A stretch of DNA of 64,000 nt from assembly GCF_004403065.1 (NCBI RefSeq), contig NZ_SOHA01000006.1, positions 1-64,000 on the forward strand, in the 5' to 3' direction. Below the pieces are notes generated by a model, which was not told the origin of the DNA, searched no databases, and worked only from the letters and a program-made list of their open reading frames with translations. Positions 1 through 64,000 of this stretch are shown here, piece by piece. The DNA comes from Cryobacterium cryoconiti. GTDB lineage: Bacteria > Actinomycetota > Actinomycetes > Actinomycetales > Microbacteriaceae. The first letter of the stretch is position 1. Every line of letters starts with the position of its first letter. The translations under genes were made by a program, and so were the position numbers.

Positions 1-70
1 CCGCGGCCGCCCCGACTGCGGCCGCCCCGACCGCGGCCGCCCCGACTGCGGCCGCCCCGACCGCGGCCGG
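1..70. repeat. 15-nt tandem repeat at the 3' end of galU
   Basis: The first 70 bases are about four and a half copies of a 15-nt unit, GCGGCCGCCCCGACC, with a C/T alternation that makes a 30-nt super-period. The unit is a multiple of three, so on the minus strand it stays in the galU frame and encodes repeated VGAAA. It is cut by the window edge, so the copy number is unknown. Confidence 0.85.
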
Positions 71-964
71 CTCTACGTGCGAGGCGACGAACGCGTGCAG
101 CCACGCCCGCAGGTCGGGGCCGAGATCCTCGCGTTCCACCGCAAGCTGCACGATGGCCTTGATGTAGTCGAGGCGGTCGCCCGTGTCGTAACGACGGCCG
201 CGGAAGATGACCCCGTAGACCCCGCCGGTGGTCTCCGGGGTCACCGCCATCTCCTGCAGGGCGTCGGTGAGCTGGATCTCGTTGCCCTTGCCCGGCAGGG
301 TGCGCTCGAGCACGTCGAACACCTCGGGGCGCAGCACGTAACGGCCGATGATGGCCAGGTTCGACGGGGCATCCTCGGTGCTCGGTTTCTCGACCAGCCC
401 CGTCACCCGCACCACATCGGGGTCGTCGGTGGCCTCCACCGCGGCGGCGCCGTAGAGGTGGATCTGCGACGGATCGACCTCCAGCAGCGCCACGATGCTG
501 GCGTTGCGCTTGCCCTGCTCCGCCAGCATCCGGGTCAACAGCTCGTCGCGCACGTCGATCAGGTCGTCGCCGAGCAGCACCGCGAACGGCTGGTTGCCCA
601 CGTGCATCCGTGCGCGCAGAACCGCGTGGCCGAGTCCGAGCGGATCGCCCTGCCGCAGATAGTGGATGTCGGCGAGCCGAGTCGGGTGGCGCACCTTCGC
701 CAGCCGGTCGTGGTCACCCTTGATCTCGAGCAGCGACTCGAGTTCCGTCATGCGGTCGAAGTGGTTCTCGAGGGCGTTCTTGTGCCGCCCGGTGACCATC
801 ACGATGTCGGTCAGACCGGCCGCGGCCGCCTCCTCCACAACGTACTGGATCGCCGGCTTGTCGACGACCGGCAGCATCTCCTTCGGCATGGCCTTCGTGG
901 CCGGAAGAAAACGGGTTCCCAGACCTGCCGCGGGAATGACGGCTTTCGTGATCACGGTGCTCAT
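1..964 (-). CDS. galU: UTP--glucose-1-phosphate uridylyltransferase (partial, runs off left edge)
   Basis: GalU makes UDP-glucose from UTP and glucose-1-phosphate in the cytoplasm, for wall and exopolysaccharide synthesis. The minus-strand frame is open from ATG 964 to the window edge (321 codons). The N-terminus has the nucleotidyltransferase signature AVIPAAGLGTRFLPATKAMP followed by KEMLPVVDKP. Further on are the metal-binding LLGDD, VEKP and the late GRRYDTGDRLDYIKA segment. These cover the full family length of about 290-300 residues. After residue ~300 the protein becomes VGAAA repeats encoded by the 15-nt tandem repeat, an unusual tail. The start has no Shine-Dalgarno, but TACTGT lies 7 nt upstream, which suggests a leaderless transcript. 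It is divergent from the LCP gene. The stop lies outside the window. Confidence 0.93.
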   Translation of the reverse strand, partial: MSTVITKAVIPAAGLGTRFLPATKAMPKEMLPVVDKPAIQYVVEEAAAAGLTDIVMVTGRHKNALENHFDRMTELESLLEIKGDHDRLAKVRHPTRLADIHYLRQGDPLGLGHAVLRARMHVGNQPFAVLLGDDLIDVRDELLTRMLAEQGKRNASIVALLEVDPSQIHLYGAAAVEATDDPDVVRVTGLVEKPSTEDAPSNLAIIGRYVLRPEVFDVLERTLPGKGNEIQLTDALQEMAVTPETTGGVYGVIFRGRRYDTGDRLDYIKAIVQLAVEREDLGPDLRAWLHAFVASHVEPAAVGAAAVGAAAVGAAAVGAAA

Positions 965-971
965 GAGACTC

Positions 972-977
972 ACAGTA
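972..977 (-). promoter_or_regulatory. Leaderless -10 element for galU
   Basis: On the minus strand TACTGT is followed by 7 nt and then the galU ATG, with no ribosome binding site between. TTGACC lies just upstream, but too close to be a normal -35 element. The layout matches leaderless actinobacterial promoters. Confidence 0.5.
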
Positions 978-1120
978 GGGGTCAAGGCATGCCGCCGTAT
1001 AGCGCCCGGCGCCCTTTCCGTGCCGGCCCGGATTGTTTCCTCGATCGGTATATCTCCCGGTGCAGAGCCGGGCTAGGGTGTCGGCACCGTTCGCTCGAGC
1101 GGCCACAGGAGGCAACCCGT

Positions 1121-2242
1121 ATGCCGCACGAAACCCAGGATTCCCCGCGCCCGAAAACGTCCGGCCCGGCCGGCGAGGCCCCGCGCAAACGACACCCGTG
1201 GCGCATCGCCCTGGCCGTGCTCGGAACGGTGCTGATCGGCGCCGTCGCCACGGGCGGCATCTACGCATTCAGCCTCACCCGCGCCTTCGACAACGGAACC
1301 GAGAAGATCCCGAACGCCTTCCCCGAGGAGGCCTCCCGCCCGTCGGGGGCGCCGGCCGACACCGCAACGGATGCCCCTGCCTCCGCCTCCGCCGACCCGG
1401 CCGCGGACCCGGGCGCGGTTCCCGCCGGGCAGCCGCAGAACATCCTCCTGCTCGGATCGGACACCCGCGGTGCCACCGGAAAGAACCTCGCCGACATCCG
1501 TGGCGAGCGTTCGGACACCATGATGGTGGTGCACGTGCCGGCCGATCGCAAGAACCTCTTCGTCATGTCGATCCTGCGCGACAGCTGGGTCGAGGTGCCC
1601 GGGCACGGGCAGGCGAAGATCAACGCCGCGCTGTCGTGGGGTGGCGTGCCGCTGGCCGTGCAGACCGTGGAGAACCTGCTGGGCACCCGCATCGATCATG
1701 TGGCCGTGGTCGATTTCTCCGGGTTCGAACAGGCAACGGATGCCCTCGGCGGCGTCGACATCAACAACCCGATCGGCTTCGACTCGTCCCATCTCAAGGG
1801 GCACTACTTCGGTGCGGGCGGGCAGCATCTGACCGGCGCCCAGGCGATCGCGTTTGCGCGGGAGCGGTATGCGTTCCAGGACGGTGACTTTCAGCGGGTG
1901 CGCAACCAGCAGCTCATCATCAGCGGCCTGCTGTCGGCGGCGATGCACAAGTCTGTGCTGACCGACCCGGTGAAGACGTCGGGTCTGCTGGAGACGGTCA
2001 CGCCGTTCCTGGCCGTGGACGAGGGCTTCGACTCCGCCTACCTGACCGCTCTGGCCTGGCAACTGCGTGAGGTGCGGCAGCCGCAGGTCACCTTCTTCAC
2101 GATGCCGACCGACGGCACGGGAACGTCGGGCGACGGCCAGTCCATCGTGAACGTGGACTGGGACGGCCTCGCCGCCGTGCGGGAGGGCTTCCAGACCGAC
2201 ACGCTCGCCGGCTACCGTCCCGAGCTGCAGACCCTCGGGTAG
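1121..2242 (+). CDS. LytR-CpsA-Psr (LCP) family wall glycopolymer ligase
   Basis: LCP proteins transfer undecaprenyl-linked glycopolymers onto peptidoglycan outside the membrane. The ATG at 1121 is chosen because AGGAGG lies about 7 nt upstream; the frame is open far upstream but overlaps galU. The 373-aa product has a basic cytoplasmic N-terminus, one membrane helix at about residues 26-47, a Pro/Ala/Asp-rich linker, and an LCP domain. That domain shows LLLGSDTRG, RSDTMMV, SILRDSWV and, near the end, ARERYAFQDGDFQRVRNQQ, which carry the conserved Asp/Arg residues. There is no C-terminal LytR_C extension. TAGGGT at 1073-1078 could be its -10. It is divergent from galU, consistent with a shared envelope role. 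The specific glycopolymer cannot be told. Confidence 0.9.
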   Translation: MPHETQDSPRPKTSGPAGEAPRKRHPWRIALAVLGTVLIGAVATGGIYAFSLTRAFDNGTEKIPNAFPEEASRPSGAPADTATDAPASASADPAADPGAVPAGQPQNILLLGSDTRGATGKNLADIRGERSDTMMVVHVPADRKNLFVMSILRDSWVEVPGHGQAKINAALSWGGVPLAVQTVENLLGTRIDHVAVVDFSGFEQATDALGGVDINNPIGFDSSHLKGHYFGAGGQHLTGAQAIAFARERYAFQDGDFQRVRNQQLIISGLLSAAMHKSVLTDPVKTSGLLETVTPFLAVDEGFDSAYLTALAWQLREVRQPQVTFFTMPTDGTGTSGDGQSIVNVDWDGLAAVREGFQTDTLAGYRPELQTLG

Positions 2243-2343
2243 CGGCGGGTCCGGTGCCGCTCCTCGGGTAGTGGTGCCCCCTGCTGCAGCCCCTGGGGTA
2301 GCGGCGGGCGGCTGCTCCGCGGGTGGCTGCCCGAGCTCCCCTG

Positions 2344-2424
2344 GCATAACTCCTGCAAATTGCCGCCGGAAGGCTGTTTTGGGGCTGAATGGGGCACATC
2401 CGTCACAATTTGCAGGAGTTATGC
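2344..2424. repeat. Family A inverted repeat, copy 1
   Basis: Perfect 19-nt arms GCATAACTCCTGCAAATTG (2344-2362) and its complement (2406-2424) enclose a 43-nt loop. It sits between the convergent LCP and VanZ-like genes. Two more copies with the same arms and different loops are at 45886-45978 and 47101-47195. No U-tract follows either arm, so it is not a typical intrinsic terminator. Confidence 0.9.
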
Positions 2425-2445
2425 ACGCGCGGTGGGGGTAAGGCG

Positions 2446-2931
2446 TCAGCGCGCGCGGTCGCCGCGCAGCAGAACCAGCCCGATCCCGGCGCCGACGGCC
2501 GCCCCGATGGTGTTCGCGATCACATCGGACAGGGTGGCGTAGCGGGCCGGCAGGAAGATCAGCTGCGCGAGCTCGATGGTGCAGCTCGCCGCGAAACCCG
2601 TCAGCACGGCCAGCCACCATCCGCGCGCCCCGGCCAGGATCATGACGAAGAGGCCGACCGGAACGAACAGCAGAACATTGGCGGCGAATTCGGCCAGGCT
2701 GTAGCGCAGCCAGCCGGGAGCACCGCGCTCCTGCAGCCAGTCGATGACCGACAGCAGCGCGGCGTAGGAGTCCCGGTCGACCGGCGCCGGCCAGAACGCG
2801 ATCAGCACCAGCGCGGTCAGGTAAACCAGCATGAGCCGGGGCGCCCAGCGGCGAAGCCGAGTTCGCGCGGATCCATCCCGCACGGCCAGACGGGTCCGCG
2901 TCGGCGGGGGAGTGCGACTCGAATCGGTCAT
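2446..2931 (-). CDS. VanZ-like family membrane protein
   Basis: A 161-aa integral membrane protein of the VanZ-like family, whose role is not established outside teicoplanin resistance loci. After a basic N-terminus, helices are visible at about residues 24-42, 70-90, 95-112 and 125-150. The family traits present are FAANVLLFVPVG and FAASCTIELAQLIFLPAR followed by a SDVIANTIGA segment. ATG 2931 is preferred over the GTG 15 nt upstream because GGGAGGGAGTC precedes it at good spacing. It is convergent with the LCP gene and downstream of two family E inverted repeats. It is probably its own transcription unit. Confidence 0.8.
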   Translation of the reverse strand: MTDSSRTPPPTRTRLAVRDGSARTRLRRWAPRLMLVYLTALVLIAFWPAPVDRDSYAALLSVIDWLQERGAPGWLRYSLAEFAANVLLFVPVGLFVMILAGARGWWLAVLTGFAASCTIELAQLIFLPARYATLSDVIANTIGAAVGAGIGLVLLRGDRAR

Positions 2932-3120
2932 GACTCCCTCCCACACAGCGCAGTCGGTGAACCGACGGCGCCGGGACCCGACCGCAACACTGACGACCTC
3001 ACCACCCTAGACGCGTCCGCCCGCGCGGGCGAGGTGCCGGGCTCCCGACCGCCCGAGTCCGGGCATCCGTTCGCGGTCGCGGCTCGCGCGCCCACCGCCC
3101 AGACGGATGCCTCAGCAACT

Positions 3121-3178
3121 GTTCGCGTTTCGGACGAATGTTGCCGATACACGGGCAACATACGTCCGAAACGGCAAC
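3121..3178. repeat. Family E inverted repeat, copy 1
   Basis: 25-nt arms (3121-3145 and 3154-3178, two mismatches) with core GTTTCGGACG and an 8-nt loop. The element lies in a longer direct repeat: 3101-3202 and 3257-3358 are nearly identical, both starting AGACGGATGCCTC and ending GAGAGCGGCGCGGC. The 435-nt stretch between the MFS stop and the VanZ start holds these two repeats and no credible gene. Confidence 0.88.
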
Positions 3179-3276
3179 ACTTGCGAGGGAGAGCGGCGCG
3201 GCAGGGCAGCAGCCGGGCAAAGCGCGGCAGCACCGCCGCCATCGTGCGGCCTCGCGAGACGGATGCCTCGCCAACT

Positions 3277-3334
3277 GTTCCCGTTTCGGACGAATGTTGC
3301 CGGCACACGGGCAACATACGTCCGAAACGGCAAC
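3277..3334. repeat. Family E inverted repeat, copy 2
   Basis: Same structure as copy 1: arms 3277-3301 and 3310-3334 around GGCACACG-type loop sequence. It is part of a roughly 100-nt direct duplication (3101-3202 / 3257-3358) just downstream of the MFS exporter gene. A more diverged third copy is at 40772-40837. Confidence 0.88.
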
Positions 3335-3367
3335 ACTTGCGGCGGAGAGCGGCGCGGCCCGCGCGCG

Positions 3368-4846
3368 CTACCGCGCCGGCGCCGGCGCCACGCGCTTCGG
3401 CAGCACGAACACGAGCAGCAGCGCGAGCACGCTGAACGCGGCGCTCACACCCATGGCAGCGGTGGCGCTGTCGGTGAAGCCGGCGGCGAGGGCGGCCGGC
3501 GACGGGCCGGCCACGACCAGCGTGCCGAAGAACACACTGCCGATCACGGCGATGCCCACGGCGCTGCCGACCCGTTGCATGACGCCGACGACGCCGCTGG
3601 CGGCACCGGCCTCGGAGCGGTCCACGGTCGCCACGATGAACTGCGCGTTCGGCGCGATGAAGAATCCGCTGCCGAGGCCTGCGATGAGCAGCGGCGGCAG
3701 GAGCTCCCAGTTGGTGATGGCGGGGCCGATCAGCAGCAGGGCGAGCCAGATCCAGACCAGACCCACGGTGACCAGGCTCACGCCGATCACCAGGACGGTG
3801 CGGCCGAGCCGCTGCGCCAGCCGGTTGCTCTGTGAGGCGCCGATGATGGTTCCGAACGCGAACGGGATCGACACCAGCCCCGACTCGAGCGCGGTGTGTC
3901 CGAGTCCGGCCTGCCAGAGAATCGAAATGGTGAAGAAGATGCTGGTGAACGCCGCGAAATAGACCAGCGCGAGCACAATTCCACCGGTGAACGCCGGATG
4001 CCGGAACAGCTTCGGCGGCACCAGCGGGCTTCTGCCCCACCTGGTGTACGCCACCTCCCAGAAGCCGAACGCCACGATCAGCAGTGCGCCCGCGACGAGG
4101 GTCAGGTAGGTCCAGAGCGGCCAGCCGCGGTCCTCGCCCTCGATCAGCGGAACCAGCAGCGCCACGAGCCCGGTGGAGATGAGCACCAGGCCCACCCAGT
4201 CGATGCCGCCGCTCTTGGTGCCGGGAGCGCGCTGGGAGCCGGCCGGCAGCAGGATCGTCGCCGCGACGAGGGCGACGATGCCGATCGGCAGGTTGACCCA
4301 GAAGACCAGGCGCCATCCGTTCTCGTCGCCGAAGGCCTCGATGATCAGGCCGCCCAGGATCGGGCCGAGCGCGGTGGAGACACCGATCACCGACCCCATG
4401 ATCGCGAACGCCTTGCCGCGGGCCAGCGGCGGGAACAGGATCTGGATCACAGCGGTCACGGCCGGCACGAACATGCCGCCGGCGAGCCCCTGCACGACCC
4501 GGGCGATGATCAGCTGCAGGTCGTTCTGCGCGAGCCCGCAGGCGAGACTGGCCAGGGTGAACAGCAGCAGACCGGTGAAGAAGACCCATTTGTGGCCGAT
4601 GCGATCGCCGAGCCGACCGGCCGGGATCAGCGCGATCCCGAAGGCGAGCGCGTAGCCGGAGATGATCCAGGAGAGGGTGGCCTCCGAGGCGTCCAGGCTG
4701 GTACGGATGGTCGGCAGCGCCACATTCACGATCGTGGTGTCGAGCAGTGCCATGAACATGCCGGCCAGCAGCACGATCAGCGCCTGCCAGGCATTCCGCG
4801 GAATGACGACGGATGCGGGACGCTCATCCGGGCGGGAATCGGTCAT
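3368..4846 (-). CDS. MFS drug-export type transporter, DHA2 (14-helix) family
   Basis: A 492-aa proton-driven exporter of the DHA2/EmrB type. Visible signatures are LLDTTIVNVALPTI in helix 1 (motif D1), the motif A loop GRLGDRIGHKW, VQGLAGGMFVPAV, and the motif C-like GPILGGLI. About 14 hydrophobic segments follow. ATG 4846 is chosen because GAGAGGAT precedes it; the open frame continues upstream only because it reads through tRNA-Pro. The substrate is unknown. No TetR or MarR regulator is adjacent. Two family E inverted repeats follow the stop. A second, distinct DHA2 protein is at 58706-60304. Confidence 0.88.
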   Translation of the reverse strand: MTDSRPDERPASVVIPRNAWQALIVLLAGMFMALLDTTIVNVALPTIRTSLDASEATLSWIISGYALAFGIALIPAGRLGDRIGHKWVFFTGLLLFTLASLACGLAQNDLQLIIARVVQGLAGGMFVPAVTAVIQILFPPLARGKAFAIMGSVIGVSTALGPILGGLIIEAFGDENGWRLVFWVNLPIGIVALVAATILLPAGSQRAPGTKSGGIDWVGLVLISTGLVALLVPLIEGEDRGWPLWTYLTLVAGALLIVAFGFWEVAYTRWGRSPLVPPKLFRHPAFTGGIVLALVYFAAFTSIFFTISILWQAGLGHTALESGLVSIPFAFGTIIGASQSNRLAQRLGRTVLVIGVSLVTVGLVWIWLALLLIGPAITNWELLPPLLIAGLGSGFFIAPNAQFIVATVDRSEAGAASGVVGVMQRVGSAVGIAVIGSVFFGTLVVAGPSPAALAAGFTDSATAAMGVSAAFSVLALLLVFVLPKRVAPAPAR

Positions 4847-4885
4847 GACGTGATCCTCTCGAGCAGAGCGAAAGCGAAAGTGCCA

Positions 4886-4923
4886 ACACAAAACCCCCAC
4901 TCCGTAGAGTGGGGGTTTTGTGT
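4886..4923 (-). terminator. Intrinsic terminator downstream of tRNA-Pro
   Basis: A perfect 16-bp stem (4886-4901 / 4908-4923) with a 6-nt loop, G/C-rich at the top and flanked by AAAA/TTTT. Read on the minus strand it directly follows tRNA-Pro and would end its transcript. It also lies just upstream of the MFS start, so it separates the two units. Confidence 0.8.
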
Positions 4924-4928
4924 ATCTG

Positions 4929-5002
4929 TCGGGGTAACAGGATTTGAACCTGCGACCTCGTCGTCCCGAACGACGCGCGCTACCAAGCTGCGCCATACCC
5001 CG
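4929..5002 (-). tRNA. tRNA-Pro (anticodon CGG)
   Basis: The minus strand folds as a cloverleaf. The acceptor CGGGGTA pairs with TACCCCG (discriminator A), the anticodon stem CGTCG/CGACG carries loop TTCGGGA (anticodon CGG), and the T arm CAGGTTCAAATCCTG is standard. Length is 74 nt. CCA is not encoded, unlike the tRNA-Thr gene at 23137. Confidence 0.95.
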
Positions 5003-5052
5003 ATGGCCCGTAAGCCTTGTCAAGTATAACCCCACGGATGCCCCACCTCGAC

Positions 5053-5190
5053 CACGGTGGTCGACCCGGTGGTCGAGCCTGTCGAGACCCGAGACCCGAG
5101 ACCCGAGACCCGAGACCCGAGACCCGGTGGTCGAGCCTGTCGAGACCCGAGACCCGGTGGTTGAGCCTGTCGAGACCCGAGACCCGAGAC
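5053..5190. repeat. GGTGGTCGAGCCTGTCGAGACC repeat cluster with GAGACCC tandem
   Basis: Three copies of GGTGGTCGAGCCTGTCGAGACC (the third with TTGAGC) are linked by runs of the 7-nt unit GAGACCC. They fill the gap between tRNA-Pro and the metallophosphoesterase 3' end. The same unit appears at 23423-23467, 38163-38255 and inside several coding regions. Confidence 0.9.
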
Positions 5191-5195
5191 CCGCG

Positions 5196-6179
5196 CTACG
5201 CCGCAGTCAGCGTCAGCAGCGTCGCCTCCGGGGCGCAGGAGAACCGCACCGGAGCATAGATCGACGTGCCGAGCCCCGCGGACACGTTCAGGTACGACGT
5301 GTGCAGGCCGGAGTCCCAGAGGCTGAGCCCCTTGACCTGCTTGCGCGGGATGTCGCAGTTGGTGACCAGGGCGCCGTAGCCCGGCACGCAGACCTGACCG
5401 CCGTGGGTGTGCCCGGCCAGGATCAGCTGGGCGCCGTGGTTCACGAACGAGTTCAGCACCCGCTGGTAGGGCGCGTGGGCCACGCCGATCGTGAGCGTCG
5501 GGCGCGGCGGCGAGGCCACCTCGGGGTCGGGCCAGTGTTCCTCGGACAGCGGGTCGCTGGCGCGCAGGTCGTCGATGGCGCGGGTGATCAGGTCGAGACG
5601 GTCCAGCCCGATGTGCGGGTCGTCCACGCCGAACAGCTCCAGGTGGGTGCCGTTCAGGTCGAGTGCCGCCGCCGCATTGTCGAGGTCGAGCCAGCCGAGG
5701 TCGGCGAACACGCGGTGCAGGTGGTCGATGTCGAGCTTCTCGTGCAGCGCCGAGCGCAACAGCGACGGGGCGCCGAAATATGCCAGCGGGTTCTTCAGCA
5801 TCGGACCGTAGTAGTCGTTCGACCCGTTGACGAAGATGCCCGGGATGCCGCGGAACGGTTCCAGCGCGTATTCGATCCCGGAGACGCCGTCGGCGTGCCC
5901 GAGGTTGTCGCCGGTGTTGACGATCAGGTCCGGCTTGAGCTCGGCCAGGCCGCGCACCCAGTCCTGCTTGTCCCGTTGCCACGGGGCCATGTGCAGGTCG
6001 GAGAGGTGCAGCACCCTGATCGGGTCGGAGCCCGGCGCGAGCACCGGAACGGGAACCTCGCGAAGGGTGAACATGCGCCGCTCCACGAGCGAGCCCCACG
6101 CGAACGCGGTCACTCCGGCTGCGGCCACCAGGCCGGCGCCGACGGCGAGGGAGGACCGTGCGGAACTGGCGCGGGTCAT
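5196..6179 (-). CDS. Membrane-anchored calcineurin-like metallophosphoesterase
   Basis: A 327-aa binuclear-metal phosphoesterase. An N-terminal hydrophobic segment at about residues 10-28 suggests membrane anchoring. The catalytic blocks follow in order: HLSDLH, NTGDNLG, GSNDYYG (in place of GNHD), VAHAP and AGHTHGGQ. ATG 6179 overlaps the ponA2 stop by 4 nt (ATGA), so the two are translationally coupled. The pair ponA2-metallophosphoesterase matches my recollection of Rv3682-Rv3683 in M. tuberculosis, which points to a cell-envelope role. The substrate is unknown. The His of GNHD is displaced to Ser-Asn-Asp, a variation that may alter metal binding. Confidence 0.9.
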   Translation of the reverse strand: MTRASSARSSLAVGAGLVAAAGVTAFAWGSLVERRMFTLREVPVPVLAPGSDPIRVLHLSDLHMAPWQRDKQDWVRGLAELKPDLIVNTGDNLGHADGVSGIEYALEPFRGIPGIFVNGSNDYYGPMLKNPLAYFGAPSLLRSALHEKLDIDHLHRVFADLGWLDLDNAAAALDLNGTHLELFGVDDPHIGLDRLDLITRAIDDLRASDPLSEEHWPDPEVASPPRPTLTIGVAHAPYQRVLNSFVNHGAQLILAGHTHGGQVCVPGYGALVTNCDIPRKQVKGLSLWDSGLHTSYLNVSAGLGTSIYAPVRFSCAPEATLLTLTAA

Positions 6180-8740
6180 CCGTTGCCCCCGCCGTTACCG
6201 CTGTTACCGCCGGCGAGTTTGCCGATCACGATCTGCACGGCGCTGCCGGTGGCCGCGCCGGTGCCGGCGGCGGGCGTCATCGAGATCACCTTGCCGACCT
6301 GCTGGGGGTCGGTGACGTCCTGATCCTTCTTGTCGATGGTGAACCCCTGCAGGGTGGCCTTCGCATCGGCCTCGGTCTTGCCCACGACGTCGGGCACGAG
6401 CTTGAGGGCGCCGTTGCTGGAGTAGACGGTCACGGTCGAGCCGCGGCTGGCGTTGGAGCCGCCGGCCGGGTCGGTGCGGGCCACGGTGCCGGCGGGCATC
6501 TCGGATTCGGTGACACCGCCGTCGACGACGTCGAAGCCGGCCGATTCCAGGGTGGAGGTGGCGTCAGCCATCGACTTGCCACGCAGGTCGGGAACCGGAA
6601 CCTGCACGGCCTGCAAGACCTTGCTGGATGCTTCGGCGAACGACTCTCCGCCGTACTTGGCGTTCGCGACGCTCATCACCTCGGGCCACATGCGGTGACG
6701 GGCGGTGGCGGCCGTGCCGCCCACCCAGTCAGTCACTTTGCGCTGGTTGATGTCGCCGGTGACGCTGACGACGCCGACCACGGTGGCGACCTTGCTGCTC
6801 GCGCCGCTCATCCAGGTGTCCTTGTTGCCGTCGGTCGTACCGGTCTTGCCGATCATCGGCACGCGCGGCGAGGTGTTGCCGTTCGAGACCGTCGCGGTTC
6901 CTTCGGTCATCACCTTCTGCATGGCATATGTCATGCCGGCGGCGACATCGGGGGTGACGGCCTGGGTGCATTTGGTCGGCGGCGGAGTGACGTCGGCGCC
7001 GTCGGCGCCCACGATCCGGTCGATCACGATCGGGCTGCAGCTGAGGCCGTTGTTGGCGATGCCGGCGAAGGCGACGGCCATGCTCAGAGGCGCGACCTCG
7101 TTGGTGCCGAGCACGGCCGAGGGTCCCTGGTCGAGCGGGTCGAGGTCGGCACGGCCCACCCCGAAGTCGTTCGCCATCTTGGCGATGCCGCATTGGTCCA
7201 GTTTCTTGGCCATACCGATGAACCCGGTGTTGATCGAGCCGATCGTCGACTGCAGGGCGCTGTAGTTGGAGCCGGACTCGTTCGCGTCGTTCTTGGGGGC
7301 GAAGGCGTAGCTCTGGTTACCTTCACAACTGTTCTTGAAGACGCCCCAGTCACTCTTGACGCGGGAATCGACGCGCTCGTTGAGCGTGTGCCCTTCGGCC
7401 AGCCACTCGGCCAGGGTGAACACCTTGTAGGTCGAGCCGGGCTGGAAGCCCAGGGAACCGCCCTGGTTGTAATTGGTGTTGTAGTTGATGCCGGTGTAGT
7501 TGGCGTTGTTCTCGGTCACCGCCGGGTCCTGGCTGTACTCCTTGTTCTGAGTCATCGCGAGCACCCGCCCGGTGCCGACCTCGACGCTGGTGATCACTCC
7601 ACCGACATCCCACCCGCCGTACGTCGTGGGCACGTACTTCTTCATGGTGGTCTCGGCGGCGTTCTGCAGGTCCAGGTCGATCGTGGTGTAGATCTCGTAG
7701 CCGCCGCGACGGAAGTTGGCCAGGCGTTCCTCTTCGTCGTCGCCGAAGGTCGGGTCGTTCTGCAGGGTGTTCACGACGAGGTCGCAGAAGTAGGCGCTGC
7801 CGGCGGCCGTGGCGCATCCCGTGCTGGGTTCGGTGATGACCGGCTCGATCACGGTGGCCAGCGCGGCGTCATAGTCGGCCTGGCTGATCTTCTCGTACTT
7901 GAGCATCTCGCCCAGGATGTAGTCGCGGCGTTCCTTGTTGGCGGCGTACCCGTTGGCAGCGCCGTTCGTCTCGCTCTCAGGGTTGTCGAGCTGGAACTTG
8001 ACCGGGTTGTTCACGATCGCCACGAGGCTGGCCGCCTGCGGCAGCGTCAGCGCGGCCGCGGAGGTGTTGTAGTAGTAGTTGGCGGCCGATTCGATCCCGT
8101 AGACCGTGCCGCCGAAACCGGTGATGTTGAGGTACTGGCGAAGGATGTCGTCTTTCGCGTACTGCTTCTCCACACCGATCGACAGGCGCATCTCCTTGAG
8201 CTTGCGGTCGGGGGTGGTCTCCGTCGCCGTCTCGTAGCAGGTCATGCGTTTCTCTTCGTCGGCCATCGCCTCGCACTTCTGCACCTGCACGTTCTTCACG
8301 TACTGCTGGGTGATCGAGGAACCACCGCGGGCGGTGCCCGTGGCGACGGTGCTCACGACGCCCTTGATGGTTCCCTCGAGGTCGATGCCGCCGTGCTCGT
8401 AGTAGCGGGGGTCCTCGCCGGCGATCGCGGCATCCTTCACGAACGGGCTGATCGCATCCCACTCCACTTCGACCCGGTTCTGGTCGTAGAAGGAGGCGAG
8501 GAGCGCCTGGCTGCCGTCGGAGTTGGTGGCGTAGATGTTGCTCTTCTGCGCCAGCTGGTCGATCGCAAGGTAGTCGGGGAGGCTCTCGAACATGTTGATC
8601 GTGTTCGTGGCCGTCATACCGGAAAGCGCCAGCGCGGGCGTGACAGCGGCGGCGACGAGGACGCCGGCGATGGCGCTCATCCCGACAAAACCGAGGAACC
8701 CGCCGAGCGCTCCACTAACCGTACGATTTTTGGCAGACAT
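6176..8740 (-). CDS. ponA2: Class A penicillin-binding protein with PASTA domains (PonA2-like)
   Basis: A bifunctional peptidoglycan synthase (854 aa) acting outside the membrane. After one N-terminal helix comes a GT51 glycosyltransferase domain with EDPRYYEHGG and GGSSITQQYVKN. The transpeptidase domain has the Ser nucleophile in GSTYKVF (SxxK), an SxN-like segment, and the KTG box in IGKTGTTDGNKD. Two PASTA repeats follow (VPDLRGKSMADA and VPDVVGKTEADA), then a Gly/Asn-rich tail. ATG 8740 is preferred to TTG 8761; TAGTCT sits 7 nt upstream, so translation may be leaderless. The neighbours (metallophosphoesterase, DUF4177-like protein, RidA) are those of mycobacterial ponA2, but whiB4 and the two anion-ATPase genes usually found there are absent. 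Confidence 0.93.
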   Translation of the reverse strand: MSAKNRTVSGALGGFLGFVGMSAIAGVLVAAAVTPALALSGMTATNTINMFESLPDYLAIDQLAQKSNIYATNSDGSQALLASFYDQNRVEVEWDAISPFVKDAAIAGEDPRYYEHGGIDLEGTIKGVVSTVATGTARGGSSITQQYVKNVQVQKCEAMADEEKRMTCYETATETTPDRKLKEMRLSIGVEKQYAKDDILRQYLNITGFGGTVYGIESAANYYYNTSAAALTLPQAASLVAIVNNPVKFQLDNPESETNGAANGYAANKERRDYILGEMLKYEKISQADYDAALATVIEPVITEPSTGCATAAGSAYFCDLVVNTLQNDPTFGDDEEERLANFRRGGYEIYTTIDLDLQNAAETTMKKYVPTTYGGWDVGGVITSVEVGTGRVLAMTQNKEYSQDPAVTENNANYTGINYNTNYNQGGSLGFQPGSTYKVFTLAEWLAEGHTLNERVDSRVKSDWGVFKNSCEGNQSYAFAPKNDANESGSNYSALQSTIGSINTGFIGMAKKLDQCGIAKMANDFGVGRADLDPLDQGPSAVLGTNEVAPLSMAVAFAGIANNGLSCSPIVIDRIVGADGADVTPPPTKCTQAVTPDVAAGMTYAMQKVMTEGTATVSNGNTSPRVPMIGKTGTTDGNKDTWMSGASSKVATVVGVVSVTGDINQRKVTDWVGGTAATARHRMWPEVMSVANAKYGGESFAEASSKVLQAVQVPVPDLRGKSMADATSTLESAGFDVVDGGVTESEMPAGTVARTDPAGGSNASRGSTVTVYSSNGALKLVPDVVGKTEADAKATLQGFTIDKKDQDVTDPQQVGKVISMTPAAGTGAATGSAVQIVIGKLAGGNSGNGGGNG

Positions 8741-8747
8741 ACACTTG

Positions 8748-8753
8748 AGACTA
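8748..8753 (-). promoter_or_regulatory. Leaderless -10 element for ponA2
   Basis: On the minus strand TAGTCT lies 7 nt before the ponA2 ATG. TTGTCA lies just upstream but too close to act as a -35. No Shine-Dalgarno sequence is present. Confidence 0.4.
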
Positions 8754-8790
8754 AGTGACAAATCTGAAAAACCGCCTGAATCGGAGCCAT

Positions 8791-8958
8791 ATGCCTGCCT
8801 GGGAGTACCTTACGACGCCGCTGATGATTCACAACACAGCCGCCATCCTGAACAACTGGGGCTCTGACGGGTGGGAGCTCGTGCAGGTCGTCCCCGGCCC
8901 CGAGGGTGGGCTCGTCGCCTACCTCAAGCGCCCGGTCGCCGCTGCCGAAGGCGCCTGA
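8791..8958 (+). CDS. Small conserved protein, DUF4177-like (55 aa)
   Basis: A 55-aa protein starting MPAWEYLTTPL and containing NNWGSDGWELVQVV and GGLVAYLKRP, the pattern of DUF4177-type small proteins. ATG 8791 has CGGAG 4-8 nt upstream. It is divergent from ponA2, and its stop is only 3 nt before the ridA start, so the two form an operon. I recall a protein of the same size (Rv3678A) beside RidA-like Rv3678c in mycobacteria. No function is established. Confidence 0.8.
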   Translation: MPAWEYLTTPLMIHNTAAILNNWGSDGWELVQVVPGPEGGLVAYLKRPVAAAEGA

Positions 8959-8961
8959 GGC

Positions 8962-9432
8962 GTGTCGCAGATCGAGGACCGCCTGGCCGAGCTGGGCATC
9001 GAACTGCCCAGCGTGGTGCCGCCGGTCGCCACCTATGTGCCGGCCGTCGTGTGCGGTTCGCTGGTGTTCACCAGCGGCCAGCTGCCGATGGTCTCCGGGG
9101 CACTCCCGGCCACCGGCAAGGTCGGCGACGGCCACGGGCTCGTTCCCGCCGCGGACGCCCACGATTACGCCCGGCAGTGCGCGCTGAATGCGCTCGCCGC
9201 CATCCAGGCCGTGATCGGATCTCTCGACCGCGTCACCCAGGTCGTCAAGGTCACCGGATTCGTCGCATCCGACCCGTCGTTCACCGGCCAGCCCGGTGTC
9301 GTCAACGGTGCGTCGCAGGTGCTCGGCGACATCTTCGGCGACCGGGGCGTGCACGCCCGGTCCGCGGTGGGCGTCGCGGTGCTGCCGCTGGATTCGCCGG
9401 TCGAGCTGGAGCTCATCGTCTCCTTCGCCTGA
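8962..9432 (+). CDS. RidA/YjgF/YER057c family protein
   Basis: A 156-aa RidA-family protein. Canonical members deaminate reactive enamine/imine intermediates; this longer subgroup is less well characterised. Visible features are VFTSGQLPMV, CALNALAAIQA, VVKVTGFVAS, and the C-terminal block RSAVGVAVLPLDSPVELELIV, including the Arg that contacts substrate in RidA. Start GTG 8962 follows the preceding stop after 3 nt. A bidirectional terminator lies between it and convergent acsA. Confidence 0.88.
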   Translation: MSQIEDRLAELGIELPSVVPPVATYVPAVVCGSLVFTSGQLPMVSGALPATGKVGDGHGLVPAADAHDYARQCALNALAAIQAVIGSLDRVTQVVKVTGFVASDPSFTGQPGVVNGASQVLGDIFGDRGVHARSAVGVAVLPLDSPVELELIVSFA

Positions 9433-9457
9433 GCCGGCACTCGGCCGAAGACACACG

Positions 9458-9491
9458 AAAGCGGGCAGGCCCACCTGGGCCTGCCCGCTTT
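9458..9491. terminator. Bidirectional intrinsic terminator between ridA and acsA
   Basis: A 16-bp perfect stem AAAGCGGGCAGGCCCA with a 2-nt loop ends in TTT on either strand. It lies exactly between convergent genes and can serve both. Confidence 0.85.
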
Positions 9492-9504
9492 GTCGTGCCG
9501 CTCG

Positions 9505-11460
9505 CTACTTCAGGGTGGACATGATCGCCGTCATCACCGAGGTGTCGGCGAGGGTGGTGGTGTCGCCGACCTCGCGGCCCTCCGCGACATCCTGCAGCAG
9601 GCGACGGATGATCTTGCCGGAGCGGGTCTTCGGCAGCTCGCTCACGATGAAGATCTGCCGCGGCCTGGCGATCGCGCCGATCTGCTGGGACACATGAGCC
9701 CGCAGCACGGCCTGGATGTCCGAGTGCGAGGACTCCTCCAGGTGGCTGTACTTGATGATCACGAACGCCACCACCGCCTGGCCGGTCGTGTCGTCGTGCG
9801 CGCCGACCACGGCCGCCTCGGCGGTCATCGGGTGCGCCACCAGGGACGACTCGATCTCGGCCGTCGACAGGCGGTGGCCCGACACGTTCATCACATCGTC
9901 GACCCGGCCGAGCAGCCAGATCTCGCCGTCGCGGTCGAGGCGGGCGCCGTCGCCGGCGAAGTAGCGCGGGTTCTCCGAACCGAACTTCTCCCAGTACGTC
10001 TCCTTGAACCGCTCCGGGTCACCCCAGATTCCGCGCAGCATCGACGGCCACGGTTCGGTCACAACGAGCAGGCCACCGTTGTCGCGGCCCACGTGGTTGC
10101 CCTCGTCGTCGAGCACGTCGATCACCACGCCGGGGATCGGGCTCTGCGCCGAACCGGGCTTGGTCGTCGTCACGCCGGGCAGGGCGGAGATCATGATCGC
10201 CCCGGTCTCGGTCTGCCACCAGGTGTCGACCACCGGCGCGACGTTGCCGCCGATGACCTCGCGGTACCACATCCACGCCTCGGGGTTGATGGGCTCGCCC
10301 ACCGATCCGAGCAGGCGCAGGCTGGTCAGGTCGAAGCCCTGCGGGATTTGACGCCCCAGCTTCATGAACGTACGGATGGCCGTGGGCGCCGTGTACAGGA
10401 TGCTCACCTTGTACTTCTCCACGATTTCCCACCACCGGCCGGGGTGCGGGGTGTCCGGGGTGCCCTCGAAGAGCACCTGGGTCGCGCCATTGGCGAGAGG
10501 CCCGTAGACCACGTAGCTGTGGCCGGTGATCCAGCCGACGTCGGCGGTGCACCAGTAGACATCCGTCTCGGGATGCAGGTCGAACACGTTCTTGTGGGTG
10601 AAGGCCGCCTGGGTGAGGTAGCCGCCGGTGGTGTGCAGGATGCCCTTGGGCTTGCCGGTGGTGCCGGACGTGTAAAGGATGAACAGCGGGTTCTCGGCCG
10701 GGAAGCCGAGCGCCTCGTGCTCGGCCTCCACCGAGGCGAGCTCGTCGTGCCACCACAGGTCGCGGTCGAACCACTCCACGAAACCGTCGGTGCGCTTGAC
10801 CACGAGCACGTTGCGCACGGTGGTCTCGCCGCCCTCGAGGGCAGCGTCGACGGCCGGCTTGAGCGCGGACGCCTTGCCCTTGCGGTAGCCGCCGTCGGCG
10901 GTGATCACCAGCACGGCGCTGGCGTCATCGATGCGCGAGCGGAGGCTCTCGGCGCTGAAACCGCCGAAGATGACCGAGTGCACGGCACCGATGCGGGCCA
11001 CGGCGAGCATCGAGATGACGGCTTCCGGGATCATCGGCAGGTAGATCGCGACACGGTCGCCGGCGTTGACGCCGAGTTTTTTCAGCACATTCGCAGCACG
11101 CTTCACTTCGGCGGTGAGCTCGGCGTAGGTCACGTCACGGGAGTCACCCGGTTCGCCCTCGAAATGCAGCGCGACCCGGTCGCCGTTGCCGGCCAGCACG
11201 TGCCGGTCGAGGCAGTTCCAGGCCACGTTCAATTCGCCGTCTTCGAACCATTTGGCGAACGGCGGGTTGGTCCAGTCGAGCGTCTTCGTGAACGGCTTGT
11301 GCCAGTGCAGCAGATCGCGTGCCTGATCAGCCCAGAATTTCAAGCGGTCATCGGCGGCATCCTGATAGAGCTGCGGAGTGGCGATGGCCTGAGCGGCGAA
11401 CTCGGGCGTCGGCGGGAATCTGCGGGATTCGTGGAGAAGGTTGTCGATCTGGACGCTCAT
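9505..11460 (-). CDS. acsA: Acetyl-CoA synthetase, AMP-forming
   Basis: Acs activates acetate to acetyl-CoA through acetyl-AMP in the cytoplasm. The 651-aa length is that of the family. Motifs are the P-loop-like YTSGTTGKPKG, WCTADVGWITGHSY, DTWWQTETG and YFAGDGA. The C-terminal catalytic lysine is in PKTRSGKIIRR, which is also the site of regulatory acetylation in this family. ATG 11460 has AAAGGAG about 10 nt upstream. It is monocistronic between a terminator and the 6C RNA region. RamB (61172-62614) is a candidate regulator by analogy with Corynebacterium acetate genes. Confidence 0.96.
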   Translation of the reverse strand: MSVQIDNLLHESRRFPPTPEFAAQAIATPQLYQDAADDRLKFWADQARDLLHWHKPFTKTLDWTNPPFAKWFEDGELNVAWNCLDRHVLAGNGDRVALHFEGEPGDSRDVTYAELTAEVKRAANVLKKLGVNAGDRVAIYLPMIPEAVISMLAVARIGAVHSVIFGGFSAESLRSRIDDASAVLVITADGGYRKGKASALKPAVDAALEGGETTVRNVLVVKRTDGFVEWFDRDLWWHDELASVEAEHEALGFPAENPLFILYTSGTTGKPKGILHTTGGYLTQAAFTHKNVFDLHPETDVYWCTADVGWITGHSYVVYGPLANGATQVLFEGTPDTPHPGRWWEIVEKYKVSILYTAPTAIRTFMKLGRQIPQGFDLTSLRLLGSVGEPINPEAWMWYREVIGGNVAPVVDTWWQTETGAIMISALPGVTTTKPGSAQSPIPGVVIDVLDDEGNHVGRDNGGLLVVTEPWPSMLRGIWGDPERFKETYWEKFGSENPRYFAGDGARLDRDGEIWLLGRVDDVMNVSGHRLSTAEIESSLVAHPMTAEAAVVGAHDDTTGQAVVAFVIIKYSHLEESSHSDIQAVLRAHVSQQIGAIARPRQIFIVSELPKTRSGKIIRRLLQDVAEGREVGDTTTLADTSVMTAIMSTLK

Positions 11461-11641
11461 ACGTATGTCGCTCCTTTGCGATGCAATGCGTTTGGCGGGC
11501 GCGTAACCCAGCCCCCTCCTGAACCATACACGGCGGCATGCACCGCTCAGGTTGCGCGGAATTGCGGCGTGTTCGCACCCCCAATTCAGGTCGCACCGGC
11601 CGGCCGTGTTCCGTGTCCTCATTTATGAGGACACGAAGGAC

Positions 11642-11670
11642 TTGCGCATCTGTAATCCGCCTTGTACATT
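11642..11670 (+). promoter_or_regulatory. Promoter of the 6C RNA
   Basis: TTGCGC (11642-11647), a 17-nt spacer and TACATT (11665-11670) form a plausible sigma-A promoter. Its start point near 11677 would give an RNA ending at the 11738-11780 terminator. The 11461-11640 stretch upstream is acsA leader sequence with no other feature seen. Confidence 0.5.
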
Positions 11671-11676
11671 GATACT

Positions 11677-11780
11677 CGTCCGAACGAAAGTTTTGACCTG
11701 CGGTGTGTTTGATTCCCCCCAATCGACACACTGCCGAGGCGGCACCTGTTCCCCCCAATAGGTGCCGCCCCCCTTTTTTT
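11677..11780 (+). ncRNA. 6C small RNA
   Basis: Two stem-loops each display six consecutive cytosines in the loop, which is the defining trait of the actinobacterial 6C RNA. Hairpin 1 pairs 11703-11714 with 11721-11731 around C6 at 11715-11720. Hairpin 2 pairs GGCGGCACCT (11738-11747) with 11760-11769 around C6 at 11751-11756. It is followed by seven T's, so it doubles as the terminator. A promoter lies just upstream. Location supports this: the M. tuberculosis 6C RNA lies beside the ssd-tad locus as I recall, and here the tad locus follows directly. The exact 5' end is inferred. C-rich loops are thought to pair with G-rich mRNA leaders. Confidence 0.88.
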
Positions 11781-11899
11781 AACCGGTCGTTTTTACCGGT
11801 GTTTTTGACCGGTGGTTGCGCCCGGCCCTCCCCAGACCAGGCCCGGCCCGGTTGTGCGGAGATCAGCGACGGGCCCGTTCCGGCCCGCGCCCGCGTATT

Positions 11900-11905
11900 T
11901 AGCGT
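11900..11905 (+). promoter_or_regulatory. Leaderless -10 element for tadA
   Basis: TAGCGT followed by exactly 6 nt (CGGAGC) and the tadA ATG. CGGAG could also act as a short Shine-Dalgarno, so this assignment is uncertain. Confidence 0.35.
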
Positions 11906-11911
11906 CGGAGC

Positions 11912-13162
11912 ATGCCAGAGCCCTTCGTCGCCGTTCCGTCCTATGGCGGGCCCGCCGGCGCCGGCGCCGGTGCTGGCGCCGGTTCCCGTGTCGGTGCCCG
12001 TTCCGGTGCCGGTGCCGGTTCCCGCACCGTTGTGCTGCCGACGGATGCCGCGTCGCCCGCAGGCCGGACGGCGCGGCCCCTCGACGTGTCAGGGCTGGGT
12101 CCGCTGGCCGAGTACGCCGCGAACGCAGAGGTCACCGACCTGTTCGTCAACGGTGCCGCCGGACTCTGGGTCGACGCCGGCCACGGCCCGCTGCACCAGC
12201 CGGGCTGGAGCTGCCCCGAACCGGCCGTGCGGGAGCTGGCGGTGCGCCTGATCGCCCTCGGCGGGCGGCACATCGACGAGGCCAGCCCCTGCGTCGATGT
12301 GCGCTTGTCCGACGGCATCCGGGTGCACGCGGTGCTGCCGCCGGCGTCGAGCACGGGAACACTGCTCTCCATCCGCCTGCCCCGGGCCGAGCGGCTGAGC
12401 CTCGCCGCGCTCGCGGCGGGCGGTCTGTTCGGGGTGGGGGAGGCATCCGTCGGCGCCGTCGAGCGGCTGCGCGCGGCCGTGCACCGGCGCGAGAACCTGC
12501 TTCTCACGGGCGCCGCGGGCAGCGGCAAGACCACTCTGCTCGCGGCGCTGCTGGGCGAAGCCGCGCCGGGCGAACGCATTGTGGCCATCGAAGACGTCGC
12601 CGAGCTGCGCATCGACCACCCCCATGTCGTGGCGCTCGAGGCCCGGCAGTCGAACCTCGAGGGGGCCGGCCGGATCGGTCTCGACAGTCTCCTGCGTGAA
12701 GCGCTGCGGATGCGCCCCGACCGGCTCGTTCTCGGCGAATGCCGCGGTGCCGAAATCCGGGAGCTGCTCGCCGCGCTCAACACCGGCCACGACGGCGGCG
12801 CCGGAACCCTGCACGCGAACTCCCTGCGCGATGTGCCGGCCCGGTTGGAGGCGCTCGGCGCCCTCGCCGGACTCGGCCCCGAAGCGGTGGCCCGGCAGGC
12901 GGTGAGTGCGATCGGGTTGGTGCTGCACCTCGAGCGGAGTGAGGGCCGCCGCCGGCTCGCGCCGATCGGCCGGTTCGCGCTGGACGACCGCGACCGCCTG
13001 ATCGTCGTCCCGGCGCACCCGGATGGCCCGGTGCCCCCGGCTGACTCGACGCCTGTCGTCCACACCGAACAGCGCTGGCGCACGCACGGGCGGCGGGCCG
13101 CCGCGCCACAGGAGCTCGAGGGTCCGCGATCCGGGGCTTTGCGATCCGCGGCTCCGTCATGA
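11912..13162 (+). CDS. tadA: TadA/CpaF-type pilus assembly and secretion ATPase
   Basis: A 416-aa type II/IV secretion ATPase that would power Flp pilus assembly at the membrane. The first 45 residues are a Gly/Ala/Ser low-complexity stretch encoded by GCCGGCGCCGGTGCTGGC-like repeats. The catalytic region shows the Walker A motif TGAAGSGKTTLL, Asp box IVAIEDVAEL, and Walker B RPDRLVLGECRG. The segment NTGHDGGAGTLHANS is typical of CpaF. The C-terminus is Pro/Arg-rich and probably disordered. Its stop overlaps the next gene by 4 nt. The gene order matches Rv3659c-Rv3654c as I recall. A CpaE/Ssd homologue, usually upstream in actinobacteria, is missing. Confidence 0.9.
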   Translation: MPEPFVAVPSYGGPAGAGAGAGAGSRVGARSGAGAGSRTVVLPTDAASPAGRTARPLDVSGLGPLAEYAANAEVTDLFVNGAAGLWVDAGHGPLHQPGWSCPEPAVRELAVRLIALGGRHIDEASPCVDVRLSDGIRVHAVLPPASSTGTLLSIRLPRAERLSLAALAAGGLFGVGEASVGAVERLRAAVHRRENLLLTGAAGSGKTTLLAALLGEAAPGERIVAIEDVAELRIDHPHVVALEARQSNLEGAGRIGLDSLLREALRMRPDRLVLGECRGAEIRELLAALNTGHDGGAGTLHANSLRDVPARLEALGALAGLGPEAVARQAVSAIGLVLHLERSEGRRRLAPIGRFALDDRDRLIVVPAHPDGPVPPADSTPVVHTEQRWRTHGRRAAAPQELEGPRSGALRSAAPS

Positions 13163-14199
13163 GGCGCCCCGAAGCCAGAGGCCGGCGTGGTTCCGCCAGC
13201 CCCGCGATCGAGGAGGTGGCGCAGGTGACCCAGCGGCTCGCGGTACTGCTCGCCGCCGGAGTCTCACCGGCGTCGGCGTGGGCGTACCTCGAACCGGTCG
13301 GCGGGGCCAAGGAGGAGAAGGAGAGGGAGGAGGCGGCGGTGCCGGCATCGAGGTGGAAGCCGTGGACATCCGTGCGACCGACGCAGCCGTCGCCGGGGTG
13401 GCGCATCATCCGGGCGGCGGCCGACGCAGGACGCCGCGGCGACAGCATCGCGGACGCCGTGGCTGCCGAGGCCCGCATGCTCGATGATCAGGTCGGCGAC
13501 GCGTGGCTGGGCCTGGCCGCGGCCTGGCAGGTGGCCACCGCGGCGGGTGCGCCGCTGGCCGCCTGCCTGCGGCAATTGGCGGCATCCTTCCGGCAAGTCG
13601 GCCAGCTGCACGCCGACCTGGCCGTGGCGCTCGCCGGGCCGAGCGCCACGGCGCGGATGGTGGCGTTCCTGCCCGTGGTCGGAGTGCTGTTCGGCAGTCT
13701 GCTGGGTTTCAACACGCTGCACACACTCTTCCTCACCGTGCCGGGCTGGGCCTGCCTCGCCGGCGGAGCCGTGCTCATGCTCACGGCCGACCGCTGGAAC
13801 CGGCGGCTCGTGCGCGGCGCCCGGGCGCGGGACCCGACCCCCGGCCTTGAGCTGGACCTCACGGCGATCGCCATGACCGGCGGTGGTTCCGTCGATCGCG
13901 CCCGGTTGCTGGTCGACACGGCGGTGGAGCGGTACGCCCTGCACCGCGCGGATTCGGCGGCCGCCATCGACCGGGTGCTGGCGCTGTCCGTGCGCGCCGG
14001 CGTGCCTGCCGCGGAACTGCTGCGCAGCGAAGCCGAGCAGATGCGCCGGCAGGCCGGCAGCGATGGCCAGCGCCGCGCCGCCACCCTCGGCGTCACCCTG
14101 ATGATCCCGCTCGGGGTGTGCGTGCTGCCCGCGTTCATGCTGATCGGGGTGCTGCCGCTGCTGATGACCGTCCTCTCGTCCACAGGCCTGAGCTTCTGA
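13159..14199 (+). CDS. TadB/TadC-like type II secretion F-domain membrane protein
   Basis: A 346-aa inner-membrane platform protein of the T2SSF family. The soluble N-terminal half has a repeated-helix pattern (VTQRLAVLLAAGVSPASAWAYL, AWQVATAAGAPLAACLRQLA). Two adjoining helices lie at about residues 168-213, and hydrophobic helices lie near the C-terminus (LGVTLMIPLGVCVLPAFMLIGVLPLLM). Typical tad loci have separate TadB and TadC genes. Here a single ORF contains two F-like portions, so it may replace both. It starts by ATGA overlap with tadA, giving tight coupling. A charged KEEKEREE insert near residue 52 is unusual. Confidence 0.78.
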   Translation: MRRPEARGRRGSASPAIEEVAQVTQRLAVLLAAGVSPASAWAYLEPVGGAKEEKEREEAAVPASRWKPWTSVRPTQPSPGWRIIRAAADAGRRGDSIADAVAAEARMLDDQVGDAWLGLAAAWQVATAAGAPLAACLRQLAASFRQVGQLHADLAVALAGPSATARMVAFLPVVGVLFGSLLGFNTLHTLFLTVPGWACLAGGAVLMLTADRWNRRLVRGARARDPTPGLELDLTAIAMTGGGSVDRARLLVDTAVERYALHRADSAAAIDRVLALSVRAGVPAAELLRSEAEQMRRQAGSDGQRRAATLGVTLMIPLGVCVLPAFMLIGVLPLLMTVLSSTGLSF

Positions 14200-14319
14200 A
14201 GTTCTGCACCGATGGCCCGGGCCCCCGGATCCGGCCCGGCCGACCCGCCAGTCTGAACCCACCATCCACTCGTGCCGCCCCACACACCGCGTCCAAAGAT
14301 GCGAGAAGGAGACGACCAC

Positions 14320-14625
14320 ATGCCCACCATGAAGCCCCTGTCCGAGCCCTTGGCTCAGCGCTTGTCCAAGACCGGCACCGATCCCGGAACCAACGGAACC
14401 GCGGGAACCCCCGGGGCCACCGCCCCGCCCAGGGCCGCACCCCGCCTCCGCCGGCTGCGCGGCCTGCGCGGCCTCCGCGACGACACCGGAGCGGCGACGG
14501 CAGAATACGCTGTGGCCACCATGGCGGCCGTCGGCTTCGCGGGCCTGCTGATCGTGATCCTGCGCGGCGACGAGGTGCGCGGCATCCTCACCGATCTGGT
14601 GCGCAATGCGCTCAGTGTGGGGTAG
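14320..14625 (+). CDS. Flp pilin-like protein (DUF4244 family)
   Basis: A 101-aa candidate pilin. A long Pro/Thr/Arg-rich leader ends in DDTGAATAEYAVATMAAVGFAGLL. The Glu-Tyr pair after the cleavage region, followed by a single hydrophobic helix, is the Flp/DUF4244 hallmark. ATG 14320 has AGAAGGAG upstream and is preferred to an earlier in-frame ATG at 14272. It lies 120 nt after the T2SSF gene. Its 3' end overlaps the tadE start by 20 nt. No prepilin peptidase gene was found in this window. Confidence 0.75.
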   Translation: MPTMKPLSEPLAQRLSKTGTDPGTNGTAGTPGATAPPRAAPRLRRLRGLRGLRDDTGAATAEYAVATMAAVGFAGLLIVILRGDEVRGILTDLVRNALSVG

Positions 14626-15001
14626 CCGGCGCCGCCGGGCCGGGCCTCGCGGTGTGCGCCCCGGCACGCCCGACCGGGGCAGCGTCACCGCCGAGTTCGC
14701 CACGGTGGTGCCGGCCGTGCTGCTGGTGCTCGCCTGCTGCCTGGGCGCCCTGCAGGTGGTCGGCCAGCAGGTGCGCCTCACGGATGCCGCGGCGGACGCC
14801 GCCCGGTCCCTCTCTCGGGGCGACAGTGTCGACCGGGCCGCGGGCCTGGTCGACCGGGCGGTGGCCGGTGCCTCACTGACGCTGGAACGCCAGGGCGAGT
14901 TCGTTTGCGCGCGGCTGAGCGCTCCGAGTTCGTTCGCCCCGTTCGCCGCCGTCGGCCTCACCCTGCACGCCGGGTCATGTGCGCTCGGCGGCGGCCAGTG
15001 A
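14606..15001 (+). CDS. TadE-like pseudopilin
   Basis: A 131-aa TadE-like minor pilin. An Arg-rich N-terminus is followed by DRGSVTAEFATVVPAVLLVLACCLGALQVV, in which the Glu before the hydrophobic helix matches the TadE motif. A soluble domain with two late Cys residues follows (FVCARL, GSCALGG). The start is uncertain: ATG 14606 overlaps the upstream pilin gene, with GTG alternatives at 14615 and 14651. It corresponds in position to Rv3655c. Confidence 0.75.
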   Translation: MRSVWGSRRRRAGPRGVRPGTPDRGSVTAEFATVVPAVLLVLACCLGALQVVGQQVRLTDAAADAARSLSRGDSVDRAAGLVDRAVAGASLTLERQGEFVCARLSAPSSFAPFAAVGLTLHAGSCALGGGQ

Positions 15002-15474
15002 GGCGCCGGGGCCCGCCGGCCGGGCAGCATCAAGCCGGGCAGCATCCAGCCGTGCAGCACCCAGCCGTGCAGCACCCAGCCGTGCAGCGCCTGGACGGGC
15101 AGCGCCTGGCCGGGCAGTCCCGGGCGGGGGAGCGCGGCTCCGGAACGGTGCTCGCGGTGGGGGTGCTCGGCGCGGTCCTGTTGCTCACGGCGGTGGCGCT
15201 GCCGCTTGTGGCGGCGTTGGCGGTCAGCCAGTCGGTGCAGGGGGCGACGGATGCCGCGGCGCTCGCCGCCGCCGACACCGCCTCGGGCCGGGTGGCCGGC
15301 GTTCCCTGCGCGGCGGCGGCCGAGGCGGCGAGGCTCAACGGGGCATCCGTCACCGTCTGCACGGTGGACGGGCTGATCGTGTCGGTGACGGCGGTTCGCG
15401 GCTATCTCGGGTTCGAACTGGGCGCCCGGGCACGAGCAGGTCCGCCCGGTGCGGGCGAGGGGCCGTTCGGCTGA
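14998..15474 (+). CDS. TadE/TadG-like protein with N-terminal GQHPAVQ repeats
   Basis: About 158 aa. The GTG start at 14998 overlaps the tadE stop (GTGA) and is preferred over upstream in-frame starts inside tadE. The N-terminus is a tandem low-complexity stretch of xGQHxA/VQHPAVQ units encoded by repeats of GCCGTGCAGCACCCA. It leads to ERGSGTVLAVGVLGAVLLLTAVALPL, a single helix, and an ATDAAALAAADTASG block typical of TadG-like proteins. Two Cys flank PCAAAAEAARLNGASVTVC. It matches the position of Rv3654c. The repeat tail would face the cytoplasm if topology follows the family. Confidence 0.72.
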   Translation: MRRRGPPAGQHQAGQHPAVQHPAVQHPAVQRLDGQRLAGQSRAGERGSGTVLAVGVLGAVLLLTAVALPLVAALAVSQSVQGATDAAALAAADTASGRVAGVPCAAAAEAARLNGASVTVCTVDGLIVSVTAVRGYLGFELGARARAGPPGAGEGPFG

Positions 15475-15501
15475 CCGAGGGGCTGTTCGGCTGACCGAGG
15501 T

Positions 15502-15741
15502 CTAGTCGAAGAGCGCCTCGATGTAGCGGTAGTCGACGGCGGTGGGCCGATCGGGGAAGTCGGCCGCACCGAATTCGAGGCCGGCGCCGCGCAGATAGAG
15601 GTAGCGTTTGCTGCCGTCAGCGGGGATCTCGAGGCGCGGCCGGGGATCGCCGGATTCGAGGAACTCCGTTGTCACTGTCTTGCCTTCGAGGGGGCCGTCC
15701 GTGAGCTTCGCGGTGTACGTGCCCGTTGCTGAATTCGCCAT
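15502..15741 (-). CDS. Hypothetical protein, 79 aa
   Basis: A short, hydrophilic, probably beta-rich protein without signal or membrane segment: ANSATGTYTAKLTDGPLEGK, then RPRLEIPADGSKRYLYLRGAG, ending DYRYIEALFD. It is acidic at the C-terminus. ATG 15741 has only a weak GAAG upstream. Coding potential is supported by GC-rich third positions and by filling the gap between the tad operon and topA on the opposite strand. I do not recognise the family. It could be a small house-keeping protein of this lineage. Confidence 0.6.
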   Translation of the reverse strand: MANSATGTYTAKLTDGPLEGKTVTTEFLESGDPRPRLEIPADGSKRYLYLRGAGLEFGAADFPDRPTAVDYRYIEALFD

Positions 15742-15879
15742 GCTTCAATTGTGTCCGCCAGCGCAGACCTGGCAACCCCCAATGCTCCCGCCCGGAGTGT
15801 TCGATTAGGTAGGCACCATATTGCAGTGTGTATGGTGTGCCATGGCCCACTTGGACCCGTACCTATAAAGAGGAGTCTG

Positions 15880-18800
15880 GTGCCAGGCACTAAGAAGCTG
15901 GTCATTGTCGAATCGCCGACGAAGATGAAGTCGATCGCCGCCTATCTGGGCGACGGCTACGAGGTGTTGTCCTCGGTCGGCCATATTCGCGACTTGATTG
16001 AGCCCAAAAACCTGCCGCCCGAACTGAAAAAGGGCCCGCTGGGCAAGTTCTCGGTCGACGTGGACAACGGGTTCGAGCCGTACTACGTCGTGTCCGACGC
16101 GAAGAAGAAGACCGTGGCCGAACTCAAACGGGCCATGAAGAACGCCGACGAACTCCTGCTCGCAACTGATGAGGACCGCGAAGGCGAGGCCATCGCCTGG
16201 CACCTGCTGCAGGTCCTTCAGCCCAAGGTTCCGGTCAAGCGCATGGTCTTCCACGAGATCACCAAGGAAGCCATCCTTCAGGCGAAGGACAACACCCGCG
16301 ACCTCGACACCGCCCTCGTCGACGCGCAGGAGACCCGGCGCATCCTCGACCGCATCTATGGCTACGAGATTTCCCCCGTGCTCTGGCGCAAGGTCGGCCC
16401 CGGCCTGTCCGCCGGCCGCGTGCAGTCCGCCGCCACCCGCCTCGTCGTCGAACGCGAACGCGAGCGCCTCGCGTTCGTCTCCGCCGGCTACTGGGACCTG
16501 ATCGCGCAGCTCGCCCCCGGGGCGTCGGCAACGGATGCCGCGTTCCAGTCCAAGCTCGTGCGCCTGAACGGCGAGCGCATCGCCTCCGGCGGCGACTTCG
16601 ACGACCTCGGCCGGCTCAAGCCCAAGGTGTCCGCGGTCACCCTCGACGAGGCATCCGCCCTTGCCCTGGCCACCGCCCTCAAGGAACCGTCCGTCGCGCT
16701 GACCGTGACCAAGGTCGCCTCTAAGCCCTACCGTCGCAGCCCGGCCGCGCCGTTCACCACCTCGACCCTGCAGCAGGAGGCAGCGCGCAAACTGCGCTTC
16801 ACCGCCCGCCAGACCATGAGCGTGGCGCAGTCGCTGTACGAAAACGGGTACATCACCTACATGCGTACCGACTCGCCGTCGCTGTCACAGCAGGCGATCA
16901 CGGCCGCGCGCACCCAGGCATCCGCTCTCTACGGCCCCGAAACGGTGCCCGACAAGCCCCGCCTGTACAAGGGCAAGAGCAAGAACGCCCAGGAGGCGCA
17001 CGAGGCGATCCGCCCGTCCGGCGACACCTTCCGCACCCCTCCTTCCCTCGCATCCACTCTGCGCGGCAACGACTTCAAGCTCTACGACCTGATCTGGAAG
17101 CGCACCGTCGCCTCGCAGATGGCGGACGCGACCGGGTCGACCGCGTCGGTGACCATCGCGGCCGGGCCGACCGGCGCAGCCGAGCACCCGGCGGCATCCG
17201 GAGCGCTCGCCGAGTTCTCCGCCAGCGGCACCGTGATCACCTTCCGCGGCTTCATGCTGGCCTACGAGGAGTCCCGGGACGAGGAGCGCAACGCGCCCAC
17301 CGACGCCACCGAGTCCAAGCTGCCGCCGCTCACCGAGGGCCAGAAGCTGACCCTGCTCGACGTGGAGGCCAAGGGCCACGAGACCACCCCCGCCGCGCGC
17401 TACACCGAGGCGAGCCTGGTGAAAAAGCTCGAGGAGCTCGGCATCGGCCGCCCGTCGACGTACGCGTCGATCATCTCCACCATCACCGAGCGCGGCTACG
17501 TCACGCCGCGCGGCCAGTCGCTGGTGCCCAACTGGATCGCCTTCTCCGTTGTGCGCCTGCTCGAGGAGTACTTCACGGACCTGGTCGAATACGACTTCAC
17601 AGCGGAGATGGAAGACGACCTCGACCGCATCGCCGACGGCAAGGCCGACCGGGTGGACTGGCTGACCAGCTTCTACTTCGGCTCCGACAAGCACCGCGGC
17701 CTGCGCCAGGTCATCGACAACCTCGGCGAGATCGACGCCCGGTCGATCAACTCGATGCCGATCGGCGACGACATCACCCTGCGCATCGGCAAGTACGGTC
17801 CCTACCTCGAGGTCCAGGACCTCGATGCGGCACCGGATGCCCCGCCGCGCCGGGTGAACATCCCGCCGAACCTCGCCCCCGACGAGCTGACCCCGGCGAA
17901 GGCCCGCGAACTCATCGACGCGCCGGTCATCACCGACCGCGTGATCGGTGAGAACCCGGAGAACGGCAAGCGCATCGTGGCGAAGGACGGCCGGTTCGGC
18001 CCCTACGTCACCGAGCTGGAACCCGAGCCCGAGGTCGTCGAACCCGGCGAGACCATCGACCCGGTCACCGGCGAGGTCACCCTGCTCGCCGACTCGGCCG
18101 CCGCCGAGGCTGCGTCGGCGACCACGGCTGCGGCCACCGCCGCCGCCGCGAAGCCCAAGCGCAAGGCCCCCGCCAAGAAGAAGGTCGCCGCGGTCAAACC
18201 CCGCACGGCCTCGCTGTTCAAGACCATGGACCTCGCCACGATCGACCTCGACACGGCCCTGCACCTGCTGGCCCTGCCGCGCACGGTCGGGATCGACCCG
18301 GAGACGGGCGCGGAGATCACGGCGCAGAACGGCAAGTTCGGCCCGTACCTCAAGAAGGGCGTGGACACCCGGTCGCTGACCAGCGAAGACCAGATCTTCG
18401 AGATCGACCTGGCCGGCGCGATCGAACTGTACGCGCAGCCCAAGTACGGCGCCCGACGGGCGTCGAGCGCGCTCAAGGAATTCGAAGCTCCCGACCCCGA
18501 GAGCGGCAAGGCCATCAAGATCAAGGACGGCCGGTTCGGCGCGTACGTCACCGACGGCGTCACCAACGCCACCATCCCGAAGGCCGAGACGGTGGAGGAG
18601 GTCGACTTCGACCGCGCCGTGCAGCTGCTCGCTGACAAGCGGGCCAAGGGCCCGGTCGTGAAGAAGGGGCCCGCGAAGAAGGCCCCCGCGAAGAAGGCGC
18701 CGGCGAAGAAGGCCCCCGTCAAGAAGGCCGCTGCGAAGAAGACGGCGGTGAAGAAGCCGACTCCGTCCGGTGCCACCACGACCGTGCGCGCCCAGCGCAC

Positions 18801-18894
18801 CCCGGCCCAGAAAGCGGCGACCGCGGCCAAGGCTGCGGCGACCCGGGCAGCCACCGCGGCCGCGAAGGCGGCACAGGGCGCTTCGCAGTCGTGA
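15880..18894 (+). CDS. topA: DNA topoisomerase I (type IA)
   Basis: TopA relaxes negative supercoils. The 1004-aa protein starts at GTG 15880, preceded by AAAGAGGAG at ideal spacing. The Toprim domain shows LVIVESPTKMKSI and the acidic triad DEDREGEAIAW. The catalytic tyrosine is Y327 in GYITYMRTDSPS. SAGRVQSAATRLVVERE is also conserved. The C-terminal half holds several DGRFGPYVT/NGKFGPYLK repeats (Topo_C type) in place of zinc fingers, as in other actinobacteria. It ends in a Lys/Ala/Pro-rich tail (KKAPAKK units) that aids DNA binding in mycobacterial TopA. It overlaps tmk by 4 nt. Confidence 0.96.
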   Translation: MPGTKKLVIVESPTKMKSIAAYLGDGYEVLSSVGHIRDLIEPKNLPPELKKGPLGKFSVDVDNGFEPYYVVSDAKKKTVAELKRAMKNADELLLATDEDREGEAIAWHLLQVLQPKVPVKRMVFHEITKEAILQAKDNTRDLDTALVDAQETRRILDRIYGYEISPVLWRKVGPGLSAGRVQSAATRLVVERERERLAFVSAGYWDLIAQLAPGASATDAAFQSKLVRLNGERIASGGDFDDLGRLKPKVSAVTLDEASALALATALKEPSVALTVTKVASKPYRRSPAAPFTTSTLQQEAARKLRFTARQTMSVAQSLYENGYITYMRTDSPSLSQQAITAARTQASALYGPETVPDKPRLYKGKSKNAQEAHEAIRPSGDTFRTPPSLASTLRGNDFKLYDLIWKRTVASQMADATGSTASVTIAAGPTGAAEHPAASGALAEFSASGTVITFRGFMLAYEESRDEERNAPTDATESKLPPLTEGQKLTLLDVEAKGHETTPAARYTEASLVKKLEELGIGRPSTYASIISTITERGYVTPRGQSLVPNWIAFSVVRLLEEYFTDLVEYDFTAEMEDDLDRIADGKADRVDWLTSFYFGSDKHRGLRQVIDNLGEIDARSINSMPIGDDITLRIGKYGPYLEVQDLDAAPDAPPRRVNIPPNLAPDELTPAKARELIDAPVITDRVIGENPENGKRIVAKDGRFGPYVTELEPEPEVVEPGETIDPVTGEVTLLADSAAAEAASATTAAATAAAAKPKRKAPAKKKVAAVKPRTASLFKTMDLATIDLDTALHLLALPRTVGIDPETGAEITAQNGKFGPYLKKGVDTRSLTSEDQIFEIDLAGAIELYAQPKYGARRASSALKEFEAPDPESGKAIKIKDGRFGAYVTDGVTNATIPKAETVEEVDFDRAVQLLADKRAKGPVVKKGPAKKAPAKKAPAKKAPVKKAAAKKTAVKKPTPSGATTTVRAQRTPAQKAATAAKAAATRAATAAAKAAQGASQS

Positions 18895-19553
18895 GCCTGG
18901 AAGCAGAAGCAGAAGCAGAAGCAGCAGTAGCAGCACCGGCCGGGCTCTTCATCACCCTCGAGGGTGGTGACGGGTCCGGCAAGACCACCCAGTCGCAGCT
19001 GCTCACCGACTGGCTCGAACAGCGCGGACGCACCGTGCTGCGCACCCGCGAGCCCGGCGGCACGGAGGTCGGCGTCGCCATCCGTGAGATCGTGCTGCAT
19101 CACCGCGGTGAGATCGCGCCGCGCGCCGAGGCGCTGCTCTACGCCGCCGACCGCGCCCAGCACGTGGCCACCGCGGTGCGGCCGGCGCTCGCCCGCGGTG
19201 AAGTGGTGATCCAGGATCGCTACCTGGACTCATCCGTCGCCTACCAGGGGGCCGGACGGGTGCTCGACGCTACCGAGGTGCGCGACCTGTCGCTCTGGGC
19301 GGCGGAGGGGCTGCTGCCCGCGCTGACCGTTCTGCTCGACCTCGACGAAACCGCCGCGCGCGGCCGGCTCGACGCGGCGAACAAGCGCTTCGACCGGCTC
19401 GAGGCGGAGAAGAGCGACTTCCACCGCCGGGTGCGCGCCGCGTTCCTCGCCCTGGCCGCCGCCGAGCCGGAGCGCTTCCTGATTGTGGATGCCGCGCGGC
19501 CGGTGGCCGAGATCGCCGCGCTCATCCGGGACCGGGTCACCACGCTGCTCTGA
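18891..19553 (+). CDS. tmk: Thymidylate kinase
   Basis: Phosphorylates dTMP to dTDP. The 220-aa protein has the P-loop EGGDGSGKTT, the TREPGGTEVG block, the DRYLDSSVAYQG motif, and a LID near RFDRLEAEKSDF. GTG 18891 overlaps the topA stop (GTGA), implying coupling. Residues 3-12 are an EAEAEAEAA tract encoded by a GAAGCA 6-nt tandem, absent from typical Tmk proteins and probably disordered. It sits in an operon-like set topA-tmk-holB. Confidence 0.95.
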   Translation: MSLEAEAEAEAAVAAPAGLFITLEGGDGSGKTTQSQLLTDWLEQRGRTVLRTREPGGTEVGVAIREIVLHHRGEIAPRAEALLYAADRAQHVATAVRPALARGEVVIQDRYLDSSVAYQGAGRVLDATEVRDLSLWAAEGLLPALTVLLDLDETAARGRLDAANKRFDRLEAEKSDFHRRVRAAFLALAAAEPERFLIVDAARPVAEIAALIRDRVTTLL

Positions 19554-19611
19554 GCAGGTCTGCCCCTCCCCGGGCTGCACCGGCTCCAAGCTCCCTGTCA
19601 CCGACGAAAGG

Positions 19612-19617
19612 TACTCT
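19612..19617 (+). promoter_or_regulatory. Leaderless -10 element for holB
   Basis: TACTCT, then 6 nt (GGTCCG), then the holB ATG with no Shine-Dalgarno. This suggests holB has its own leaderless start besides read-through from topA-tmk. Confidence 0.5.
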
Positions 19618-19623
19618 GGTCCG

Positions 19624-20787
19624 ATGACTGTGTGGGATGGCCTGACAGGTCAGGCGGACGCGATTGCGATCTTCCGCGCGGCGGCCGAACGGCCCGCCGA
19701 CGGAGACGCCGAGGCACGCGCCGGCTCCGCCATGACGCATGCCTGGCTGATCACCGGCCCGCCTGGCTCCGGCCGCTCCAACCTCGCGTTCGCGTTCGCG
19801 ACCGCCCTGCTCAGCCCCGGCACCGAGGCCGGTGACGAGAACGCCCGCCGCCTCGTCGACGCCCGCACGCACCCCGACCTGACGGTGCTCTCCACCGAGG
19901 GCGTCATCATCAAGATGGACGCCGTCAAAGAGGCCGTGAAGCGCTCGCAGTACTCGCCGTCGGTGGGCCGCTACCGGGTCGTCGTCGTCGAAGACGCCGA
20001 CCGCATGGTCGAGCGCACCTCCAACGTTCTGCTCAAAGCCCTGGAAGAGCCGCCGGAGCGCACCGTGTGGATCCTCTGCGCCCCCAGCGAAGCCGACCTG
20101 CTGCCCACCATCCGGTCCCGGGTGCGGTCGGTGCGGTTGCGCGTGCCGAGCGTCGACGACGTCGCCGAACTGCTCGTCGCCCGGGACGGCGTCGACCGGG
20201 CCACCGCCGAACGGGCAGCGCGGGAGGCGCAGAGCCACATCGGCATGGCCCGCCGCCTGGCCACGAACCCCGAAGCGCGAGCGCGACGTGAGGAGACCCT
20301 GCGGGCGGCCCTCGGCATCCGTGGGGTGTCGGCTGCCGTGAATGCCGCCGCCCGGCTGCTCGCCATCGCCGGGGACGACGCGAAGGCGATCACACTCGAA
20401 CGCGACGCCGCTGAGCGCGAGGGTGTGCTGCGGTCCCTGGGCGTCGAGCCCGGACAGTCGGTGCCGCCCGGCCTGCGCAGCCAGATCAAGGCCCTCGAAG
20501 ACGACCAGAAACGGCGTGCCACCCGCAGTCTGCGCGACGGGATCGACCGCATCCTGGTCGACCTCACCTCGCTCTACCGAGACGTGATCATGGTGCAGCT
20601 CGGCCGCGAGACCAGCGTGATCAACCGGGAACTCCTCACGGAGGTGCGTGCGGCGGGAGCAGTCTGCGCCCCCGCGGCCACCCTGTTCACCCTGGACGCG
20701 ATCGCCCAGGCCCGGCAGCGGATCGAAGCGAACGTGGCGCCGGCGCTGGCCCTCGAAGCCATGCTCGTGTCGGCGATCCGCCGATGA
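19624..20787 (+). CDS. holB: DNA polymerase III subunit delta'
   Basis: A 387-aa clamp-loader subunit of the replisome. The AAA+ core shows GPPGSGRSNLAFAFATALL (Walker A with Arg in place of Lys), the ARTHPDLTVL segment, YRVVVVEDADRM, and LLKALEEPPERTVWILCAPS. ATG 19624 is set by the TACTCT-N6-ATG arrangement. The Cys4 zinc module found between Walker A and HPDL in many delta' proteins is absent. The SRC motif reads TIRSRVRS, with no Cys. It cannot hydrolyse ATP if the family rule holds, which is normal for delta'. Confidence 0.92.
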   Translation: MTVWDGLTGQADAIAIFRAAAERPADGDAEARAGSAMTHAWLITGPPGSGRSNLAFAFATALLSPGTEAGDENARRLVDARTHPDLTVLSTEGVIIKMDAVKEAVKRSQYSPSVGRYRVVVVEDADRMVERTSNVLLKALEEPPERTVWILCAPSEADLLPTIRSRVRSVRLRVPSVDDVAELLVARDGVDRATAERAAREAQSHIGMARRLATNPEARARREETLRAALGIRGVSAAVNAAARLLAIAGDDAKAITLERDAAEREGVLRSLGVEPGQSVPPGLRSQIKALEDDQKRRATRSLRDGIDRILVDLTSLYRDVIMVQLGRETSVINRELLTEVRAAGAVCAPAATLFTLDAIAQARQRIEANVAPALALEAMLVSAIRR

Positions 20788-20851
20788 CGCGCTGTGCAGG
20801 TCGGTCTCAGAGGCCGGCCGGAGAACGTTCATCCCAGAGAAAGAGAAACCG

Positions 20852-22405
20852 TTGACCAGACGACCTCGCTTGAGCACCCTGTCGGTGCGAGCCAGGGCCA
20901 CGGCCGTGGCCCTGGTGCTCACCCTGGGACTGAGCGGCTGTGTGCCCCTGTTCCTGCCGCAGCAGGCCCAGTCCACCTCGGTTCCCACCGGGGAGAAGGT
21001 CAGCGCCGACCTCGAACCGTTCTACGACCAGGTGCTCAAGTGGAAGGATTGCGGCTCCGGCCTGCAGTGCACCACGGCCTCCGCGCCGCTCGACTGGGCC
21101 GACCCGGGCAGTGGCGACACGGTCGACCTGGCCCTGGTGCGGCACCAGGCCACGGGCAGCCGAATCGGTTCGCTGCTCGTGAACCCCGGCGGCCCTGGGG
21201 GCTCGGGCTACGACTTCGTCAAGGATTCCCTCGACTACGCAACGGATGCGAAGCTGCAAGCCGGGTTCGACGTCGTCGGCTTCGACCCCCGCGGGGTGGG
21301 CCGTTCCTCGGCGGTGAGCTGCTACGAACCGGCCGAAATGGACGAGTACCTCTACGGCCTCTCGACCACCCAGCGCGGCAGTGACGCGTGGATCCAGGAG
21401 CTGGCGGCGTCCGCCGCCGATTTCGGCGCCGCCTGCCAGGAGAACACCGGTGCGCTGCTCGGCCACGTAGACAGCACCAGTGCCGCCCGTGACCTCGATC
21501 TGCTGCGTGCCGCGCTCGGCGACGAGAAGCTCAACTACCTCGGCTACTCCTACGGCACTTTCCTCGGCGCGACCTACGCCGACCTCTACCCGGACCGGGT
21601 CGGGCGGCTCGCCCTCGATGGCGCGCTCGATCCCGCCACCACGAACGCCGATGTGACCCGGGTGCAGGCCACCGGTTTCGAGAATGCCCTGCGCTCCTAC
21701 CTCACCGACTGCCTGGCGGGCGAGGAGTGCCCCTTCGACGGCACCGTCGACGACGCCATGAACACCATCGGCGCCTTGCTCGCCTCGGTGGACGTGAGCC
21801 CGATCGCAGCCACCGACGGCCGCCGACTCGGCGCGAATTCGCTGCTCACCGCGATCATCTACCCGCTCTACCAGGCCACCGCGTGGCCGAACCTGAGCGA
21901 GATGTTCGACAGCGTGCTGCGCGGCGACGCCGACCTGGCTTTCCAGTTCGCGGACGGCTACAACGGCCGCTCCGTCGACGGCACCTACAGTGATAACGCG
22001 ACCGAGGCGTTCATGGCCATCAACTGTGTCGACTACAGCTACAACGACGACCCGGCGTCCATGCGCGCGCAGGCCGCCGAGATCGAGGCGGCGGCCCCGA
22101 CCATCGGCAAGTACATGGCCTACGGCGACATCGGCTGTGCCAACTGGCCGTACCAGTTCGACGGGGAGCGCACTGCGATCGCTGCCGAAGGCGCCGACCC
22201 GATCCTGGTCATCGGCACCACCAACGACCCGGCCACGCCCTATGTGTGGGCAGAGAACCTTGCCGAGCAGCTCGAGAGCGGCCAGCTCGTCACCTATACG
22301 GGTGAGGGGCACACCGCCTACAACAAGTCGAACGCCTGCGTGAACTCGGCCGTCGACGACTACCTGTTGAAGGGCACGGTGCCGGCCGAAGACCCGATGT
22401 GCTGA
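20852..22405 (+). CDS. Secreted lipoprotein peptidase, alpha/beta hydrolase (tripeptidyl aminopeptidase-like)
   Basis: A 517-aa exported hydrolase. TTG 20852 is chosen because AGAGAAAGAG precedes it and it gives a complete lipoprotein signal: basic MTRRPRLSTLSVRARA, a hydrophobic core, and lipobox LSGC. Catalytic elements are the oxyanion block VNPGGPGGSGYDF, the Ser nucleophile in GYSYGTF, Asp in IGTTNDPATPY, and His in GEGHTAYN. The C-terminal TAP-like domain is present. The family releases N-terminal peptides or proline from oligopeptides; the exact specificity is unknown. It follows holB by 64 nt. Confidence 0.88.
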   Translation: MTRRPRLSTLSVRARATAVALVLTLGLSGCVPLFLPQQAQSTSVPTGEKVSADLEPFYDQVLKWKDCGSGLQCTTASAPLDWADPGSGDTVDLALVRHQATGSRIGSLLVNPGGPGGSGYDFVKDSLDYATDAKLQAGFDVVGFDPRGVGRSSAVSCYEPAEMDEYLYGLSTTQRGSDAWIQELAASAADFGAACQENTGALLGHVDSTSAARDLDLLRAALGDEKLNYLGYSYGTFLGATYADLYPDRVGRLALDGALDPATTNADVTRVQATGFENALRSYLTDCLAGEECPFDGTVDDAMNTIGALLASVDVSPIAATDGRRLGANSLLTAIIYPLYQATAWPNLSEMFDSVLRGDADLAFQFADGYNGRSVDGTYSDNATEAFMAINCVDYSYNDDPASMRAQAAEIEAAAPTIGKYMAYGDIGCANWPYQFDGERTAIAAEGADPILVIGTTNDPATPYVWAENLAEQLESGQLVTYTGEGHTAYNKSNACVNSAVDDYLLKGTVPAEDPMC

Positions 22406-22450
22406 GTATCCGTCTGACTGCAGATGTGCGCGCCGTGCAAGGATTGAGGC

Positions 22451-23089
22451 ATGTCGGGGCATCACGAGGAACCGGGGCTGCGGGAACGCAAGCGGCTCGC
22501 CACTCGTCGTGCCATCCAGCGCGCGGTGCTCACCCTCTCCTGCCAGCGGGGCCTGGAGAAGGTCACCGTGGAGGAGATCAGCCGGGAAGCCGACGTGTCT
22601 CCGCGTACCTTCTTCAACTACTTCCCGTCGAAGGATGCCGCGCTCGTCGGCGACGAACTCGACCTGGCCTCTGAGCCGAAAATCGATGCCTTCGTGCACG
22701 GCGGACCCGGCGGAGACATGCTGGCCCAGCTGGCCGCGCTGCTCTCGGACAGCCTCCGCAACACCGACGGTGACCGGGAGATCCACCAGTTGCGGCGCCG
22801 GCTGATGAAGGAGAACCCGTACCTGTTCGGGATGCGGATGGCCACCCTGCGCAACTTCGAGGGTCGCCTGCAGGAGATCATCACCCGGCGTTTCGTCGCC
22901 GACAACCCGCACCTCGGCGCCGACTCGGTGCAGCTGCAACAACGGGCGCTGCTCTTCACCCTGGTGGCCGTGGCCGCCCTGCGCCACGCCTGGCGATGCT
23001 GGGCCGACTCCGATGTGGCCCGGCCCCTGGCGGAGTACGTCACGGCATCCTTCGCCGACCTGTACGAGATGACGCTGAAGACCAGCTAA
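22451..23089 (+). CDS. TetR family transcriptional regulator
   Basis: A 212-aa regulator. The N-terminal helix-turn-helix reads ATRRAIQRAVLTLSCQRG...VTVEEISREADVSPRTFFNYFPSKDAAL, typical of TetR proteins. The ligand-binding half is all-helical and not diagnostic. ATG 22451 has AAGGA 7-8 nt upstream. No transporter is directly divergent, and the preceding peptidase gene is co-directional 45 nt away. Its targets are unknown; self-regulation or control of the peptidase is possible. Confidence 0.88.
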   Translation: MSGHHEEPGLRERKRLATRRAIQRAVLTLSCQRGLEKVTVEEISREADVSPRTFFNYFPSKDAALVGDELDLASEPKIDAFVHGGPGGDMLAQLAALLSDSLRNTDGDREIHQLRRRLMKENPYLFGMRMATLRNFEGRLQEIITRRFVADNPHLGADSVQLQQRALLFTLVAVAALRHAWRCWADSDVARPLAEYVTASFADLYEMTLKTS

Positions 23090-23136
23090 GCTTGGTTGCT
23101 GTGTCACCGAGGTTTTCCGAGAGGAAGAATCGTGAC

Positions 23137-23212
23137 GCCGCCTTAGCTCAGTCGGTAGAGCGTCTCACTCGTAATGAGAAGGTCATCAGTTCGATTCTGA
23201 TAGGCGGCTCCA
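23137..23212 (+). tRNA. tRNA-Thr (anticodon CGT)
   Basis: Acceptor GCCGCCT pairs with AGGCGGC (discriminator T). The D arm is AGCTCAGTCGGTAGAGC. The anticodon stem TCTCA/TGAGA carries loop CTCGTAA (anticodon CGT). The T arm is normal. CCA is encoded at 23210-23212. Length is 76 nt. Confidence 0.95.
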
Positions 23213-23275
23213 ACCCACTCAGGCCGCTCCGGTCATCCGTCGCTTGTCGGCGCCTTGCGCTGTCTGGTCTGGCCG

Positions 23276-23371
23276 TGCGTCGCCGTGCGTGGCGACGCAA
23301 ACTCGGAGATTTTCGGGACACGCCTGCTGTGGTGCCCGGCGGAACGGCGTGTCTCGAGAATCTCCGCAGTT
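23276..23371. repeat. Family D double inverted repeat after tRNA-Thr
   Basis: A perfect 9-bp hairpin (23276-23284 / 23291-23299) is followed directly by a longer imperfect inverted repeat. The arms 23300-23324 (AACTCGGAGATTTTCGGGACACGCC-like) and 23346-23371 enclose a 21-nt loop. No U-tract follows. The AACTC end resembles families A to C. Confidence 0.8.
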
Positions 23372-23422
23372 AGCGTGCTGTCACGACGGATGCCCCGGGC
23401 CGGGTCGCAGCGCGAGCTCGCC

Positions 23423-23467
23423 GGGTCTCGACGAGCTCGCCGGGTCTCGACGAGCTCGACCACCGGG
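23423..23467. repeat. Two variant GGTCTCGACGAGCTCGACC repeats
   Basis: Two head-to-tail variants GGGTCTCGACGAGCTCGCC and GGGTCTCGACGAGCTCGACCACC just upstream of the oxidoreductase promoter. They are the reverse-oriented relatives of the GGTGGTCGAGCCTGTCGAGACC repeat elsewhere in the window. Confidence 0.8.
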
Positions 23468-23480
23468 TTCCCGCACTCGC

Positions 23481-23486
23481 TAGGCT
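23481..23486 (+). promoter_or_regulatory. Leaderless -10 element for the Gfo/Idh gene
   Basis: TAGGCT, 6 nt (GATCCC), then ATG 23493, with no Shine-Dalgarno between. Confidence 0.5.
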
Positions 23487-23492
23487 GATCCC

Positions 23493-24491
23493 ATGACCGA
23501 CTCAACCCGCACCGACGCAATTCGCTGGGGCATCCTGGCCACGGGCGGGATCGCCCACGCATTCACGAACGACCTCGTGCTGAACGGCTTTCAGGTGCAG
23601 GCGGTCGGCTCCCGATCTCAGGCGTCAGCGGATGCCTTCGCGGCCGAGTTCGGCATCCCCACCGCGCATGGGAGCTACGAGGCCCTCGCCGCGGACCCGG
23701 ACGTCGACGTGATCTACATTTCGACCCCGCATCCGTTTCACGCGGACAACGCCAGGCTCGCCCTGAACGCCGGCAAGCACGTTCTGATCGAGAAGCCGAT
23801 CACCCTGAACGGCGCCGAGGCCCGTGAGATCGTCGACCTCGGTGCACGCCTGGGGCTGCTGGTGCTCGAGGGCATGTGGACCCGGTTCCTGCCGCACATG
23901 GTGCGCATCCGCGAGATCCTCGCCGAAGGAACCCTCGGCGACGTGCGCTCACTGATCGCCGACCACACCCAGGACCTGCCCGATGACCCGGCGCACCGGC
24001 TGAACGCCATGCACCTCGGCGGCGGCGCGCTGCTCGACCTCGGCATCTACCCGCTCACGTTCGCCTCCGAACTGTTCGGGCGGCCCGAGACCATACTCGC
24101 GAGCGCGACGTTCAAGGCCACCGGCGCCGACGCACAGGTCGCCACCACCTTCCGCTACGCGGGCGGGCAGATCGCGCAGACCCTGTCGGCGAGCAACACG
24201 ACCGGCCCCAACACGGCCACCATCCTCGGCACCCTGGGCCGGATCGACATCGACCGGGTCTGGTACGCGCCCACGACGTTCCGGGTGCTGAACAGCGCCA
24301 ACGAGGTGATCGAGACCTTCACCGCCGAGATCAACGGGCGCGGCATGCACTACCAGGCGGCGGAGGCGGAGTCGCTGATCCGGGCCGGGAAGATCTCCAG
24401 CGACATTCTGCCGGTCGACGAGATCGTGGCGATCATGGAGACCCTCGACGAGGTGCGCGCACAGATCGGGCTGCGCTACCCCGGCGAGTAG
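23493..24491 (+). CDS. Gfo/Idh/MocA family NAD(P)-dependent oxidoreductase
   Basis: A 332-aa oxidoreductase. The Rossmann fold opens with RWGILATGGIAHAF. The conserved EKP motif is in HVLIEKPITLNG, and the active-site block is LLDLGIYPLTFASELFG, with the DxGxY(P) arrangement of dihydrodiol dehydrogenase-like members. Substrates in the family are sugars, inositols or dihydrodiols. The neighbourhood (tRNA, signalling proteins) gives no clue. Transcription is probably leaderless. Confidence 0.9.
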   Translation: MTDSTRTDAIRWGILATGGIAHAFTNDLVLNGFQVQAVGSRSQASADAFAAEFGIPTAHGSYEALAADPDVDVIYISTPHPFHADNARLALNAGKHVLIEKPITLNGAEAREIVDLGARLGLLVLEGMWTRFLPHMVRIREILAEGTLGDVRSLIADHTQDLPDDPAHRLNAMHLGGGALLDLGIYPLTFASELFGRPETILASATFKATGADAQVATTFRYAGGQIAQTLSASNTTGPNTATILGTLGRIDIDRVWYAPTTFRVLNSANEVIETFTAEINGRGMHYQAAEAESLIRAGKISSDILPVDEIVAIMETLDEVRAQIGLRYPGE

Positions 24492-24614
24492 CCGCCGACC
24501 CGCACCCGCGCCACCAGATTGGGGGGTGTCCGGCGCGCCGAAATCGGTGCCGGGTGCGCTGGGCTGCAAGCCCGCCACCGATACTCTTTCCAGTACGAGC
24601 GGGAAAGGGGAACG

Positions 24615-26987
24615 ATGGCCCTCCGCAGCCCCCGGAGTCCAACTCCCCTGAACCGAACCGTGCGCACTCAATCCATGCCTGCTCTCCGTCCCCGCCGCTC
24701 CCACACCTGGCTCCTGTGGCTTCTCGGAGTGCTCGTGGTCTGTTCCGTCGTCACCCCCCTGCTGACCGGTGTCGGCATGCCCGTCGCCGTGGCTGCCGGC
24801 GCGAACGTGCTCGCCCAGTGGGTCACGGCCGTGGTGTGCTGGGTGGAAGTGCGGCGTGTGGGCACGGGACGCTACCTGGAACCGCTCGTGGCGTCCGCCG
24901 TCACCGCGTTCGCCGCCGGCCACACGGGCTACCTGGTCACACTCGGCGGTGCTCCGGCTCTTCCGTTCCCGTCTCTGGCGGATGCGGGACACCTCCTGTT
25001 CAACCCGCTGATCCTGGCCGCCCTGTTCGTTTTGGTCTACCGCCAGCTGCGCACCCTGTCCTGGCCGGTGACGCTGGACAGCGCAGTGGGCGTGTTCGGC
25101 GCCGCCGCCGTGCTGTCGGTCGTGCTCGGCCCGGTTCTGGAAACCGACGGCGGGATGCCCTCCCTGGCTGCCCTCGTGGCGGTGGCCTACCCCTCCTGGG
25201 ACCTCACCATGATGGCGGTCGTCGCCGGGATCGCCTCCGCCCGGGGATTGAGCGTCGGCCGCAACTGGAATCTGCTGATCCTGGGTCTGTTCATCTTCAC
25301 GGTCACCGACACCCTGTTCGCATTCCGGGTGACGGGCCCCGGCTTCACGATCGGTACCCCCCTGGACCTGGGCTGGACAGTCGGCCTGGCCCTGATCGCG
25401 GTCTGGTTGCGCAGCTCCACTCTCCCGTCGAGCCGACCCAGCCGTCCCGTGCGCGGGGCGTGGGCGATGGTGGTGCCGTCGATCGCCATGAGTTGCGGTC
25501 TCGTGGTGCTGGTCACGGCGAGCCGGGTCGACGTTCCCATCACCGCCGTTGTGCTGGCCAGCCTGGCCCTCATCGGGGCGTCGATCCGCACGGCCCTCGC
25601 CTTCCGGGACCTGGGCCGCATGGTCAACCTGCGCACCCAGACCCGCACCGACGACCTCACCGGGCTGCCCAACCGGCGGTCACTGTACGCCGACGTTCCG
25701 GGTCTGCTGGCCGGCGGAAACCGGCGCGCGCTGCTGGTGCTCGACCTGGACCGGTTCAAGGAAGTCAACGACAGCCTCGGCCACGATGCGGGGGACAGGC
25801 TCCTGGTGCAGGTCGGCGCGCGGCTCTCCGCCCAGCTGGGGCCCGACGACCTGCTCGCCCGGCTCGGCGGGGACGAATTCGCGATCCTTCTCGACGGCGC
25901 GGAGGCAGCGGATGCCGAGACCGCGGCGGTCATGGTGCTCGACGCCCTGGCGGTGCCGTTCACGCTCGCCGGGATCGCCCTGACGACCACGGCCAGCATC
26001 GGAATCGCGCTCTACCCGGCCCAGGGCGCCGACCTCACGGTGCTGCTGCGCAAGGCCGACATGGCCATGTACAAGGCCAAGTCCGCCCGCACCGGCCACC
26101 ACGTCTATCGGAGCACCGACGACAGCCACGGCGACACGCGCCTGCGCACCCTCGAGGAGCTGCGTAACGCACTGGCCGAGAACGAACTGGTACTGCACTT
26201 CCAGCCCAAGATCGAGCTGGCCACCGGCGCAGTGCAGGGCGTCGAGGCGCTCGTGCGGTGGCAGCATCCGACGCGGGGCCTGTTGTATCCGGATGCTTTC
26301 CTCGAGTTGGCCGAGGAATCGGGCCTCATGCCCGGCCTCACCCAGGTGGTCCTGGCCCAGGCCCTCGACCAGGCGGCGCGCTGGCAGGCGCAGGGCACAC
26401 CCCTGTCGGTGGCCGTGAACTTCTCGGGCAGTTCCCTCGTGGACGAAAGCCTGCCCGAACGGATCGCCGCCATGCTCCTCGCCCGAGCCCTGCCGTCGTC
26501 CGCGTTGCAGGTGGAGGTGACCGAGGACTTCCTGATGGCCGACCGGGCCCGTGCCCATGACATCCTCAGCCGGTTGCGCGTGCGGGGCGTGCGCATCGCC
26601 GTGGACGACTTCGGCACCGGGTACAGCTCACTGGCCTACCTGCGCGACCTGCCCATCGACCAGCTCAAGCTGGACCGGTCGTTCGTGTCGCCGATGACCG
26701 ACGATCCGCGTGCGGCCGCCCTGGTCTCCTCGACCGTCATCCTGGCCCACAGCCTCGGACTGACCATGGTGGCCGAGGGGATCGAAGACGCCGAGGCGTA
26801 CGCGGCACTGGCGCGCTTCGGCTGCGACCAGGGCCAGGGCTACTACATGTCGCGTCCCGTTCCGGCTGCCGATTTCGATCTGTGGCTCGCCCGGCGTCAT
26901 CCGGAGTCCCAGGCTCTCTGGCGCGACCATGGCGCCGGGGATCCGATCACCCTGCCTTCGTCTGAAGAACCCCTTGTTCTGGGGTGA
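24615..26987 (+). CDS. Membrane GGDEF-EAL protein 1 (cyclic di-GMP turnover)
   Basis: A 790-aa protein. The N-terminal ~300 residues form about 9-10 hydrophobic segments of an unnamed sensor region. A GGDEF domain follows, with DDLTGLPNRR and an intact GGDEF motif at 418-422 after LLARL, then an EAL domain. That domain has EALVRW at 544, NFSGSSL, EVTEDFLM, DDFGTGYSSLAYL, KLDRSF and EGIEDAEAY, so the metal-binding residues for phosphodiesterase activity appear intact. ATG 24615 is preceded by AAAGGGG, and GATACT at 24581 may be the -10. The gene directly upstream is unrelated. It is a close paralogue of the next gene. Net activity (synthesis or breakdown) cannot be read from sequence. Confidence 0.93.
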   Translation: MALRSPRSPTPLNRTVRTQSMPALRPRRSHTWLLWLLGVLVVCSVVTPLLTGVGMPVAVAAGANVLAQWVTAVVCWVEVRRVGTGRYLEPLVASAVTAFAAGHTGYLVTLGGAPALPFPSLADAGHLLFNPLILAALFVLVYRQLRTLSWPVTLDSAVGVFGAAAVLSVVLGPVLETDGGMPSLAALVAVAYPSWDLTMMAVVAGIASARGLSVGRNWNLLILGLFIFTVTDTLFAFRVTGPGFTIGTPLDLGWTVGLALIAVWLRSSTLPSSRPSRPVRGAWAMVVPSIAMSCGLVVLVTASRVDVPITAVVLASLALIGASIRTALAFRDLGRMVNLRTQTRTDDLTGLPNRRSLYADVPGLLAGGNRRALLVLDLDRFKEVNDSLGHDAGDRLLVQVGARLSAQLGPDDLLARLGGDEFAILLDGAEAADAETAAVMVLDALAVPFTLAGIALTTTASIGIALYPAQGADLTVLLRKADMAMYKAKSARTGHHVYRSTDDSHGDTRLRTLEELRNALAENELVLHFQPKIELATGAVQGVEALVRWQHPTRGLLYPDAFLELAEESGLMPGLTQVVLAQALDQAARWQAQGTPLSVAVNFSGSSLVDESLPERIAAMLLARALPSSALQVEVTEDFLMADRARAHDILSRLRVRGVRIAVDDFGTGYSSLAYLRDLPIDQLKLDRSFVSPMTDDPRAAALVSSTVILAHSLGLTMVAEGIEDAEAYAALARFGCDQGQGYYMSRPVPAADFDLWLARRHPESQALWRDHGAGDPITLPSSEEPLVLG

Positions 26988-27058
26988 GGGCAGGCCACGC
27001 CGCTGGCACTTTCGCCCGCGGCCGCTCCGCTAGCGTTGGGGAAACGGCAGGGGGGCCA

Positions 27059-29344
27059 ATGCACGTCACCGCGCACGCGGGCCGCCCGGACGCCCGCTCC
27101 GGTCGCCGCGCCCAGGCCGGTCGCTGGCTGCTCGGGAGCACCTGGCTGCTCCTGATCGCCTACGTGCTGTGCCTGCTGGCCGGCGGTGTCGAGGCGACGG
27201 TCACCAACGGGCTCTGGGTGATCACCGAGCTGACCCCGGCCCTGGTCTGCTGGGTCGCCGTGGCCCGCGCCGCAACCGGGCGGATGCCGCTGGTCCTGGT
27301 CGCGTCCGCCGTCACCGTTTTCGGGCTCGCCACCACCTACTTCCTCCTCGGGGGTGCGGGAACACTGCCGTACCCGTCGTTCGCCGACCTGGGCTACATG
27401 CTGTTCTATCCGCTGCTGCTGGTCGGGTTGGTGGTGCTGGTGCATCGTCAGCTCCGGCCGATACCCCGATCCGTTCACGTGGACGGTGCCCTGGGTTCGC
27501 TCGGCGCCGCATCCGTGCTGGCCGTTCTGATGGCCCCGGCCTTCGAAACGGCGGCGGCCGGCCCGCCGTCCCTGGCCATTCTGGTGGCCGTCAGCTACCC
27601 CCTGTTCGATTTGGTGCTGGTGTCGGTCATCATCGGGATCGCCGCAGCCCGCGGACTCAATCTGGGGCGCCGGTGGGCCTTGCTCGGGCTGGGTCTGGTG
27701 GTCTTCACGGTGAGCGACGCCGTCTACGCGTTCCGGGTCGCCTCCGACGAGTACGTGGTCGGCACGGTGCTGGATGCCGGCTGGGCCGTGGGCCTCACCC
27801 TGACGGCGACCTGGCTCTGGGAGCTGGCGCGCCCGGGATCCGCCGCCGGGCGTGCGCTGAACGGGGCGTGGACGCTGGCCGTTCCGGCCTTGGCGTCGGC
27901 CGCGGGGATGACGGTGCTCGTGCTGGGCACCCAGGTGCGAATCTCCATCCCAGCCGTGGTCCTCGCGGGCGTGACCCTGGTGATCGGGGTCGTCCGCACC
28001 CAACTCGGATCCCGCCAGCTGGGACGGATGGCCGACCTCCGCCGTCAGGCGCGCACCGACGACCTGACCGGGCTGCCGAACCGGCGGGCCCTCTACGCCG
28101 AGGCAGCCGGGTACCTGTACCCGGCGCACGACAGCCGGTGTGCGTTGCTGCTGCTGGACCTGGACCGGTTCAAGGAGGTGAACGACAGCCTCGGCCACGA
28201 TGTCGGCGACCTGCTGCTGGTGCAGGTCGGATCGCGGCTGAACGCGGAGCTGCGCCCCGGGGATCTGCTCGCCCGCCTCGGCGGGGACGAGTTCGCGATC
28301 ATGCTCCGCGATGCCGGCCACGATCAGGCGGTGGCGTTGGCGGAGAAGCTGCAGGCCGTGCTGGCCCGGTCGTTCACCCTCGAGGGAATCGCGATCGAGA
28401 CCAACGTCAGCATCGGTATCGCCCTGTTCCCCGACCAGGGCACCACCCTCAAGGTGCTCCTGCGCAAGGCCGACATGGCCATGTACAAGGCCAAGGCCAC
28501 GACGTCGCGCAGCGGGCACCACGTCTTCACCTTCACCGACGACATCCACGGCGATTCCCGGCTACGGATGCTCGAAGACCTGCGGCGGGCGTTCGTCACC
28601 GACGAGCTCGTTCTGCACTATCAGCCCAAGGTCGAACTCGGCACCGGCCACGTGCACGGGGTGGAGGCGCTGGTGCGCTGGCAGCACCCCACGCGAGGCC
28701 TGCTTCCCCCCGATGCGTTCCTGCCCACGGCCGAGGGCGCCGGCCTCATGCGCGAGCTGACCCGGATCGTGCTGGGCAAGGCCCTCGACCAGGCCGTGGC
28801 CTGGCGGGCCGAGGGCCGGCCCCTGGCCGTCGCGGTCAATATGTCCGCCAGCTCGCTGATCGAGGCCGACCTGCCCGAACGGATCAGCGCCATGGTGCAG
28901 GTGCGCGGCCTGGCGCCGTCCGACCTGATGCTGGAGATCACCGAGGACTTCCTGATGGAAGACCGGGCCCGGGCCCGGGAAATCCTGTGGCGACTGCGCG
29001 AGAGCGGGATCCGCATCGCGGTGGACGATTTCGGCACCGGCTACAGCTCCCTGGCCTATCTCCGGGACCTCCCGATCGACGAGCTCAAGCTGGACAAGTC
29101 CTTCGTCTTCCCGATGGCGGACGACACCCGGGCCGCCGCCCTGGTGGCCTCCATCGTTGAACTCGCGCACAGCCTCGGCGTGCGGATGGTGGCCGAGGGC
29201 GTCGAGGATGCGATCGCCTACGCCGAGCTGGTCGCGGACGGCTGCGACGAGGCGCAGGGCTTCTACATCTCGCGCCCGCTGCCGGCGGCAGCGCTGGACT
29301 CCTGGTTCAGGGCCCGCCAGGTCGCCCTGGCCCCCATGAACTAG
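27059..29344 (+). CDS. Membrane GGDEF-EAL protein 2 (cyclic di-GMP turnover)
   Basis: A 761-aa paralogue of the preceding protein with the same architecture: about 9 membrane helices, GGDEF motif intact at 408-412, EAL at 536-538 (EALVRW), DDFGTGYSSLAYL and EGVEDAIAY. The paired proteins share long blocks such as DDLTGLPNRR, LDLDRFKEVNDSLGHD and LRKADMAMYKAK, including the N-terminal membrane region, so they arose by tandem duplication. ATG 27059 follows a G-rich CAGGGGGGCC ribosome site; the gap from gene 1 is 71 nt. The EAL cores are nearly parallel, while the sensor helices have diverged, suggesting different input signals. Confidence 0.92.
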   Translation: MHVTAHAGRPDARSGRRAQAGRWLLGSTWLLLIAYVLCLLAGGVEATVTNGLWVITELTPALVCWVAVARAATGRMPLVLVASAVTVFGLATTYFLLGGAGTLPYPSFADLGYMLFYPLLLVGLVVLVHRQLRPIPRSVHVDGALGSLGAASVLAVLMAPAFETAAAGPPSLAILVAVSYPLFDLVLVSVIIGIAAARGLNLGRRWALLGLGLVVFTVSDAVYAFRVASDEYVVGTVLDAGWAVGLTLTATWLWELARPGSAAGRALNGAWTLAVPALASAAGMTVLVLGTQVRISIPAVVLAGVTLVIGVVRTQLGSRQLGRMADLRRQARTDDLTGLPNRRALYAEAAGYLYPAHDSRCALLLLDLDRFKEVNDSLGHDVGDLLLVQVGSRLNAELRPGDLLARLGGDEFAIMLRDAGHDQAVALAEKLQAVLARSFTLEGIAIETNVSIGIALFPDQGTTLKVLLRKADMAMYKAKATTSRSGHHVFTFTDDIHGDSRLRMLEDLRRAFVTDELVLHYQPKVELGTGHVHGVEALVRWQHPTRGLLPPDAFLPTAEGAGLMRELTRIVLGKALDQAVAWRAEGRPLAVAVNMSASSLIEADLPERISAMVQVRGLAPSDLMLEITEDFLMEDRARAREILWRLRESGIRIAVDDFGTGYSSLAYLRDLPIDELKLDKSFVFPMADDTRAAALVASIVELAHSLGVRMVAEGVEDAIAYAELVADGCDEAQGFYISRPLPAAALDSWFRARQVALAPMN

Positions 29345-29420
29345 GCGCCGCGCCGGGTTGCGGTCCGGCGCTGCGCGGTTGTCGCCGCCTGGAGTGAGCG
29401 CACCTCACATGCACGGCAGG

Positions 29421-29426
29421 TACAGT
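29421..29426 (+). promoter_or_regulatory. Leaderless -10 element for dacB
   Basis: TACAGT, 6 nt (GCTCGG), then GTG 29433. No Shine-Dalgarno is present between them. This spacing decides the GTG start over ATG 29409. Confidence 0.5.
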
Positions 29427-29432
29427 GCTCGG

Positions 29433-30845
29433 GTGGTAGAACTGAAGCCCCTGCGCACCCGAGTCACGGCCGCCGCCGCCCTGCTGCTCCTGCTGGGCGC
29501 CGGGGCCGTCGCTGCCGGAGCGGCAACCCGGGCCCCGGATGCCGCGGCCACGGCATCCGTCACGGCGGTGGACTCGACCGTGCCACTGGCCGCCCCGGCC
29601 GCTGATCCGTCCCGCCCGGTGCCCGTCGACGCCGCCGCGGCCGACGCCCTGCGCACCTGCTCGGTCGCGGCCCTCGCGGCCGACCCGAGGCTGGCGGACT
29701 TTCAGGCCCAGGTGCTGAACGCCGCCACGGGCACGGTGCTCTTCGACCGCGGCGGCAGCACCCCCTCGCGCACTGCGAGCGTGCTGAAGGTGCTGACCAG
29801 CGCCGCCGCGCTCGACGTGCTCGGACGGGACCACCGGGTCACGACCACCGTCGTCGCCGGCAGCGAGCCGGGATCGGTCGTGCTGGTCGGCGGGGGAGAC
29901 GTGACCCTGTCCCGCCTGCCCACCGGCACCGAGTCCGTCTATCCCGGCGCCGCCCACCTCGACGATCTCGCCCGCCAGACCGTGGCCGCCTGGCAGGCGA
30001 ACCCGGCCAACCCGCCGATCACCTCGCTCGTGCTGGACTCCTCCCTCTTCGCCGGCCCCGGCTGGGAGCCGAGTTGGGATGAGCTGGAACGCAACGCCGG
30101 GTCGATGTCCGACGTGACCGCCCTCCAGGTCGACGGCGACCGGGACGACCCGGCACGCCACACGTCGGCGCGCAGCACCGACCCGGTCGGGCGTGCCGGG
30201 CAGGCCTTCGCCGACGCGCTCGGCGGCGGTGTGAGCATCAGCCGCGGCACCGCCCCGGCCGGGGCTGCCCAGCTCGCCGCCGTGCAGTCCCAGCCGGTGT
30301 CCGTGCTGATCGGGCAGACGCTGATCGTGTCGGACAACGCGTTGGCCGAGATGCTCGCCCGGCTCGTCGCGGTGGAGTCGGGCGCGGGCAACACCTTCGA
30401 CGCACTGCAGCAATCGATCGTCTCCGCGCTCGATTCCTACGGCATCGACACGACCGGGATCGTCATCCGCGACGGCTCGGGCCTGAGCGACGACAACGCG
30501 GTGGCGCCGGCCTACCTCACCCGGCTGTTCGTGAAGATCAACGATCGGGAGGGCGACCTCGGCGTGATCTTCGACGGCCTGCCGGTGGCCGGGGGACCCA
30601 CCGGTTCGCTGTCCTACAGCGACCGGTTCACGGGCGACAACGCGGTCGCCGACGGGGCCGTCTTCGCCAAGACGGGCTGGATCGACACCGGTTACACGCT
30701 GTCCGGCGTCATCCGGGCGGCCGACGGCACGCCGCTCACCTTCGCCGTTTACGCTCTCGGTGATGTGAGCGATAATGCCAAGCAGGCGCTCGACACCATC
30801 GCCGCGGGGTTCTTCCGCTGTGGCGGCAACCTGTCGAACTCCTGA
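29433..30845 (+). CDS. dacB: D-alanyl-D-alanine carboxypeptidase/endopeptidase (PBP4, peptidase S13)
   Basis: A roughly 470-aa exported penicillin-binding protein that trims or cleaves peptidoglycan stem peptides. An N-terminal signal segment (RTRVTAAAALLLLLGAGAVAAGAA) is followed by an Ala/Pro-rich linker. S13 motifs are the SxxK box in TASVLKVLTS, the SxN box in VSDNALAEML, and KTG in FAKTGWIDTGYTLSG. GTG 29433 is preferred because TACAGT lies 6 nt upstream; ATG 29409 is an alternative. The pncA ribosome site begins about 15 nt after the stop, so the genes may be co-transcribed. Confidence 0.9.
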   Translation: MVELKPLRTRVTAAAALLLLLGAGAVAAGAATRAPDAAATASVTAVDSTVPLAAPAADPSRPVPVDAAAADALRTCSVAALAADPRLADFQAQVLNAATGTVLFDRGGSTPSRTASVLKVLTSAAALDVLGRDHRVTTTVVAGSEPGSVVLVGGGDVTLSRLPTGTESVYPGAAHLDDLARQTVAAWQANPANPPITSLVLDSSLFAGPGWEPSWDELERNAGSMSDVTALQVDGDRDDPARHTSARSTDPVGRAGQAFADALGGGVSISRGTAPAGAAQLAAVQSQPVSVLIGQTLIVSDNALAEMLARLVAVESGAGNTFDALQQSIVSALDSYGIDTTGIVIRDGSGLSDDNAVAPAYLTRLFVKINDREGDLGVIFDGLPVAGGPTGSLSYSDRFTGDNAVADGAVFAKTGWIDTGYTLSGVIRAADGTPLTFAVYALGDVSDNAKQALDTIAAGFFRCGGNLSNS

Positions 30846-30873
30846 CCTCAACCGGCGAGAGAAGGAGTCATCC

Positions 30874-31464
30874 GTGACCAGGGCCCTGTTCATCATCGAC
30901 GTTCAGAACGACTTCACCGAGGGCGGAGCCCTCGCCGTCGAGGGTGGGTCTGCGGTCGCCGAGGGGATCAGCGCGCTGCTCCTGGAGCATCCGGATGCCT
31001 ATGACGTGATCTTCGCCTCCCGCGACTGGCATGACCCCGACAGCGACAACGGCGGCCACTTCGCCCGGGAGGGAGACCCCGACTACACGGAGTCCTGGCC
31101 GGTGCACTGCGTCGCGGGCACCCCCGGCGCGGAGTACCACCCGTCGCTGCTGGTGCCGGACACGACCATCCACATTCGCAAGGGCCAGGGGGAAGCCGGC
31201 TACTCGATCTTCGACGGAGTCTCCGAGGGTGGTGAGAAGACGGGCGAACTGCTGATCGCCAACGGCGTCACCGACATCGACATCGTGGGGCTGGCCACCG
31301 ACCACTGCGTGCGAGCCTCGGGCCTGGACGCCCTCGAACACGGCCAGCACGTGCGGGTGCTGACCGACCTGGTCGCGGGCGTCGCCCGGGAATCGAGCGA
31401 CGCGGCCCTGGCCGAGCTGGGCTACGCCGGCTCGCTCCTCGTCACCTCCGACGTGGTCGCCTAG
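30874..31464 (+). CDS. pncA: Nicotinamidase (isochorismatase-like hydrolase)
   Basis: Hydrolyses nicotinamide to nicotinate in NAD salvage. The 196-aa protein has the PncA features FIIDVQNDF (catalytic Asp), SRDWH and HCVAGTPGAE. IRKGQ carries the catalytic Lys, and VGLATDHCVRASGLDAL contains the nucleophilic Cys. A further metal-ligand region is GGHFAREGDPD. GTG 30874 has GAAGGAG 7 nt upstream. Its stop abuts the start of the next gene with no gap. Confidence 0.9.
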   Translation: MTRALFIIDVQNDFTEGGALAVEGGSAVAEGISALLLEHPDAYDVIFASRDWHDPDSDNGGHFAREGDPDYTESWPVHCVAGTPGAEYHPSLLVPDTTIHIRKGQGEAGYSIFDGVSEGGEKTGELLIANGVTDIDIVGLATDHCVRASGLDALEHGQHVRVLTDLVAGVARESSDAALAELGYAGSLLVTSDVVA

Positions 31465-32331
31465 GTGGGCGCGGCAGATTCGACGGGATCGACGAGTTCG
31501 ACCGGATCGACGGGATCGACGGGATCGACGGGATCGACGGGATCGACGGGTTCGACGGGTTCGACCGGATCGACGAGATCAGCCGATTCGGCGACGGGCG
31601 ACGTGCTCTACGCCCGGCGCCTCGACGGCGTGCGGATCGCCTACGATTTCGTGCCCGGTGACCGCCCGGTGCTGCTCGTGCACGGGTTCGCCTCCACGGC
31701 GCAGGTCACCTGGGCCGGCACCGGCTGGGTTCGTGCCGTGCAGGAGGCAGGCCGCGGCGTGATCACGCCCGACCTCCGCGGGCACGGCCGGAGCGACAAA
31801 CCGCATCGGGCCGAGGACTATCTGCCCCGGCAGTTGGCCGCCGACCTCGTCGTGGTGCTCGACGCCCTGGAACTCGAGCAGGTCGACGTGATCGCCTACT
31901 CGATGGGCTCGCGCGTGGCGGCGGCGCTGGCCCGGCTGGCTCCGGCACGGGTGCGCCGCATGGTGCTCGGCGGGGCCGGGCCGGACGAGCTGTTCGAGAC
32001 CTGGCATCCGGATGCCGTGCAACGGTTCGTGACCGACGGAACCGTCGCCGCCGACCCGTCGATCGTCGCGGTGCTGGGGGCCGCGATCACCGACGGCGCC
32101 GACCGTGAGGCCCTCGTGGCCTGCGTCGGCGGGGTGGCCGGCTCCTCGCTCGACGTGCCGGCCGAGATTCCCGTGCTCTACGTCGCGGGCGGCGCCGATT
32201 CCATCCCGGCCGGGGTCGCCGACCTCGCCCGCGCGCGCGGGTCCGAGTACCTCGAGCTGGCGGGCCGCGACCACGTCAACTCGCTCACCTCCCGCGAGTT
32301 CAAGCGCGCCGCGCTGGAGTTCCTGGCCTGA
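31465..32331 (+). CDS. Alpha/beta hydrolase with N-terminal (STG)n repeat
   Basis: A 288-aa hydrolase. GTG 31465 begins immediately after the pncA stop. Residues ~6-40 are almost pure Ser-Thr-Gly repeats encoded by the GGATCGACG tandem and are probably disordered. The fold follows with LLVHGFAST (oxyanion), the nucleophile elbow AYSMGSR, Asp in AGGADSIP, and His in GRDHVNS. A start after the repeat is possible (for example GTG 31602), but the frame is clean from 31465. The substrate is unknown. Confidence 0.82.
   Translation: MGAADSTGSTSSTGSTGSTGSTGSTGSTGSTGSTGSTRSADSATGDVLYARRLDGVRIAYDFVPGDRPVLLVHGFASTAQVTWAGTGWVRAVQEAGRGVITPDLRGHGRSDKPHRAEDYLPRQLAADLVVVLDALELEQVDVIAYSMGSRVAAALARLAPARVRRMVLGGAGPDELFETWHPDAVQRFVTDGTVAADPSIVAVLGAAITDGADREALVACVGGVAGSSLDVPAEIPVLYVAGGADSIPAGVADLARARGSEYLELAGRDHVNSLTSREFKRAALEFLA
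31481..31592 (+). repeat. 9-nt tandem repeat GGATCGACG / GGTTCGACG
   Basis: About twelve head-to-tail copies of (G)GGATCGACG with TTCGAC variants. They encode the Ser-Thr-Gly tail of the alpha/beta hydrolase. The repeat length is a multiple of three, so slippage would keep the reading frame. Confidence 0.9.
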
Positions 32332-32432
32332 GTCCGCGGCTGCAGCGGGGGAGTGGTGCCGACTGCCTCGCCTAGGCTGGGTGGGCGCGGGCCTCGCTGC
32401 CGAGCCCGCTGGATGCCGACCGGGGGACCGTC

Positions 32433-33800
32433 ATGACTACCGACATTCAGGATGCCGCGGGGGCGGGGGTCTCGACAGGCTCGACCACCGGGGTGGGCTC
32501 GACCACCGGGGTGGGCTCGACCACCGGGGTGGGCTCGACCACCGGGGTGGGCTCGGCCGCCGGGGGACGGCGGTTCTGGCTGGCGCCGGCCGCCGCGATC
32601 TTCGCCGTGGCCTGGGGCGGCAACGAATTCACCCCGCTGCTGGTGATGTACCGGCAGGCCGACGGGTTCTCGAACCAACTCGCGAACCTGCTGCTCGGCG
32701 CCTACGTGCTCGGCATCATCCCGGCCCTGTTGATCGCCGGTCCGCTGTCCGACCGGTTCGGCCGCCGGCCGCTGATGCTGCCCGCACCGTGGATCGCGAT
32801 CGCCGGAAGCGTGCTGCTGGCCGTCTCGGCCGGGAGTGTTCCGCTGCTGCTATTCGGTCGCATCCTGTCCGGGGTCGCCCTGGGTCTGGCCATGGCCGTG
32901 GGCACCAGCTGGGTGAAGGAACTCTCGGCGAAACCCTTCGACCTCCGCGCCGACCGGGCCTCCGGGGCGCGGCGGGCGACCATCGCCCTGTCCCTCGGCT
33001 TCGCACTCGGCGCGGCCAGCTCCGGCGTGCTGGCCCAGTGGGCACCCTTCCCCGGCGTTCTGCCCTACGCGGCCCACACGGTGATCGCGGTGGTGTTCGG
33101 GCTGCTGCTGCTGCGCACCCCGGAGTCCCAGGGGCAGGGCGTCGCGCCCGGCGCCCGGCCGGCCGCCCACCCGCCCACCTCGCCGTACCCGCGGTTCCTG
33201 CTCCTGATCGTGCCGGTGGCGCCGTGGGTCTTCGGCACGGCCACGACCGCCTACGCCATCCTGCCCGCACTCGCCGCCGCCGAGATCCCGTCCGCCCCGG
33301 TGGCGTTCGCGGCCCTGCTCTGCGTGGTGGCGCTCGTCGCGGGCGCGTCGCTGCAACTGTTCAGCCACCGGATCACCGCGGGACACAACGCCCGAGGCAT
33401 CATGTTCGCGCTGATGCTGACCCTCGGATCGCTGCTGCTCGCATCCGTGGCCGTGAGCCCGCCGCGGCTCTGGCTGATCCTGCCGACCGCGGCCCTGCTC
33501 GGCGCCGCCTACGGCCTGCTGATGGTGTCGGGACTGCAGGAGGTGCAGCGGATCGCGCCGCCCGACCACCTCGCCCGGTTGACCGCGATCTACTACGGCA
33601 TCACCTACCTGGGGTTCTTCGTGCCGCTGGCGCTGTCCCTGCTCGAGCCCTGGCTGGGCTATCCGGCGATGTTCGCGGGCGGGGCTGCGGTCTCGGCCGT
33701 GTCGCTGGTGCTGGTGCTCGTGATCTTCCACCGAGACATCTCACTGCACCGCGCGGGCAGGACACCGGGGATGCCGGTGCGCACAGACGCAGCGGCCTGA
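32433..33800 (+). CDS. MFS transporter with N-terminal STTGVG repeat
   Basis: A 455-aa, 12-helix major facilitator. Residues ~7-38 are GVSTGSTTGVGSTTGVG... encoded by one GGTCTCGACAGGCTCGACCACC unit plus GGTGGGCTCGACCACCGG repeats; the transporter proper begins at RRFWLAPAAAIF. Motif A is present as GPLSDRFGRRPLML. TAGGCT at 32373 could be the -10, giving a ~50-nt leader with GGGGGA before ATG 32433. The substrate is unknown. The tail would face the cytoplasm. Confidence 0.85.
   Translation: MTTDIQDAAGAGVSTGSTTGVGSTTGVGSTTGVGSTTGVGSAAGGRRFWLAPAAAIFAVAWGGNEFTPLLVMYRQADGFSNQLANLLLGAYVLGIIPALLIAGPLSDRFGRRPLMLPAPWIAIAGSVLLAVSAGSVPLLLFGRILSGVALGLAMAVGTSWVKELSAKPFDLRADRASGARRATIALSLGFALGAASSGVLAQWAPFPGVLPYAAHTVIAVVFGLLLLRTPESQGQGVAPGARPAAHPPTSPYPRFLLLIVPVAPWVFGTATTAYAILPALAAAEIPSAPVAFAALLCVVALVAGASLQLFSHRITAGHNARGIMFALMLTLGSLLLASVAVSPPRLWLILPTAALLGAAYGLLMVSGLQEVQRIAPPDHLARLTAIYYGITYLGFFVPLALSLLEPWLGYPAMFAGGAAVSAVSLVLVLVIFHRDISLHRAGRTPGMPVRTDAAA
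32465..32560 (+). repeat. GGTCTCGACAGGCTCGACCACC repeat inside the MFS 5' coding region
   Basis: One full GGTCTCGACAGGCTCGACCACC unit is followed by four GGGGTGGGCTCGACCACC units, all in frame. It is the same family as the intergenic repeat at 5053, 38163 and elsewhere. Confidence 0.88.
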
Positions 33801-33825
33801 TCCGAAAAATTCGTCAAAAAAAGTC

Positions 33826-33839
33826 GATGCACGTGCATC
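33826..33839. promoter_or_regulatory. 14-nt perfect palindrome GATGCACGTGCATC
   Basis: A perfect palindrome lies between the MFS stop and the DUF4397 gene, about 94 nt before the latter's ATG. It could be a regulator operator for the DUF4397-sortase unit. No regulator is assigned. Confidence 0.35.
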
Positions 33840-33932
33840 CGTTTCCGGCTCCCTGGCAGAAGTGAGTGTAAGAGAGGCAGTAAGTCCCTCTCCAGAGTGA
33901 CCCACTCACTGACCCAATAGCAGGAGGAAACG

Positions 33933-34769
33933 ATGCACAAGTCCCTCAAGATCGGAATGACGGCCGGAACCCTCGGCGCCCTTGTCGCGCTCGGCGGACT
34001 CGCTCCGGCGCAGGCCGACGGACACGTCGCCAAGCTGTCCGTGCTCCACGGAGTTCCCGGCCTCACCGTCGACGTGTACGTGAACGATGAGCTCACCCTG
34101 GACGACTTCAAGCCGGGCGACCTGGCCGGTCCCCTCGACCTGCCGGCAGGCACCTACAAGGTGGCCATCACCGCGTCGGACGCAGCGGATGCCAGCGCAC
34201 CCGTCATCGGCCCGATCGACCTCCCGCTGGAGGCCGGCAAGAACTACACCGCCACCGCCAACCTCGACGCGGACGGCAAGCCGACGGCGACGTTGTTCAC
34301 CAACGACATCTCTCAGGTCGCCGCCGGCGAGGGCCGCTTGACGGTCCGCCACGTGGCAGCAGCCCCCGCGGTCGATGTGCTGGCCAACGGAGCCGCCGCG
34401 ATCACGGCCCTGACGAACCCGAACGAGTCCGTGCTCACGTTGCCGGCCGGCACCATCTCGGCCGCCGTCGCCGCAACCGGAACGACTGACCCGGTGATCG
34501 GCCCGGCAGACGTGAACGTTGCCGAGGGCACGAACACGATCGTCTACGCGTGGGGCAGCCTGGCCGACAAGAACCTCGCCCTGGCCGTTCAGACCATCGA
34601 CGGGCTTCACTCCAACCCGGACAGCATCCCCGCCGGTGAGGCCGGACTCGTCGCCACCAACCAGGCGAACGAATCCACCGGGCTCATTGTCGGTGGCTTC
34701 GCCGTGCTGATGGGCCTGGTCGCCGCAGCCGTCGTCGGCATGCGTCGCCTGTCCGCCGCTCGCCGCTAG
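33933..34769 (+). CDS. Secreted DUF4397-domain protein with C-terminal membrane anchor
   Basis: A 278-aa surface protein. The signal peptide MHKSLKIGMTAGTLGALVALGGLAPAQA is followed by two DUF4397-type beta domains (KLSVLHGVPGLTVDVYVN and RLTVRHVAAAPAVDVLANG). After a linker comes a hydrophobic helix and basic tail (GFAVLMGLVAAAVVGMRRLSAARR). Such a tail resembles sorting signals, but no LPXTG is present; the nearest candidate is NESTG just before the helix. AGGAGGAAACG precedes ATG 33933. It is followed 14 nt later by a class F sortase gene, so the two are probably partners. Confidence 0.85.
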   Translation: MHKSLKIGMTAGTLGALVALGGLAPAQADGHVAKLSVLHGVPGLTVDVYVNDELTLDDFKPGDLAGPLDLPAGTYKVAITASDAADASAPVIGPIDLPLEAGKNYTATANLDADGKPTATLFTNDISQVAAGEGRLTVRHVAAAPAVDVLANGAAAITALTNPNESVLTLPAGTISAAVAATGTTDPVIGPADVNVAEGTNTIVYAWGSLADKNLALAVQTIDGLHSNPDSIPAGEAGLVATNQANESTGLIVGGFAVLMGLVAAAVVGMRRLSAARR

Positions 34770-34783
34770 TAGAGGAACCTTCG

Positions 34784-35440
34784 ATGAGAGCCACAGCGGG
34801 CATCTTCACAGCGCTCGCTGTGGCTCTTGTCCTGCTCACGGGGTGCACCACCGCCCCGAGCGAAGCGTCCTCCACGGCCTACGTGCCTCCCACTGCAGCC
34901 ACCACGACGCCGGCACCGGCCCCGCCGCCCGCCGCCGCGGACCTGGTGCCCACGGTCAGCTCCGCGCTGGACCAGAACCAGGCGCCCCGAGCCCTGGCTC
35001 CCCAGCGCATCCGTGTCGGCTCCCTCGGAATCGACATGGCGATCGAACCTGTGGGTCTGGCCGCCGACGGGGCGATGGAACTGCCCAAAGACCCGTCGAT
35101 CGCCGCCTGGTACCGGTTCGGCCCGTCTCCGGTGAGCGCCACCGGGGCGACCGTCGTCGCCGCCCATGTCGACTCCCTGGTCTACGACATCGGACCGTTC
35201 GCCGAGCTGGCCTCGGCACCGGCCGGCACCGAGATCGTGGTGACCACCGAAGACGGCCAGGAGCGGCGCTACGCGGTCGAATCGGTGCAGACGGTCAATA
35301 AGGCGGATGTCCCCTGGGATTCGATCTTCGACCGCACCGGCCCGGGCCGGCTCACGCTCGTCACCTGTGGCGGCGAATTCGACTACGACGCCCGCAGCTA
35401 CCTGTCGAACGTTATCGTCTCGGCGAATCCGATCGCATGA
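34784..35440 (+). CDS. Class F sortase lipoprotein
   Basis: A 218-aa transpeptidase at the outer membrane face. The N-terminus is a signal with lipobox LLTGC, then a Thr/Pro/Ala linker. The sortase domain contains the catalytic triad His128 (VVAAHVDS), Cys195 (LTLVTCGGEFD) and Arg204 (YDARSYLSN). ATG 34784 has AGAGGAA upstream. Class F sortases are the typical small actinobacterial type, and their substrates are mostly unknown. Coupling to the upstream DUF4397 protein suggests that protein is a substrate or partner. Confidence 0.88.
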   Translation: MRATAGIFTALAVALVLLTGCTTAPSEASSTAYVPPTAATTTPAPAPPPAAADLVPTVSSALDQNQAPRALAPQRIRVGSLGIDMAIEPVGLAADGAMELPKDPSIAAWYRFGPSPVSATGATVVAAHVDSLVYDIGPFAELASAPAGTEIVVTTEDGQERRYAVESVQTVNKADVPWDSIFDRTGPGRLTLVTCGGEFDYDARSYLSNVIVSANPIA

Positions 35441-35503
35441 CCCAGAGGTATGGCTATGCTGGTCGTCACGGTGGTCGAGGCTCGCTCTGCGGCGGAGCCT
35501 GAC

Positions 35504-36112
35504 ATGTACGACCTCCCGATGCGCTCACCAACCGGGGGACACCGATACGACGTGACGGCTCTCACCGACGATGACGACCACGCCCAGCTGTTCCAGGCCT
35601 TCCGGGCGGGAGACGAGCGGGCGCTCGCCGAGGCGTACGCCCGCTGGTCATCCCTCGTCTACACGATCGCCGTGCGCTCGCTCGGCGATCCCGGTGAAGC
35701 CGAGGACGTGACCCAGAAGGTCTTCCTCGCCGCCTGGAGGGGGAGGGACGGTTTCGATGCGTCTCGGTCGCCGTTGCCGGCCTGGCTCGTCGGGATCACC
35801 CGGCACACCGTGGCGGATGCCCATGAGGCCCGTTCGCGGAGGCGTCGCGTTGAGGAGGCTGTTCTCCTCGACACCGAGCTCAGCCAGGCGGACGAGTCGG
35901 CCGACGTGGCGGACCGGGTTCTGATGCGTGACGAACTGCGCCGGCTCGGACCGGTTCCGCAACAGGTGATGCAGCTGGCGTTCTACGACGATCTCACGCA
36001 CACCCAGATCGCCGATAACCTCGGATTGCCGCTCGGCACCGTGAAAAGTCATATCCGTCGAAGTCTCTCGAGACTGCGCACCAGATTGGAGGCGAACGAT
36101 GACACACATTGA
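35504..36112 (+). CDS. ECF-type RNA polymerase sigma factor
   Basis: A 202-aa extracytoplasmic-function sigma factor. Region 2 reads [29 protein letters not shown]. Region 4 reads [48 protein letters not shown] 35504 is preferred because GGCGGAG lies about 7 nt upstream; the frame opens earlier at 35450 or 35456. It overlaps the anti-sigma gene by 14 nt. TATGCT near 35453 may be the -10. It probably controls the DUF4397-sortase genes upstream, as is usual for this module (inference). Confidence 0.88.
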
Positions 36113-36992
36113 CCGGGATGATCTCGCGCTCATTGCCATGGCAGACTTCGACCTCACCGACCCCGAACGCCAGCACCTCGCGGAATGCCCCGAGTGCTCC
36201 CTGGAACTCATCGCGCTGCAGCACACCGCCCTCGTCGGCCGGTCCTCCCGCAGCGTGGAACTCGTCGAGCCTCCGGACTCCGCCTGGGCCGGCATCCACT
36301 CCGCCCTCGGTCTGTCCGACGCAGTTGCCGCCACCCCCCGCCTGACCGACTACGCCGAGCCGGCCCCGCTGGTCGAGCCTGCCCCGCCGGTCGAGCCTGC
36401 CCCGGTGGTCGAGCTTGCCCCGCCGGTCGAGCCTGCCCCGCCGGTCGAGCCGGCCCCGGTGGTCGAGCCTGCCGAGACCCCGGCCGCCACCGCCCCGGTC
36501 ACCGACATCGGCTCGGCGTCCGGTCTGCGCCCTCGCCCCCACCGCCGGCGCCGCAACTGGATGCCCGTTGCCGTGGCCGCCGGCATCGCCGGTCTGCTCG
36601 GCGGCCTCGGCGGCGGCATCTGGTGGCAGTCGGCGCAGCAGCAGGCGCCCGCGACGGTGACGCTCGCCAGGGCGCAACTCGATCCGTTCCCCGGCTGGGA
36701 CGCCGCCGGCAGCGCCTACGTCGCGAAGACCGCCGACGGTCACCGGGAGGTGGTGCTCGACGTCACCGGGGTGAACGGCGACTCCGATCTGCGGGAGGTC
36801 TGGTTGATCAAGGCCGACGCGTCCGGGCTGATCAGTATCGGGCTGCTCAACGGCGAGTCCGGGCACTTCACCATTCCCGACGGCGTGGACCTGACCCAGT
36901 ACCCGCTCGTCGACGTCTCCGCGGAGCCCGACGACGGAGACCCGCAGCACTCCGGCGACTCGATCCTGCGCGGAGAACTCCGCATCGTCTGA
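36099..36992 (+). CDS. Zinc-finger anti-sigma factor (RskA-like)
   Basis: A 297-aa membrane anti-sigma factor. The N-terminal cytoplasmic ZAS region has HxxxCxxC (HLAECPECS). A long linker of VEPAP/VVEP units precedes one helix at about residues 153-172, then an extracellular RskA domain (ending [13 protein letters not shown]). The linker is encoded by GGTCGAGCCTGCC units, the same repeat family as the intergenic elements. It overlaps the sigma gene, as expected for a stoichiometric pair. It would hold the sigma factor at the membrane until cleaved by signal-activated proteases. Confidence 0.88.
36359..36480 (+). repeat. GGTCGAGCCTGCCCC repeat in anti-sigma linker
   Basis: Seven GGTCGAGC(C/T)(T/G)GCCCC-type units in frame ([11 protein letters not shown]), ending in GGTGGTCGAGCCTGCCGAGACCCC, which is one base off the intergenic repeat. 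Confidence 0.85.
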
Positions 36993-36997
36993 CCCCC

Positions 36998-37061
36998 AGA
37001 GTGCCCGTTCCGGTCGAGAGTGCCCGCTCTGCGGGTCACTCTCGACCGGAACGGGCACTCT
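36998..37061. terminator. Family F: perfect 25-bp inverted repeat between convergent genes
   Basis: Arms AGAGTGCCCGTTCCGGTCGAGAGTG (36998-37022 / 37037-37061) are perfect complements. The 14-nt loop itself has a CCCGC/GCGGG inner stem. It lies between the anti-sigma gene and convergent hpaD. No U-tract follows, so it may block transcription by structure or be an intergenic palindrome. Confidence 0.6.
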
Positions 37062-37069
37062 CATGCGCG

Positions 37070-38146
37070 TTAGAGCGTGTGGCCGAGTTTGAAGCCGTGC
37101 TCCACGTCGTCCTTGCGGGTGTACGAGAAGCCGTCGGCACCGACCGTGACGGCCATCTCGCTGGACTCGGTGCGGGCGATCACCGGCTGGGGGTTGCCGT
37201 CGAGGTCGAGCACCAACGACGCATCCGTGTACCAGCTCGGCACGACCGCATTGCCCCACCAGTCGCGGCGCTGGTTGTCGTGCACGTCCCAGGTGACGAC
37301 CGGGTTGTCGGGGTCGCCGGTGTAGTAGTCCTGGGTGTAGATCTCCACCCGGTGGCCGTCGGGGTCGCGCAGGTAGAGGTAGAAGGCGTTCGAGACGCCG
37401 TGGCGACCGGGGCCGCGCTCGATCACATCGGACATCCGCAGGGCGCCGAGCTTGTCGCAGATGTAGATGATGTTGTGCTTCTCGTGCGTGGAGAAGGCGA
37501 TGTGGTGCATCCGTGGGCCGTCGCCGCCGGTCAGGGCGGTGTCGTGCACGGTGTCCTTGCGGCGCATCCAGGCTGCGTAGGTGACGCCGTCCTCGTCCTG
37601 GATGTCCTCGGTGACGCGGAAGCCGAGGTCCTCGAGGTAGCCGCGGCCGCGGCCCACGTCGGGGGTGACCTGGTTGAAGTGGTCCAGGCGCACGAGGGCG
37701 CCGGGGCCCTGCAGGTCGTAGCGCCAGGCTAGGCGTTCGACGTGGTCGACCGAGTAGAAGAACTCGTAGGGGAAGCCGAGCGGATCCTCGACGCGCACGG
37801 AGTCGCCGACACCCTTGACGAAGCCGTTGGTGCGGCGTTCGGTGCGGCAGCCGAGTTCCTGGTACCAGGCCTCGGCCAGGCCCACGTCTTCGGGGGCGCG
37901 CACCCGGAACGCCATCGCTGCGACCGCGGCCACGGGACCCTGGCGCAGCACCAGGTTGTGGTGGATGAACTCTTCGAAGCTGCGCAGGTAGATCTCGGTG
38001 TCGCTCTCCTCGGTCACGACGAGACCGAGCACGTCCACGTAGAACGCGCGTGAGCGGGCGAGGTCGGTGACGACGATGTCCATGTAGGCGCAGCGCAGGA
38101 TGTCCGGCGGGGTCGCCGTGGGTGTGGGGATGGGGATGGTGGTCAT
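37070..38146 (-). CDS. hpaD: 3,4-dihydroxyphenylacetate 2,3-dioxygenase (extradiol ring cleavage)
   Basis: A vicinal-oxygen-chelate extradiol dioxygenase of 358 aa that opens homoprotocatechuate (or a close relative) to 5-carboxymethyl-2-hydroxymuconate semialdehyde. It resembles the Brevibacterium enzyme in length and motifs. Candidate metal ligands are His156 (LDHFNQ), His215 (RMHHIAF) and Glu268 (GHRVEIYT), one residue off the known H155/H214/E267 numbering. Two VOC modules are apparent. ATG 38146 is preceded by AAGGAGG at ideal spacing. It is the last gene of the operon; a repeat array separates it from hpaE. Confidence 0.9.
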   Translation of the reverse strand: MTTIPIPTPTATPPDILRCAYMDIVVTDLARSRAFYVDVLGLVVTEESDTEIYLRSFEEFIHHNLVLRQGPVAAVAAMAFRVRAPEDVGLAEAWYQELGCRTERRTNGFVKGVGDSVRVEDPLGFPYEFFYSVDHVERLAWRYDLQGPGALVRLDHFNQVTPDVGRGRGYLEDLGFRVTEDIQDEDGVTYAAWMRRKDTVHDTALTGGDGPRMHHIAFSTHEKHNIIYICDKLGALRMSDVIERGPGRHGVSNAFYLYLRDPDGHRVEIYTQDYYTGDPDNPVVTWDVHDNQRRDWWGNAVVPSWYTDASLVLDLDGNPQPVIARTESSEMAVTVGADGFSYTRKDDVEHGFKLGHTL

Positions 38147-38162
38147 GGAATCCTCCTTAATC

Positions 38163-38255
38163 GGTGGTCGAGCTTGTCGAGACCCGGTGGTCGAGCCTGT
38201 CGAGACCCGGTGGTCGAGCCTGTCGAGACCCGGTGGTCGAGCCTGTCGAGACCCG
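38163..38255. repeat. Four-copy GGTGGTCGAGCCTGTCGAGACCC array
   Basis: Four consecutive 23-nt copies (the first with CTTGT) lie between hpaE and hpaD inside one operon. Nothing else is seen in this 111-nt gap except the hpaD ribosome site. Confidence 0.92.
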
Positions 38256-38257
38256 GG

Positions 38258-39775
38258 TCAGTGGGCGCCGAAGCGGGCCGTGTGCACCGACCCGAGGGTC
38301 ACGTGCACGGCCTGCTGCTCGGTGTAGAAGTCGATCGACCGGTAGCCGCCCTCGTGACCGAGCCCGGAGGCCTTCACCCCGCCGAACGGTGTGCGCAGGT
38401 CCCGCACATTGTGCGAGTTCAGCCAGACCATGCCGGCCTCGATCGACTGCGCGAAGGTGTGCGCCCGGGTGAGATCGCTGGTCCAGATGTAGGCGGCCAG
38501 ACCGTATTTCACGCCGTTGGCCAGCTCGAGGGCCTCCGCGTCGGTGTCGAACGGCGTGATCGCGACGACCGGTCCGAAGATCTCCTCCTGGAAGATGCGG
38601 GCCGTCGGGGCGACATCCGCGAACACGGTCGGGGAGACGTAGTTGCCCTCCGGCAGGTTCGCCGGGCGGCCGCCGCCGGCCAGCAGGCGGCCCTCGCCCT
38701 TGCCGATCTCGACGTAGCTCATCACCTTGGCGTAGTGCTCGGGGTGCACGAGCGCGCCGACCTCGGTGGCAGGATCGTGCGGGTCGCCGACCACGATGTT
38801 CTTCGCGCGGGCCGCATAGCGGGCGCAGAAGTCGTCGTAGATCGGGCGTTCGACCAGGATTCGACTGCTCGCCGTGCAGCGCTCGCCGTTGAGCGAGAAC
38901 ACCCCGAACAGGGTCGAGTCGAGAGCGGCTTCCAGGTCGGCGTCGGCGAAGACCACGGCGGGCGACTTGCCGCCGAGTTCCATCGACATGCCCTTGAGAT
39001 TCGCGGCGCAGTTGCGGTAGATGGTCTGGCCCGTGGTGGTCTCGCCGGTGAACGAGATGAGCGGGACATCCGGATGCTTGACCAGCGCGTCGCCGGCCTC
39101 CTCACCGAGCCCGTTGACCAGGTTGAAGACCCCGTCGGGCAGCCCGGCCTCGCGGAAGATCTCCGCCCACAGACTCGCCGACAGCGGCGTGAACTCGGCC
39201 GGCTTGAGCACGACCGTGCAGCCGGAGGCCAGTGCGGGGGCGAGCTTCCAGCTCTCCAGCATGAACGGGGTGTTCCACGGGGTGATCAGGCCGGCGACGC
39301 CGACCGGCTTGCGGAAGACGTAGTTGATCTGGCTGCCGGGCACCTGGTACGTGTCGTCGGTCTGCGCCACGATCAGGTCGGCGAAGAAGCGGAAGTTCTC
39401 GGCCGCGCGCTTCGCCTGGCCGAGGGCCTGGGTGATCGGCAGGCCGGTGTCGAACGTCTCGAGTTCGGCGAGGCGGGCATCCTGCGCCTCGACGGCGTCG
39501 GCGATCCGGTTCAGGATGCGGGAGCGCTCGCGCGGCTTCATCCCCGGCCACGGACCGTTCAGGAAGGCGTCGGTCGCGGCCGCGACCGCGAGGTCGATAT
39601 CCTCCTTCTGGCCGGCCGCGGCGGTGGCGTAGGTCTGGTTCGACACCGGGTCGAGCACATCGAAGGTCGCGCCGGAGACGCTGTCGACGAACCGGCCGCC
39701 GATGAAGTGCTGGATGCGGGTCGGCAGGTTCTCGGGTACGTGCCGGATGCGCGTTGTGGTTGCGGTCTCAGTCAT
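38258..39775 (-). CDS. hpaE: 5-carboxymethyl-2-hydroxymuconate semialdehyde dehydrogenase
   Basis: A 505-aa NAD-dependent aldehyde dehydrogenase in the step after HpaD ring cleavage. Catalytic motifs are MELGGKSPAVVF (general base Glu region) and NGERCTASSR (nucleophilic Cys). PWNTPFM and VLKPAEFTPLSA bind the cofactor. The start ATG 39775 lies 2 nt after the stop of the DapA-like gene, so the two are tightly coupled. HpaE is supported over other ALDHs by the GERCTA motif and the hpaD neighbour. Specificity is inferred. Confidence 0.9.
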   Translation of the reverse strand: MTETATTTRIRHVPENLPTRIQHFIGGRFVDSVSGATFDVLDPVSNQTYATAAAGQKEDIDLAVAAATDAFLNGPWPGMKPRERSRILNRIADAVEAQDARLAELETFDTGLPITQALGQAKRAAENFRFFADLIVAQTDDTYQVPGSQINYVFRKPVGVAGLITPWNTPFMLESWKLAPALASGCTVVLKPAEFTPLSASLWAEIFREAGLPDGVFNLVNGLGEEAGDALVKHPDVPLISFTGETTTGQTIYRNCAANLKGMSMELGGKSPAVVFADADLEAALDSTLFGVFSLNGERCTASSRILVERPIYDDFCARYAARAKNIVVGDPHDPATEVGALVHPEHYAKVMSYVEIGKGEGRLLAGGGRPANLPEGNYVSPTVFADVAPTARIFQEEIFGPVVAITPFDTDAEALELANGVKYGLAAYIWTSDLTRAHTFAQSIEAGMVWLNSHNVRDLRTPFGGVKASGLGHEGGYRSIDFYTEQQAVHVTLGSVHTARFGAH

Positions 39776-39777
39776 GG

Positions 39778-40737
39778 TCAGGCCGCCTTCGGGGTGAAGC
39801 CGGCGACCGTGAAGCCGTCGACGGGGGAGAGGTACTGTTCGCCCGCGGTCAGGAGCTTCTTCATGGTGGCGATGCCCGCATCCGTCGGGGTGATCAGCGG
39901 CGGGCGCACGAAGCCGCTCTCGATCAGGCCGCGCTGCTCGAGCACCCATTTGCCCGGCGCCGGGTTGGTCTCGACGAAGAGCAGGTCGACGAGCGGGTGC
40001 AGGCCGTAGTGGATGCGCCGGGCCGTCTCGATGTCGCCGGCCATCCACGCGTTGTACATGTCGACGTGCGCGACCGGGGCGATGTTGCTCGTCGCGCTGA
40101 TGTAGCCCACGCCGCCGAGGGCCAGCAGAGGCAGGCAGAGCAGTTCGATGCCGCTCCAGACCAGCAGCTCCGGGCCGCAGAGCTGCAGCACCCGGGAGAA
40201 GTGCTCGAAGTCCTTGGTGGTCTCCTTGACGCCGACGAAGTTGTCGAAATCGCGGTAGAGGCGCTGGATGGTCTCCGGGGCGATGTCGACGGCGGTGCGA
40301 CTGGGCACGTTGTAGGCGACGATCGGCAGGTCGGGGAACTCCTCGGCGACGGTCTTGTACCAGACGTAGAGCGCCTCCTGGGTGGGACGGGCGTAGTACG
40401 GGGTGATGATCAGGGCGGCGTCGATGCCGGCGTCCCGGGCAGCGGCGGTGAGCTCGAGGGTCTCGTCGAGCTTGGCGGAGCCGGTGCCGGGCATGAACGG
40501 CACCCGGTCGTCGATCGCGGCGGCCACGGTGCGGATCGCCGCCGCCCGCTCGGCGATGGTCTGCGAGCTCGGCTCACCGGTGGAGCCGCCGAGCGAGATG
40601 CCGTGCGTGCCGGAGGCGAGCTGCCAGTTCACGAGGTTCGTGAGGCCGGCATGGTCGACGGCGCCGTCGGCCGTGAACGGGCTCATCAGGGGTGCGATGG
40701 ACCCCTTGATCTGGCTCGGGTCGGTGCGGAACTTCAT
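39778..40737 (-). CDS. DapA/NAL-family aldolase in aromatic operon
   Basis: A 319-aa class I aldolase of the dihydrodipicolinate synthase family. TIM-barrel motifs are GSTGEPSS, IAYNVPSRT (active-site Tyr) and VGVKETTKD (Schiff-base Lys). ATG 40737 has AAAGGAAG upstream. It sits in the hpa operon with a 2-nt gap to hpaE. No HpaI aldolase (retro-aldol step) is present, so this protein or the RraA domain of the fusion gene could fill that role (inference). It is unlikely to be the lysine-biosynthesis DapA given context. Reaction not certain. Confidence 0.85.
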   Translation of the reverse strand: MKFRTDPSQIKGSIAPLMSPFTADGAVDHAGLTNLVNWQLASGTHGISLGGSTGEPSSQTIAERAAAIRTVAAAIDDRVPFMPGTGSAKLDETLELTAAARDAGIDAALIITPYYARPTQEALYVWYKTVAEEFPDLPIVAYNVPSRTAVDIAPETIQRLYRDFDNFVGVKETTKDFEHFSRVLQLCGPELLVWSGIELLCLPLLALGGVGYISATSNIAPVAHVDMYNAWMAGDIETARRIHYGLHPLVDLLFVETNPAPGKWVLEQRGLIESGFVRPPLITPTDAGIATMKKLLTAGEQYLSPVDGFTVAGFTPKAA

Positions 40738-40771
40738 TGTTCTTCCTTTCGAGGGCGACGGATGCGCTGGC

Positions 40772-40837
40772 AACTGTTGCCGAATCGGACGAATGTTGCC
40801 GGTGTGCGGGCGACTTTTGTCCGATTCGGGAACAGTT
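40772..40837. repeat. Family E inverted repeat, copy 3 (diverged)
   Basis: Inverted repeat with AACTGTT...AACAGTT ends and core CCGAATCGGAC / GTCCGATTCGG. The core resembles copies 1 and 2 (GTTTCGGACGAATGTTGCC). It lies in the 148-nt gap between GntR and the DapA-like gene, within the operon. Confidence 0.8.
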
Positions 40838-40840
40838 ACT

Positions 40841-40869
40841 GGGGAAACTGGGGAAACTGGGGAAACAGG
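40841..40869. repeat. 9-nt tandem repeat CTGGGGAAA
   Basis: Three copies of CTGGGGAAA (40840-40868 region) directly beside family E copy 3. No function seen. Confidence 0.8.
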
Positions 40870-40885
40870 GAGGCGTCAGGGGAGG

Positions 40886-41638
40886 TCAGGGGGTGGCGGT
40901 GGGGGTGTGCTGCTGGGCGAGGAACGCGGTGAGGGTGCCGAGCCGGTGCTCGCGCGCGGCCAGTTCGATCTGCAGCGGATCGGCCCCGTTCTCGATCAGG
41001 TCGAGCAGCGCGGTGTGCTCGGCGACGGACTCGTGCGCCCGGCCGGGCACGAAGCTGAACGTGGATTCGCGCAGGGTGCCGAGCCGGCTCCAGCCCCGCT
41101 GCACCAGGTCGAGGATGTGGGCGTTGCTGCACGCCTCGAACAGGGCCGAGTGGAACTCGCGGTTCAGGCTGGTGAACCGCACCGGATCGAAGTGGTGCAG
41201 GCATCCGGCCATCTCCGTGTTGATCGCCCGGGCCCGCAGCAGCGTCTCCGCGTCGAGCTGCGGCGCCGAGAGGGCGGTCGCGTAGCCTTCGACGAGGGCC
41301 AGCGTCTGCATCGTGTGGGTGTACTCGGTGACGTCGAGCATGGCCACCTGCGCGCCGACGTTGCGCTCGAACGTGACCAGTCCCTCCGCCTCCAGCAAAC
41401 GGATGGCCTCCCGCACCGGCACCGTGCTGACCCCGATTTCCCGCGCGATCTGGCCCAGCACCAGGCGGTAGCCCGGGCTGAAACTGCCGTCGGTGATGCG
41501 CGCCCGGATCCACTGGTGAGCGAGCTGCGCCTTGCTCAGCGACGCGTCGCCGCCGGTGGTCGGGCCCCCGGTGGTCGAGCCTGTCGAGACCGGGCCCCCG
41601 GTGGTCGAGCCTGTCGAGACCGGCACAGAGACCGTCAT
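40886..41638 (-). CDS. GntR family (FCD) transcriptional regulator
   Basis: A 250-aa regulator. A 30-residue N-terminal VSTGSTTGG tail is followed by a winged HTH (RITDGSFSPGYRLVLGQIAREIGVSTVPVREAIRLLEAEGLVTF) and an FCD helical ligand domain. ATG 41638 overlaps the FAH-RraA stop (ATGA). It is in the operon and probably represses it until an aromatic intermediate binds. A candidate operator (ATAATATACGAT, minus strand) lies before the first gene at 44593-44604. Confidence 0.9.
   Translation of the reverse strand: MTVSVPVSTGSTTGGPVSTGSTTGGPTTGGDASLSKAQLAHQWIRARITDGSFSPGYRLVLGQIAREIGVSTVPVREAIRLLEAEGLVTFERNVGAQVAMLDVTEYTHTMQTLALVEGYATALSAPQLDAETLLRARAINTEMAGCLHHFDPVRFTSLNREFHSALFEACSNAHILDLVQRGWSRLGTLRESTFSFVPGRAHESVAEHTALLDLIENGADPLQIELAAREHRLGTLTAFLAQQHTPTATP
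41559..41626. repeat. GGTGGTCGAGCCTGTCGAGACC pair encoding the GntR N-terminus
   Basis: Two copies, each preceded by GGGCCCCC, lie inside the 5' end of the GntR gene (read as VSTGSTTGG on the minus strand). The same peptide is encoded in the unrelated MFS gene at 32433. Confidence 0.88.
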
Positions 41639-43164
41639 GCCTGCTCCTCCAGCCAGACCCGGTAACGGGCCTTCCACTCCGCATTCATCGGGTAGAGCCC
41701 GTCGACGCCGTGCCCGGCCGCGACCATCGCGGCGATGAAGGTCTCCTCGCGCTCCTGCACGATCGCGGCGGCCACCACCTCCTCGACCAGGTGCGGCGGG
41801 ATCACGAGCAACCCGTCGGCGTCCCCGACGATCACGTCGCCGGGTTGCACGGATGCCCCGCCGCAGGCGACCGTCAGGTCCGTGTCCCACGGAACGTGCC
41901 GGCGTCCGAGCACGGCAGGGTGCGGTCCGGCGTGGTAGGTGGGGATCTCCAGGGCGGCGACGGCCGCGAGGTCGCGCACACCGCCATCCGTCACGATGCC
42001 GGCGGCGCCCTGCACCTGGGCGCGCAGGGCGAGGATGTCGCCGACCGTGCCCGTGCCCCGCTCGCCGCGGGCCTCGATCACCAGTACGTCGTCCGGCCCG
42101 AGAGCGTCGAACGCGCGCTTCTGCGCGTTGTAACCGCCGCCGTGCGACTCGAACAGGTCCTCCCGGGCCGGGATGTACCGCAGGGTGCGGGCCCGGCCCA
42201 CCAGACGGGCCGTTGGGCGGGTCGAACCCAGCCCGTCGATCGACACGGCGTTGAGGCCGCGCTTGCGCAACTGGGCGCTGAGGGTGGCGGTGCCGACGCT
42301 GTTGATCCGCGCCTTCAGCTCGGGAGTCAGGTCGAAGGGCGGCGGCTCCGCTGCGGTTCCCGCCGCCGGGGCGGATGCCGGTGCGAGCCCGGCCGCCTCC
42401 GCCGAACCCCACGCCTCGGTGCGCTGCAGGTCGTCGACCCGCGGGCCGGCGCCGAACGCGCCGAACGGCACCGTGCCCTGCCGAATCGGGCTGACGAGGC
42501 GGCCGGTGCGGGGGGCACCCGGGGCGCCCGGGGCATCCACTTCGACCTCGACCGTGTCGCCGGGCACGACGACCGACGATCCGGCCGGCGTGCCGGTGAG
42601 GATCAGGTCGCCGGGCTCGAGCGTGAGCAGCTGTGAGAGGTCGGCCACGAGCCGGCCGAATCCGAAGAGCAGGTCGGCGGTCGTGTCCTCCTGCACCAGC
42701 GTGCCGTTGACCCAGGTGCGGATGCGCAGGCCCGCCGGGTCGAGGTCGGCCGCGGGCAGCAGGGCCGGACCGACGGGGGTGAAGCCGTCCGCCCCCTTCG
42801 AGCGCAGATTCGAGCCCTTGTCGGCGTAGCGCAGGTCGTACACGCCGAAGTCGTTCGCGGCCGTCACGTGCGAGACCGCCGCCCAGCCCTCCTCGGGCGA
42901 GACACCATGGGTGCGGCGACCGATCACCAGGGCGATCTCGCCCTCGAACACCAGCAACTCGCATCCGTCGGGTCGTTCCACCGGGGCGCCGCTGGAACTG
43001 AGCGACGAGGCCGGCTTGAGGAAGTAGGACGGCTGCTCCGGCGTGCGGCCGCGCTGGGCGGCCCGGCTCGGGTAGTTGAGGTGCACCGCGATGATCTTGC
43101 CCGGCACGGCGAGCACCGGCACGGTGCTGGTGCCGGCGGCGTGCACGGAGGTCGAGTTCGGCAT
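41635..43164 (-). CDS. FAH-domain / RraA-domain fusion protein of the hpa pathway
   Basis: A 509-aa fusion. The N-terminal fumarylacetoacetate-hydrolase domain (about residues 20-240) has FEGEIALVIG, DLRYADKGSN and LLTLEPGDLILTGTPAGSS, as in HpaG (isomerase / OPET decarboxylase). After a Pro/Ala linker, the C-terminal half (about 275-490) is RraA/HMG-aldolase-like: ALGPDDVLVIEARG, GIVTDGGVRDL and PGDVIVGDADGLLVIPP. Some RraA relatives are 4-hydroxy-4-methyl-2-oxoglutarate aldolases, so the domain could do the retro-aldol step. ATG 43164 has GCGGGAA upstream. I have not confirmed whether this fusion is common. Confidence 0.88.
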   Translation of the reverse strand: MPNSTSVHAAGTSTVPVLAVPGKIIAVHLNYPSRAAQRGRTPEQPSYFLKPASSLSSSGAPVERPDGCELLVFEGEIALVIGRRTHGVSPEEGWAAVSHVTAANDFGVYDLRYADKGSNLRSKGADGFTPVGPALLPAADLDPAGLRIRTWVNGTLVQEDTTADLLFGFGRLVADLSQLLTLEPGDLILTGTPAGSSVVVPGDTVEVEVDAPGAPGAPRTGRLVSPIRQGTVPFGAFGAGPRVDDLQRTEAWGSAEAAGLAPASAPAAGTAAEPPPFDLTPELKARINSVGTATLSAQLRKRGLNAVSIDGLGSTRPTARLVGRARTLRYIPAREDLFESHGGGYNAQKRAFDALGPDDVLVIEARGERGTGTVGDILALRAQVQGAAGIVTDGGVRDLAAVAALEIPTYHAGPHPAVLGRRHVPWDTDLTVACGGASVQPGDVIVGDADGLLVIPPHLVEEVVAAAIVQEREETFIAAMVAAGHGVDGLYPMNAEWKARYRVWLEEQA

Positions 43165-43177
43165 GTTTTCCCGCTTT

Positions 43178-44524
43178 CTAGTCGTGCTGGGAGATCCCGA
43201 GCGGGACCCCGCGGGTTTCCTTCACCAGGGAGACGGCGACGAAGGAGATCGTGGCCAGCACCATGATGTAGATGCCGATCGACGGCGACCAGGCGGTCTC
43301 GTCGAGGAGCAGCTGCGCGATCAGCGGGGCGAACGCCCCACCCAGGATGGCACCGAGGGCGTAGCCGATGGATACGCCCGAGTAGCGCACCTGAGCCGGG
43401 AACATCTCAGCGTACAGCGCCGCCTGCGGGCCGTAGGAGAAGCCGAGTCCGCTGGCCAGCACGACGAGTGCCACCGTGAACCAGACGATCTCGCCGGTGT
43501 CGATCAGCAGGAACATCGGGATGGCCCAGATGAAGAGCCAGACGTACCCGAACTGGAAGGTGCGGATGCGTCCGATCCGGTCGGACAGCATCCCGCCGTA
43601 CATGGTCGAGGCGAGCCAGAACACCGCGGCGATGGTGCTGGCCAGCAGCACGGGGGAGCGTTCCATGCCGAGGCCGCCGGCCTCGACGGGCTTGGTGGCA
43701 TAGGAGGAGAAGAACGCGATCAGCAGGTAGCCGGCGGCGTTGTTGGCGATGAAGATCAGCGCGGTCAGGATGACCTGGCGCGAGTGGGTGGTGAACAGCT
43801 GGCGGAGCGGGGCGGCCGATTCCTTCTTGCGGTCCTGCATCTCCTTGAAGACGGGGCTCTCGTCGACCGAGCGGCGGATGACGAAGCCGACCACGATCAG
43901 CAGCACCGAGACGAGGAACGGGATGCGCCAGCCCCAGGCGAGGAAGGCCTCCTCGCTCATCGAGCTGGTCACCAGGAGCATCACGCCGGTGGCGAGGATG
44001 AGCCCGGTCGGCACGCCGATCTGGGGGTAGGCGCCGAAGAATCCGCGCTTGTTCACCGGAGCGTGCTCCACGGACATCAGGGCGGCGCCGCCCCATTCCC
44101 CGCCGGCCGAGAAGCCCTGCAGGATGCGCAAGACGATGAGCAGGATGGGCGCCCAGACGCCGATCTGCTCGAAGGTCGGCAGCAGACCGATCAGCGCCGT
44201 GGCGGCACCCATGATGACGAGGGTCAGCACGAGCATGGCCTTGCGGCCGAGGCGGTCGCCCAGGTGGCCGGCCACGATCGCGCCCAGCGGGCGGAACAGG
44301 AAGCTGATGCCGAGGGACGCCCAGGCGATCAGCTGCGCCAGCCCGGCGTTGTCGTCGGCGAGCGGGGCGAAGTACAGTCCGGCCAGAACGAGGCCGGCCG
44401 CCTGCGCGTAGATGAAGAAGTCGTACCACTCGATGGTGGTGCCCACCATCGTGCCGGCCAGGACGCGGCGTTCTTCCCGCCGGGTGGCGGATCGCTCGGT
44501 GGTGCGGTCGGTCGTCAATGCCAT
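43178..44524 (-). CDS. MHS-family MFS transporter (aromatic acid uptake, inferred)
   Basis: A 448-aa, 12-helix proton symporter of the metabolite:H+ symporter type (KgtP/ProP/ShiA relatives). Signatures are TTIEWYDFFIYAQAAGLV, the motif A loop GHLGDRLGRKAML and LQGFSAGGEWGGAALM. ATG 44524 has AAAGGGG upstream and is preferred to the in-frame ATG at 44590. It is the first gene of the hpa operon, 13 nt before the FAH-RraA gene. The substrate is probably the arylacetate or a related acid (context only). Confidence 0.87.
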   Translation of the reverse strand: MALTTDRTTERSATRREERRVLAGTMVGTTIEWYDFFIYAQAAGLVLAGLYFAPLADDNAGLAQLIAWASLGISFLFRPLGAIVAGHLGDRLGRKAMLVLTLVIMGAATALIGLLPTFEQIGVWAPILLIVLRILQGFSAGGEWGGAALMSVEHAPVNKRGFFGAYPQIGVPTGLILATGVMLLVTSSMSEEAFLAWGWRIPFLVSVLLIVVGFVIRRSVDESPVFKEMQDRKKESAAPLRQLFTTHSRQVILTALIFIANNAAGYLLIAFFSSYATKPVEAGGLGMERSPVLLASTIAAVFWLASTMYGGMLSDRIGRIRTFQFGYVWLFIWAIPMFLLIDTGEIVWFTVALVVLASGLGFSYGPQAALYAEMFPAQVRYSGVSIGYALGAILGGAFAPLIAQLLLDETAWSPSIGIYIMVLATISFVAVSLVKETRGVPLGISQHD

Positions 44525-44592
44525 GGAATACCCCTTTGTATTTCCCTGCGAGTTTCCGCGCGGTGTCGCGCGATTCCGAAACGGTATCACAG

Positions 44593-44604
44593 ATCGTATA
44601 TTAT
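44593..44604 (-). promoter_or_regulatory. Candidate GntR operator and promoter of hpa operon
   Basis: ATAATATACGAT (minus strand) differs at one position from the ATNGTATACNAT consensus I recall for FCD-GntR proteins. It is AT-rich in an otherwise GC-rich region about 70 nt before the operon start and overlaps TATA-like hexamers that could be the -10. Confidence 0.45.
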
Positions 44605-44610
44605 CCGACA

Positions 44611-44643
44611 GGGGTTGGGGTTGGGGTTGGGGTTGGGGTTGGG
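44611..44643 (+). repeat. (GGGGTT)n tandem, G-quadruplex-prone
   Basis: Five GGGGTT units plus GGG; four or more G-runs can form an intramolecular quadruplex. The next ~90 nt (44660-44751) are degenerate GGTCAGTGCC units up to the IclR stop. The region separates the hpa operon promoter from the IclR gene. Confidence 0.9.
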
Positions 44644-44751
44644 TCCGGGGGACGGCCGCGGTCAGTGCCGGTCAGTGCCGGTCAGTGCCGGTTGGTGCTG
44701 GTTAGTGCCGGTTGGTGCTGGTCGCTGCCGGTCAATGCCTCTAGGTGCCGG

Positions 44752-45636
44752 TCAGCGCAGGTCGGCTGCGATGGAGGCCGCGGCCGTCACGAGGCGGGCG
44801 CCGATCCCGGCGGCGCTCTGTCCGCTCGCGAGATAGACGACGGCCAGCGCGGCCGGTGCCTCGCCGGGCACGAAGAGCGGCACCGCCACGGAAGCCAGCC
44901 CCGGAATGACCTCGTCGTGGCTGGTGGCGAAGCCGCGCGTGCGCGCGGCGGCGGTCTCGTCCCGGCGCGCTTCGGTGCCCAGGTGTGCCCACTGGTCCGC
45001 CGTCAGCAGTGACTGGATGGCGATTCCGGGCGCTCCCCGGCCTAGCGGATGCCGCGTTCCCGGCCGCTGCGCCACCGTGGCAGGTGCCTGCCGCGGTTCG
45101 ACACTGACCAGGGTCACCACCTCCTCCCGGTCCAGCACGGCGACGAAGGCGGTCATCCCCAGTTCGTTCGCGACGTTCGTCAGCTCGGGCAGGGCTGCGG
45201 TCTGCAGGCCGCGGGCGACGCCGCGGGCGAGCGCGGCCATCCTTGGTCCCAGACGCATGGTGCCCGCGGCATCCCGCAGCACAACCCCGTGGTCTTCCAG
45301 TGTGCGCAGAATTCGGTAGGCGATCGAGCGATGCACGCCGAGGGCGGCCGCCACGTCGGCGATGCTCATGGCCTGATCGGATTCGGCGAGGATCTCGAGC
45401 ACGCGAATTCCCCGGGACAGGGTCTGCGAATGCGGAGCACTCTTCGCGGCGCTCCTGCTCGTGCTCGTGCCAGGCTCGCTTTCGCCGTTCGCGCCGCTGG
45501 CGTCGGTGCCGGATTCGCGGGCGCCGGGTTCATTCGCGCCGGGCTCGTCATTCGCGCCGGGCTCATTCGGGGCGGGCTCGATGGCGCCGCTCATCCCGCT
45601 CTCGCTGGGTTGGATTGCCCCGCTCATCCCGCTCAT
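44752..45636 (-). CDS. IclR family transcriptional regulator
   Basis: A roughly 294-aa regulator. The first ~50 residues are low-complexity (MSGMSGAIQP..., EPGAND/EPGANEPGA units), then the winged HTH SLSRGIRVLEILAESDQAMSIADVAAALGVHRSIAYRILRTLEDHG-like block and the GAF-type effector domain ending LVTAAASIAADLR. The start is uncertain: ATG 45636, GTG 45648 or a later ATG are all possible. It is upstream of and co-directional with the hpa operon, so it may be a second regulator of aromatic catabolism (inference). Confidence 0.82.
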   Translation of the reverse strand: MSGMSGAIQPSESGMSGAIEPAPNEPGANDEPGANEPGARESGTDASGANGESEPGTSTSRSAAKSAPHSQTLSRGIRVLEILAESDQAMSIADVAAALGVHRSIAYRILRTLEDHGVVLRDAAGTMRLGPRMAALARGVARGLQTAALPELTNVANELGMTAFVAVLDREEVVTLVSVEPRQAPATVAQRPGTRHPLGRGAPGIAIQSLLTADQWAHLGTEARRDETAAARTRGFATSHDEVIPGLASVAVPLFVPGEAPAALAVVYLASGQSAAGIGARLVTAAASIAADLR

Positions 45637-45715
45637 TGACGTCGCCACGGTGCCATTCTCGCATCCGCGGTTCCGCCCCCGGCGGATGCGCAGGTCCCGG
45701 ACGCCGGAGCCGGTG

Positions 45716-45729
45716 GCCAACTCAGGAGA
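45716..45729 (+). repeat. Family B half-site GCCAACTCAGGAGA
   Basis: A 14-nt copy of the family B left arm lies about 80 nt before the IclR start. It is followed by GCCCGGACCAGTGCGGC, which also follows the full copy at 45992. This suggests a partial duplication. Confidence 0.75.
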
Positions 45730-45792
45730 TCCAGGTGCCGCGGCATCCGTCGCCCGGACCAGTGCGGCAACCGGTCGATGCCTAAGCCACAC

Positions 45793-45846
45793 GAGCACAC
45801 CAGCACACCAGCACACCAGCACACCAGCACACCAGCAAGCCAGCAA
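45793..45846. repeat. 10-nt tandem repeat CACACCAGCA
   Basis: Five CACACCAGCA units, then AGCCAGCAAG. They lie in the 561-nt stretch between the IclR start and the membrane-protein gene. This stretch contains only repeats (this one, A2, B) and no credible gene. Confidence 0.9.
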
Positions 45847-45885
45847 GATCGGGCTCCCTGGCTCGCGGTTCCCCCGCCCCCTCGT

Positions 45886-45978
45886 GCATAACTCCTGCAA
45901 ATTGTGCGGGCCGAATCGTGCTTCCGCGGATTTCCGCGGGTGGGGTCCGGTTCCTGGACCAAATTGCAGGAGTTATGC
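45886..45978. repeat. Family A inverted repeat, copy 2
   Basis: Arms GCATAACTCCTGCAAATTG (45886-45904) and CAAATTGCAGGAGTTATGC (45960-45978), with one mismatch. The 55-nt loop is unrelated to those of copies 1 and 3. It sits between divergent genes. Confidence 0.9.
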
Positions 45979-45991
45979 CGAGCGTGCCGTG

Positions 45992-46093
45992 GCCAACTCA
46001 GGAGATTGTGGATGGGGGCGATTGAAACGGCACGGACCAGTGCGGCCGAGCGCAGGCATGGGGTGACCACCGCACCTTGTCTCCTGAGTTGGC
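45992..46093. repeat. Family B inverted repeat
   Basis: Perfect 14-nt arms GCCAACTCAGGAGA / TCTCCTGAGTTGGC around a 74-nt loop that contains CGGACCAGTGCGGC. It starts 13 nt after family A copy 2. Confidence 0.88.
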
Positions 46094-46197
46094 AACCGGG
46101 GTCCGGTTGCCCGGTTCGTGCAATCGTGCGCTCCCGCCGCGCATCCGTGCGCCGACGGGCAAGACGGGCGGGCGAGACCGGCCTATCGTGAGCCGAA

Positions 46198-46878
46198 ATG
46201 AATGAGATCTGGGTGTCCGCGTGCCTGGTCGCCACGGTTGCGGCAGCCGGCCTGGGCGCGGGCTGTGCGCTCGCCGGGCTCCGGATGCCGGGCCACGCCA
46301 GGGTCGCGGCTCCGGCCATGGTCGTCATGGCCGTCTCGTGCGCCGACATGGTGTTTCCCGATATGCGGCTGCTCGCACCCCTGCCCTGGGCGGCACTGCT
46401 GGTCGGGTCGGCGTTGCTGGCCCTGCTCGACCGGGCTCACCGCGGGGCCGCCGCTCACCACGCCGCGTCCCTTCTTCTGATGGCGGTGATGTGGGCGGCG
46501 ATGCTGCCGACCTCGGCGACCTCGGCGACCTCGGCGACCTCGGCGATGTGGGCGACGTCGGGGGCCACCGCCAACGCCGCCGCAGCCGGAACCGCAACTG
46601 CAGCCGGAAGCGTAGCGGTCGGGCCCGCCGCGGGAAGCGACCCGCATGCCGGGCATGAGCTGGCGTTCACCGACGGTGATTTGCTGCTGGCCGGGCTCAT
46701 GGCGCTGGTTGTGGCGGCATCCGTTGCGCTCGCGGCCGGCGCCGTGCGGTCGGCGCGCCGCCCGGCCGAGGAGGGGGCAGCCCCGGTGCTCCAGCTCGAG
46801 TCGGCCCAGCATCTGAGCATGGCGGTGGCAATGGCGTCAATGGCGGCGGGGATGTTCTTGCCACTGGTCAGCGGCTGA
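46198..46878 (+). CDS. Hypothetical multi-pass membrane protein
   Basis: A 226-aa protein with about five hydrophobic segments (ACLVATVAAAGLGAGCALAG, APLPWAALLVGSALLALLD and others). A (TSA)n low-complexity loop encoded by GACCTCGGC repeats precedes the last two helices, along with a short GSDPHAGHELA His-containing patch. ATG 46198 follows TATCGT by 8 nt. The Met/His-rich helices (MAVAMASMAAGMFLPL) could bind metal but this is weak. I do not recognise the family. Confidence 0.65.
   Translation: MNEIWVSACLVATVAAAGLGAGCALAGLRMPGHARVAAPAMVVMAVSCADMVFPDMRLLAPLPWAALLVGSALLALLDRAHRGAAAHHAASLLLMAVMWAAMLPTSATSATSATSAMWATSGATANAAAAGTATAAGSVAVGPAAGSDPHAGHELAFTDGDLLLAGLMALVVAASVALAAGAVRSARRPAEEGAAPVLQLESAQHLSMAVAMASMAAGMFLPLVSG
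46505..46545 (+). repeat. 9-nt tandem repeat GACCTCGGC in the membrane-protein gene
   Basis: Four in-frame GACCTCGGC units encoding TSATSATSATSA. In-frame expansion as in several other genes of the window. Confidence 0.85.
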
Positions 46879-46984
46879 GCATCAGCCGACCTTGGCTCGG
46901 CGCGGACTCAGGGCAGCCGGGAGTATCTCCATCCCGTGGACTGGCCCGCCTCCGCCTTCGGCTGGGGATGCCTGCCTGCGTGTG

Positions 46985-47081
46985 GGGGCTAACTCTGGAG
47001 CTGCGTCGCGGCACCCGCAATTAGCCGCCCCAGTCCGGGCCCCCGCGGTCAACCGCCACCTGGATCCCCTGAGTTAGCCCC
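46985..47081. repeat. Family C inverted repeat
   Basis: Arms GGGGCTAACTC (46985-46995) and GAGTTAGCCCC (47071-47081) around a 75-nt loop. It lies 19 nt upstream of family A copy 3. The 451-nt gap 46879-47329 holds C, A3, a GACGGCC tandem and the trmH promoter. Confidence 0.85.
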
Positions 47082-47100
47082 ACGTTGGAGCCCGCCCCGG

Positions 47101-47195
47101 TGCATAACTCCTGCAAATCGTAGGACAGCCGGCTGCGTTCCCGGTGTTTCAGGGGACGGCGGATCCGGCACCGATCAAATTGCAGGAGTTATGCA
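47101..47195. repeat. Family A inverted repeat, copy 3
   Basis: Arms TGCATAACTCCTGCAAATCG (47101-47120) and CAAATTGCAGGAGTTATGCA (47176-47195), two mismatches, 55-nt loop. Confidence 0.9.
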
Positions 47196-47270
47196 CTCAC
47201 CGCCCGGAAGCCCGGCCGTCCACTCCCGGCCGTCCACTCCCGCCCGCCTGCGCCCACCCTGGCTCCGCCA

Positions 47271-47311
47271 ACCGCCAACGGCCGACGGCCGACGGCCGAC
47301 GGCCGACGGCC
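47271..47311. repeat. 7-nt tandem repeat GACGGCC
   Basis: About five GACGGCC units directly upstream of the trmH promoter. No function seen. Confidence 0.8.
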
Positions 47312-47317
47312 CGCGAT

Positions 47318-47323
47318 TAGACT
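47318..47323 (+). promoter_or_regulatory. Leaderless -10 element for the SpoU methylase gene
   Basis: TAGACT, 6 nt (GAGCGG), then ATG 47330, no Shine-Dalgarno. Confidence 0.5.
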
Positions 47324-47329
47324 GAGCGG

Positions 47330-48127
47330 ATGCCCGTCATCGAGATCAGCGACCTCAGCGATCCGCGTCTCGTGGACTATGCCCACCTCACCGATGTGGC
47401 GCTCAAGAAGGCGCGCGGCACGGAGCATGGACTATATATAGCCGAATCGGCATTGGTCCTCGAGCGGGCCCTGCGCGCCGGTCACCGCGTCCGCTCGGTG
47501 CTCGCGCTCGGGAACACCGCCTCGGAGGCCCACGCCCTCGTCGGTGACGACGTGCCCGTCTTCGTCGGCCCGGGGGAGATGCTCGCCGAGCTCACCGGGT
47601 ACGTGCTGCACCGCGGCGTGATCGCCTCGATGCACCGGCCCGAGCTGCCCGATGCGGAGGAACTGCTCGCCGGCGCCCGCCGCATCGTGATCCTCGAGAA
47701 CGTGTCCGACCCCACAAACGTGGGCGCGATCTTCCGCTCCGCCGGGGCCATCGGCGCCGATGCGATCCTGGTCACGCCGCGCTGTTCCGACCCGTTCTAT
47801 CGCCGCGCCATCCGCGTCTCGATGGGCACCGTGCTGCAGGTGCCCTGGACCCGCGTCGGCGATTGGCCGAGCACCCGCGCGCTGCTCACCCGGCACGGTT
47901 TCCACCTCGCCGCGCTGGCCCTGACGACGGATGCCGTCAGCCTCCGCGACTTCCCCGGCCACGAGCACGAGCGGCTGGCGCTGCTGCTCGGCGCGGAGGG
48001 CGACGGGCTCACCCCGGACGCGCTCGCGGCATCCGACACCGTGGTGCAGATCCCGATGAAGCACGGCATCGACTCCCTCAACGTGGCCGCAGCCAGTGCC
48101 GTCGCGATGTGGGCGCTGTCCAGCTGA
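47330..48127 (+). CDS. TrmH/SpoU family RNA 2'-O-methyltransferase
   Basis: A 265-aa SPOUT methyltransferase that methylates ribose on tRNA or rRNA. Knotted-fold motifs are ENVSDPTNVGAIFRSA (motif 1), LLLGAEGDGLT (motif 2) and IPMKHGIDSLNVAAASAVAMW (motif 3). An N-terminal substrate-binding domain (KKARGTEHGLYIAESALVLERAL) is present. The target nucleotide is not determined. A short run TATATATA at 47434 is AT-rich for this genome but in frame. Confidence 0.9.
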   Translation: MPVIEISDLSDPRLVDYAHLTDVALKKARGTEHGLYIAESALVLERALRAGHRVRSVLALGNTASEAHALVGDDVPVFVGPGEMLAELTGYVLHRGVIASMHRPELPDAEELLAGARRIVILENVSDPTNVGAIFRSAGAIGADAILVTPRCSDPFYRRAIRVSMGTVLQVPWTRVGDWPSTRALLTRHGFHLAALALTTDAVSLRDFPGHEHERLALLLGAEGDGLTPDALAASDTVVQIPMKHGIDSLNVAAASAVAMWALSS

Positions 48128-48200
48128 CGCGCAACACCCCGGCTGCCCCACACATCCACACACGCCCCACGGGATCAGCGCCCGCGGCGACGAGCAAGCC

Positions 48201-48206
48201 TAGGCT
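48201..48206 (+). promoter_or_regulatory. Leaderless -10 element for the thiolase gene
   Basis: TAGGCT, 6 nt (GAGGTC), then ATG 48213. AGG occurs within the 6 nt, but the spacing is too short for a normal ribosome site. Confidence 0.45.
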
Positions 48207-48212
48207 GAGGTC

Positions 48213-49406
48213 ATGAGCAACGAGGCTGTCATTGTCGATGTCGTACGCACTGCGTCAGGTCGAGGCAAGCCGGGCGGCGCCCTCTCGGGCGTGCACCCCG
48301 CGGACCTGCTGGCCGGGGTGCTGAGCGAGCTGGTCACGCGCAACGGGCTCGATCCCGCGCTCGTCGACGACGTGATCGGCGGCTGCGTGAGCCAGGTCGG
48401 GGAGCAGTCCTACAACGTGACCCGCACCGCCCTGCTCAGCGCGGGCTTCCCGGACACGGTGCCGGGTGCCACCATCGACCGGCAGTGCGGCTCCAGCCAG
48501 CAGGCCGCCACGTTCGCCGCGCAGGGCGTGATGGCCGGCAGCTACGACGTGGTCATCGCCTGCGGCGTCGAGTCGATGAGCCGCGTGCCGCTCGGCAGCT
48601 CCCTCACAACAGCAGCCGGGCACGACCCGCACGGACTCCGGATGCGCGATCGCTACCCCGACGGCCTCGTCAACCAGGGCGTCGCCGCCGAGCTGATGAA
48701 CCAGAAGTGGAAGCTGGGCCGCGGCGAGCTGGATGCCTTCGCCGCCCGCTCGCACCGCCTCGCCGCGGCCGCCGCCGAGCGCGGCGACTTCGACGGCGAA
48801 CTCCGGCCGACGACCCTGCCCGACGGCCGGGTCGTCACCGAAGACGAGACCATCCGTCCCGGCACCACCCTCGCCTCCCTGGCCACCCTGCCGCCGGCGT
48901 TCCGCACCGACGCCCTCGCCGCCCGGTTCCCGAAGCTCGACTGGCACGTGACCGCCGGCAACTCCTCGCCCCTCACCGACGGGGCCTCCGCGGCCCTGAT
49001 CATGAGCGCGAAACGGGCCGCGGAGCTCGGCCTCAACCCGCGGGCGCGGTTCCACAGTTTCGCGGTCACCGGAAGCGACCCGCGGCTGATGCTGACCGGC
49101 GTGATCCCGGCGACCCGGCGCATCCTGGAACGCTCCGGGCTCAGCATCGACGACCTCGACGCCTACGAGGTCAACGAGGCCTTCGCCACCGTGCCGCTCG
49201 TCTGGCTGCGCGAACTCGGCGCCGACCCCGCCCTGCTCAACCCGCGCGGCGGGGCGATCGCGCTGGGCCATGCGCTCGGATCCTCGGGCACGCGGCTGCT
49301 CGGCACCCTGCTCAACCACCTCGAACTGACCGGCGGCCGCTGGGGGTTGCAGACCATGTGCGAGGGCGGCGGCATGGCCAACGCCACCATCATCGAGCGG
49401 CTCTGA
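48213..49406 (+). CDS. Thiolase (acetyl-CoA C-acyltransferase)
   Basis: A 397-aa thiolase. The nucleophilic Cys is in [10 protein letters not shown], the His in [16 protein letters not shown], and the second Cys in CEGGGMANA, completing the Cys-His-Cys triad. Residue context (NEAFA) is typical. It ends 1 nt before the SDR start, so the two act as a unit, probably in fatty-acid beta-oxidation or a related acyl-CoA route. Confidence 0.93.
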
Positions 49407-49407
49407 G

Positions 49408-50265
<858 letters not shown>

Positions 50266-50315
50266 TCGGCGCCGAGCCTGTACATCCCCTACGAGCCGTG
50301 CTGTCACTCCTGATA

Positions 50316-50334
50316 TTAGGATAGGCTTACCAAA
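50316..50334 (+). promoter_or_regulatory. DtxR/IdeR-type iron box before the iron ABC operon
   Basis: TTAGGATAGGCTTACCAAA is close to the 19-nt DtxR/IdeR consensus TTAGGTTAGSCTAACCTAA (15 of 19 by eye). It overlaps TAGGCT, a likely -10, so iron-bound repressor would block transcription. ATG 50378 lies 44 nt downstream. Confidence 0.8.
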
Positions 50335-50377
50335 GTAACACGGGCCCCGCCCGCCGACAGTAGGGACACGCAACACG

Positions 50378-51427
50378 ATGATTTCAACACGCCGCCTTGC
50401 ACTGCTTGCCGCGATCGGAACGGTGACCCTGCTCGGGGTGACCGGGTGCAGCGCCCCCGAGGAATCCGCCCCCGCCGCCACCGGCGCAGCCACCCCATCG
50501 GGCTCGATCACCGTGTACAACGCTCAGCACGAGGAGCTCACCCAGGCCTGGGCCGACGAGTTCACCGCGGAAACGGGTGTCACCGTCACGCTCCGCAACG
50601 GCAGCGACTCCGAACTGGGCAACCAGCTCGTGCAGGAAGGCGCCGCCTCCAAGGCCGACGTGTTCCTCACCGAGAACTCGCCCGCGATGAGTCTGGTCGA
50701 CGGCGCCGGCCTGTTCGCCCCCGTCGATGACGCCACGCTCGAGCAGGTGCCCGAGGAATACCGTCCGTCCACCGGAATGTGGACCGGCATCGCCGCCCGC
50801 TCCACCGTGTTCGCCTACAACCCGAGCCTGCTCAGCGAGAGCGAACTGCCGGCCTCACTGCTCGACCTCGCCGACCCGGCCTGGGCGGGCCGCTGGGCCG
50901 CGTCGCCCTCCGGCGCCGACTTCCAGGCCATCGTCAGCGCGCTCCTCGAACTCGAGGGCGAAGACGCCACGCGCGACTGGCTCGCCGCCATGAAGCAGAA
51001 CGCGGTCGTCTACAAGGGCAACAGCACCGTGATGAAGGCCATCAACGCGGGCGAGATCCCCGCCGGCGTGATCTACCACTACTACTGGTTCGGCGACCAG
51101 GCCGGCACCGGCGAGAACAGCTCCAGCACCGAGATGCACTACTTCAAGAACCAGGACCCCGGCGCCTTCGTCAGCGTCTCCGGCGGCGGAGTGCTCGAAA
51201 CCAGTGCCAACCCGGTCGCCGCGCAGGCGTTCCTCGCCTACATCACCGGCAAGGGCGGCCAGGAAATCCTGAAAACCGGCTCCTCCTTCGAATACCCCGT
51301 CTCCGACGCGGTCGACGCGAACGACGCGCTCGTGCCGCTGGGTGAACTCGATGCCCCCGTCATCGACCCGTCCAAACTCAACAGCACCACGGTCACCGAT
51401 CTGATGACCGAGGCCGGTTTCCTCTAG
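50378..51427 (+). CDS. Iron(III) ABC transporter substrate-binding lipoprotein
   Basis: A 349-aa lipoprotein of the FbpA/FutA type. The signal ends with lipobox VTGC, then [21 protein letters not shown]. Tyr residues in [11 protein letters not shown] match the usual iron ligands. Paired with a permease and ATPase downstream (10-nt gap, then 4-nt overlap). The iron box directly upstream supports iron over thiamine or phosphate as substrate. Confidence 0.88.
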
Positions 51428-51437
51428 GCTGCAACTG

Positions 51438-53077
51438 GTGATACCTGCAGCCCCCTCGACCGCGACTCCGGCGCCCGACGAGTCGGGCGCCGTTCGCGGA
51501 GCCGTCGCCGAAACCGGCGCCACGGGTTCTGCGGAGCGCACGGATGCCGCGGTCCGGGTCGGCAAACGGCCCTCACCATTCATCGTGGCGGCGGCCATCA
51601 CCGTGTCGCTGCTCGGGCTGCTTCCGCTCGGCTACGTCATCGTCACCGGTTTCCTGACCGGCTGGCCGGCCCTGTCCGCCCTCGTGTTCCGGCCGCGGGT
51701 CGGCGAGCTGCTGGTGAACACGATCGGGCTGGTCGTGATCACCGTGCCGTTGACGGCGGCGATCGGGGTGGCCGCCGCCTGGCTGGTCGGTCGCACATCC
51801 CTGCCCGGGCGCCGGGTGTTCGCCGTGCTGCTGGCCACGCCGCTCGCGGTGCCGGCCTTCGTCAACAGCTATGGCTGGGTGAGCGCCGTGCCGTCGCTGA
51901 ACGGTCTCTGGTCGGGGGTGCTGATCGCCACCCTGTCGTATTTCCCACTGGTCTACCTGCCCTGCGCGGCCGCGCTGCGACGCCTCGACACCACCGTCGA
52001 AGAGGCAGCCGAGTCTCTCGGCAGCGGCGCCTGGGGCGTCTTCTTCCGCGTGATCCTGCCGCAGCTGCGGTTGCCGATCCTCGGCGGCGCCCTGCTCGTG
52101 GGACTGCACCTGCTCTCCGAATACGGCGCGTTCGCGATGATCCGGTTCGACACCTTCACCACCGCCATCGTGGAGCAGTACCGGTCCACGTTCAACGGTC
52201 CCGCGGCCAACGCCCTCGCCGGCGTGCTCGTGCTGCTCTGCCTGTTCCTGCTGATCGGGGAGTCCGGCGCCCGCGGTCGCGCCCGCTACGCCCGTGTCGG
52301 CTCGGGCGTGGCCCGGAACGCCCCCCGACGCTCCCTCGGCGCCTTCACGCCGGTCGGCTACCTGTTCCTCGGCGGGCTGTTCGCACTGGCGATCGGGGTG
52401 CCGTTCTGGAGTGTCATCCGCTGGCTCGCGCAGGGCGGCGCGGCCGTATGGGCCGATCCCGTACTGGCCCAGGCCCTGCTGCAGACGGTCGGCTACGGCC
52501 TCGCCGGAGCCGCGGCCACCTGCCTGCTCGCGTTCCCGATCGCGTTCCTCGCGGTGCGCTATCCGAGCCGGCTGTCCCGCGGCCTCGAATCGGTCAACTA
52601 CCTCACCAGCTCCCTGCCGGGCATCGTCACCGCCCTCGCGTTGGTCACCATCAGCATCCGTTTCGTGCAGCCGCTGTACCAGACCACCGTGCTGGTGATC
52701 GTGACCTACCTGCTGATGTTCCTGCCGCGTGCGCTGGTGAACCTCCGGGCCGGGCTGGCGCAGGTGCCGGTCGGGCTGGAAGAGGCCGCGCGATCGCTCG
52801 GCAAACATCCGTTCGCCGCCTTCCTGCACGTGACGACCCGCTTCTTCGCGCCGTCCGCCCTGGCCGCGGGGGCGCTCGTCTTCCTCGGCATCGTGACCGA
52901 GCTGACCGCCACGCTCCTGCTGGCCCCGAGCGGCACCCGAACGCTCGCGATCCAGTTCTGGTCGAAGGTGAATGACATCGACTACGTGGGCGCAGCCCCG
53001 TACGCCCTGCTGATGATCGTGTTGAGCCTGCCGGTCACCTACCTGTTGTTCGCCCGCTCCCGGCTGACGAGCATGCA

Positions 53078-53081
<4 letters not shown>
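51438..53081 (+). CDS. Iron(III) ABC transporter permease
   Basis: A 547-aa fused permease with two six-helix halves. Each half carries an EAA-type loop ([25 protein letters not shown] and [21 protein letters not shown]), both interacting with the ATPase. GTG 51438 starts 10 nt after the binding protein stop. Its N-terminal ~35 residues are low-complexity Ala/Thr/Pro. Confidence 0.9.
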
Positions 53082-54262
<1,181 letters not shown>

Positions 54263-54267
54263 TACGC

Positions 54268-56625
54268 CTACTCGCGCATCAGCATGGCCTGGGCCTCGCG
54301 CTCGAGATCGAGGTAGGGCTCACCGCTGACATCCACCGCCACCCGGTGGATCGTGCCGCCGGTGAAGGCCCACGGTGAGGTGCCCGGGTAGTCGCCGGTG
54401 ACGGCCTCTCCGCTGTCGCGGCCGGCGCAGAGTCCCTCGCCCGCAATCGCGAACCCGCCGGGCTGGGTCTTGATCCGGCCCTCGCCCACCAACCTGTCGC
54501 CGTAGTAGAGCGAGAGGATGCCCGTGGACACGTGCGGCGGATCCTCGCCGTCCTTCACGAACGCGGCCGAGATGATCAGCTTCTCGCCGATGGGGAGGTC
54601 CTCGGTGGCGTCGATCTTCTGCTCGAACAGCCCCACGAAGTTGTTGACGTAGTGCAGCCGGTTGTCCTTCACGTAGAGGGAGTGGCCACCGAAGCGCGAT
54701 CCGTGGGCGAAGAGCACTCCCTGGGCGCCCGGAGCCGGGAGGTCCACCAGTGCGCCGATCGAGAACGACCGGTTACGGAGGTTCACGGCCTGCGACTCGG
54801 GAACCTCGGAGGTGTTCGGGTAGTAGACGTACCGGTTGCGGGGCCCCGCCATCCTCGGCCGGGGTGTTTGCATGATTTCCAGGGCTGACCGGTCGTCGAG
54901 CGGGAACGCCTGGTTCGCGCCGGCCTCGGCGAACCAGAGGTTCACCAGTTCGCGCAGCCGGTCCGGCTGCTCGGCGGCGAGGTTGTGGAGTTCGGCCCGG
55001 TCCACGTCGGTGTGGTAGAGCTCCCACTCGTCCGTGTTGAACCGGCCCCACCCGCTGAGGGTCGGATGCGTCGTCACGGCCTTCCACCCCTCATGCCAGA
55101 TCGCCCGGGAGCCGAGCATGGAATAGAACTGGGTGTGCCGCGTGCCCGTGGCGTCGCGGTCATCGAGGCTGTAGCGCATGCTCACCCCGTCGAACCGGCT
55201 CTGCACGTGGCCCTTGATGCGCTCCGGCGGCACGACGCCGAGCACGTCGAGGATCGTCGGCACGATGTCGACGGCGTGGTGGTACTGGTCGCGCAGCTCT
55301 CCGCGCGCCCCCGAGCCGGCCGGCCAGGAGATGATGCAGGGGTCGCACGTTCCGCCGTTGTATTCGTAGCGCTTCCACATCTTGAAGGGGGTGTTGAACG
55401 CCATCGCCCAGCCGTTCGGGTAGTGGTTGTAGGTGTGCGGGCCACCCAGTTCATCCAGCATGGGCAGGTTGTCGGCCACCTCGTCGGGGAGTCCGTTCAT
55501 GAACTTCATCTCGTTGACGCTCCCGTTGGGCCCGCCTTCGCCGCTGGCGCCGTTGTCGCTCACGACAACGATCAAAGTGTTCTCCCGCTCCCCGATCTCC
55601 TCGAGGTAATCGAGCAGGCGACCGATCTGGTGATCGGCGTGGGAGAGGAACCCCGCGTAGACCTCGGCCATCCGGCTGAACAGGCGCTTCTCGTCGCCCG
55701 ACAGGGAGGCCCAGGGGCGGGTCTCGTCCATCATCGGGAACGGCTGCCCGTCCGGACCCGACCGCGTCTCGTAGCTGCCGATCGGATTGAGCTGTGGCAG
55801 CGCCGTGTCGGGCGGCACGATGCCGAGCTCCTTCTGGCGCGCGAGGATGCGCTCTCGCAGAACCTCGTAGCCGTCGTCGAACTTGCCCGCGTACCGGTCG
55901 GACCACTCCTTGGGTGCGTGGTGCGGTGCATGCGCGGCACCCGGCGCGTAATACAGGAAGAAGGGCTTCTCGGGCGCGAGCACCTTGGAGTCCTTGATGA
56001 ACTCGATGGCCTTGTCGGTGATGTCCACCGAGAAGTGGTAGCCCTCCTCAGGCGATGTCGGCTGGTCGACCGGGTGATTGTCGTGCATGAGGTCCGGATA
56101 GTACTGGTTGGTTTCGGCGCCGAGGAACCCGTAGGAGCGTTCGAAACCGCGACCGCTGGGCCAGTTGCGCCGGGTTGCCGCGACGTTCATCTCGTCGGTG
56201 GGGCACAGATGCCACTTGCCCACCAGGTAGGTGTTCCAGCCCAGCTCGCCGAGGATCTCCGAGAGCATTCCGTTCTCCGGCGGAACCGTGCCGCTCGCAT
56301 TGGGGAAGCCCACGGCGGCCTCGGTGATACACGCCATGCTGTTGCGGGTGTGGTTACGCCCCGTCAGCAGGCAGGACCGGGTCGGCGAGCACAGGGCTGT
56401 CGTGTGCCACTGCGTGTAGCGCACGCCGTCGTCGGAGATCCGGTCGATGTTCGGCGTCTCGATCGGTCCGCCGTAGCTCGACAGGGCCGAGAAGCCCACG
56501 TCATCGAGCACGACATAGACGACGTTCGGCGCCCCGGCCGGAGTCCGGGGTGGTTCGAACGGGGTCCAGTCCGGCTGCGAGTCCCGAATATCGATGTTGA
56601 TGGTGCCCGTGAACGGTTGTGGCAT
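54268..56625 (-). CDS. Arylsulfatase (type I, Cys-type)
   Basis: A 785-aa sulfatase. The signature Cys79 is in CSPTRS, which a formylglycine-generating enzyme converts to the catalytic aldehyde. Metal residues are DD41-42 and the later VVVSDNGAS. No signal peptide is obvious, so it may be cytoplasmic or use another export route. ATG 56625 has AAAGGGAAGG upstream. It lies 28 nt after the FGE gene in the same operon, which supplies the maturation factor. Substrate sulfate ester is unknown. Confidence 0.92.
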   Translation of the reverse strand: MPQPFTGTINIDIRDSQPDWTPFEPPRTPAGAPNVVYVVLDDVGFSALSSYGGPIETPNIDRISDDGVRYTQWHTTALCSPTRSCLLTGRNHTRNSMACITEAAVGFPNASGTVPPENGMLSEILGELGWNTYLVGKWHLCPTDEMNVAATRRNWPSGRGFERSYGFLGAETNQYYPDLMHDNHPVDQPTSPEEGYHFSVDITDKAIEFIKDSKVLAPEKPFFLYYAPGAAHAPHHAPKEWSDRYAGKFDDGYEVLRERILARQKELGIVPPDTALPQLNPIGSYETRSGPDGQPFPMMDETRPWASLSGDEKRLFSRMAEVYAGFLSHADHQIGRLLDYLEEIGERENTLIVVVSDNGASGEGGPNGSVNEMKFMNGLPDEVADNLPMLDELGGPHTYNHYPNGWAMAFNTPFKMWKRYEYNGGTCDPCIISWPAGSGARGELRDQYHHAVDIVPTILDVLGVVPPERIKGHVQSRFDGVSMRYSLDDRDATGTRHTQFYSMLGSRAIWHEGWKAVTTHPTLSGWGRFNTDEWELYHTDVDRAELHNLAAEQPDRLRELVNLWFAEAGANQAFPLDDRSALEIMQTPRPRMAGPRNRYVYYPNTSEVPESQAVNLRNRSFSIGALVDLPAPGAQGVLFAHGSRFGGHSLYVKDNRLHYVNNFVGLFEQKIDATEDLPIGEKLIISAAFVKDGEDPPHVSTGILSLYYGDRLVGEGRIKTQPGGFAIAGEGLCAGRDSGEAVTGDYPGTSPWAFTGGTIHRVAVDVSGEPYLDLEREAQAMLMRE

Positions 56626-56653
56626 GGCCTTCCCTTTCGTTTGTCGGGCTTCG

Positions 56654-57682
56654 TCAGGTCAGGGCGACCGTGCGGAAGCCGATGTTCGCCGCCGAGGAGT
56701 CGGGCGTGTTCGAAGCGCGCGCCGAGTTGCGGTAGCGGTTGCAGTACGAGTCGTGGCACAGGTACGAGCCGCCGCGCATCGACTTCTGGTCGCCGGCGGC
56801 CGGCCCTGGCGGGTTCCGCCCGGGGGAGTGCGTGTAGTAGCCCTCGCTCCACCAATCGGAGCACCACTCCCACACATTGCCCACGCTCTGCCAGACGCCG
56901 TACGCGTTCGGTTCGAAGGTCTCGACCGGCGACGTGGTCAGCCAGCCGTCCTCCCGGGTGTTGACCGTGGGGAAGACCCCCTGCCAGATATTGCAGCGGT
57001 GCCGGTCACCCCACTCGTCGCCCCAGGGGTAGACGCGCCCGGTCAGCCCGCCCCGCGCCGCACACTCCCACTCGGCCTCGGTGGGAAGCCTCCGGCCCGC
57101 CCACGCACAGTAGGCCTGCGCGTCGTTCCAGCTGACCTGCACCACCGGATGGTCGTCCAGGCCGACCAGGGACGACCGCGGGCCGCCGGGGTGCGCCCAA
57201 TCCGCGCCGCGCACGCCCAGCCACCAGGGAATCCGCGGCGGCTGCCCGAGCACGTCCTCGAGGTCGGCTTCGAGTGCGAGATGGAACACGGCGGAGTAGC
57301 CGAAGGTCTCCGACTCGGTGCGATACCCGGTGGCGGCGACAAACCGGGCGAACGCGGCGTTGGTGACGCTGGTCGCATCCAGTCGGAAGGCATCCACCCA
57401 CACCGGATGCGCCGGGGTCTCCCCGTCGCCGCGGTTGCCTGGCCCGGTGGAGTCTCCCATCAGGAACGTCTGCCCGGGAATGGACACCTGCCCGACCGGG
57501 TGCCGACCGTTCGCGGGAGCTGCCGAGGGCATCGGCCCGGGATGCGGTGACGGATGCGCCGACGCGGGCGGCCCGGAACCGGGAGCGGCATCCGCCCGGC
57601 CCGGAGCGCAACACCGGCCGGGCGGCGCCGCTGGGGCCGCCCGGCCGGGTTCGACCGTGTTGCTGGGGGTGCCGTCGGCCAT
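56654..57682 (-). CDS. Formylglycine-generating enzyme (sulfatase-modifying factor)
   Basis: A 342-aa FGE that oxidises the sulfatase Cys to formylglycine. The redox-active Cys pair is C309/C314 in GGSYLCHDSYCNRYR, spaced like the Streptomyces C272/C277 pair. EWECAARGG and GNVWEWCSDWW are also conserved. The N-terminal 60 residues are Pro/Ala-rich and include CAPGR (C25-R29), which matches the CxPxR recognition motif. Start uncertain: ATG 57682 (4 nt after the DUF1269 stop) or ATG 57532. Confidence 0.9.
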   Translation of the reverse strand: MADGTPSNTVEPGRAAPAAPPGRCCAPGRADAAPGSGPPASAHPSPHPGPMPSAAPANGRHPVGQVSIPGQTFLMGDSTGPGNRGDGETPAHPVWVDAFRLDATSVTNAAFARFVAATGYRTESETFGYSAVFHLALEADLEDVLGQPPRIPWWLGVRGADWAHPGGPRSSLVGLDDHPVVQVSWNDAQAYCAWAGRRLPTEAEWECAARGGLTGRVYPWGDEWGDRHRCNIWQGVFPTVNTREDGWLTTSPVETFEPNAYGVWQSVGNVWEWCSDWWSEGYYTHSPGRNPPGPAAGDQKSMRGGSYLCHDSYCNRYRNSARASNTPDSSAANIGFRTVALT

Positions 57683-57685
57683 GGG

Positions 57686-58198
57686 TCAGTGCGTGTCGAG
57701 CTCCGCAGCGGCGGCGTTGAGCTGGGTCTCAAGGTCGGAGGCGTCGACCTCCAGCTTGCGCTCGGTGCGCTTCGCCGCCCGGATGCCGGCCTTGTCCAGT
57801 TCGTCGGCGAGGCGGTTCTTGCCGAGCACGATCAGGGCGGCCTGTCCCTCGTCGAGCAGCTCGCCGAGGTCCTTCACGTCGGAGCGGGACAGCCCGCGGG
57901 TGAAGTGGCCGATGAGGCCGCCCGTCGCACCGCCGATGGCGGCCATGCCGAGGATGGACGGCGGGAAGAGCAGGCCCACCACGGCGCCCGCCGCGACGCC
58001 CGTCCAGCCGCCGTGCTCGCTGCCACCCCGGCTGATCTTGATGTCGCCGTCGGCATCCTTGGTTGCGATCCCGGCATCGTAGGTGCCGATGATCTTGGCG
58101 TCGTGCAGGTCGCGCACGATGGACAGGTCGTCGCGGGCGATGTCGGGATCGTCGTAGACGCCGAGGAAGAGGAAGACCGGCTCTTTTTCTCTGGACAT
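57686..58198 (-). CDS. DUF1269-family membrane protein
   Basis: A 170-aa protein resembling DUF1269 members. It has VFLFLGVYDDPDIARDDLSIV, a Gly-rich hydrophobic middle (GVAAGAVVGLLFPPSILGMAAIGGATGGLIGHF), and an acidic C-terminal helix. ATG 58198 has GGAGGT upstream. It is in an operon with FGE and sulfatase. Function is unknown. Confidence 0.78.
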   Translation of the reverse strand: MSREKEPVFLFLGVYDDPDIARDDLSIVRDLHDAKIIGTYDAGIATKDADGDIKISRGGSEHGGWTGVAAGAVVGLLFPPSILGMAAIGGATGGLIGHFTRGLSRSDVKDLGELLDEGQAALIVLGKNRLADELDKAGIRAAKRTERKLEVDASDLETQLNAAAAELDTH

Positions 58199-58376
58199 GG
58201 TGAGTACCTCCGTCAGTGAGCATGGGGCAGCGGATGTTTCGTGAGCGTTCGCTGGATGGTTTGGATCGGGGCAGCGCCTCGCCGAAGCCGAGGTCGTGGC
58301 CAGCAGATCGATACGGACAGTACTCAGGCTCCCCGGCGCTGTCAACCGTTTCCGGGGTCGCGGGAGACGCCGGGTT

Positions 58377-58604
58377 TCACCGGGATTGGTCCCGGTGAGA
58401 TCCACGCGTCACGAGGTAGGCGAACGCGGTCAGCACGGGCACGAACACCAGGAACAGCACCCAGACCGCCTTCCCCCAGCCCGAGAGCCCCTGGTCGCGG
58501 AAGATGTCGGCCAGCACCATGAACAGCACGGTGAGGTAGGCGATGAACACATAGCTCCAGAAGAAGAGCCAGAGGATGTCCCAGATGTCGGTCGTCGAAT
58601 CCAT
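58377..58604 (-). CDS. Small membrane protein, PLDc_N (cardiolipin synthase N-terminal)-like
   Basis: A 75-aa protein with two hydrophobic helices (DILWLFFWSYVFIAYLTVLFMVL, AVWVLFLVFVPVLTAFAYLV), separated by ADIFRDQGLSGWGKAV, the PLDc_N pattern. ATG 58604 is preferred because GGAGG lies 6 nt upstream; ATG 58610 would have no spacing. No catalytic PLD domain is attached. It is co-directional with the DUF1269-FGE-sulfatase genes, 178 nt before them; this gap shows no other feature. Confidence 0.75.
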   Translation of the reverse strand: MDSTTDIWDILWLFFWSYVFIAYLTVLFMVLADIFRDQGLSGWGKAVWVLFLVFVPVLTAFAYLVTRGSHRDQSR

Positions 58605-58705
58605 TCGCATCCTCCGTTGTGTGGCGGTCGTTGTGTGTCGGGTGTCGTGTGGCGGTCGATGTCGGGCGGATGATAGCGCGGGTGGCCTCCCGGTTGACCG
58701 GCGCC

Positions 58706-60304
58706 TCAGCCCAGCGAGGTGCCGTCGAGGGCGCCGGACGCGGCGGGATCCGGTAGGCGCCTCATTCGGAACGAGTTCAGCAATCCGAGCAGGCCGGCAA
58801 GGATCGGCACCAGGAGCGCCACCTGCAGGGACAGGTTCCGGGCGGCCGTGTTGATGCGGAGGATCTCGTCCTGCACGTCCGGCGGCTCCTCGGCCAGAAG
58901 CGGTTCCAACTGGGCATTGCTGATCACCTGGGCGTCCTCCTCCAGGATCACCGCGATCTCCTGCTGCTGAGCGGCGGGGATCACGGAGCTCTCGCCGGTC
59001 AGGTTGGTGAACGACAGGGAGAGCACGGCCAGCATGATGCCGCCGGACATCGCCAGGCCGAACGACAGCCCGAATGACCCGGCCGCGGAATTCACCCCGG
59101 CGGCCTCGCTGACGCGTTCCTCCTCGATCGGGGACAGCGTGTAGTTGTTCAGCTGGGAGACCAGCAGGCCCAGCCCCGAACCGGCGATCACCAGCGGGAT
59201 CAGGAGCGCCACGCCCAGGTCTGCGCGCGGCACGATCGGAACGATCAGGATCATCCCCGCTGTGGTGAGCAGGAAACCCCAGAGCACGATGGTGGCCGGG
59301 CGCCGCTTCCCGGCCCGCCGCCCGGCGAACAGGGCCACGCCGAACATGCTGAGCGACAACGGGGCGATGGACAGGCCGGCCTGCATGGCGTTGTATTCGA
59401 GCGTCATCTGCAGGAAGATCGGCAGCGCGATCATGGCACCGCCCAGGGTGATCTGCTGCAGCATCTGCTGGGTGATCCCGATGCGGAACTGCGGGAGCGC
59501 GAACAGCCCCGGGTCGAGCAGGGTGAGCGTGCCCGCTTTCTTGCGGCGCACGAGCCAGGTGGCCAGCAGCCCGAGTGCGACCACCCCGATCCCGATGGTC
59601 AACCCGACGAACTCGCCTCCCTCCTGCCAGACCAGGATGCCGAGCACCACACCGCCCATGCCGACGACGGACAGGATCGCGCCGACCACGTCGATCTGCC
59701 GCCGACCGGTGTAGGGCACGTCACGCACGAGGCGGATACCGGTCAGCACGACCGCGATGATGATGAGTTCGAGCAGGAAGCCGACCCGCCAGGACAGAAA
59801 GGTCGTGACGAAACCGCCGAGCAGAGGCCCGAAGGCGGCGGCGATCGCCGCCGCGGCTCCCACCAGGGCGTAGGCCTTCTTGCGGGCGGCCCCCTCGAAG
59901 TTGCCGTGGATCAGGGACTGCATGGCGGGCAGTAGCAGTGACGCGCCGAGACCGCCCACGACCGCCCAGAAGATGATGATCGCGGTCAGGCTCTGAGCGA
60001 GCGTCATCGCCAGAGCGCCGATGGCGTAGGCCACGAGTCCGAGCACGTAGGCCCGCTTGCGTCCGATCAGGTCGCCGACCTTGCTGCTGATCAGGATGAA
60101 CGCGGCGGAGACCAGCGCCTCGAGTGCGATCGCCGACTGCACGCCGCTCACGGTCTTGTCGAGGTCTTCGACCACCGCGGAGATGGACACGTTCATCAGC
60201 GAGGTGTCGACGACGAGCACGAACATGGCCATGGCCAGCAGGATGGCGAGCTTGGGATTGCCCGTTGCGGCTGTGGGAGCGCTGGGCCTGGCTGCCTCGG
60301 TCAT
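58706..60304 (-). CDS. MFS exporter, DHA2 (14-helix) family
   Basis: A 532-aa exporter. FVLVVDTSLMNVSISAVVEDL in helix 1 and SSKVGDLIGRKRAYVLG (motif A) fit DHA2. The C-terminal region has a ~45-residue extracellular loop (EEDAQVISNAQLEPLLAEEPPDVQ) before the last helix. ATG 60304 has TATGTT 7 nt upstream (leaderless); ATG 60316 is an alternative. It diverges from the lipoprotein gene. Substrate unknown. Confidence 0.86.
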   Translation of the reverse strand: MTEAARPSAPTAATGNPKLAILLAMAMFVLVVDTSLMNVSISAVVEDLDKTVSGVQSAIALEALVSAAFILISSKVGDLIGRKRAYVLGLVAYAIGALAMTLAQSLTAIIIFWAVVGGLGASLLLPAMQSLIHGNFEGAARKKAYALVGAAAAIAAAFGPLLGGFVTTFLSWRVGFLLELIIIAVVLTGIRLVRDVPYTGRRQIDVVGAILSVVGMGGVVLGILVWQEGGEFVGLTIGIGVVALGLLATWLVRRKKAGTLTLLDPGLFALPQFRIGITQQMLQQITLGGAMIALPIFLQMTLEYNAMQAGLSIAPLSLSMFGVALFAGRRAGKRRPATIVLWGFLLTTAGMILIVPIVPRADLGVALLIPLVIAGSGLGLLVSQLNNYTLSPIEEERVSEAAGVNSAAGSFGLSFGLAMSGGIMLAVLSLSFTNLTGESSVIPAAQQQEIAVILEEDAQVISNAQLEPLLAEEPPDVQDEILRINTAARNLSLQVALLVPILAGLLGLLNSFRMRRLPDPAASGALDGTSLG

Positions 60305-60490
60305 GCGGGTCAACATAGTCCCGCCCGGCGTGGCGGGGGAGTGCCGATGAGCCGGCCGGCGGCCCCAAGCCCCGAACGGGGCCTGTCACCTGAGCCGTCT
60401 TCCCGGTAACGTTTAGCGGCGGCGCGTCCGCGCAGGAGTGCTGTGCAGCATCCGGATGTTGCAGTTCGTTTCATACCACCAAAGGAATAC

Positions 60491-61147
60491 GTGTTCACTG
60501 TCACACGCACGCTGCTCACCGTCGCACTCAGCGCATCGCTCCTCGTCTCGCTGGCCGCATGCTCAGCGCCGACCACCGCGGCACCTGCGGCTGAAAAGCC
60601 GTCGGCCGCGACCGCCACACCCACGCCGACGGTCGCGCCGGCCGGGGTCGATGCACTGCCGCTTCTCGCCGGACTGACCGCCACGGCACCTGCCGGCTGG
60701 GAACCGGGATCGTGCGCCGCCCTGAACTTCGCCGGTCCCGCCGGTTGGGAGCGGGTGGACCAGCCGGACGCCCGGATCCTGTTCCAGAACAACGCTGAAC
60801 CGTCGCTGACCCATACCGTTGACGGTCAGGAGGAGTACCTGGTGCAGTCTGTGATGTTCAGCTGCGGGCTGCCGAAGACAGAATGGGACGGTGAGTGGAG
60901 TTCCGGTGAGGGTACGGAGTCGTACCGCCTCGACGTTGCCGGCGCCACGTACTCCGCTGTCATCGTCTGGCCTGTCGTCAACTACCAGGCGGAGGGCTAC
61001 GGTGACATTCCCGGTGACTTCTTCAAAGCCGAGATTCAGATTGTGACGCCGGAGCAGGACTACTTCACCGCGCTCTTCACGCTTCCGGCGAACGACAACG
61101 CCTACAACGTCGTCGCCCAGGTCGCCAGCGGTCTGAGCGTCGGCTAG
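60491..61147 (+). CDS. Hypothetical secreted lipoprotein
   Basis: A 218-aa lipoprotein. GTG 60491 (AAAGGA upstream) gives MFTVTRTLLTVALSASLLVSLAAC, a full signal with lipobox LAAC. A Thr/Pro/Ala linker precedes a soluble domain with two Cys (GSCAALNFAG and MFSCGLPK), possibly disulfide-linked. I do not recognise the family. It converges with ramB across 24 nt with no terminator. Confidence 0.7.
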   Translation: MFTVTRTLLTVALSASLLVSLAACSAPTTAAPAAEKPSAATATPTPTVAPAGVDALPLLAGLTATAPAGWEPGSCAALNFAGPAGWERVDQPDARILFQNNAEPSLTHTVDGQEEYLVQSVMFSCGLPKTEWDGEWSSGEGTESYRLDVAGATYSAVIVWPVVNYQAEGYGDIPGDFFKAEIQIVTPEQDYFTALFTLPANDNAYNVVAQVASGLSVG

Positions 61148-61171
61148 CTCGGAAACGCATCGGTCGGCGAT

Positions 61172-62614
61172 TTATTCGGCGGCGTGCGCCTCGAGGAACT
61201 CGTACACCTCGGTGTCGTCGACGCCGGGGAAGGTGCCGCTGGGTAACGGCGACAGCACATGCGCGTGCAGGCGGGCGCTCGGCCAGGCCTTGTCGGCCCA
61301 GCGGGCCGAGATGTCCGACGCCGGACGGCGGCAGCAGGACTCGTCCGGGCAGCGGGACACCGCGCGCTGGGTGGTCTCCCGGCCGCGGAACCACTTGGCC
61401 TGCACGAACGGCACGCCGACGCTGATCGAGAACTCGCGGGCATCCGTCGCCCCGGTCTGGGTGGCGCACCAGAAGGTGCCGGCGGGCGTGTCGGTGTACT
61501 GGTAGAACTCGGTGGTGCGGTTGGTGTGGGTGAACGCGCTGCGGGCGCTCCACTGCTTGCAGACGAACTGGCCCTCGATCGAGCCCGTCACGTCGGCCGG
61601 CAAGGGGAGGTCGTCGTTCTCGTAGCCCTTCTGCAGGGCGCCGTCGCCGGTGACGCGGAGGAAGTGCAGCGGCATGTCCAGGTGCGAGGTGGCCAGGTTC
61701 GTGAGGCGCAGCGCCGCGGCCTCGTGGGTCACGCCGAAGGCGTCGCGGAAGTCCTCGACCGAGAGTTCGCGTTCGCGTTTGGCGTGGGAGAGGAAGGCGA
61801 CCGACGCGGCTTGCGGCATCAGGCAGGCGGCCGCGAAGTAGTTGATCTGCAGCCTCTGCCAGAGGAACTCGGCGTAGCTGGCCGGGCGCTCGTGACCGAG
61901 CAGCCGGTGGCCCATCGCCTGCAGGGCCATCGAGCGCAGGCCGTGACCGCCGGGGATGGACGCCGGTGGCAGGTAGATGCGGTGGTTGACCAGATCGGTG
62001 ACCGACCGGGTCGAGCCCGGCAGGTCGTTCACGTAGATGAGACTGAAACCGAGCTGCTCGGCCATCACGCTCACCTCCCGGTGAGTGAGGGCACCCGACA
62101 CGTGCCCGGATGCCCGCACGCGCTCCTCGGCCAGCTGCTCGATGTCGGGCATGAAATTGTCTTGCTCACGCATCCGTTCGCGCAGTTCCGTGTTCGCCCG
62201 GCGGGCCTCCTCCGGGGTGGCGATGGCCTCGCTGGCACGGCGGGCCAGCTCCCGGTGCAGTCCGAGCAGGGATTCGAGGGCCGCCATCGGCATGCCCTTG
62301 GTCATCTTCACCCGGGGCAGGCCGAGGGCGCCGTAGAGCGGATTGCGCTGAGCCCGCTCCAACTCGATCTCGAGGGCGGCGCGGTTGTTCGGCGGTTCGT
62401 TCTTGAGCAGGTCCGTGAGCTGCACGTCGACGGCTGTGGCAATGTCCTGCAGCGTCGAGAGCTTGGGGGAACGGCGACCGTTCTCGATCAGGGAGAGCTG
62501 GCTGCCGGCCATGCCCACGTGCTCACCGAGCTGGTCGAGGGTGAAGCCCCGTTCAGAGCGGAAATGACGGATGCGGAGTCCCAGAGTGATCAGATCAGCG
62601 GCGCGTGTGGTCAT
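61172..62614 (-). CDS. ramB: RamB-like XRE transcriptional regulator
   Basis: A 480-aa regulator similar to Corynebacterium RamB, which controls acetate and glyoxylate genes. The XRE HTH is at about residues 12-65 (LGLRIRHFRSERGFTLDQLGEHVGMAGSQLSLIENGRRSPKLSTL). The middle is IrrE/ImmA-like, but the HExxH zinc motif is degenerate (ALQAMGHRLLGHERP). The C-terminal part has CPDESCCRRPASD. TATCGT, 6 nt, then ATG 62614 suggests a leaderless start. It is divergent from pckG, a likely target. Confidence 0.85.
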   Translation of the reverse strand: MTTRAADLITLGLRIRHFRSERGFTLDQLGEHVGMAGSQLSLIENGRRSPKLSTLQDIATAVDVQLTDLLKNEPPNNRAALEIELERAQRNPLYGALGLPRVKMTKGMPMAALESLLGLHRELARRASEAIATPEEARRANTELRERMREQDNFMPDIEQLAEERVRASGHVSGALTHREVSVMAEQLGFSLIYVNDLPGSTRSVTDLVNHRIYLPPASIPGGHGLRSMALQAMGHRLLGHERPASYAEFLWQRLQINYFAAACLMPQAASVAFLSHAKRERELSVEDFRDAFGVTHEAAALRLTNLATSHLDMPLHFLRVTGDGALQKGYENDDLPLPADVTGSIEGQFVCKQWSARSAFTHTNRTTEFYQYTDTPAGTFWCATQTGATDAREFSISVGVPFVQAKWFRGRETTQRAVSRCPDESCCRRPASDISARWADKAWPSARLHAHVLSPLPSGTFPGVDDTEVYEFLEAHAAE

Positions 62615-62620
62615 TCCTTA

Positions 62621-62626
62621 ACGATA
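62621..62626 (-). promoter_or_regulatory. Leaderless -10 element for ramB
   Basis: On the minus strand TATCGT, 6 nt (TAAGGA), then ATG 62614. AAGGA lies too close to the ATG to serve as a ribosome site. Confidence 0.45.
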
Positions 62627-62691
62627 TCTAAAAAACCGTTGTTCTTAACCTGATTCGTTCGTCGCAGATGTCGATTTATGGATCATTCTTG

Positions 62692-62720
62692 ATGGAGAGG
62701 CGGAATTTACGCCTCTCCAT
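62692..62720. promoter_or_regulatory. 11-bp hairpin in the pckG leader
   Basis: ATGGAGAGGCG and its exact complement enclose GAATTTA. It lies 49 nt before pckG and could be an operator or an mRNA hairpin in the 5' leader. Confidence 0.55.
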
Positions 62721-62768
62721 GACTGCAGACCGCTGGTTCACACCGGATTGACCACGAAAGGCCAGGAG

Positions 62769-64000
62769 ATGACCATCGCGAATTCTCGAGTAGAGACCGG
62801 CGGGGGCGAGTCCCGCAATGCTGCCGGCACCACCGACCCCAACCTTCAGGCCTGGGTGGACGAAATCGCCCGGCTGACCCAGCCCGACGCCATCGTCTGG
62901 TGCGACGGGTCGCTGCGCGAGGCCGACCTGCTCGCGAAACAGCTCGTCGCCGAGGGCAAGCTCATCCACCTGAACCCGGAATGGCGCCCCAACAGCTACC
63001 TCGCCCGCACGAGCCCGTCGGACGTCGCGCGCGTCGAAGACCGCACCTTCATCTGCTCGGTCGACCCCGAAGACGCCGGTCCCACCAACAACTGGGCCAA
63101 CCCCGACGCCATGCGCGGCGAACTGCAGGGCGTGTTCGCCGGCAGCATGCGCGGCCGCACGATGTACGTCGTTCCGTTCTCGATGGGCCCGCTCGGCGGC
63201 CCCATCTCCCAGCTCGGCGTCGAGATCACCGACTCGCCCTACGTGGTGCTGAACATGGGCATCATGACCCGCATGGGCCAGAAGGTCCTGCACCTGATCG
63301 AGGGCGGGGCACCCTGGGTGCACACCGTGCACAGCGTGGGCTACCCGCTGGTCGACGCCGAGGGGACCCGCCGCGAGGACGTCTCCTGGCCGTGCAGCGA
63401 CACCAAGTACATCGTTCAGTTCCCGGAGACCCGGGAGGTGTGGTCGTTCGGCTCGGGCTACGGTGGAAACGCCCTGCTCTCGAAGAAGTCATTCGCGTTG
63501 CGGATCGCATCCGTCATGGCTCGCGACGAGGGCTGGCTGGCCGAGCACATGCTGCTGATCAAGGTCACCTCACCGGAGGGCGGCGTGTCGCACCTGGCCG
63601 CGGCGTTCCCGTCGGCCTGTGGCAAGACGAACCTGTCGATGCTGCGTCCGACCATCCCCGGATGGAAGGTCGAGACCATCGGCGACGACATCGCCTGGCT
63701 GCGCCCCGGCCCCGACGGCCGCCTCTACGCCATCAACCCGGAGGCCGGCTTCTTCGGCGTCGCCCCCGGCACCGGCGAGGTCACCAACCCGACGGCCGTG
63801 GCCACGGTCTGGGGCAACACGATCTTCACGAACGTCGCCCTGCGCGACGACGGCGACGTGTGGTGGGAGGGTCTGACCGAGACCACGCCCAGCCACCTCA
63901 TCGACTGGGAGGGCAACGACTGGACGCCCGCCTCCGGCCGCCCGGCAGCGCACCCCAACTCCCGCTTCACGGTCGCTGCCGCGCAGTGCCCGTCGATCGC
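62769..64000 (+). CDS. pckG: Phosphoenolpyruvate carboxykinase (GTP), partial (runs off right edge)
   Basis: PckG converts oxaloacetate to PEP for gluconeogenesis. The frame is open from ATG 62769 (CAGGAG upstream) to the window edge, about 410 codons of an expected ~610. Motifs are [25 protein letters not shown], the P-loop [12 protein letters not shown] with catalytic Cys, and [13 protein letters not shown]-type, as in other actinobacteria. Regulation by RamB, divergent upstream, is plausible. Confidence 0.96.

Follow-up and report, generated by a model that had tools for sequence, protein, structure and literature searches.

The window considered here is the whole 64,000-nucleotide stretch of Cryobacterium cryoconiti DNA that was analysed (contig NZ_SOHA01000006.1, positions 1 to 64,000). 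It contains three copies of an intergenic inverted repeat, here called A elements, together with elements that carry a second type of arm, here called B, as follows:

Positions 2344-2424, no strand assigned: A1, arms 2344-2362 and 2406-2424 with 0 mismatches; short class, 77-bp core.
Positions 45716-45729, plus strand: a single B-type arm (half copy), followed by a stretch in common with the B element, CGGACCAGTGCGGC.
Positions 45886-45978, no strand assigned: A2, arms 45886-45904 and 45960-45978 with 0 and 1 mismatches; long class, 89-bp core, central palindrome CTTCCGCGGATTTCCGCGGG.
Positions 45992-46093, no strand assigned: B-arm element, GCCAACTCAGGAGA ... TCTCCTGAGTTGGC.
Positions 46987-47079, no strand assigned: decayed B-type element, GGCTAACTCTGGAG ... 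CCCCTGAGTTAGCC, AACTC..GAGTT 85 bp.
Positions 47102-47194, no strand assigned: A3, arms 47102-47120 and 47176-47194 with 1 mismatch each; long class, 89-bp core.

The three A copies and their paired arms had been reported in an earlier sequence-only reading of the window; they are real and had been placed correctly to within a base, the third being present but one base shorter at each end than the 47101-47195 given for it. The window has six matches to the A arm, compared with 0 in 100 shuffles. The B element at 45992-46093 is the sole match in the genome to AACTCNGGAG N(50-80) CTCCNGAGTT, its arms are of the type that flanks the diverged nuclease allele of related species (below), and we read it as a relic.

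In the 3.43-Mb C. cryoconiti genome (46 contigs) the A arm core CATAACTCCTGCAA, with up to one mismatch allowed, is found 27 times in each orientation, and these matches combine into 27 pairs; the reversed control of the core gives 0 matches in the whole genome. The ATAACT..AGTTAT core lengths are 77 (8 copies), 88 (7) and 89 (12) bp. A scan of named genomes for the A arms found at least 111 stretches, and among the 80 stretches listed the hosts are chiefly Cryobacterium, with Rhodoglobus, Lacisediminihabitans, Microbacteriaceae MAGs and one Bacteroidetes MAG (L133), the last of which we put down to chance. A looser pattern is present in 15 of 398 genomes drawn from the family, which belong to 4 of its 85 genera. 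Across Cryobacterium species the strict copy number ranges from 0 to 25, in searches that favour intact arms and in assemblies that are drafts. The search of the genome and of other Microbacteriaceae for paired arms that the sequence-only reading had proposed therefore yields 27 pairs at home and more in relatives, and the copies are neither few nor confined to transcript 3' ends.

All 27 of the C. cryoconiti pairs lie between genes called by a simple gene caller (one runs 6 bases into the end of a gene, and another is close to the end of its contig). Among the 158 copies from all loci, 142 could be classed by the gap in which they lie (13 others are at locus edges and 3 overlap called genes), and 73 of these are in tandem, 42 in convergent and 27 in divergent gaps. 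The background of 609 gaps longer than 60 bp in the same loci comprises 346 tandem, 102 convergent and 161 divergent ones, so convergent gaps are somewhat over-represented among the copies (42 of 142 versus 102 of 609). The earlier statement that copies occur in gaps of all three orientations is thus confirmed over a much larger set, and no T run follows the A copies of the window, in agreement with its observation that there is no U-tract and that the copies are not simply terminators.

The spacing of the arms is quantised in two classes. In 157 of 157 distinct A copies collected (158 from fetched loci, less the Bacteroidetes copy) the TAACT..AGTTA distance is 74-75 or 84-87 bp, the individual lengths being 86 (82 copies), 87 (40), 75 (29), 85 (4), 84 (1) and 74 (1); the patterns used for fetching permitted lengths of 66-96 and 70-100, and the C. 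cryoconiti copies were located by single arms. Loops of the long class have a palindromic centre and those of the short class have A/T patches with a period of ~10 bp, so the earlier description of the loops as lacking similarity does not hold. The two halves of an element vary independently: among 115 non-redundant copies (24 of length 75, 57 of length 86 and 34 of length 87) the halves did not covary, agreement at symmetric positions giving z values of -1.6 to 1.8 in 15 tests against halves re-dealt among elements, the largest of which was equalled in 42 of 1000 shuffles. The A element therefore has the properties of a symmetric duplex-DNA site and not of a hairpin; each half is apparently read alone in the duplex, and it is spacing, not base pairing, that couples the two. 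Identity in 100 same-length orthologous pairs (out of 172; the pairs are not independent, and their flanking matches are ~85% identical) is 85% in the outer 4 bp, 80% at arm positions 13-16, 73% in the centre, 56% in the spacer and 46% in the ungapped flank, and the value of 99% at arm positions 1-12 is raised artificially by the way in which the copies were searched for.

Could the A elements nevertheless act as an RNA hairpin, a terminator, an attenuator or a cruciform? They are intergenic inverted repeats and are somewhat enriched in convergent gaps, which speaks for such a function. An intrinsic terminator, however, would be a hairpin rich in G+C that lies at a transcript end and has a T run after it. 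The A elements do not fit this description: the copies of the window lack the T run, and tandem and divergent gaps are occupied as well. The independence of the halves argues against all of these structures; we have rejected the RNA hairpin, terminator and cruciform readings on that basis and give this group of explanations next to no credence. The sequence-only reading had offered a mobile element or a protein-binding DNA or RNA hairpin; the hairpin finds no support in the halves, and what stands is protein-binding DNA, miniature mobile DNA, or both.

The loops also bear on mobility. Among 351 pairwise comparisons of C. cryoconiti loops, 2 pairs are clearly related and 2 more are weaker but above shuffles, partly through the common centre. 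One of the clear pairs is a tandem pair on contig C16; the other is A1 (window position 2344) and the copy at C33:94, which agree at 40 of 52 bases and have unrelated flanks, and this comparison, which had been suggested earlier, again contradicts the view that the loops are unrelated. Copying of a whole element to an unlinked position has thus happened at least once, though rarely or long ago, and the small number of copies with common loops means that whole-element copying is rare or loop decay is fast. At three places where relatives lack the element, the aligned flanks were too diverged for junctions or a target-site duplication to be recognised. Dispersed intergenic inverted repeats with a few related loops might be taken for an ordinary MITE, a non-autonomous transposon moved by a conventional transposase. 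MITE copies share their interiors, however, and here nearly all C. cryoconiti pairs have unrelated ones, only the arms, the spacing and the centre being kept; in addition, the element type tracks the allele of a nuclease-like gene (below). We therefore regard a conventional MITE as very unlikely. Integron attC-like sites were considered and, on their general features, tentatively set aside.

A copies ~1.1 kb apart recur in pairs, and those inspected at one locus lie on either side of a gene that encodes a protein of ~296 amino acids. In C. cryoconiti this gene is on contig C41, outside the window, and has elements on both flanks; its neighbours are an FGGY kinase gene (glpK by sequence) and a HAD hydrolase gene followed by a class I tRNA synthetase gene (trpS by sequence). 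The window's own 1.2-kb pair brackets another gene, whose product has no Pfam match. In Pfam searches the C-terminus of the partner protein matches DUF559 above the cut-off and REase_MTES_1575 below it, and AbiEi_4 matches the N-terminus in one relative only (L072, E 5e-4, below cut-off), with no AbiEi domain detected by Pfam in the C41 protein itself. PADLOC gives a weak AbiEi match (E 0.0012, L072) and a weak match to Hhe as well, and the NCBIfam profiles give no match. A structure model built from nine sequences (pLDDT 59.6, which is weak) has an N-terminus that resembles a winged helix and a nuclease fold that is predicted better. Its top five Foldseek matches, all with E values of at least 0.04, are a Vsr endonuclease, AbiEi, I-Bth0305I and two mitoribosome chains, one of the latter ranking first; the AbiEi match, 6y8q, has an E value of 0.07. 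The match to I-Bth0305I, a homing endonuclease that we take to be of the EDxHD family, concerns the catalytic-domain fold (Foldseek probability 1.00, E ~0.1); unlike that enzyme, the partner has many dispersed sites, and its gene occupies a fixed locus with a site on either side. An alignment of nine proteins shows no variation at the candidate catalytic residues E195, D222, D234 and H239, and all 48 loci examined (46 distinct genes) carry a loose E-x-D-x(3,4)-H pattern. The partner is thus predicted to consist of a Vsr/DUF559-type nuclease at the C-terminus and, on weaker profile matches, an AbiEi-like N-terminal domain. A RAYT or IS200-like transposase had been suggested as the enzyme to look for; there is indeed a partner gene, but it encodes a predicted nuclease of the Vsr/DUF559 type and not an IS200-type transposase.

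Homologues of the partner are present in 53 of 57 genomes of the genus, and do their alleles and the arms beside them change together? Genes 67-100% identical to that of C. cryoconiti (A-type) have TAACTCCTGCAA elements, or close variants of them, on their flanks, and genes 53-60% identical (B-type) have GGCTAACTCAGGAGA elements or close variants; other arms, AATGCAGGATGC and AATTCAGGAGT, are found beside more distant homologues. The A- and B-type genes are at one locus (the neighbouring genes could be identified at 20 of the 22 A-type loci and 12 of the 15 B-type loci), and in four genomes (L196, L197, L200 and L201) glpK is 94-97% identical to that of C. cryoconiti, yet the allele is B. The correspondence extends genome-wide. 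All 10 of the B-allele genomes have elements with B arms, in 2-18 copies, versus 1 of 10 others, and the spacing of distinct B matches in fetched loci is 75, 85-87 or 98 in 33 of 35 cases, the others being 106 and 109. The variant A arms beside the gene recur elsewhere in G006 (4 pairs, one with a single arm) and in G001 (2 pairs, 350 bp apart). Strict A copies average 7.3 in 15 A-allele genomes versus 1.5 in 22 genomes without that allele (p 0.004), with many exceptions: 3 of the 15 have zero strict copies but 2, 5 and 8 under the looser pattern, and 1-6 strict copies persist in each of 11 of the 22, where we read them as relics. The co-occurrence of the gene with strict A arms is therefore only partial, and variant arms explain part of the discrepancy but not all of it. 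The B-type elements of the window at 45992-46093 and 46987-47079 are consistent with a past B-allele regime in C. cryoconiti. In one genome (G028), which holds two strict A elements, there is a gene fragment at C15:44389-44538 that is 60% identical over 50 amino acids and has a stop codon, and sites may therefore outlive the gene.

The flanks of 14 of the 27 C. cryoconiti elements were looked up in four relatives, picked by choice, and 13 places could be traced in G454, in G011 and in G369 (14 rows per genome correspond to 13 places because two elements 194 bp apart share one). These 39 places and one from G025 were fetched and their arms were scored by a fixed rule, which gave 0 in 860 on shuffled segments. 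In G454, which has the B allele, 8 places were BB, 1 BA and 4 none; in G011, also with the B allele, 5 were BB, 1 ?B, 1 BA, 1 ??, 1 AA and 4 none; and in G369, which has the A allele, 8 were AA and 5 none. In the gap orthologous to that of A3, G454 has a B element and G011 has one element of each type, and next to the one AA site that G011 retains there is a B element. At L045_7862 the loops are plainly homologous and the arms differ, GCATAACTCCTGCAAATTCTCGGATTCGGG in C. cryoconiti and GGCTAACTCCGGAGAATTCTCGGATTCGGG in G454; at places such as L039_7586 both loop and class differ, so replacement occurs too. One further intergenic place has an A-arm element in L142 (3546-3637) and a B-type element in L138. 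The arm sequence thus follows the nuclease allele, beside the gene and genome-wide.

We consider it probable that the A element is a symmetric duplex-DNA site of the AbiEi-like/Vsr-type nuclease encoded on C41. The conserved arms, the spacing classes, the independent halves and the gene flanked on both sides are directly observed; binding, nicking and spread are what we infer from here on. Cooperative binding of AbiEi monomers to inverted repeats bends the promoter DNA (PMC7319586), and protomers of the partner would bind the inverted arms in an allele-specific manner, as AbiEi does at its own promoter. Spacing steps of about one helical turn would bring both arms to the same side of a bent or wrapped duplex, and the nuclease domain would nick inside the complex so formed. 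Less surely, this nicking activity may spread or renew elements in intergenic DNA in a RAYT-like manner, the locus of the gene staying fixed. Sites, once present, would be retained, and their arms would come to match the resident allele, through either point changes or replacement. Any benefit of the system to its host we likewise infer.

The sites of the same protein might instead be immobile and serve regulation or chromosome organisation, the gene being flanked by them through autoregulation. The behaviour of AbiEi at promoters (PMC7319586), the conservation of arms and centre beyond that of spacer and flank, the in-situ arm change with a homologous loop at L045_7862 and the occupation of the same intergenic places across species are all in keeping with this idea. 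It accounts less well for elements downstream of the gene and in convergent gaps, for a strict copy number that varies from 0 to 25 between species of one genus, for the dispersed copy with a homologous loop and unrelated flanks, and for a loose nuclease motif present at every locus examined; we give it somewhat less than an even chance. Alternatively, the elements could be sink or antidote sites that hold a harmful nuclease bound and inactive, in which case a host that acquired an allele would need matching sites. The sites' following of the allele, and arms that are kept while spacers drift, would then be explained, but some genomes that carry the gene have few strict sites, and we think this unlikely.

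How general is a site-flanked nuclease gene? When two flanks of a gene were scored positive if they had at least five 11-mers in common, 39 of 46 AbiEi/DUF559 genes (50 loci, with two that had no BLAST hit and two repeats dropped) were positive versus 12 of 268 controls (p 6e-32), the controls excluding eight loci with AbiEi/DUF559-type genes and one of the 12 being itself a gene of that type. In other genera of the Microbacteriaceae (18 of 30 loci usable) 10 of the 15 genes that have the nuclease motif were positive and none of the 3 that lack it, versus 2 of 27 controls. For AbiEi_4 genes order-wide (23 of 30 loci usable) the signal is weak, 6 of 23 versus 2 of 27 controls, and the positives are 3 of 6 genes with the motif and 3 of 17 without it. 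The genuine AbiEi/AbiEii pair of C. cryoconiti (C9, L321) has no flank words in common. AbiEi-like/Vsr-type nucleases are common in the Microbacteriaceae.

The arrangement is known for REP/RAYT and is here found on an unrelated enzyme. As described in PMC2817692 and PMC8049555, REP/RAYT systems have an enzyme gene between two inverted palindromes (here, 39 of 46 genes by the flank-word test), dispersed palindromes, co-evolution of repeat and enzyme, repeat abundance that tracks the presence of the enzyme, and an enzyme gene that is not itself multiplied. By the same sources RAYT is an IS200/IS605-like tyrosine transposase, whereas the Pfam families of the partner are REase_MTES_1575, DUF559 and AbiEi_4. 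REPs are 20-40 bp hairpins in which complementarity is preserved, and often number in the hundreds; the present elements are 75-98 bp long with fixed spacings and halves that do not covary, and number in the tens. Membership thus fails on enzyme family and on hairpins, and we read the likeness as convergence. The AbiE system (PMC7319586) resembles ours in the N-terminal domain (weakly) and in inverted repeats that adjoin the gene, but here a Vsr-type nuclease replaces the antitoxin C-terminus and the sites are dispersed genome-wide; no AbiEii/DUF1814 toxin gene lies beside the partner gene, the neighbours being the kinase, hydrolase and synthetase genes named above. The Caulobacter protein VsrA also has a PD-(D/E)XK Vsr-type nuclease domain with DUF559, and in Caulobacter cells that lack its methylase a DUF559 Vsr-like protein causes an SOS response; the available part of PMC12907096 proposes action at a methylation motif and mentions no AbiEi domain or cognate repeats. 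MTES_1575 is named, in the available part of PMC3710099, only as the Vsr-type domain of a fused protein. The titles and abstract openings of open-licence PMC articles gave no description of the partner protein family together with repeats.

A large nuclease family (DUF559/MTES_1575 with an AbiEi-like N-terminus) thereby gains a partner and hence a testable role, and the findings suggest that evolution can build the REP-RAYT arrangement around an unrelated enzyme, with no need of hairpins. The allele swap that occurred naturally, with its genome-wide change of sites, offers a system in which the co-evolution of a DNA-binding enzyme and its sites can be studied, and bears on whether such repeats serve the host or themselves.

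A second AbiEi-type gene of C. cryoconiti (L322 1935-2924, on contig C40; its AbiEi_4 match is below cut-off) is flanked by compact GGCGCACGTTCTAACGTGCGCC palindromes, the core of which matches 39 distinct places in the genome with up to 3 mismatches, two of them adjoining the gene; the reversed control gives 0. This gene and its dispersed palindromes form a parallel system in the same cell. On balance we favour, somewhat less firmly than the assignment of the A element itself, the view that AbiEi-like/Vsr-type nucleases supply the enzyme in a whole class of dispersed-palindrome systems, of which one genome has several and which arose independently of RAYT/REP; in them the resident allele would dictate the sequence of tens of duplex sites and an allele swap would lead to their rewriting.

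Two further AbiEi/DUF559-type genes of C. cryoconiti have palindromes nearby: L217 1962-2864 (C33) lies between palindromes with TTACTGAGGAGATT-like arms, and L218 2038-2862 (C22) has a 27-nt palindrome close by. The window itself contains compact palindromes at 3110-3345, 36998-37061 and 40772-40837, with arms of 28-31 nt and an 8-nt centre, in which AATGTTGCC or GAGAGTGCCC half-sites are repeated in direct and inverted orientation. Their architecture differs from that of the A family, to which they were not assigned, and is like that of the palindrome that flanks the C40 gene; they are possibly sites of other AbiEi-type proteins.
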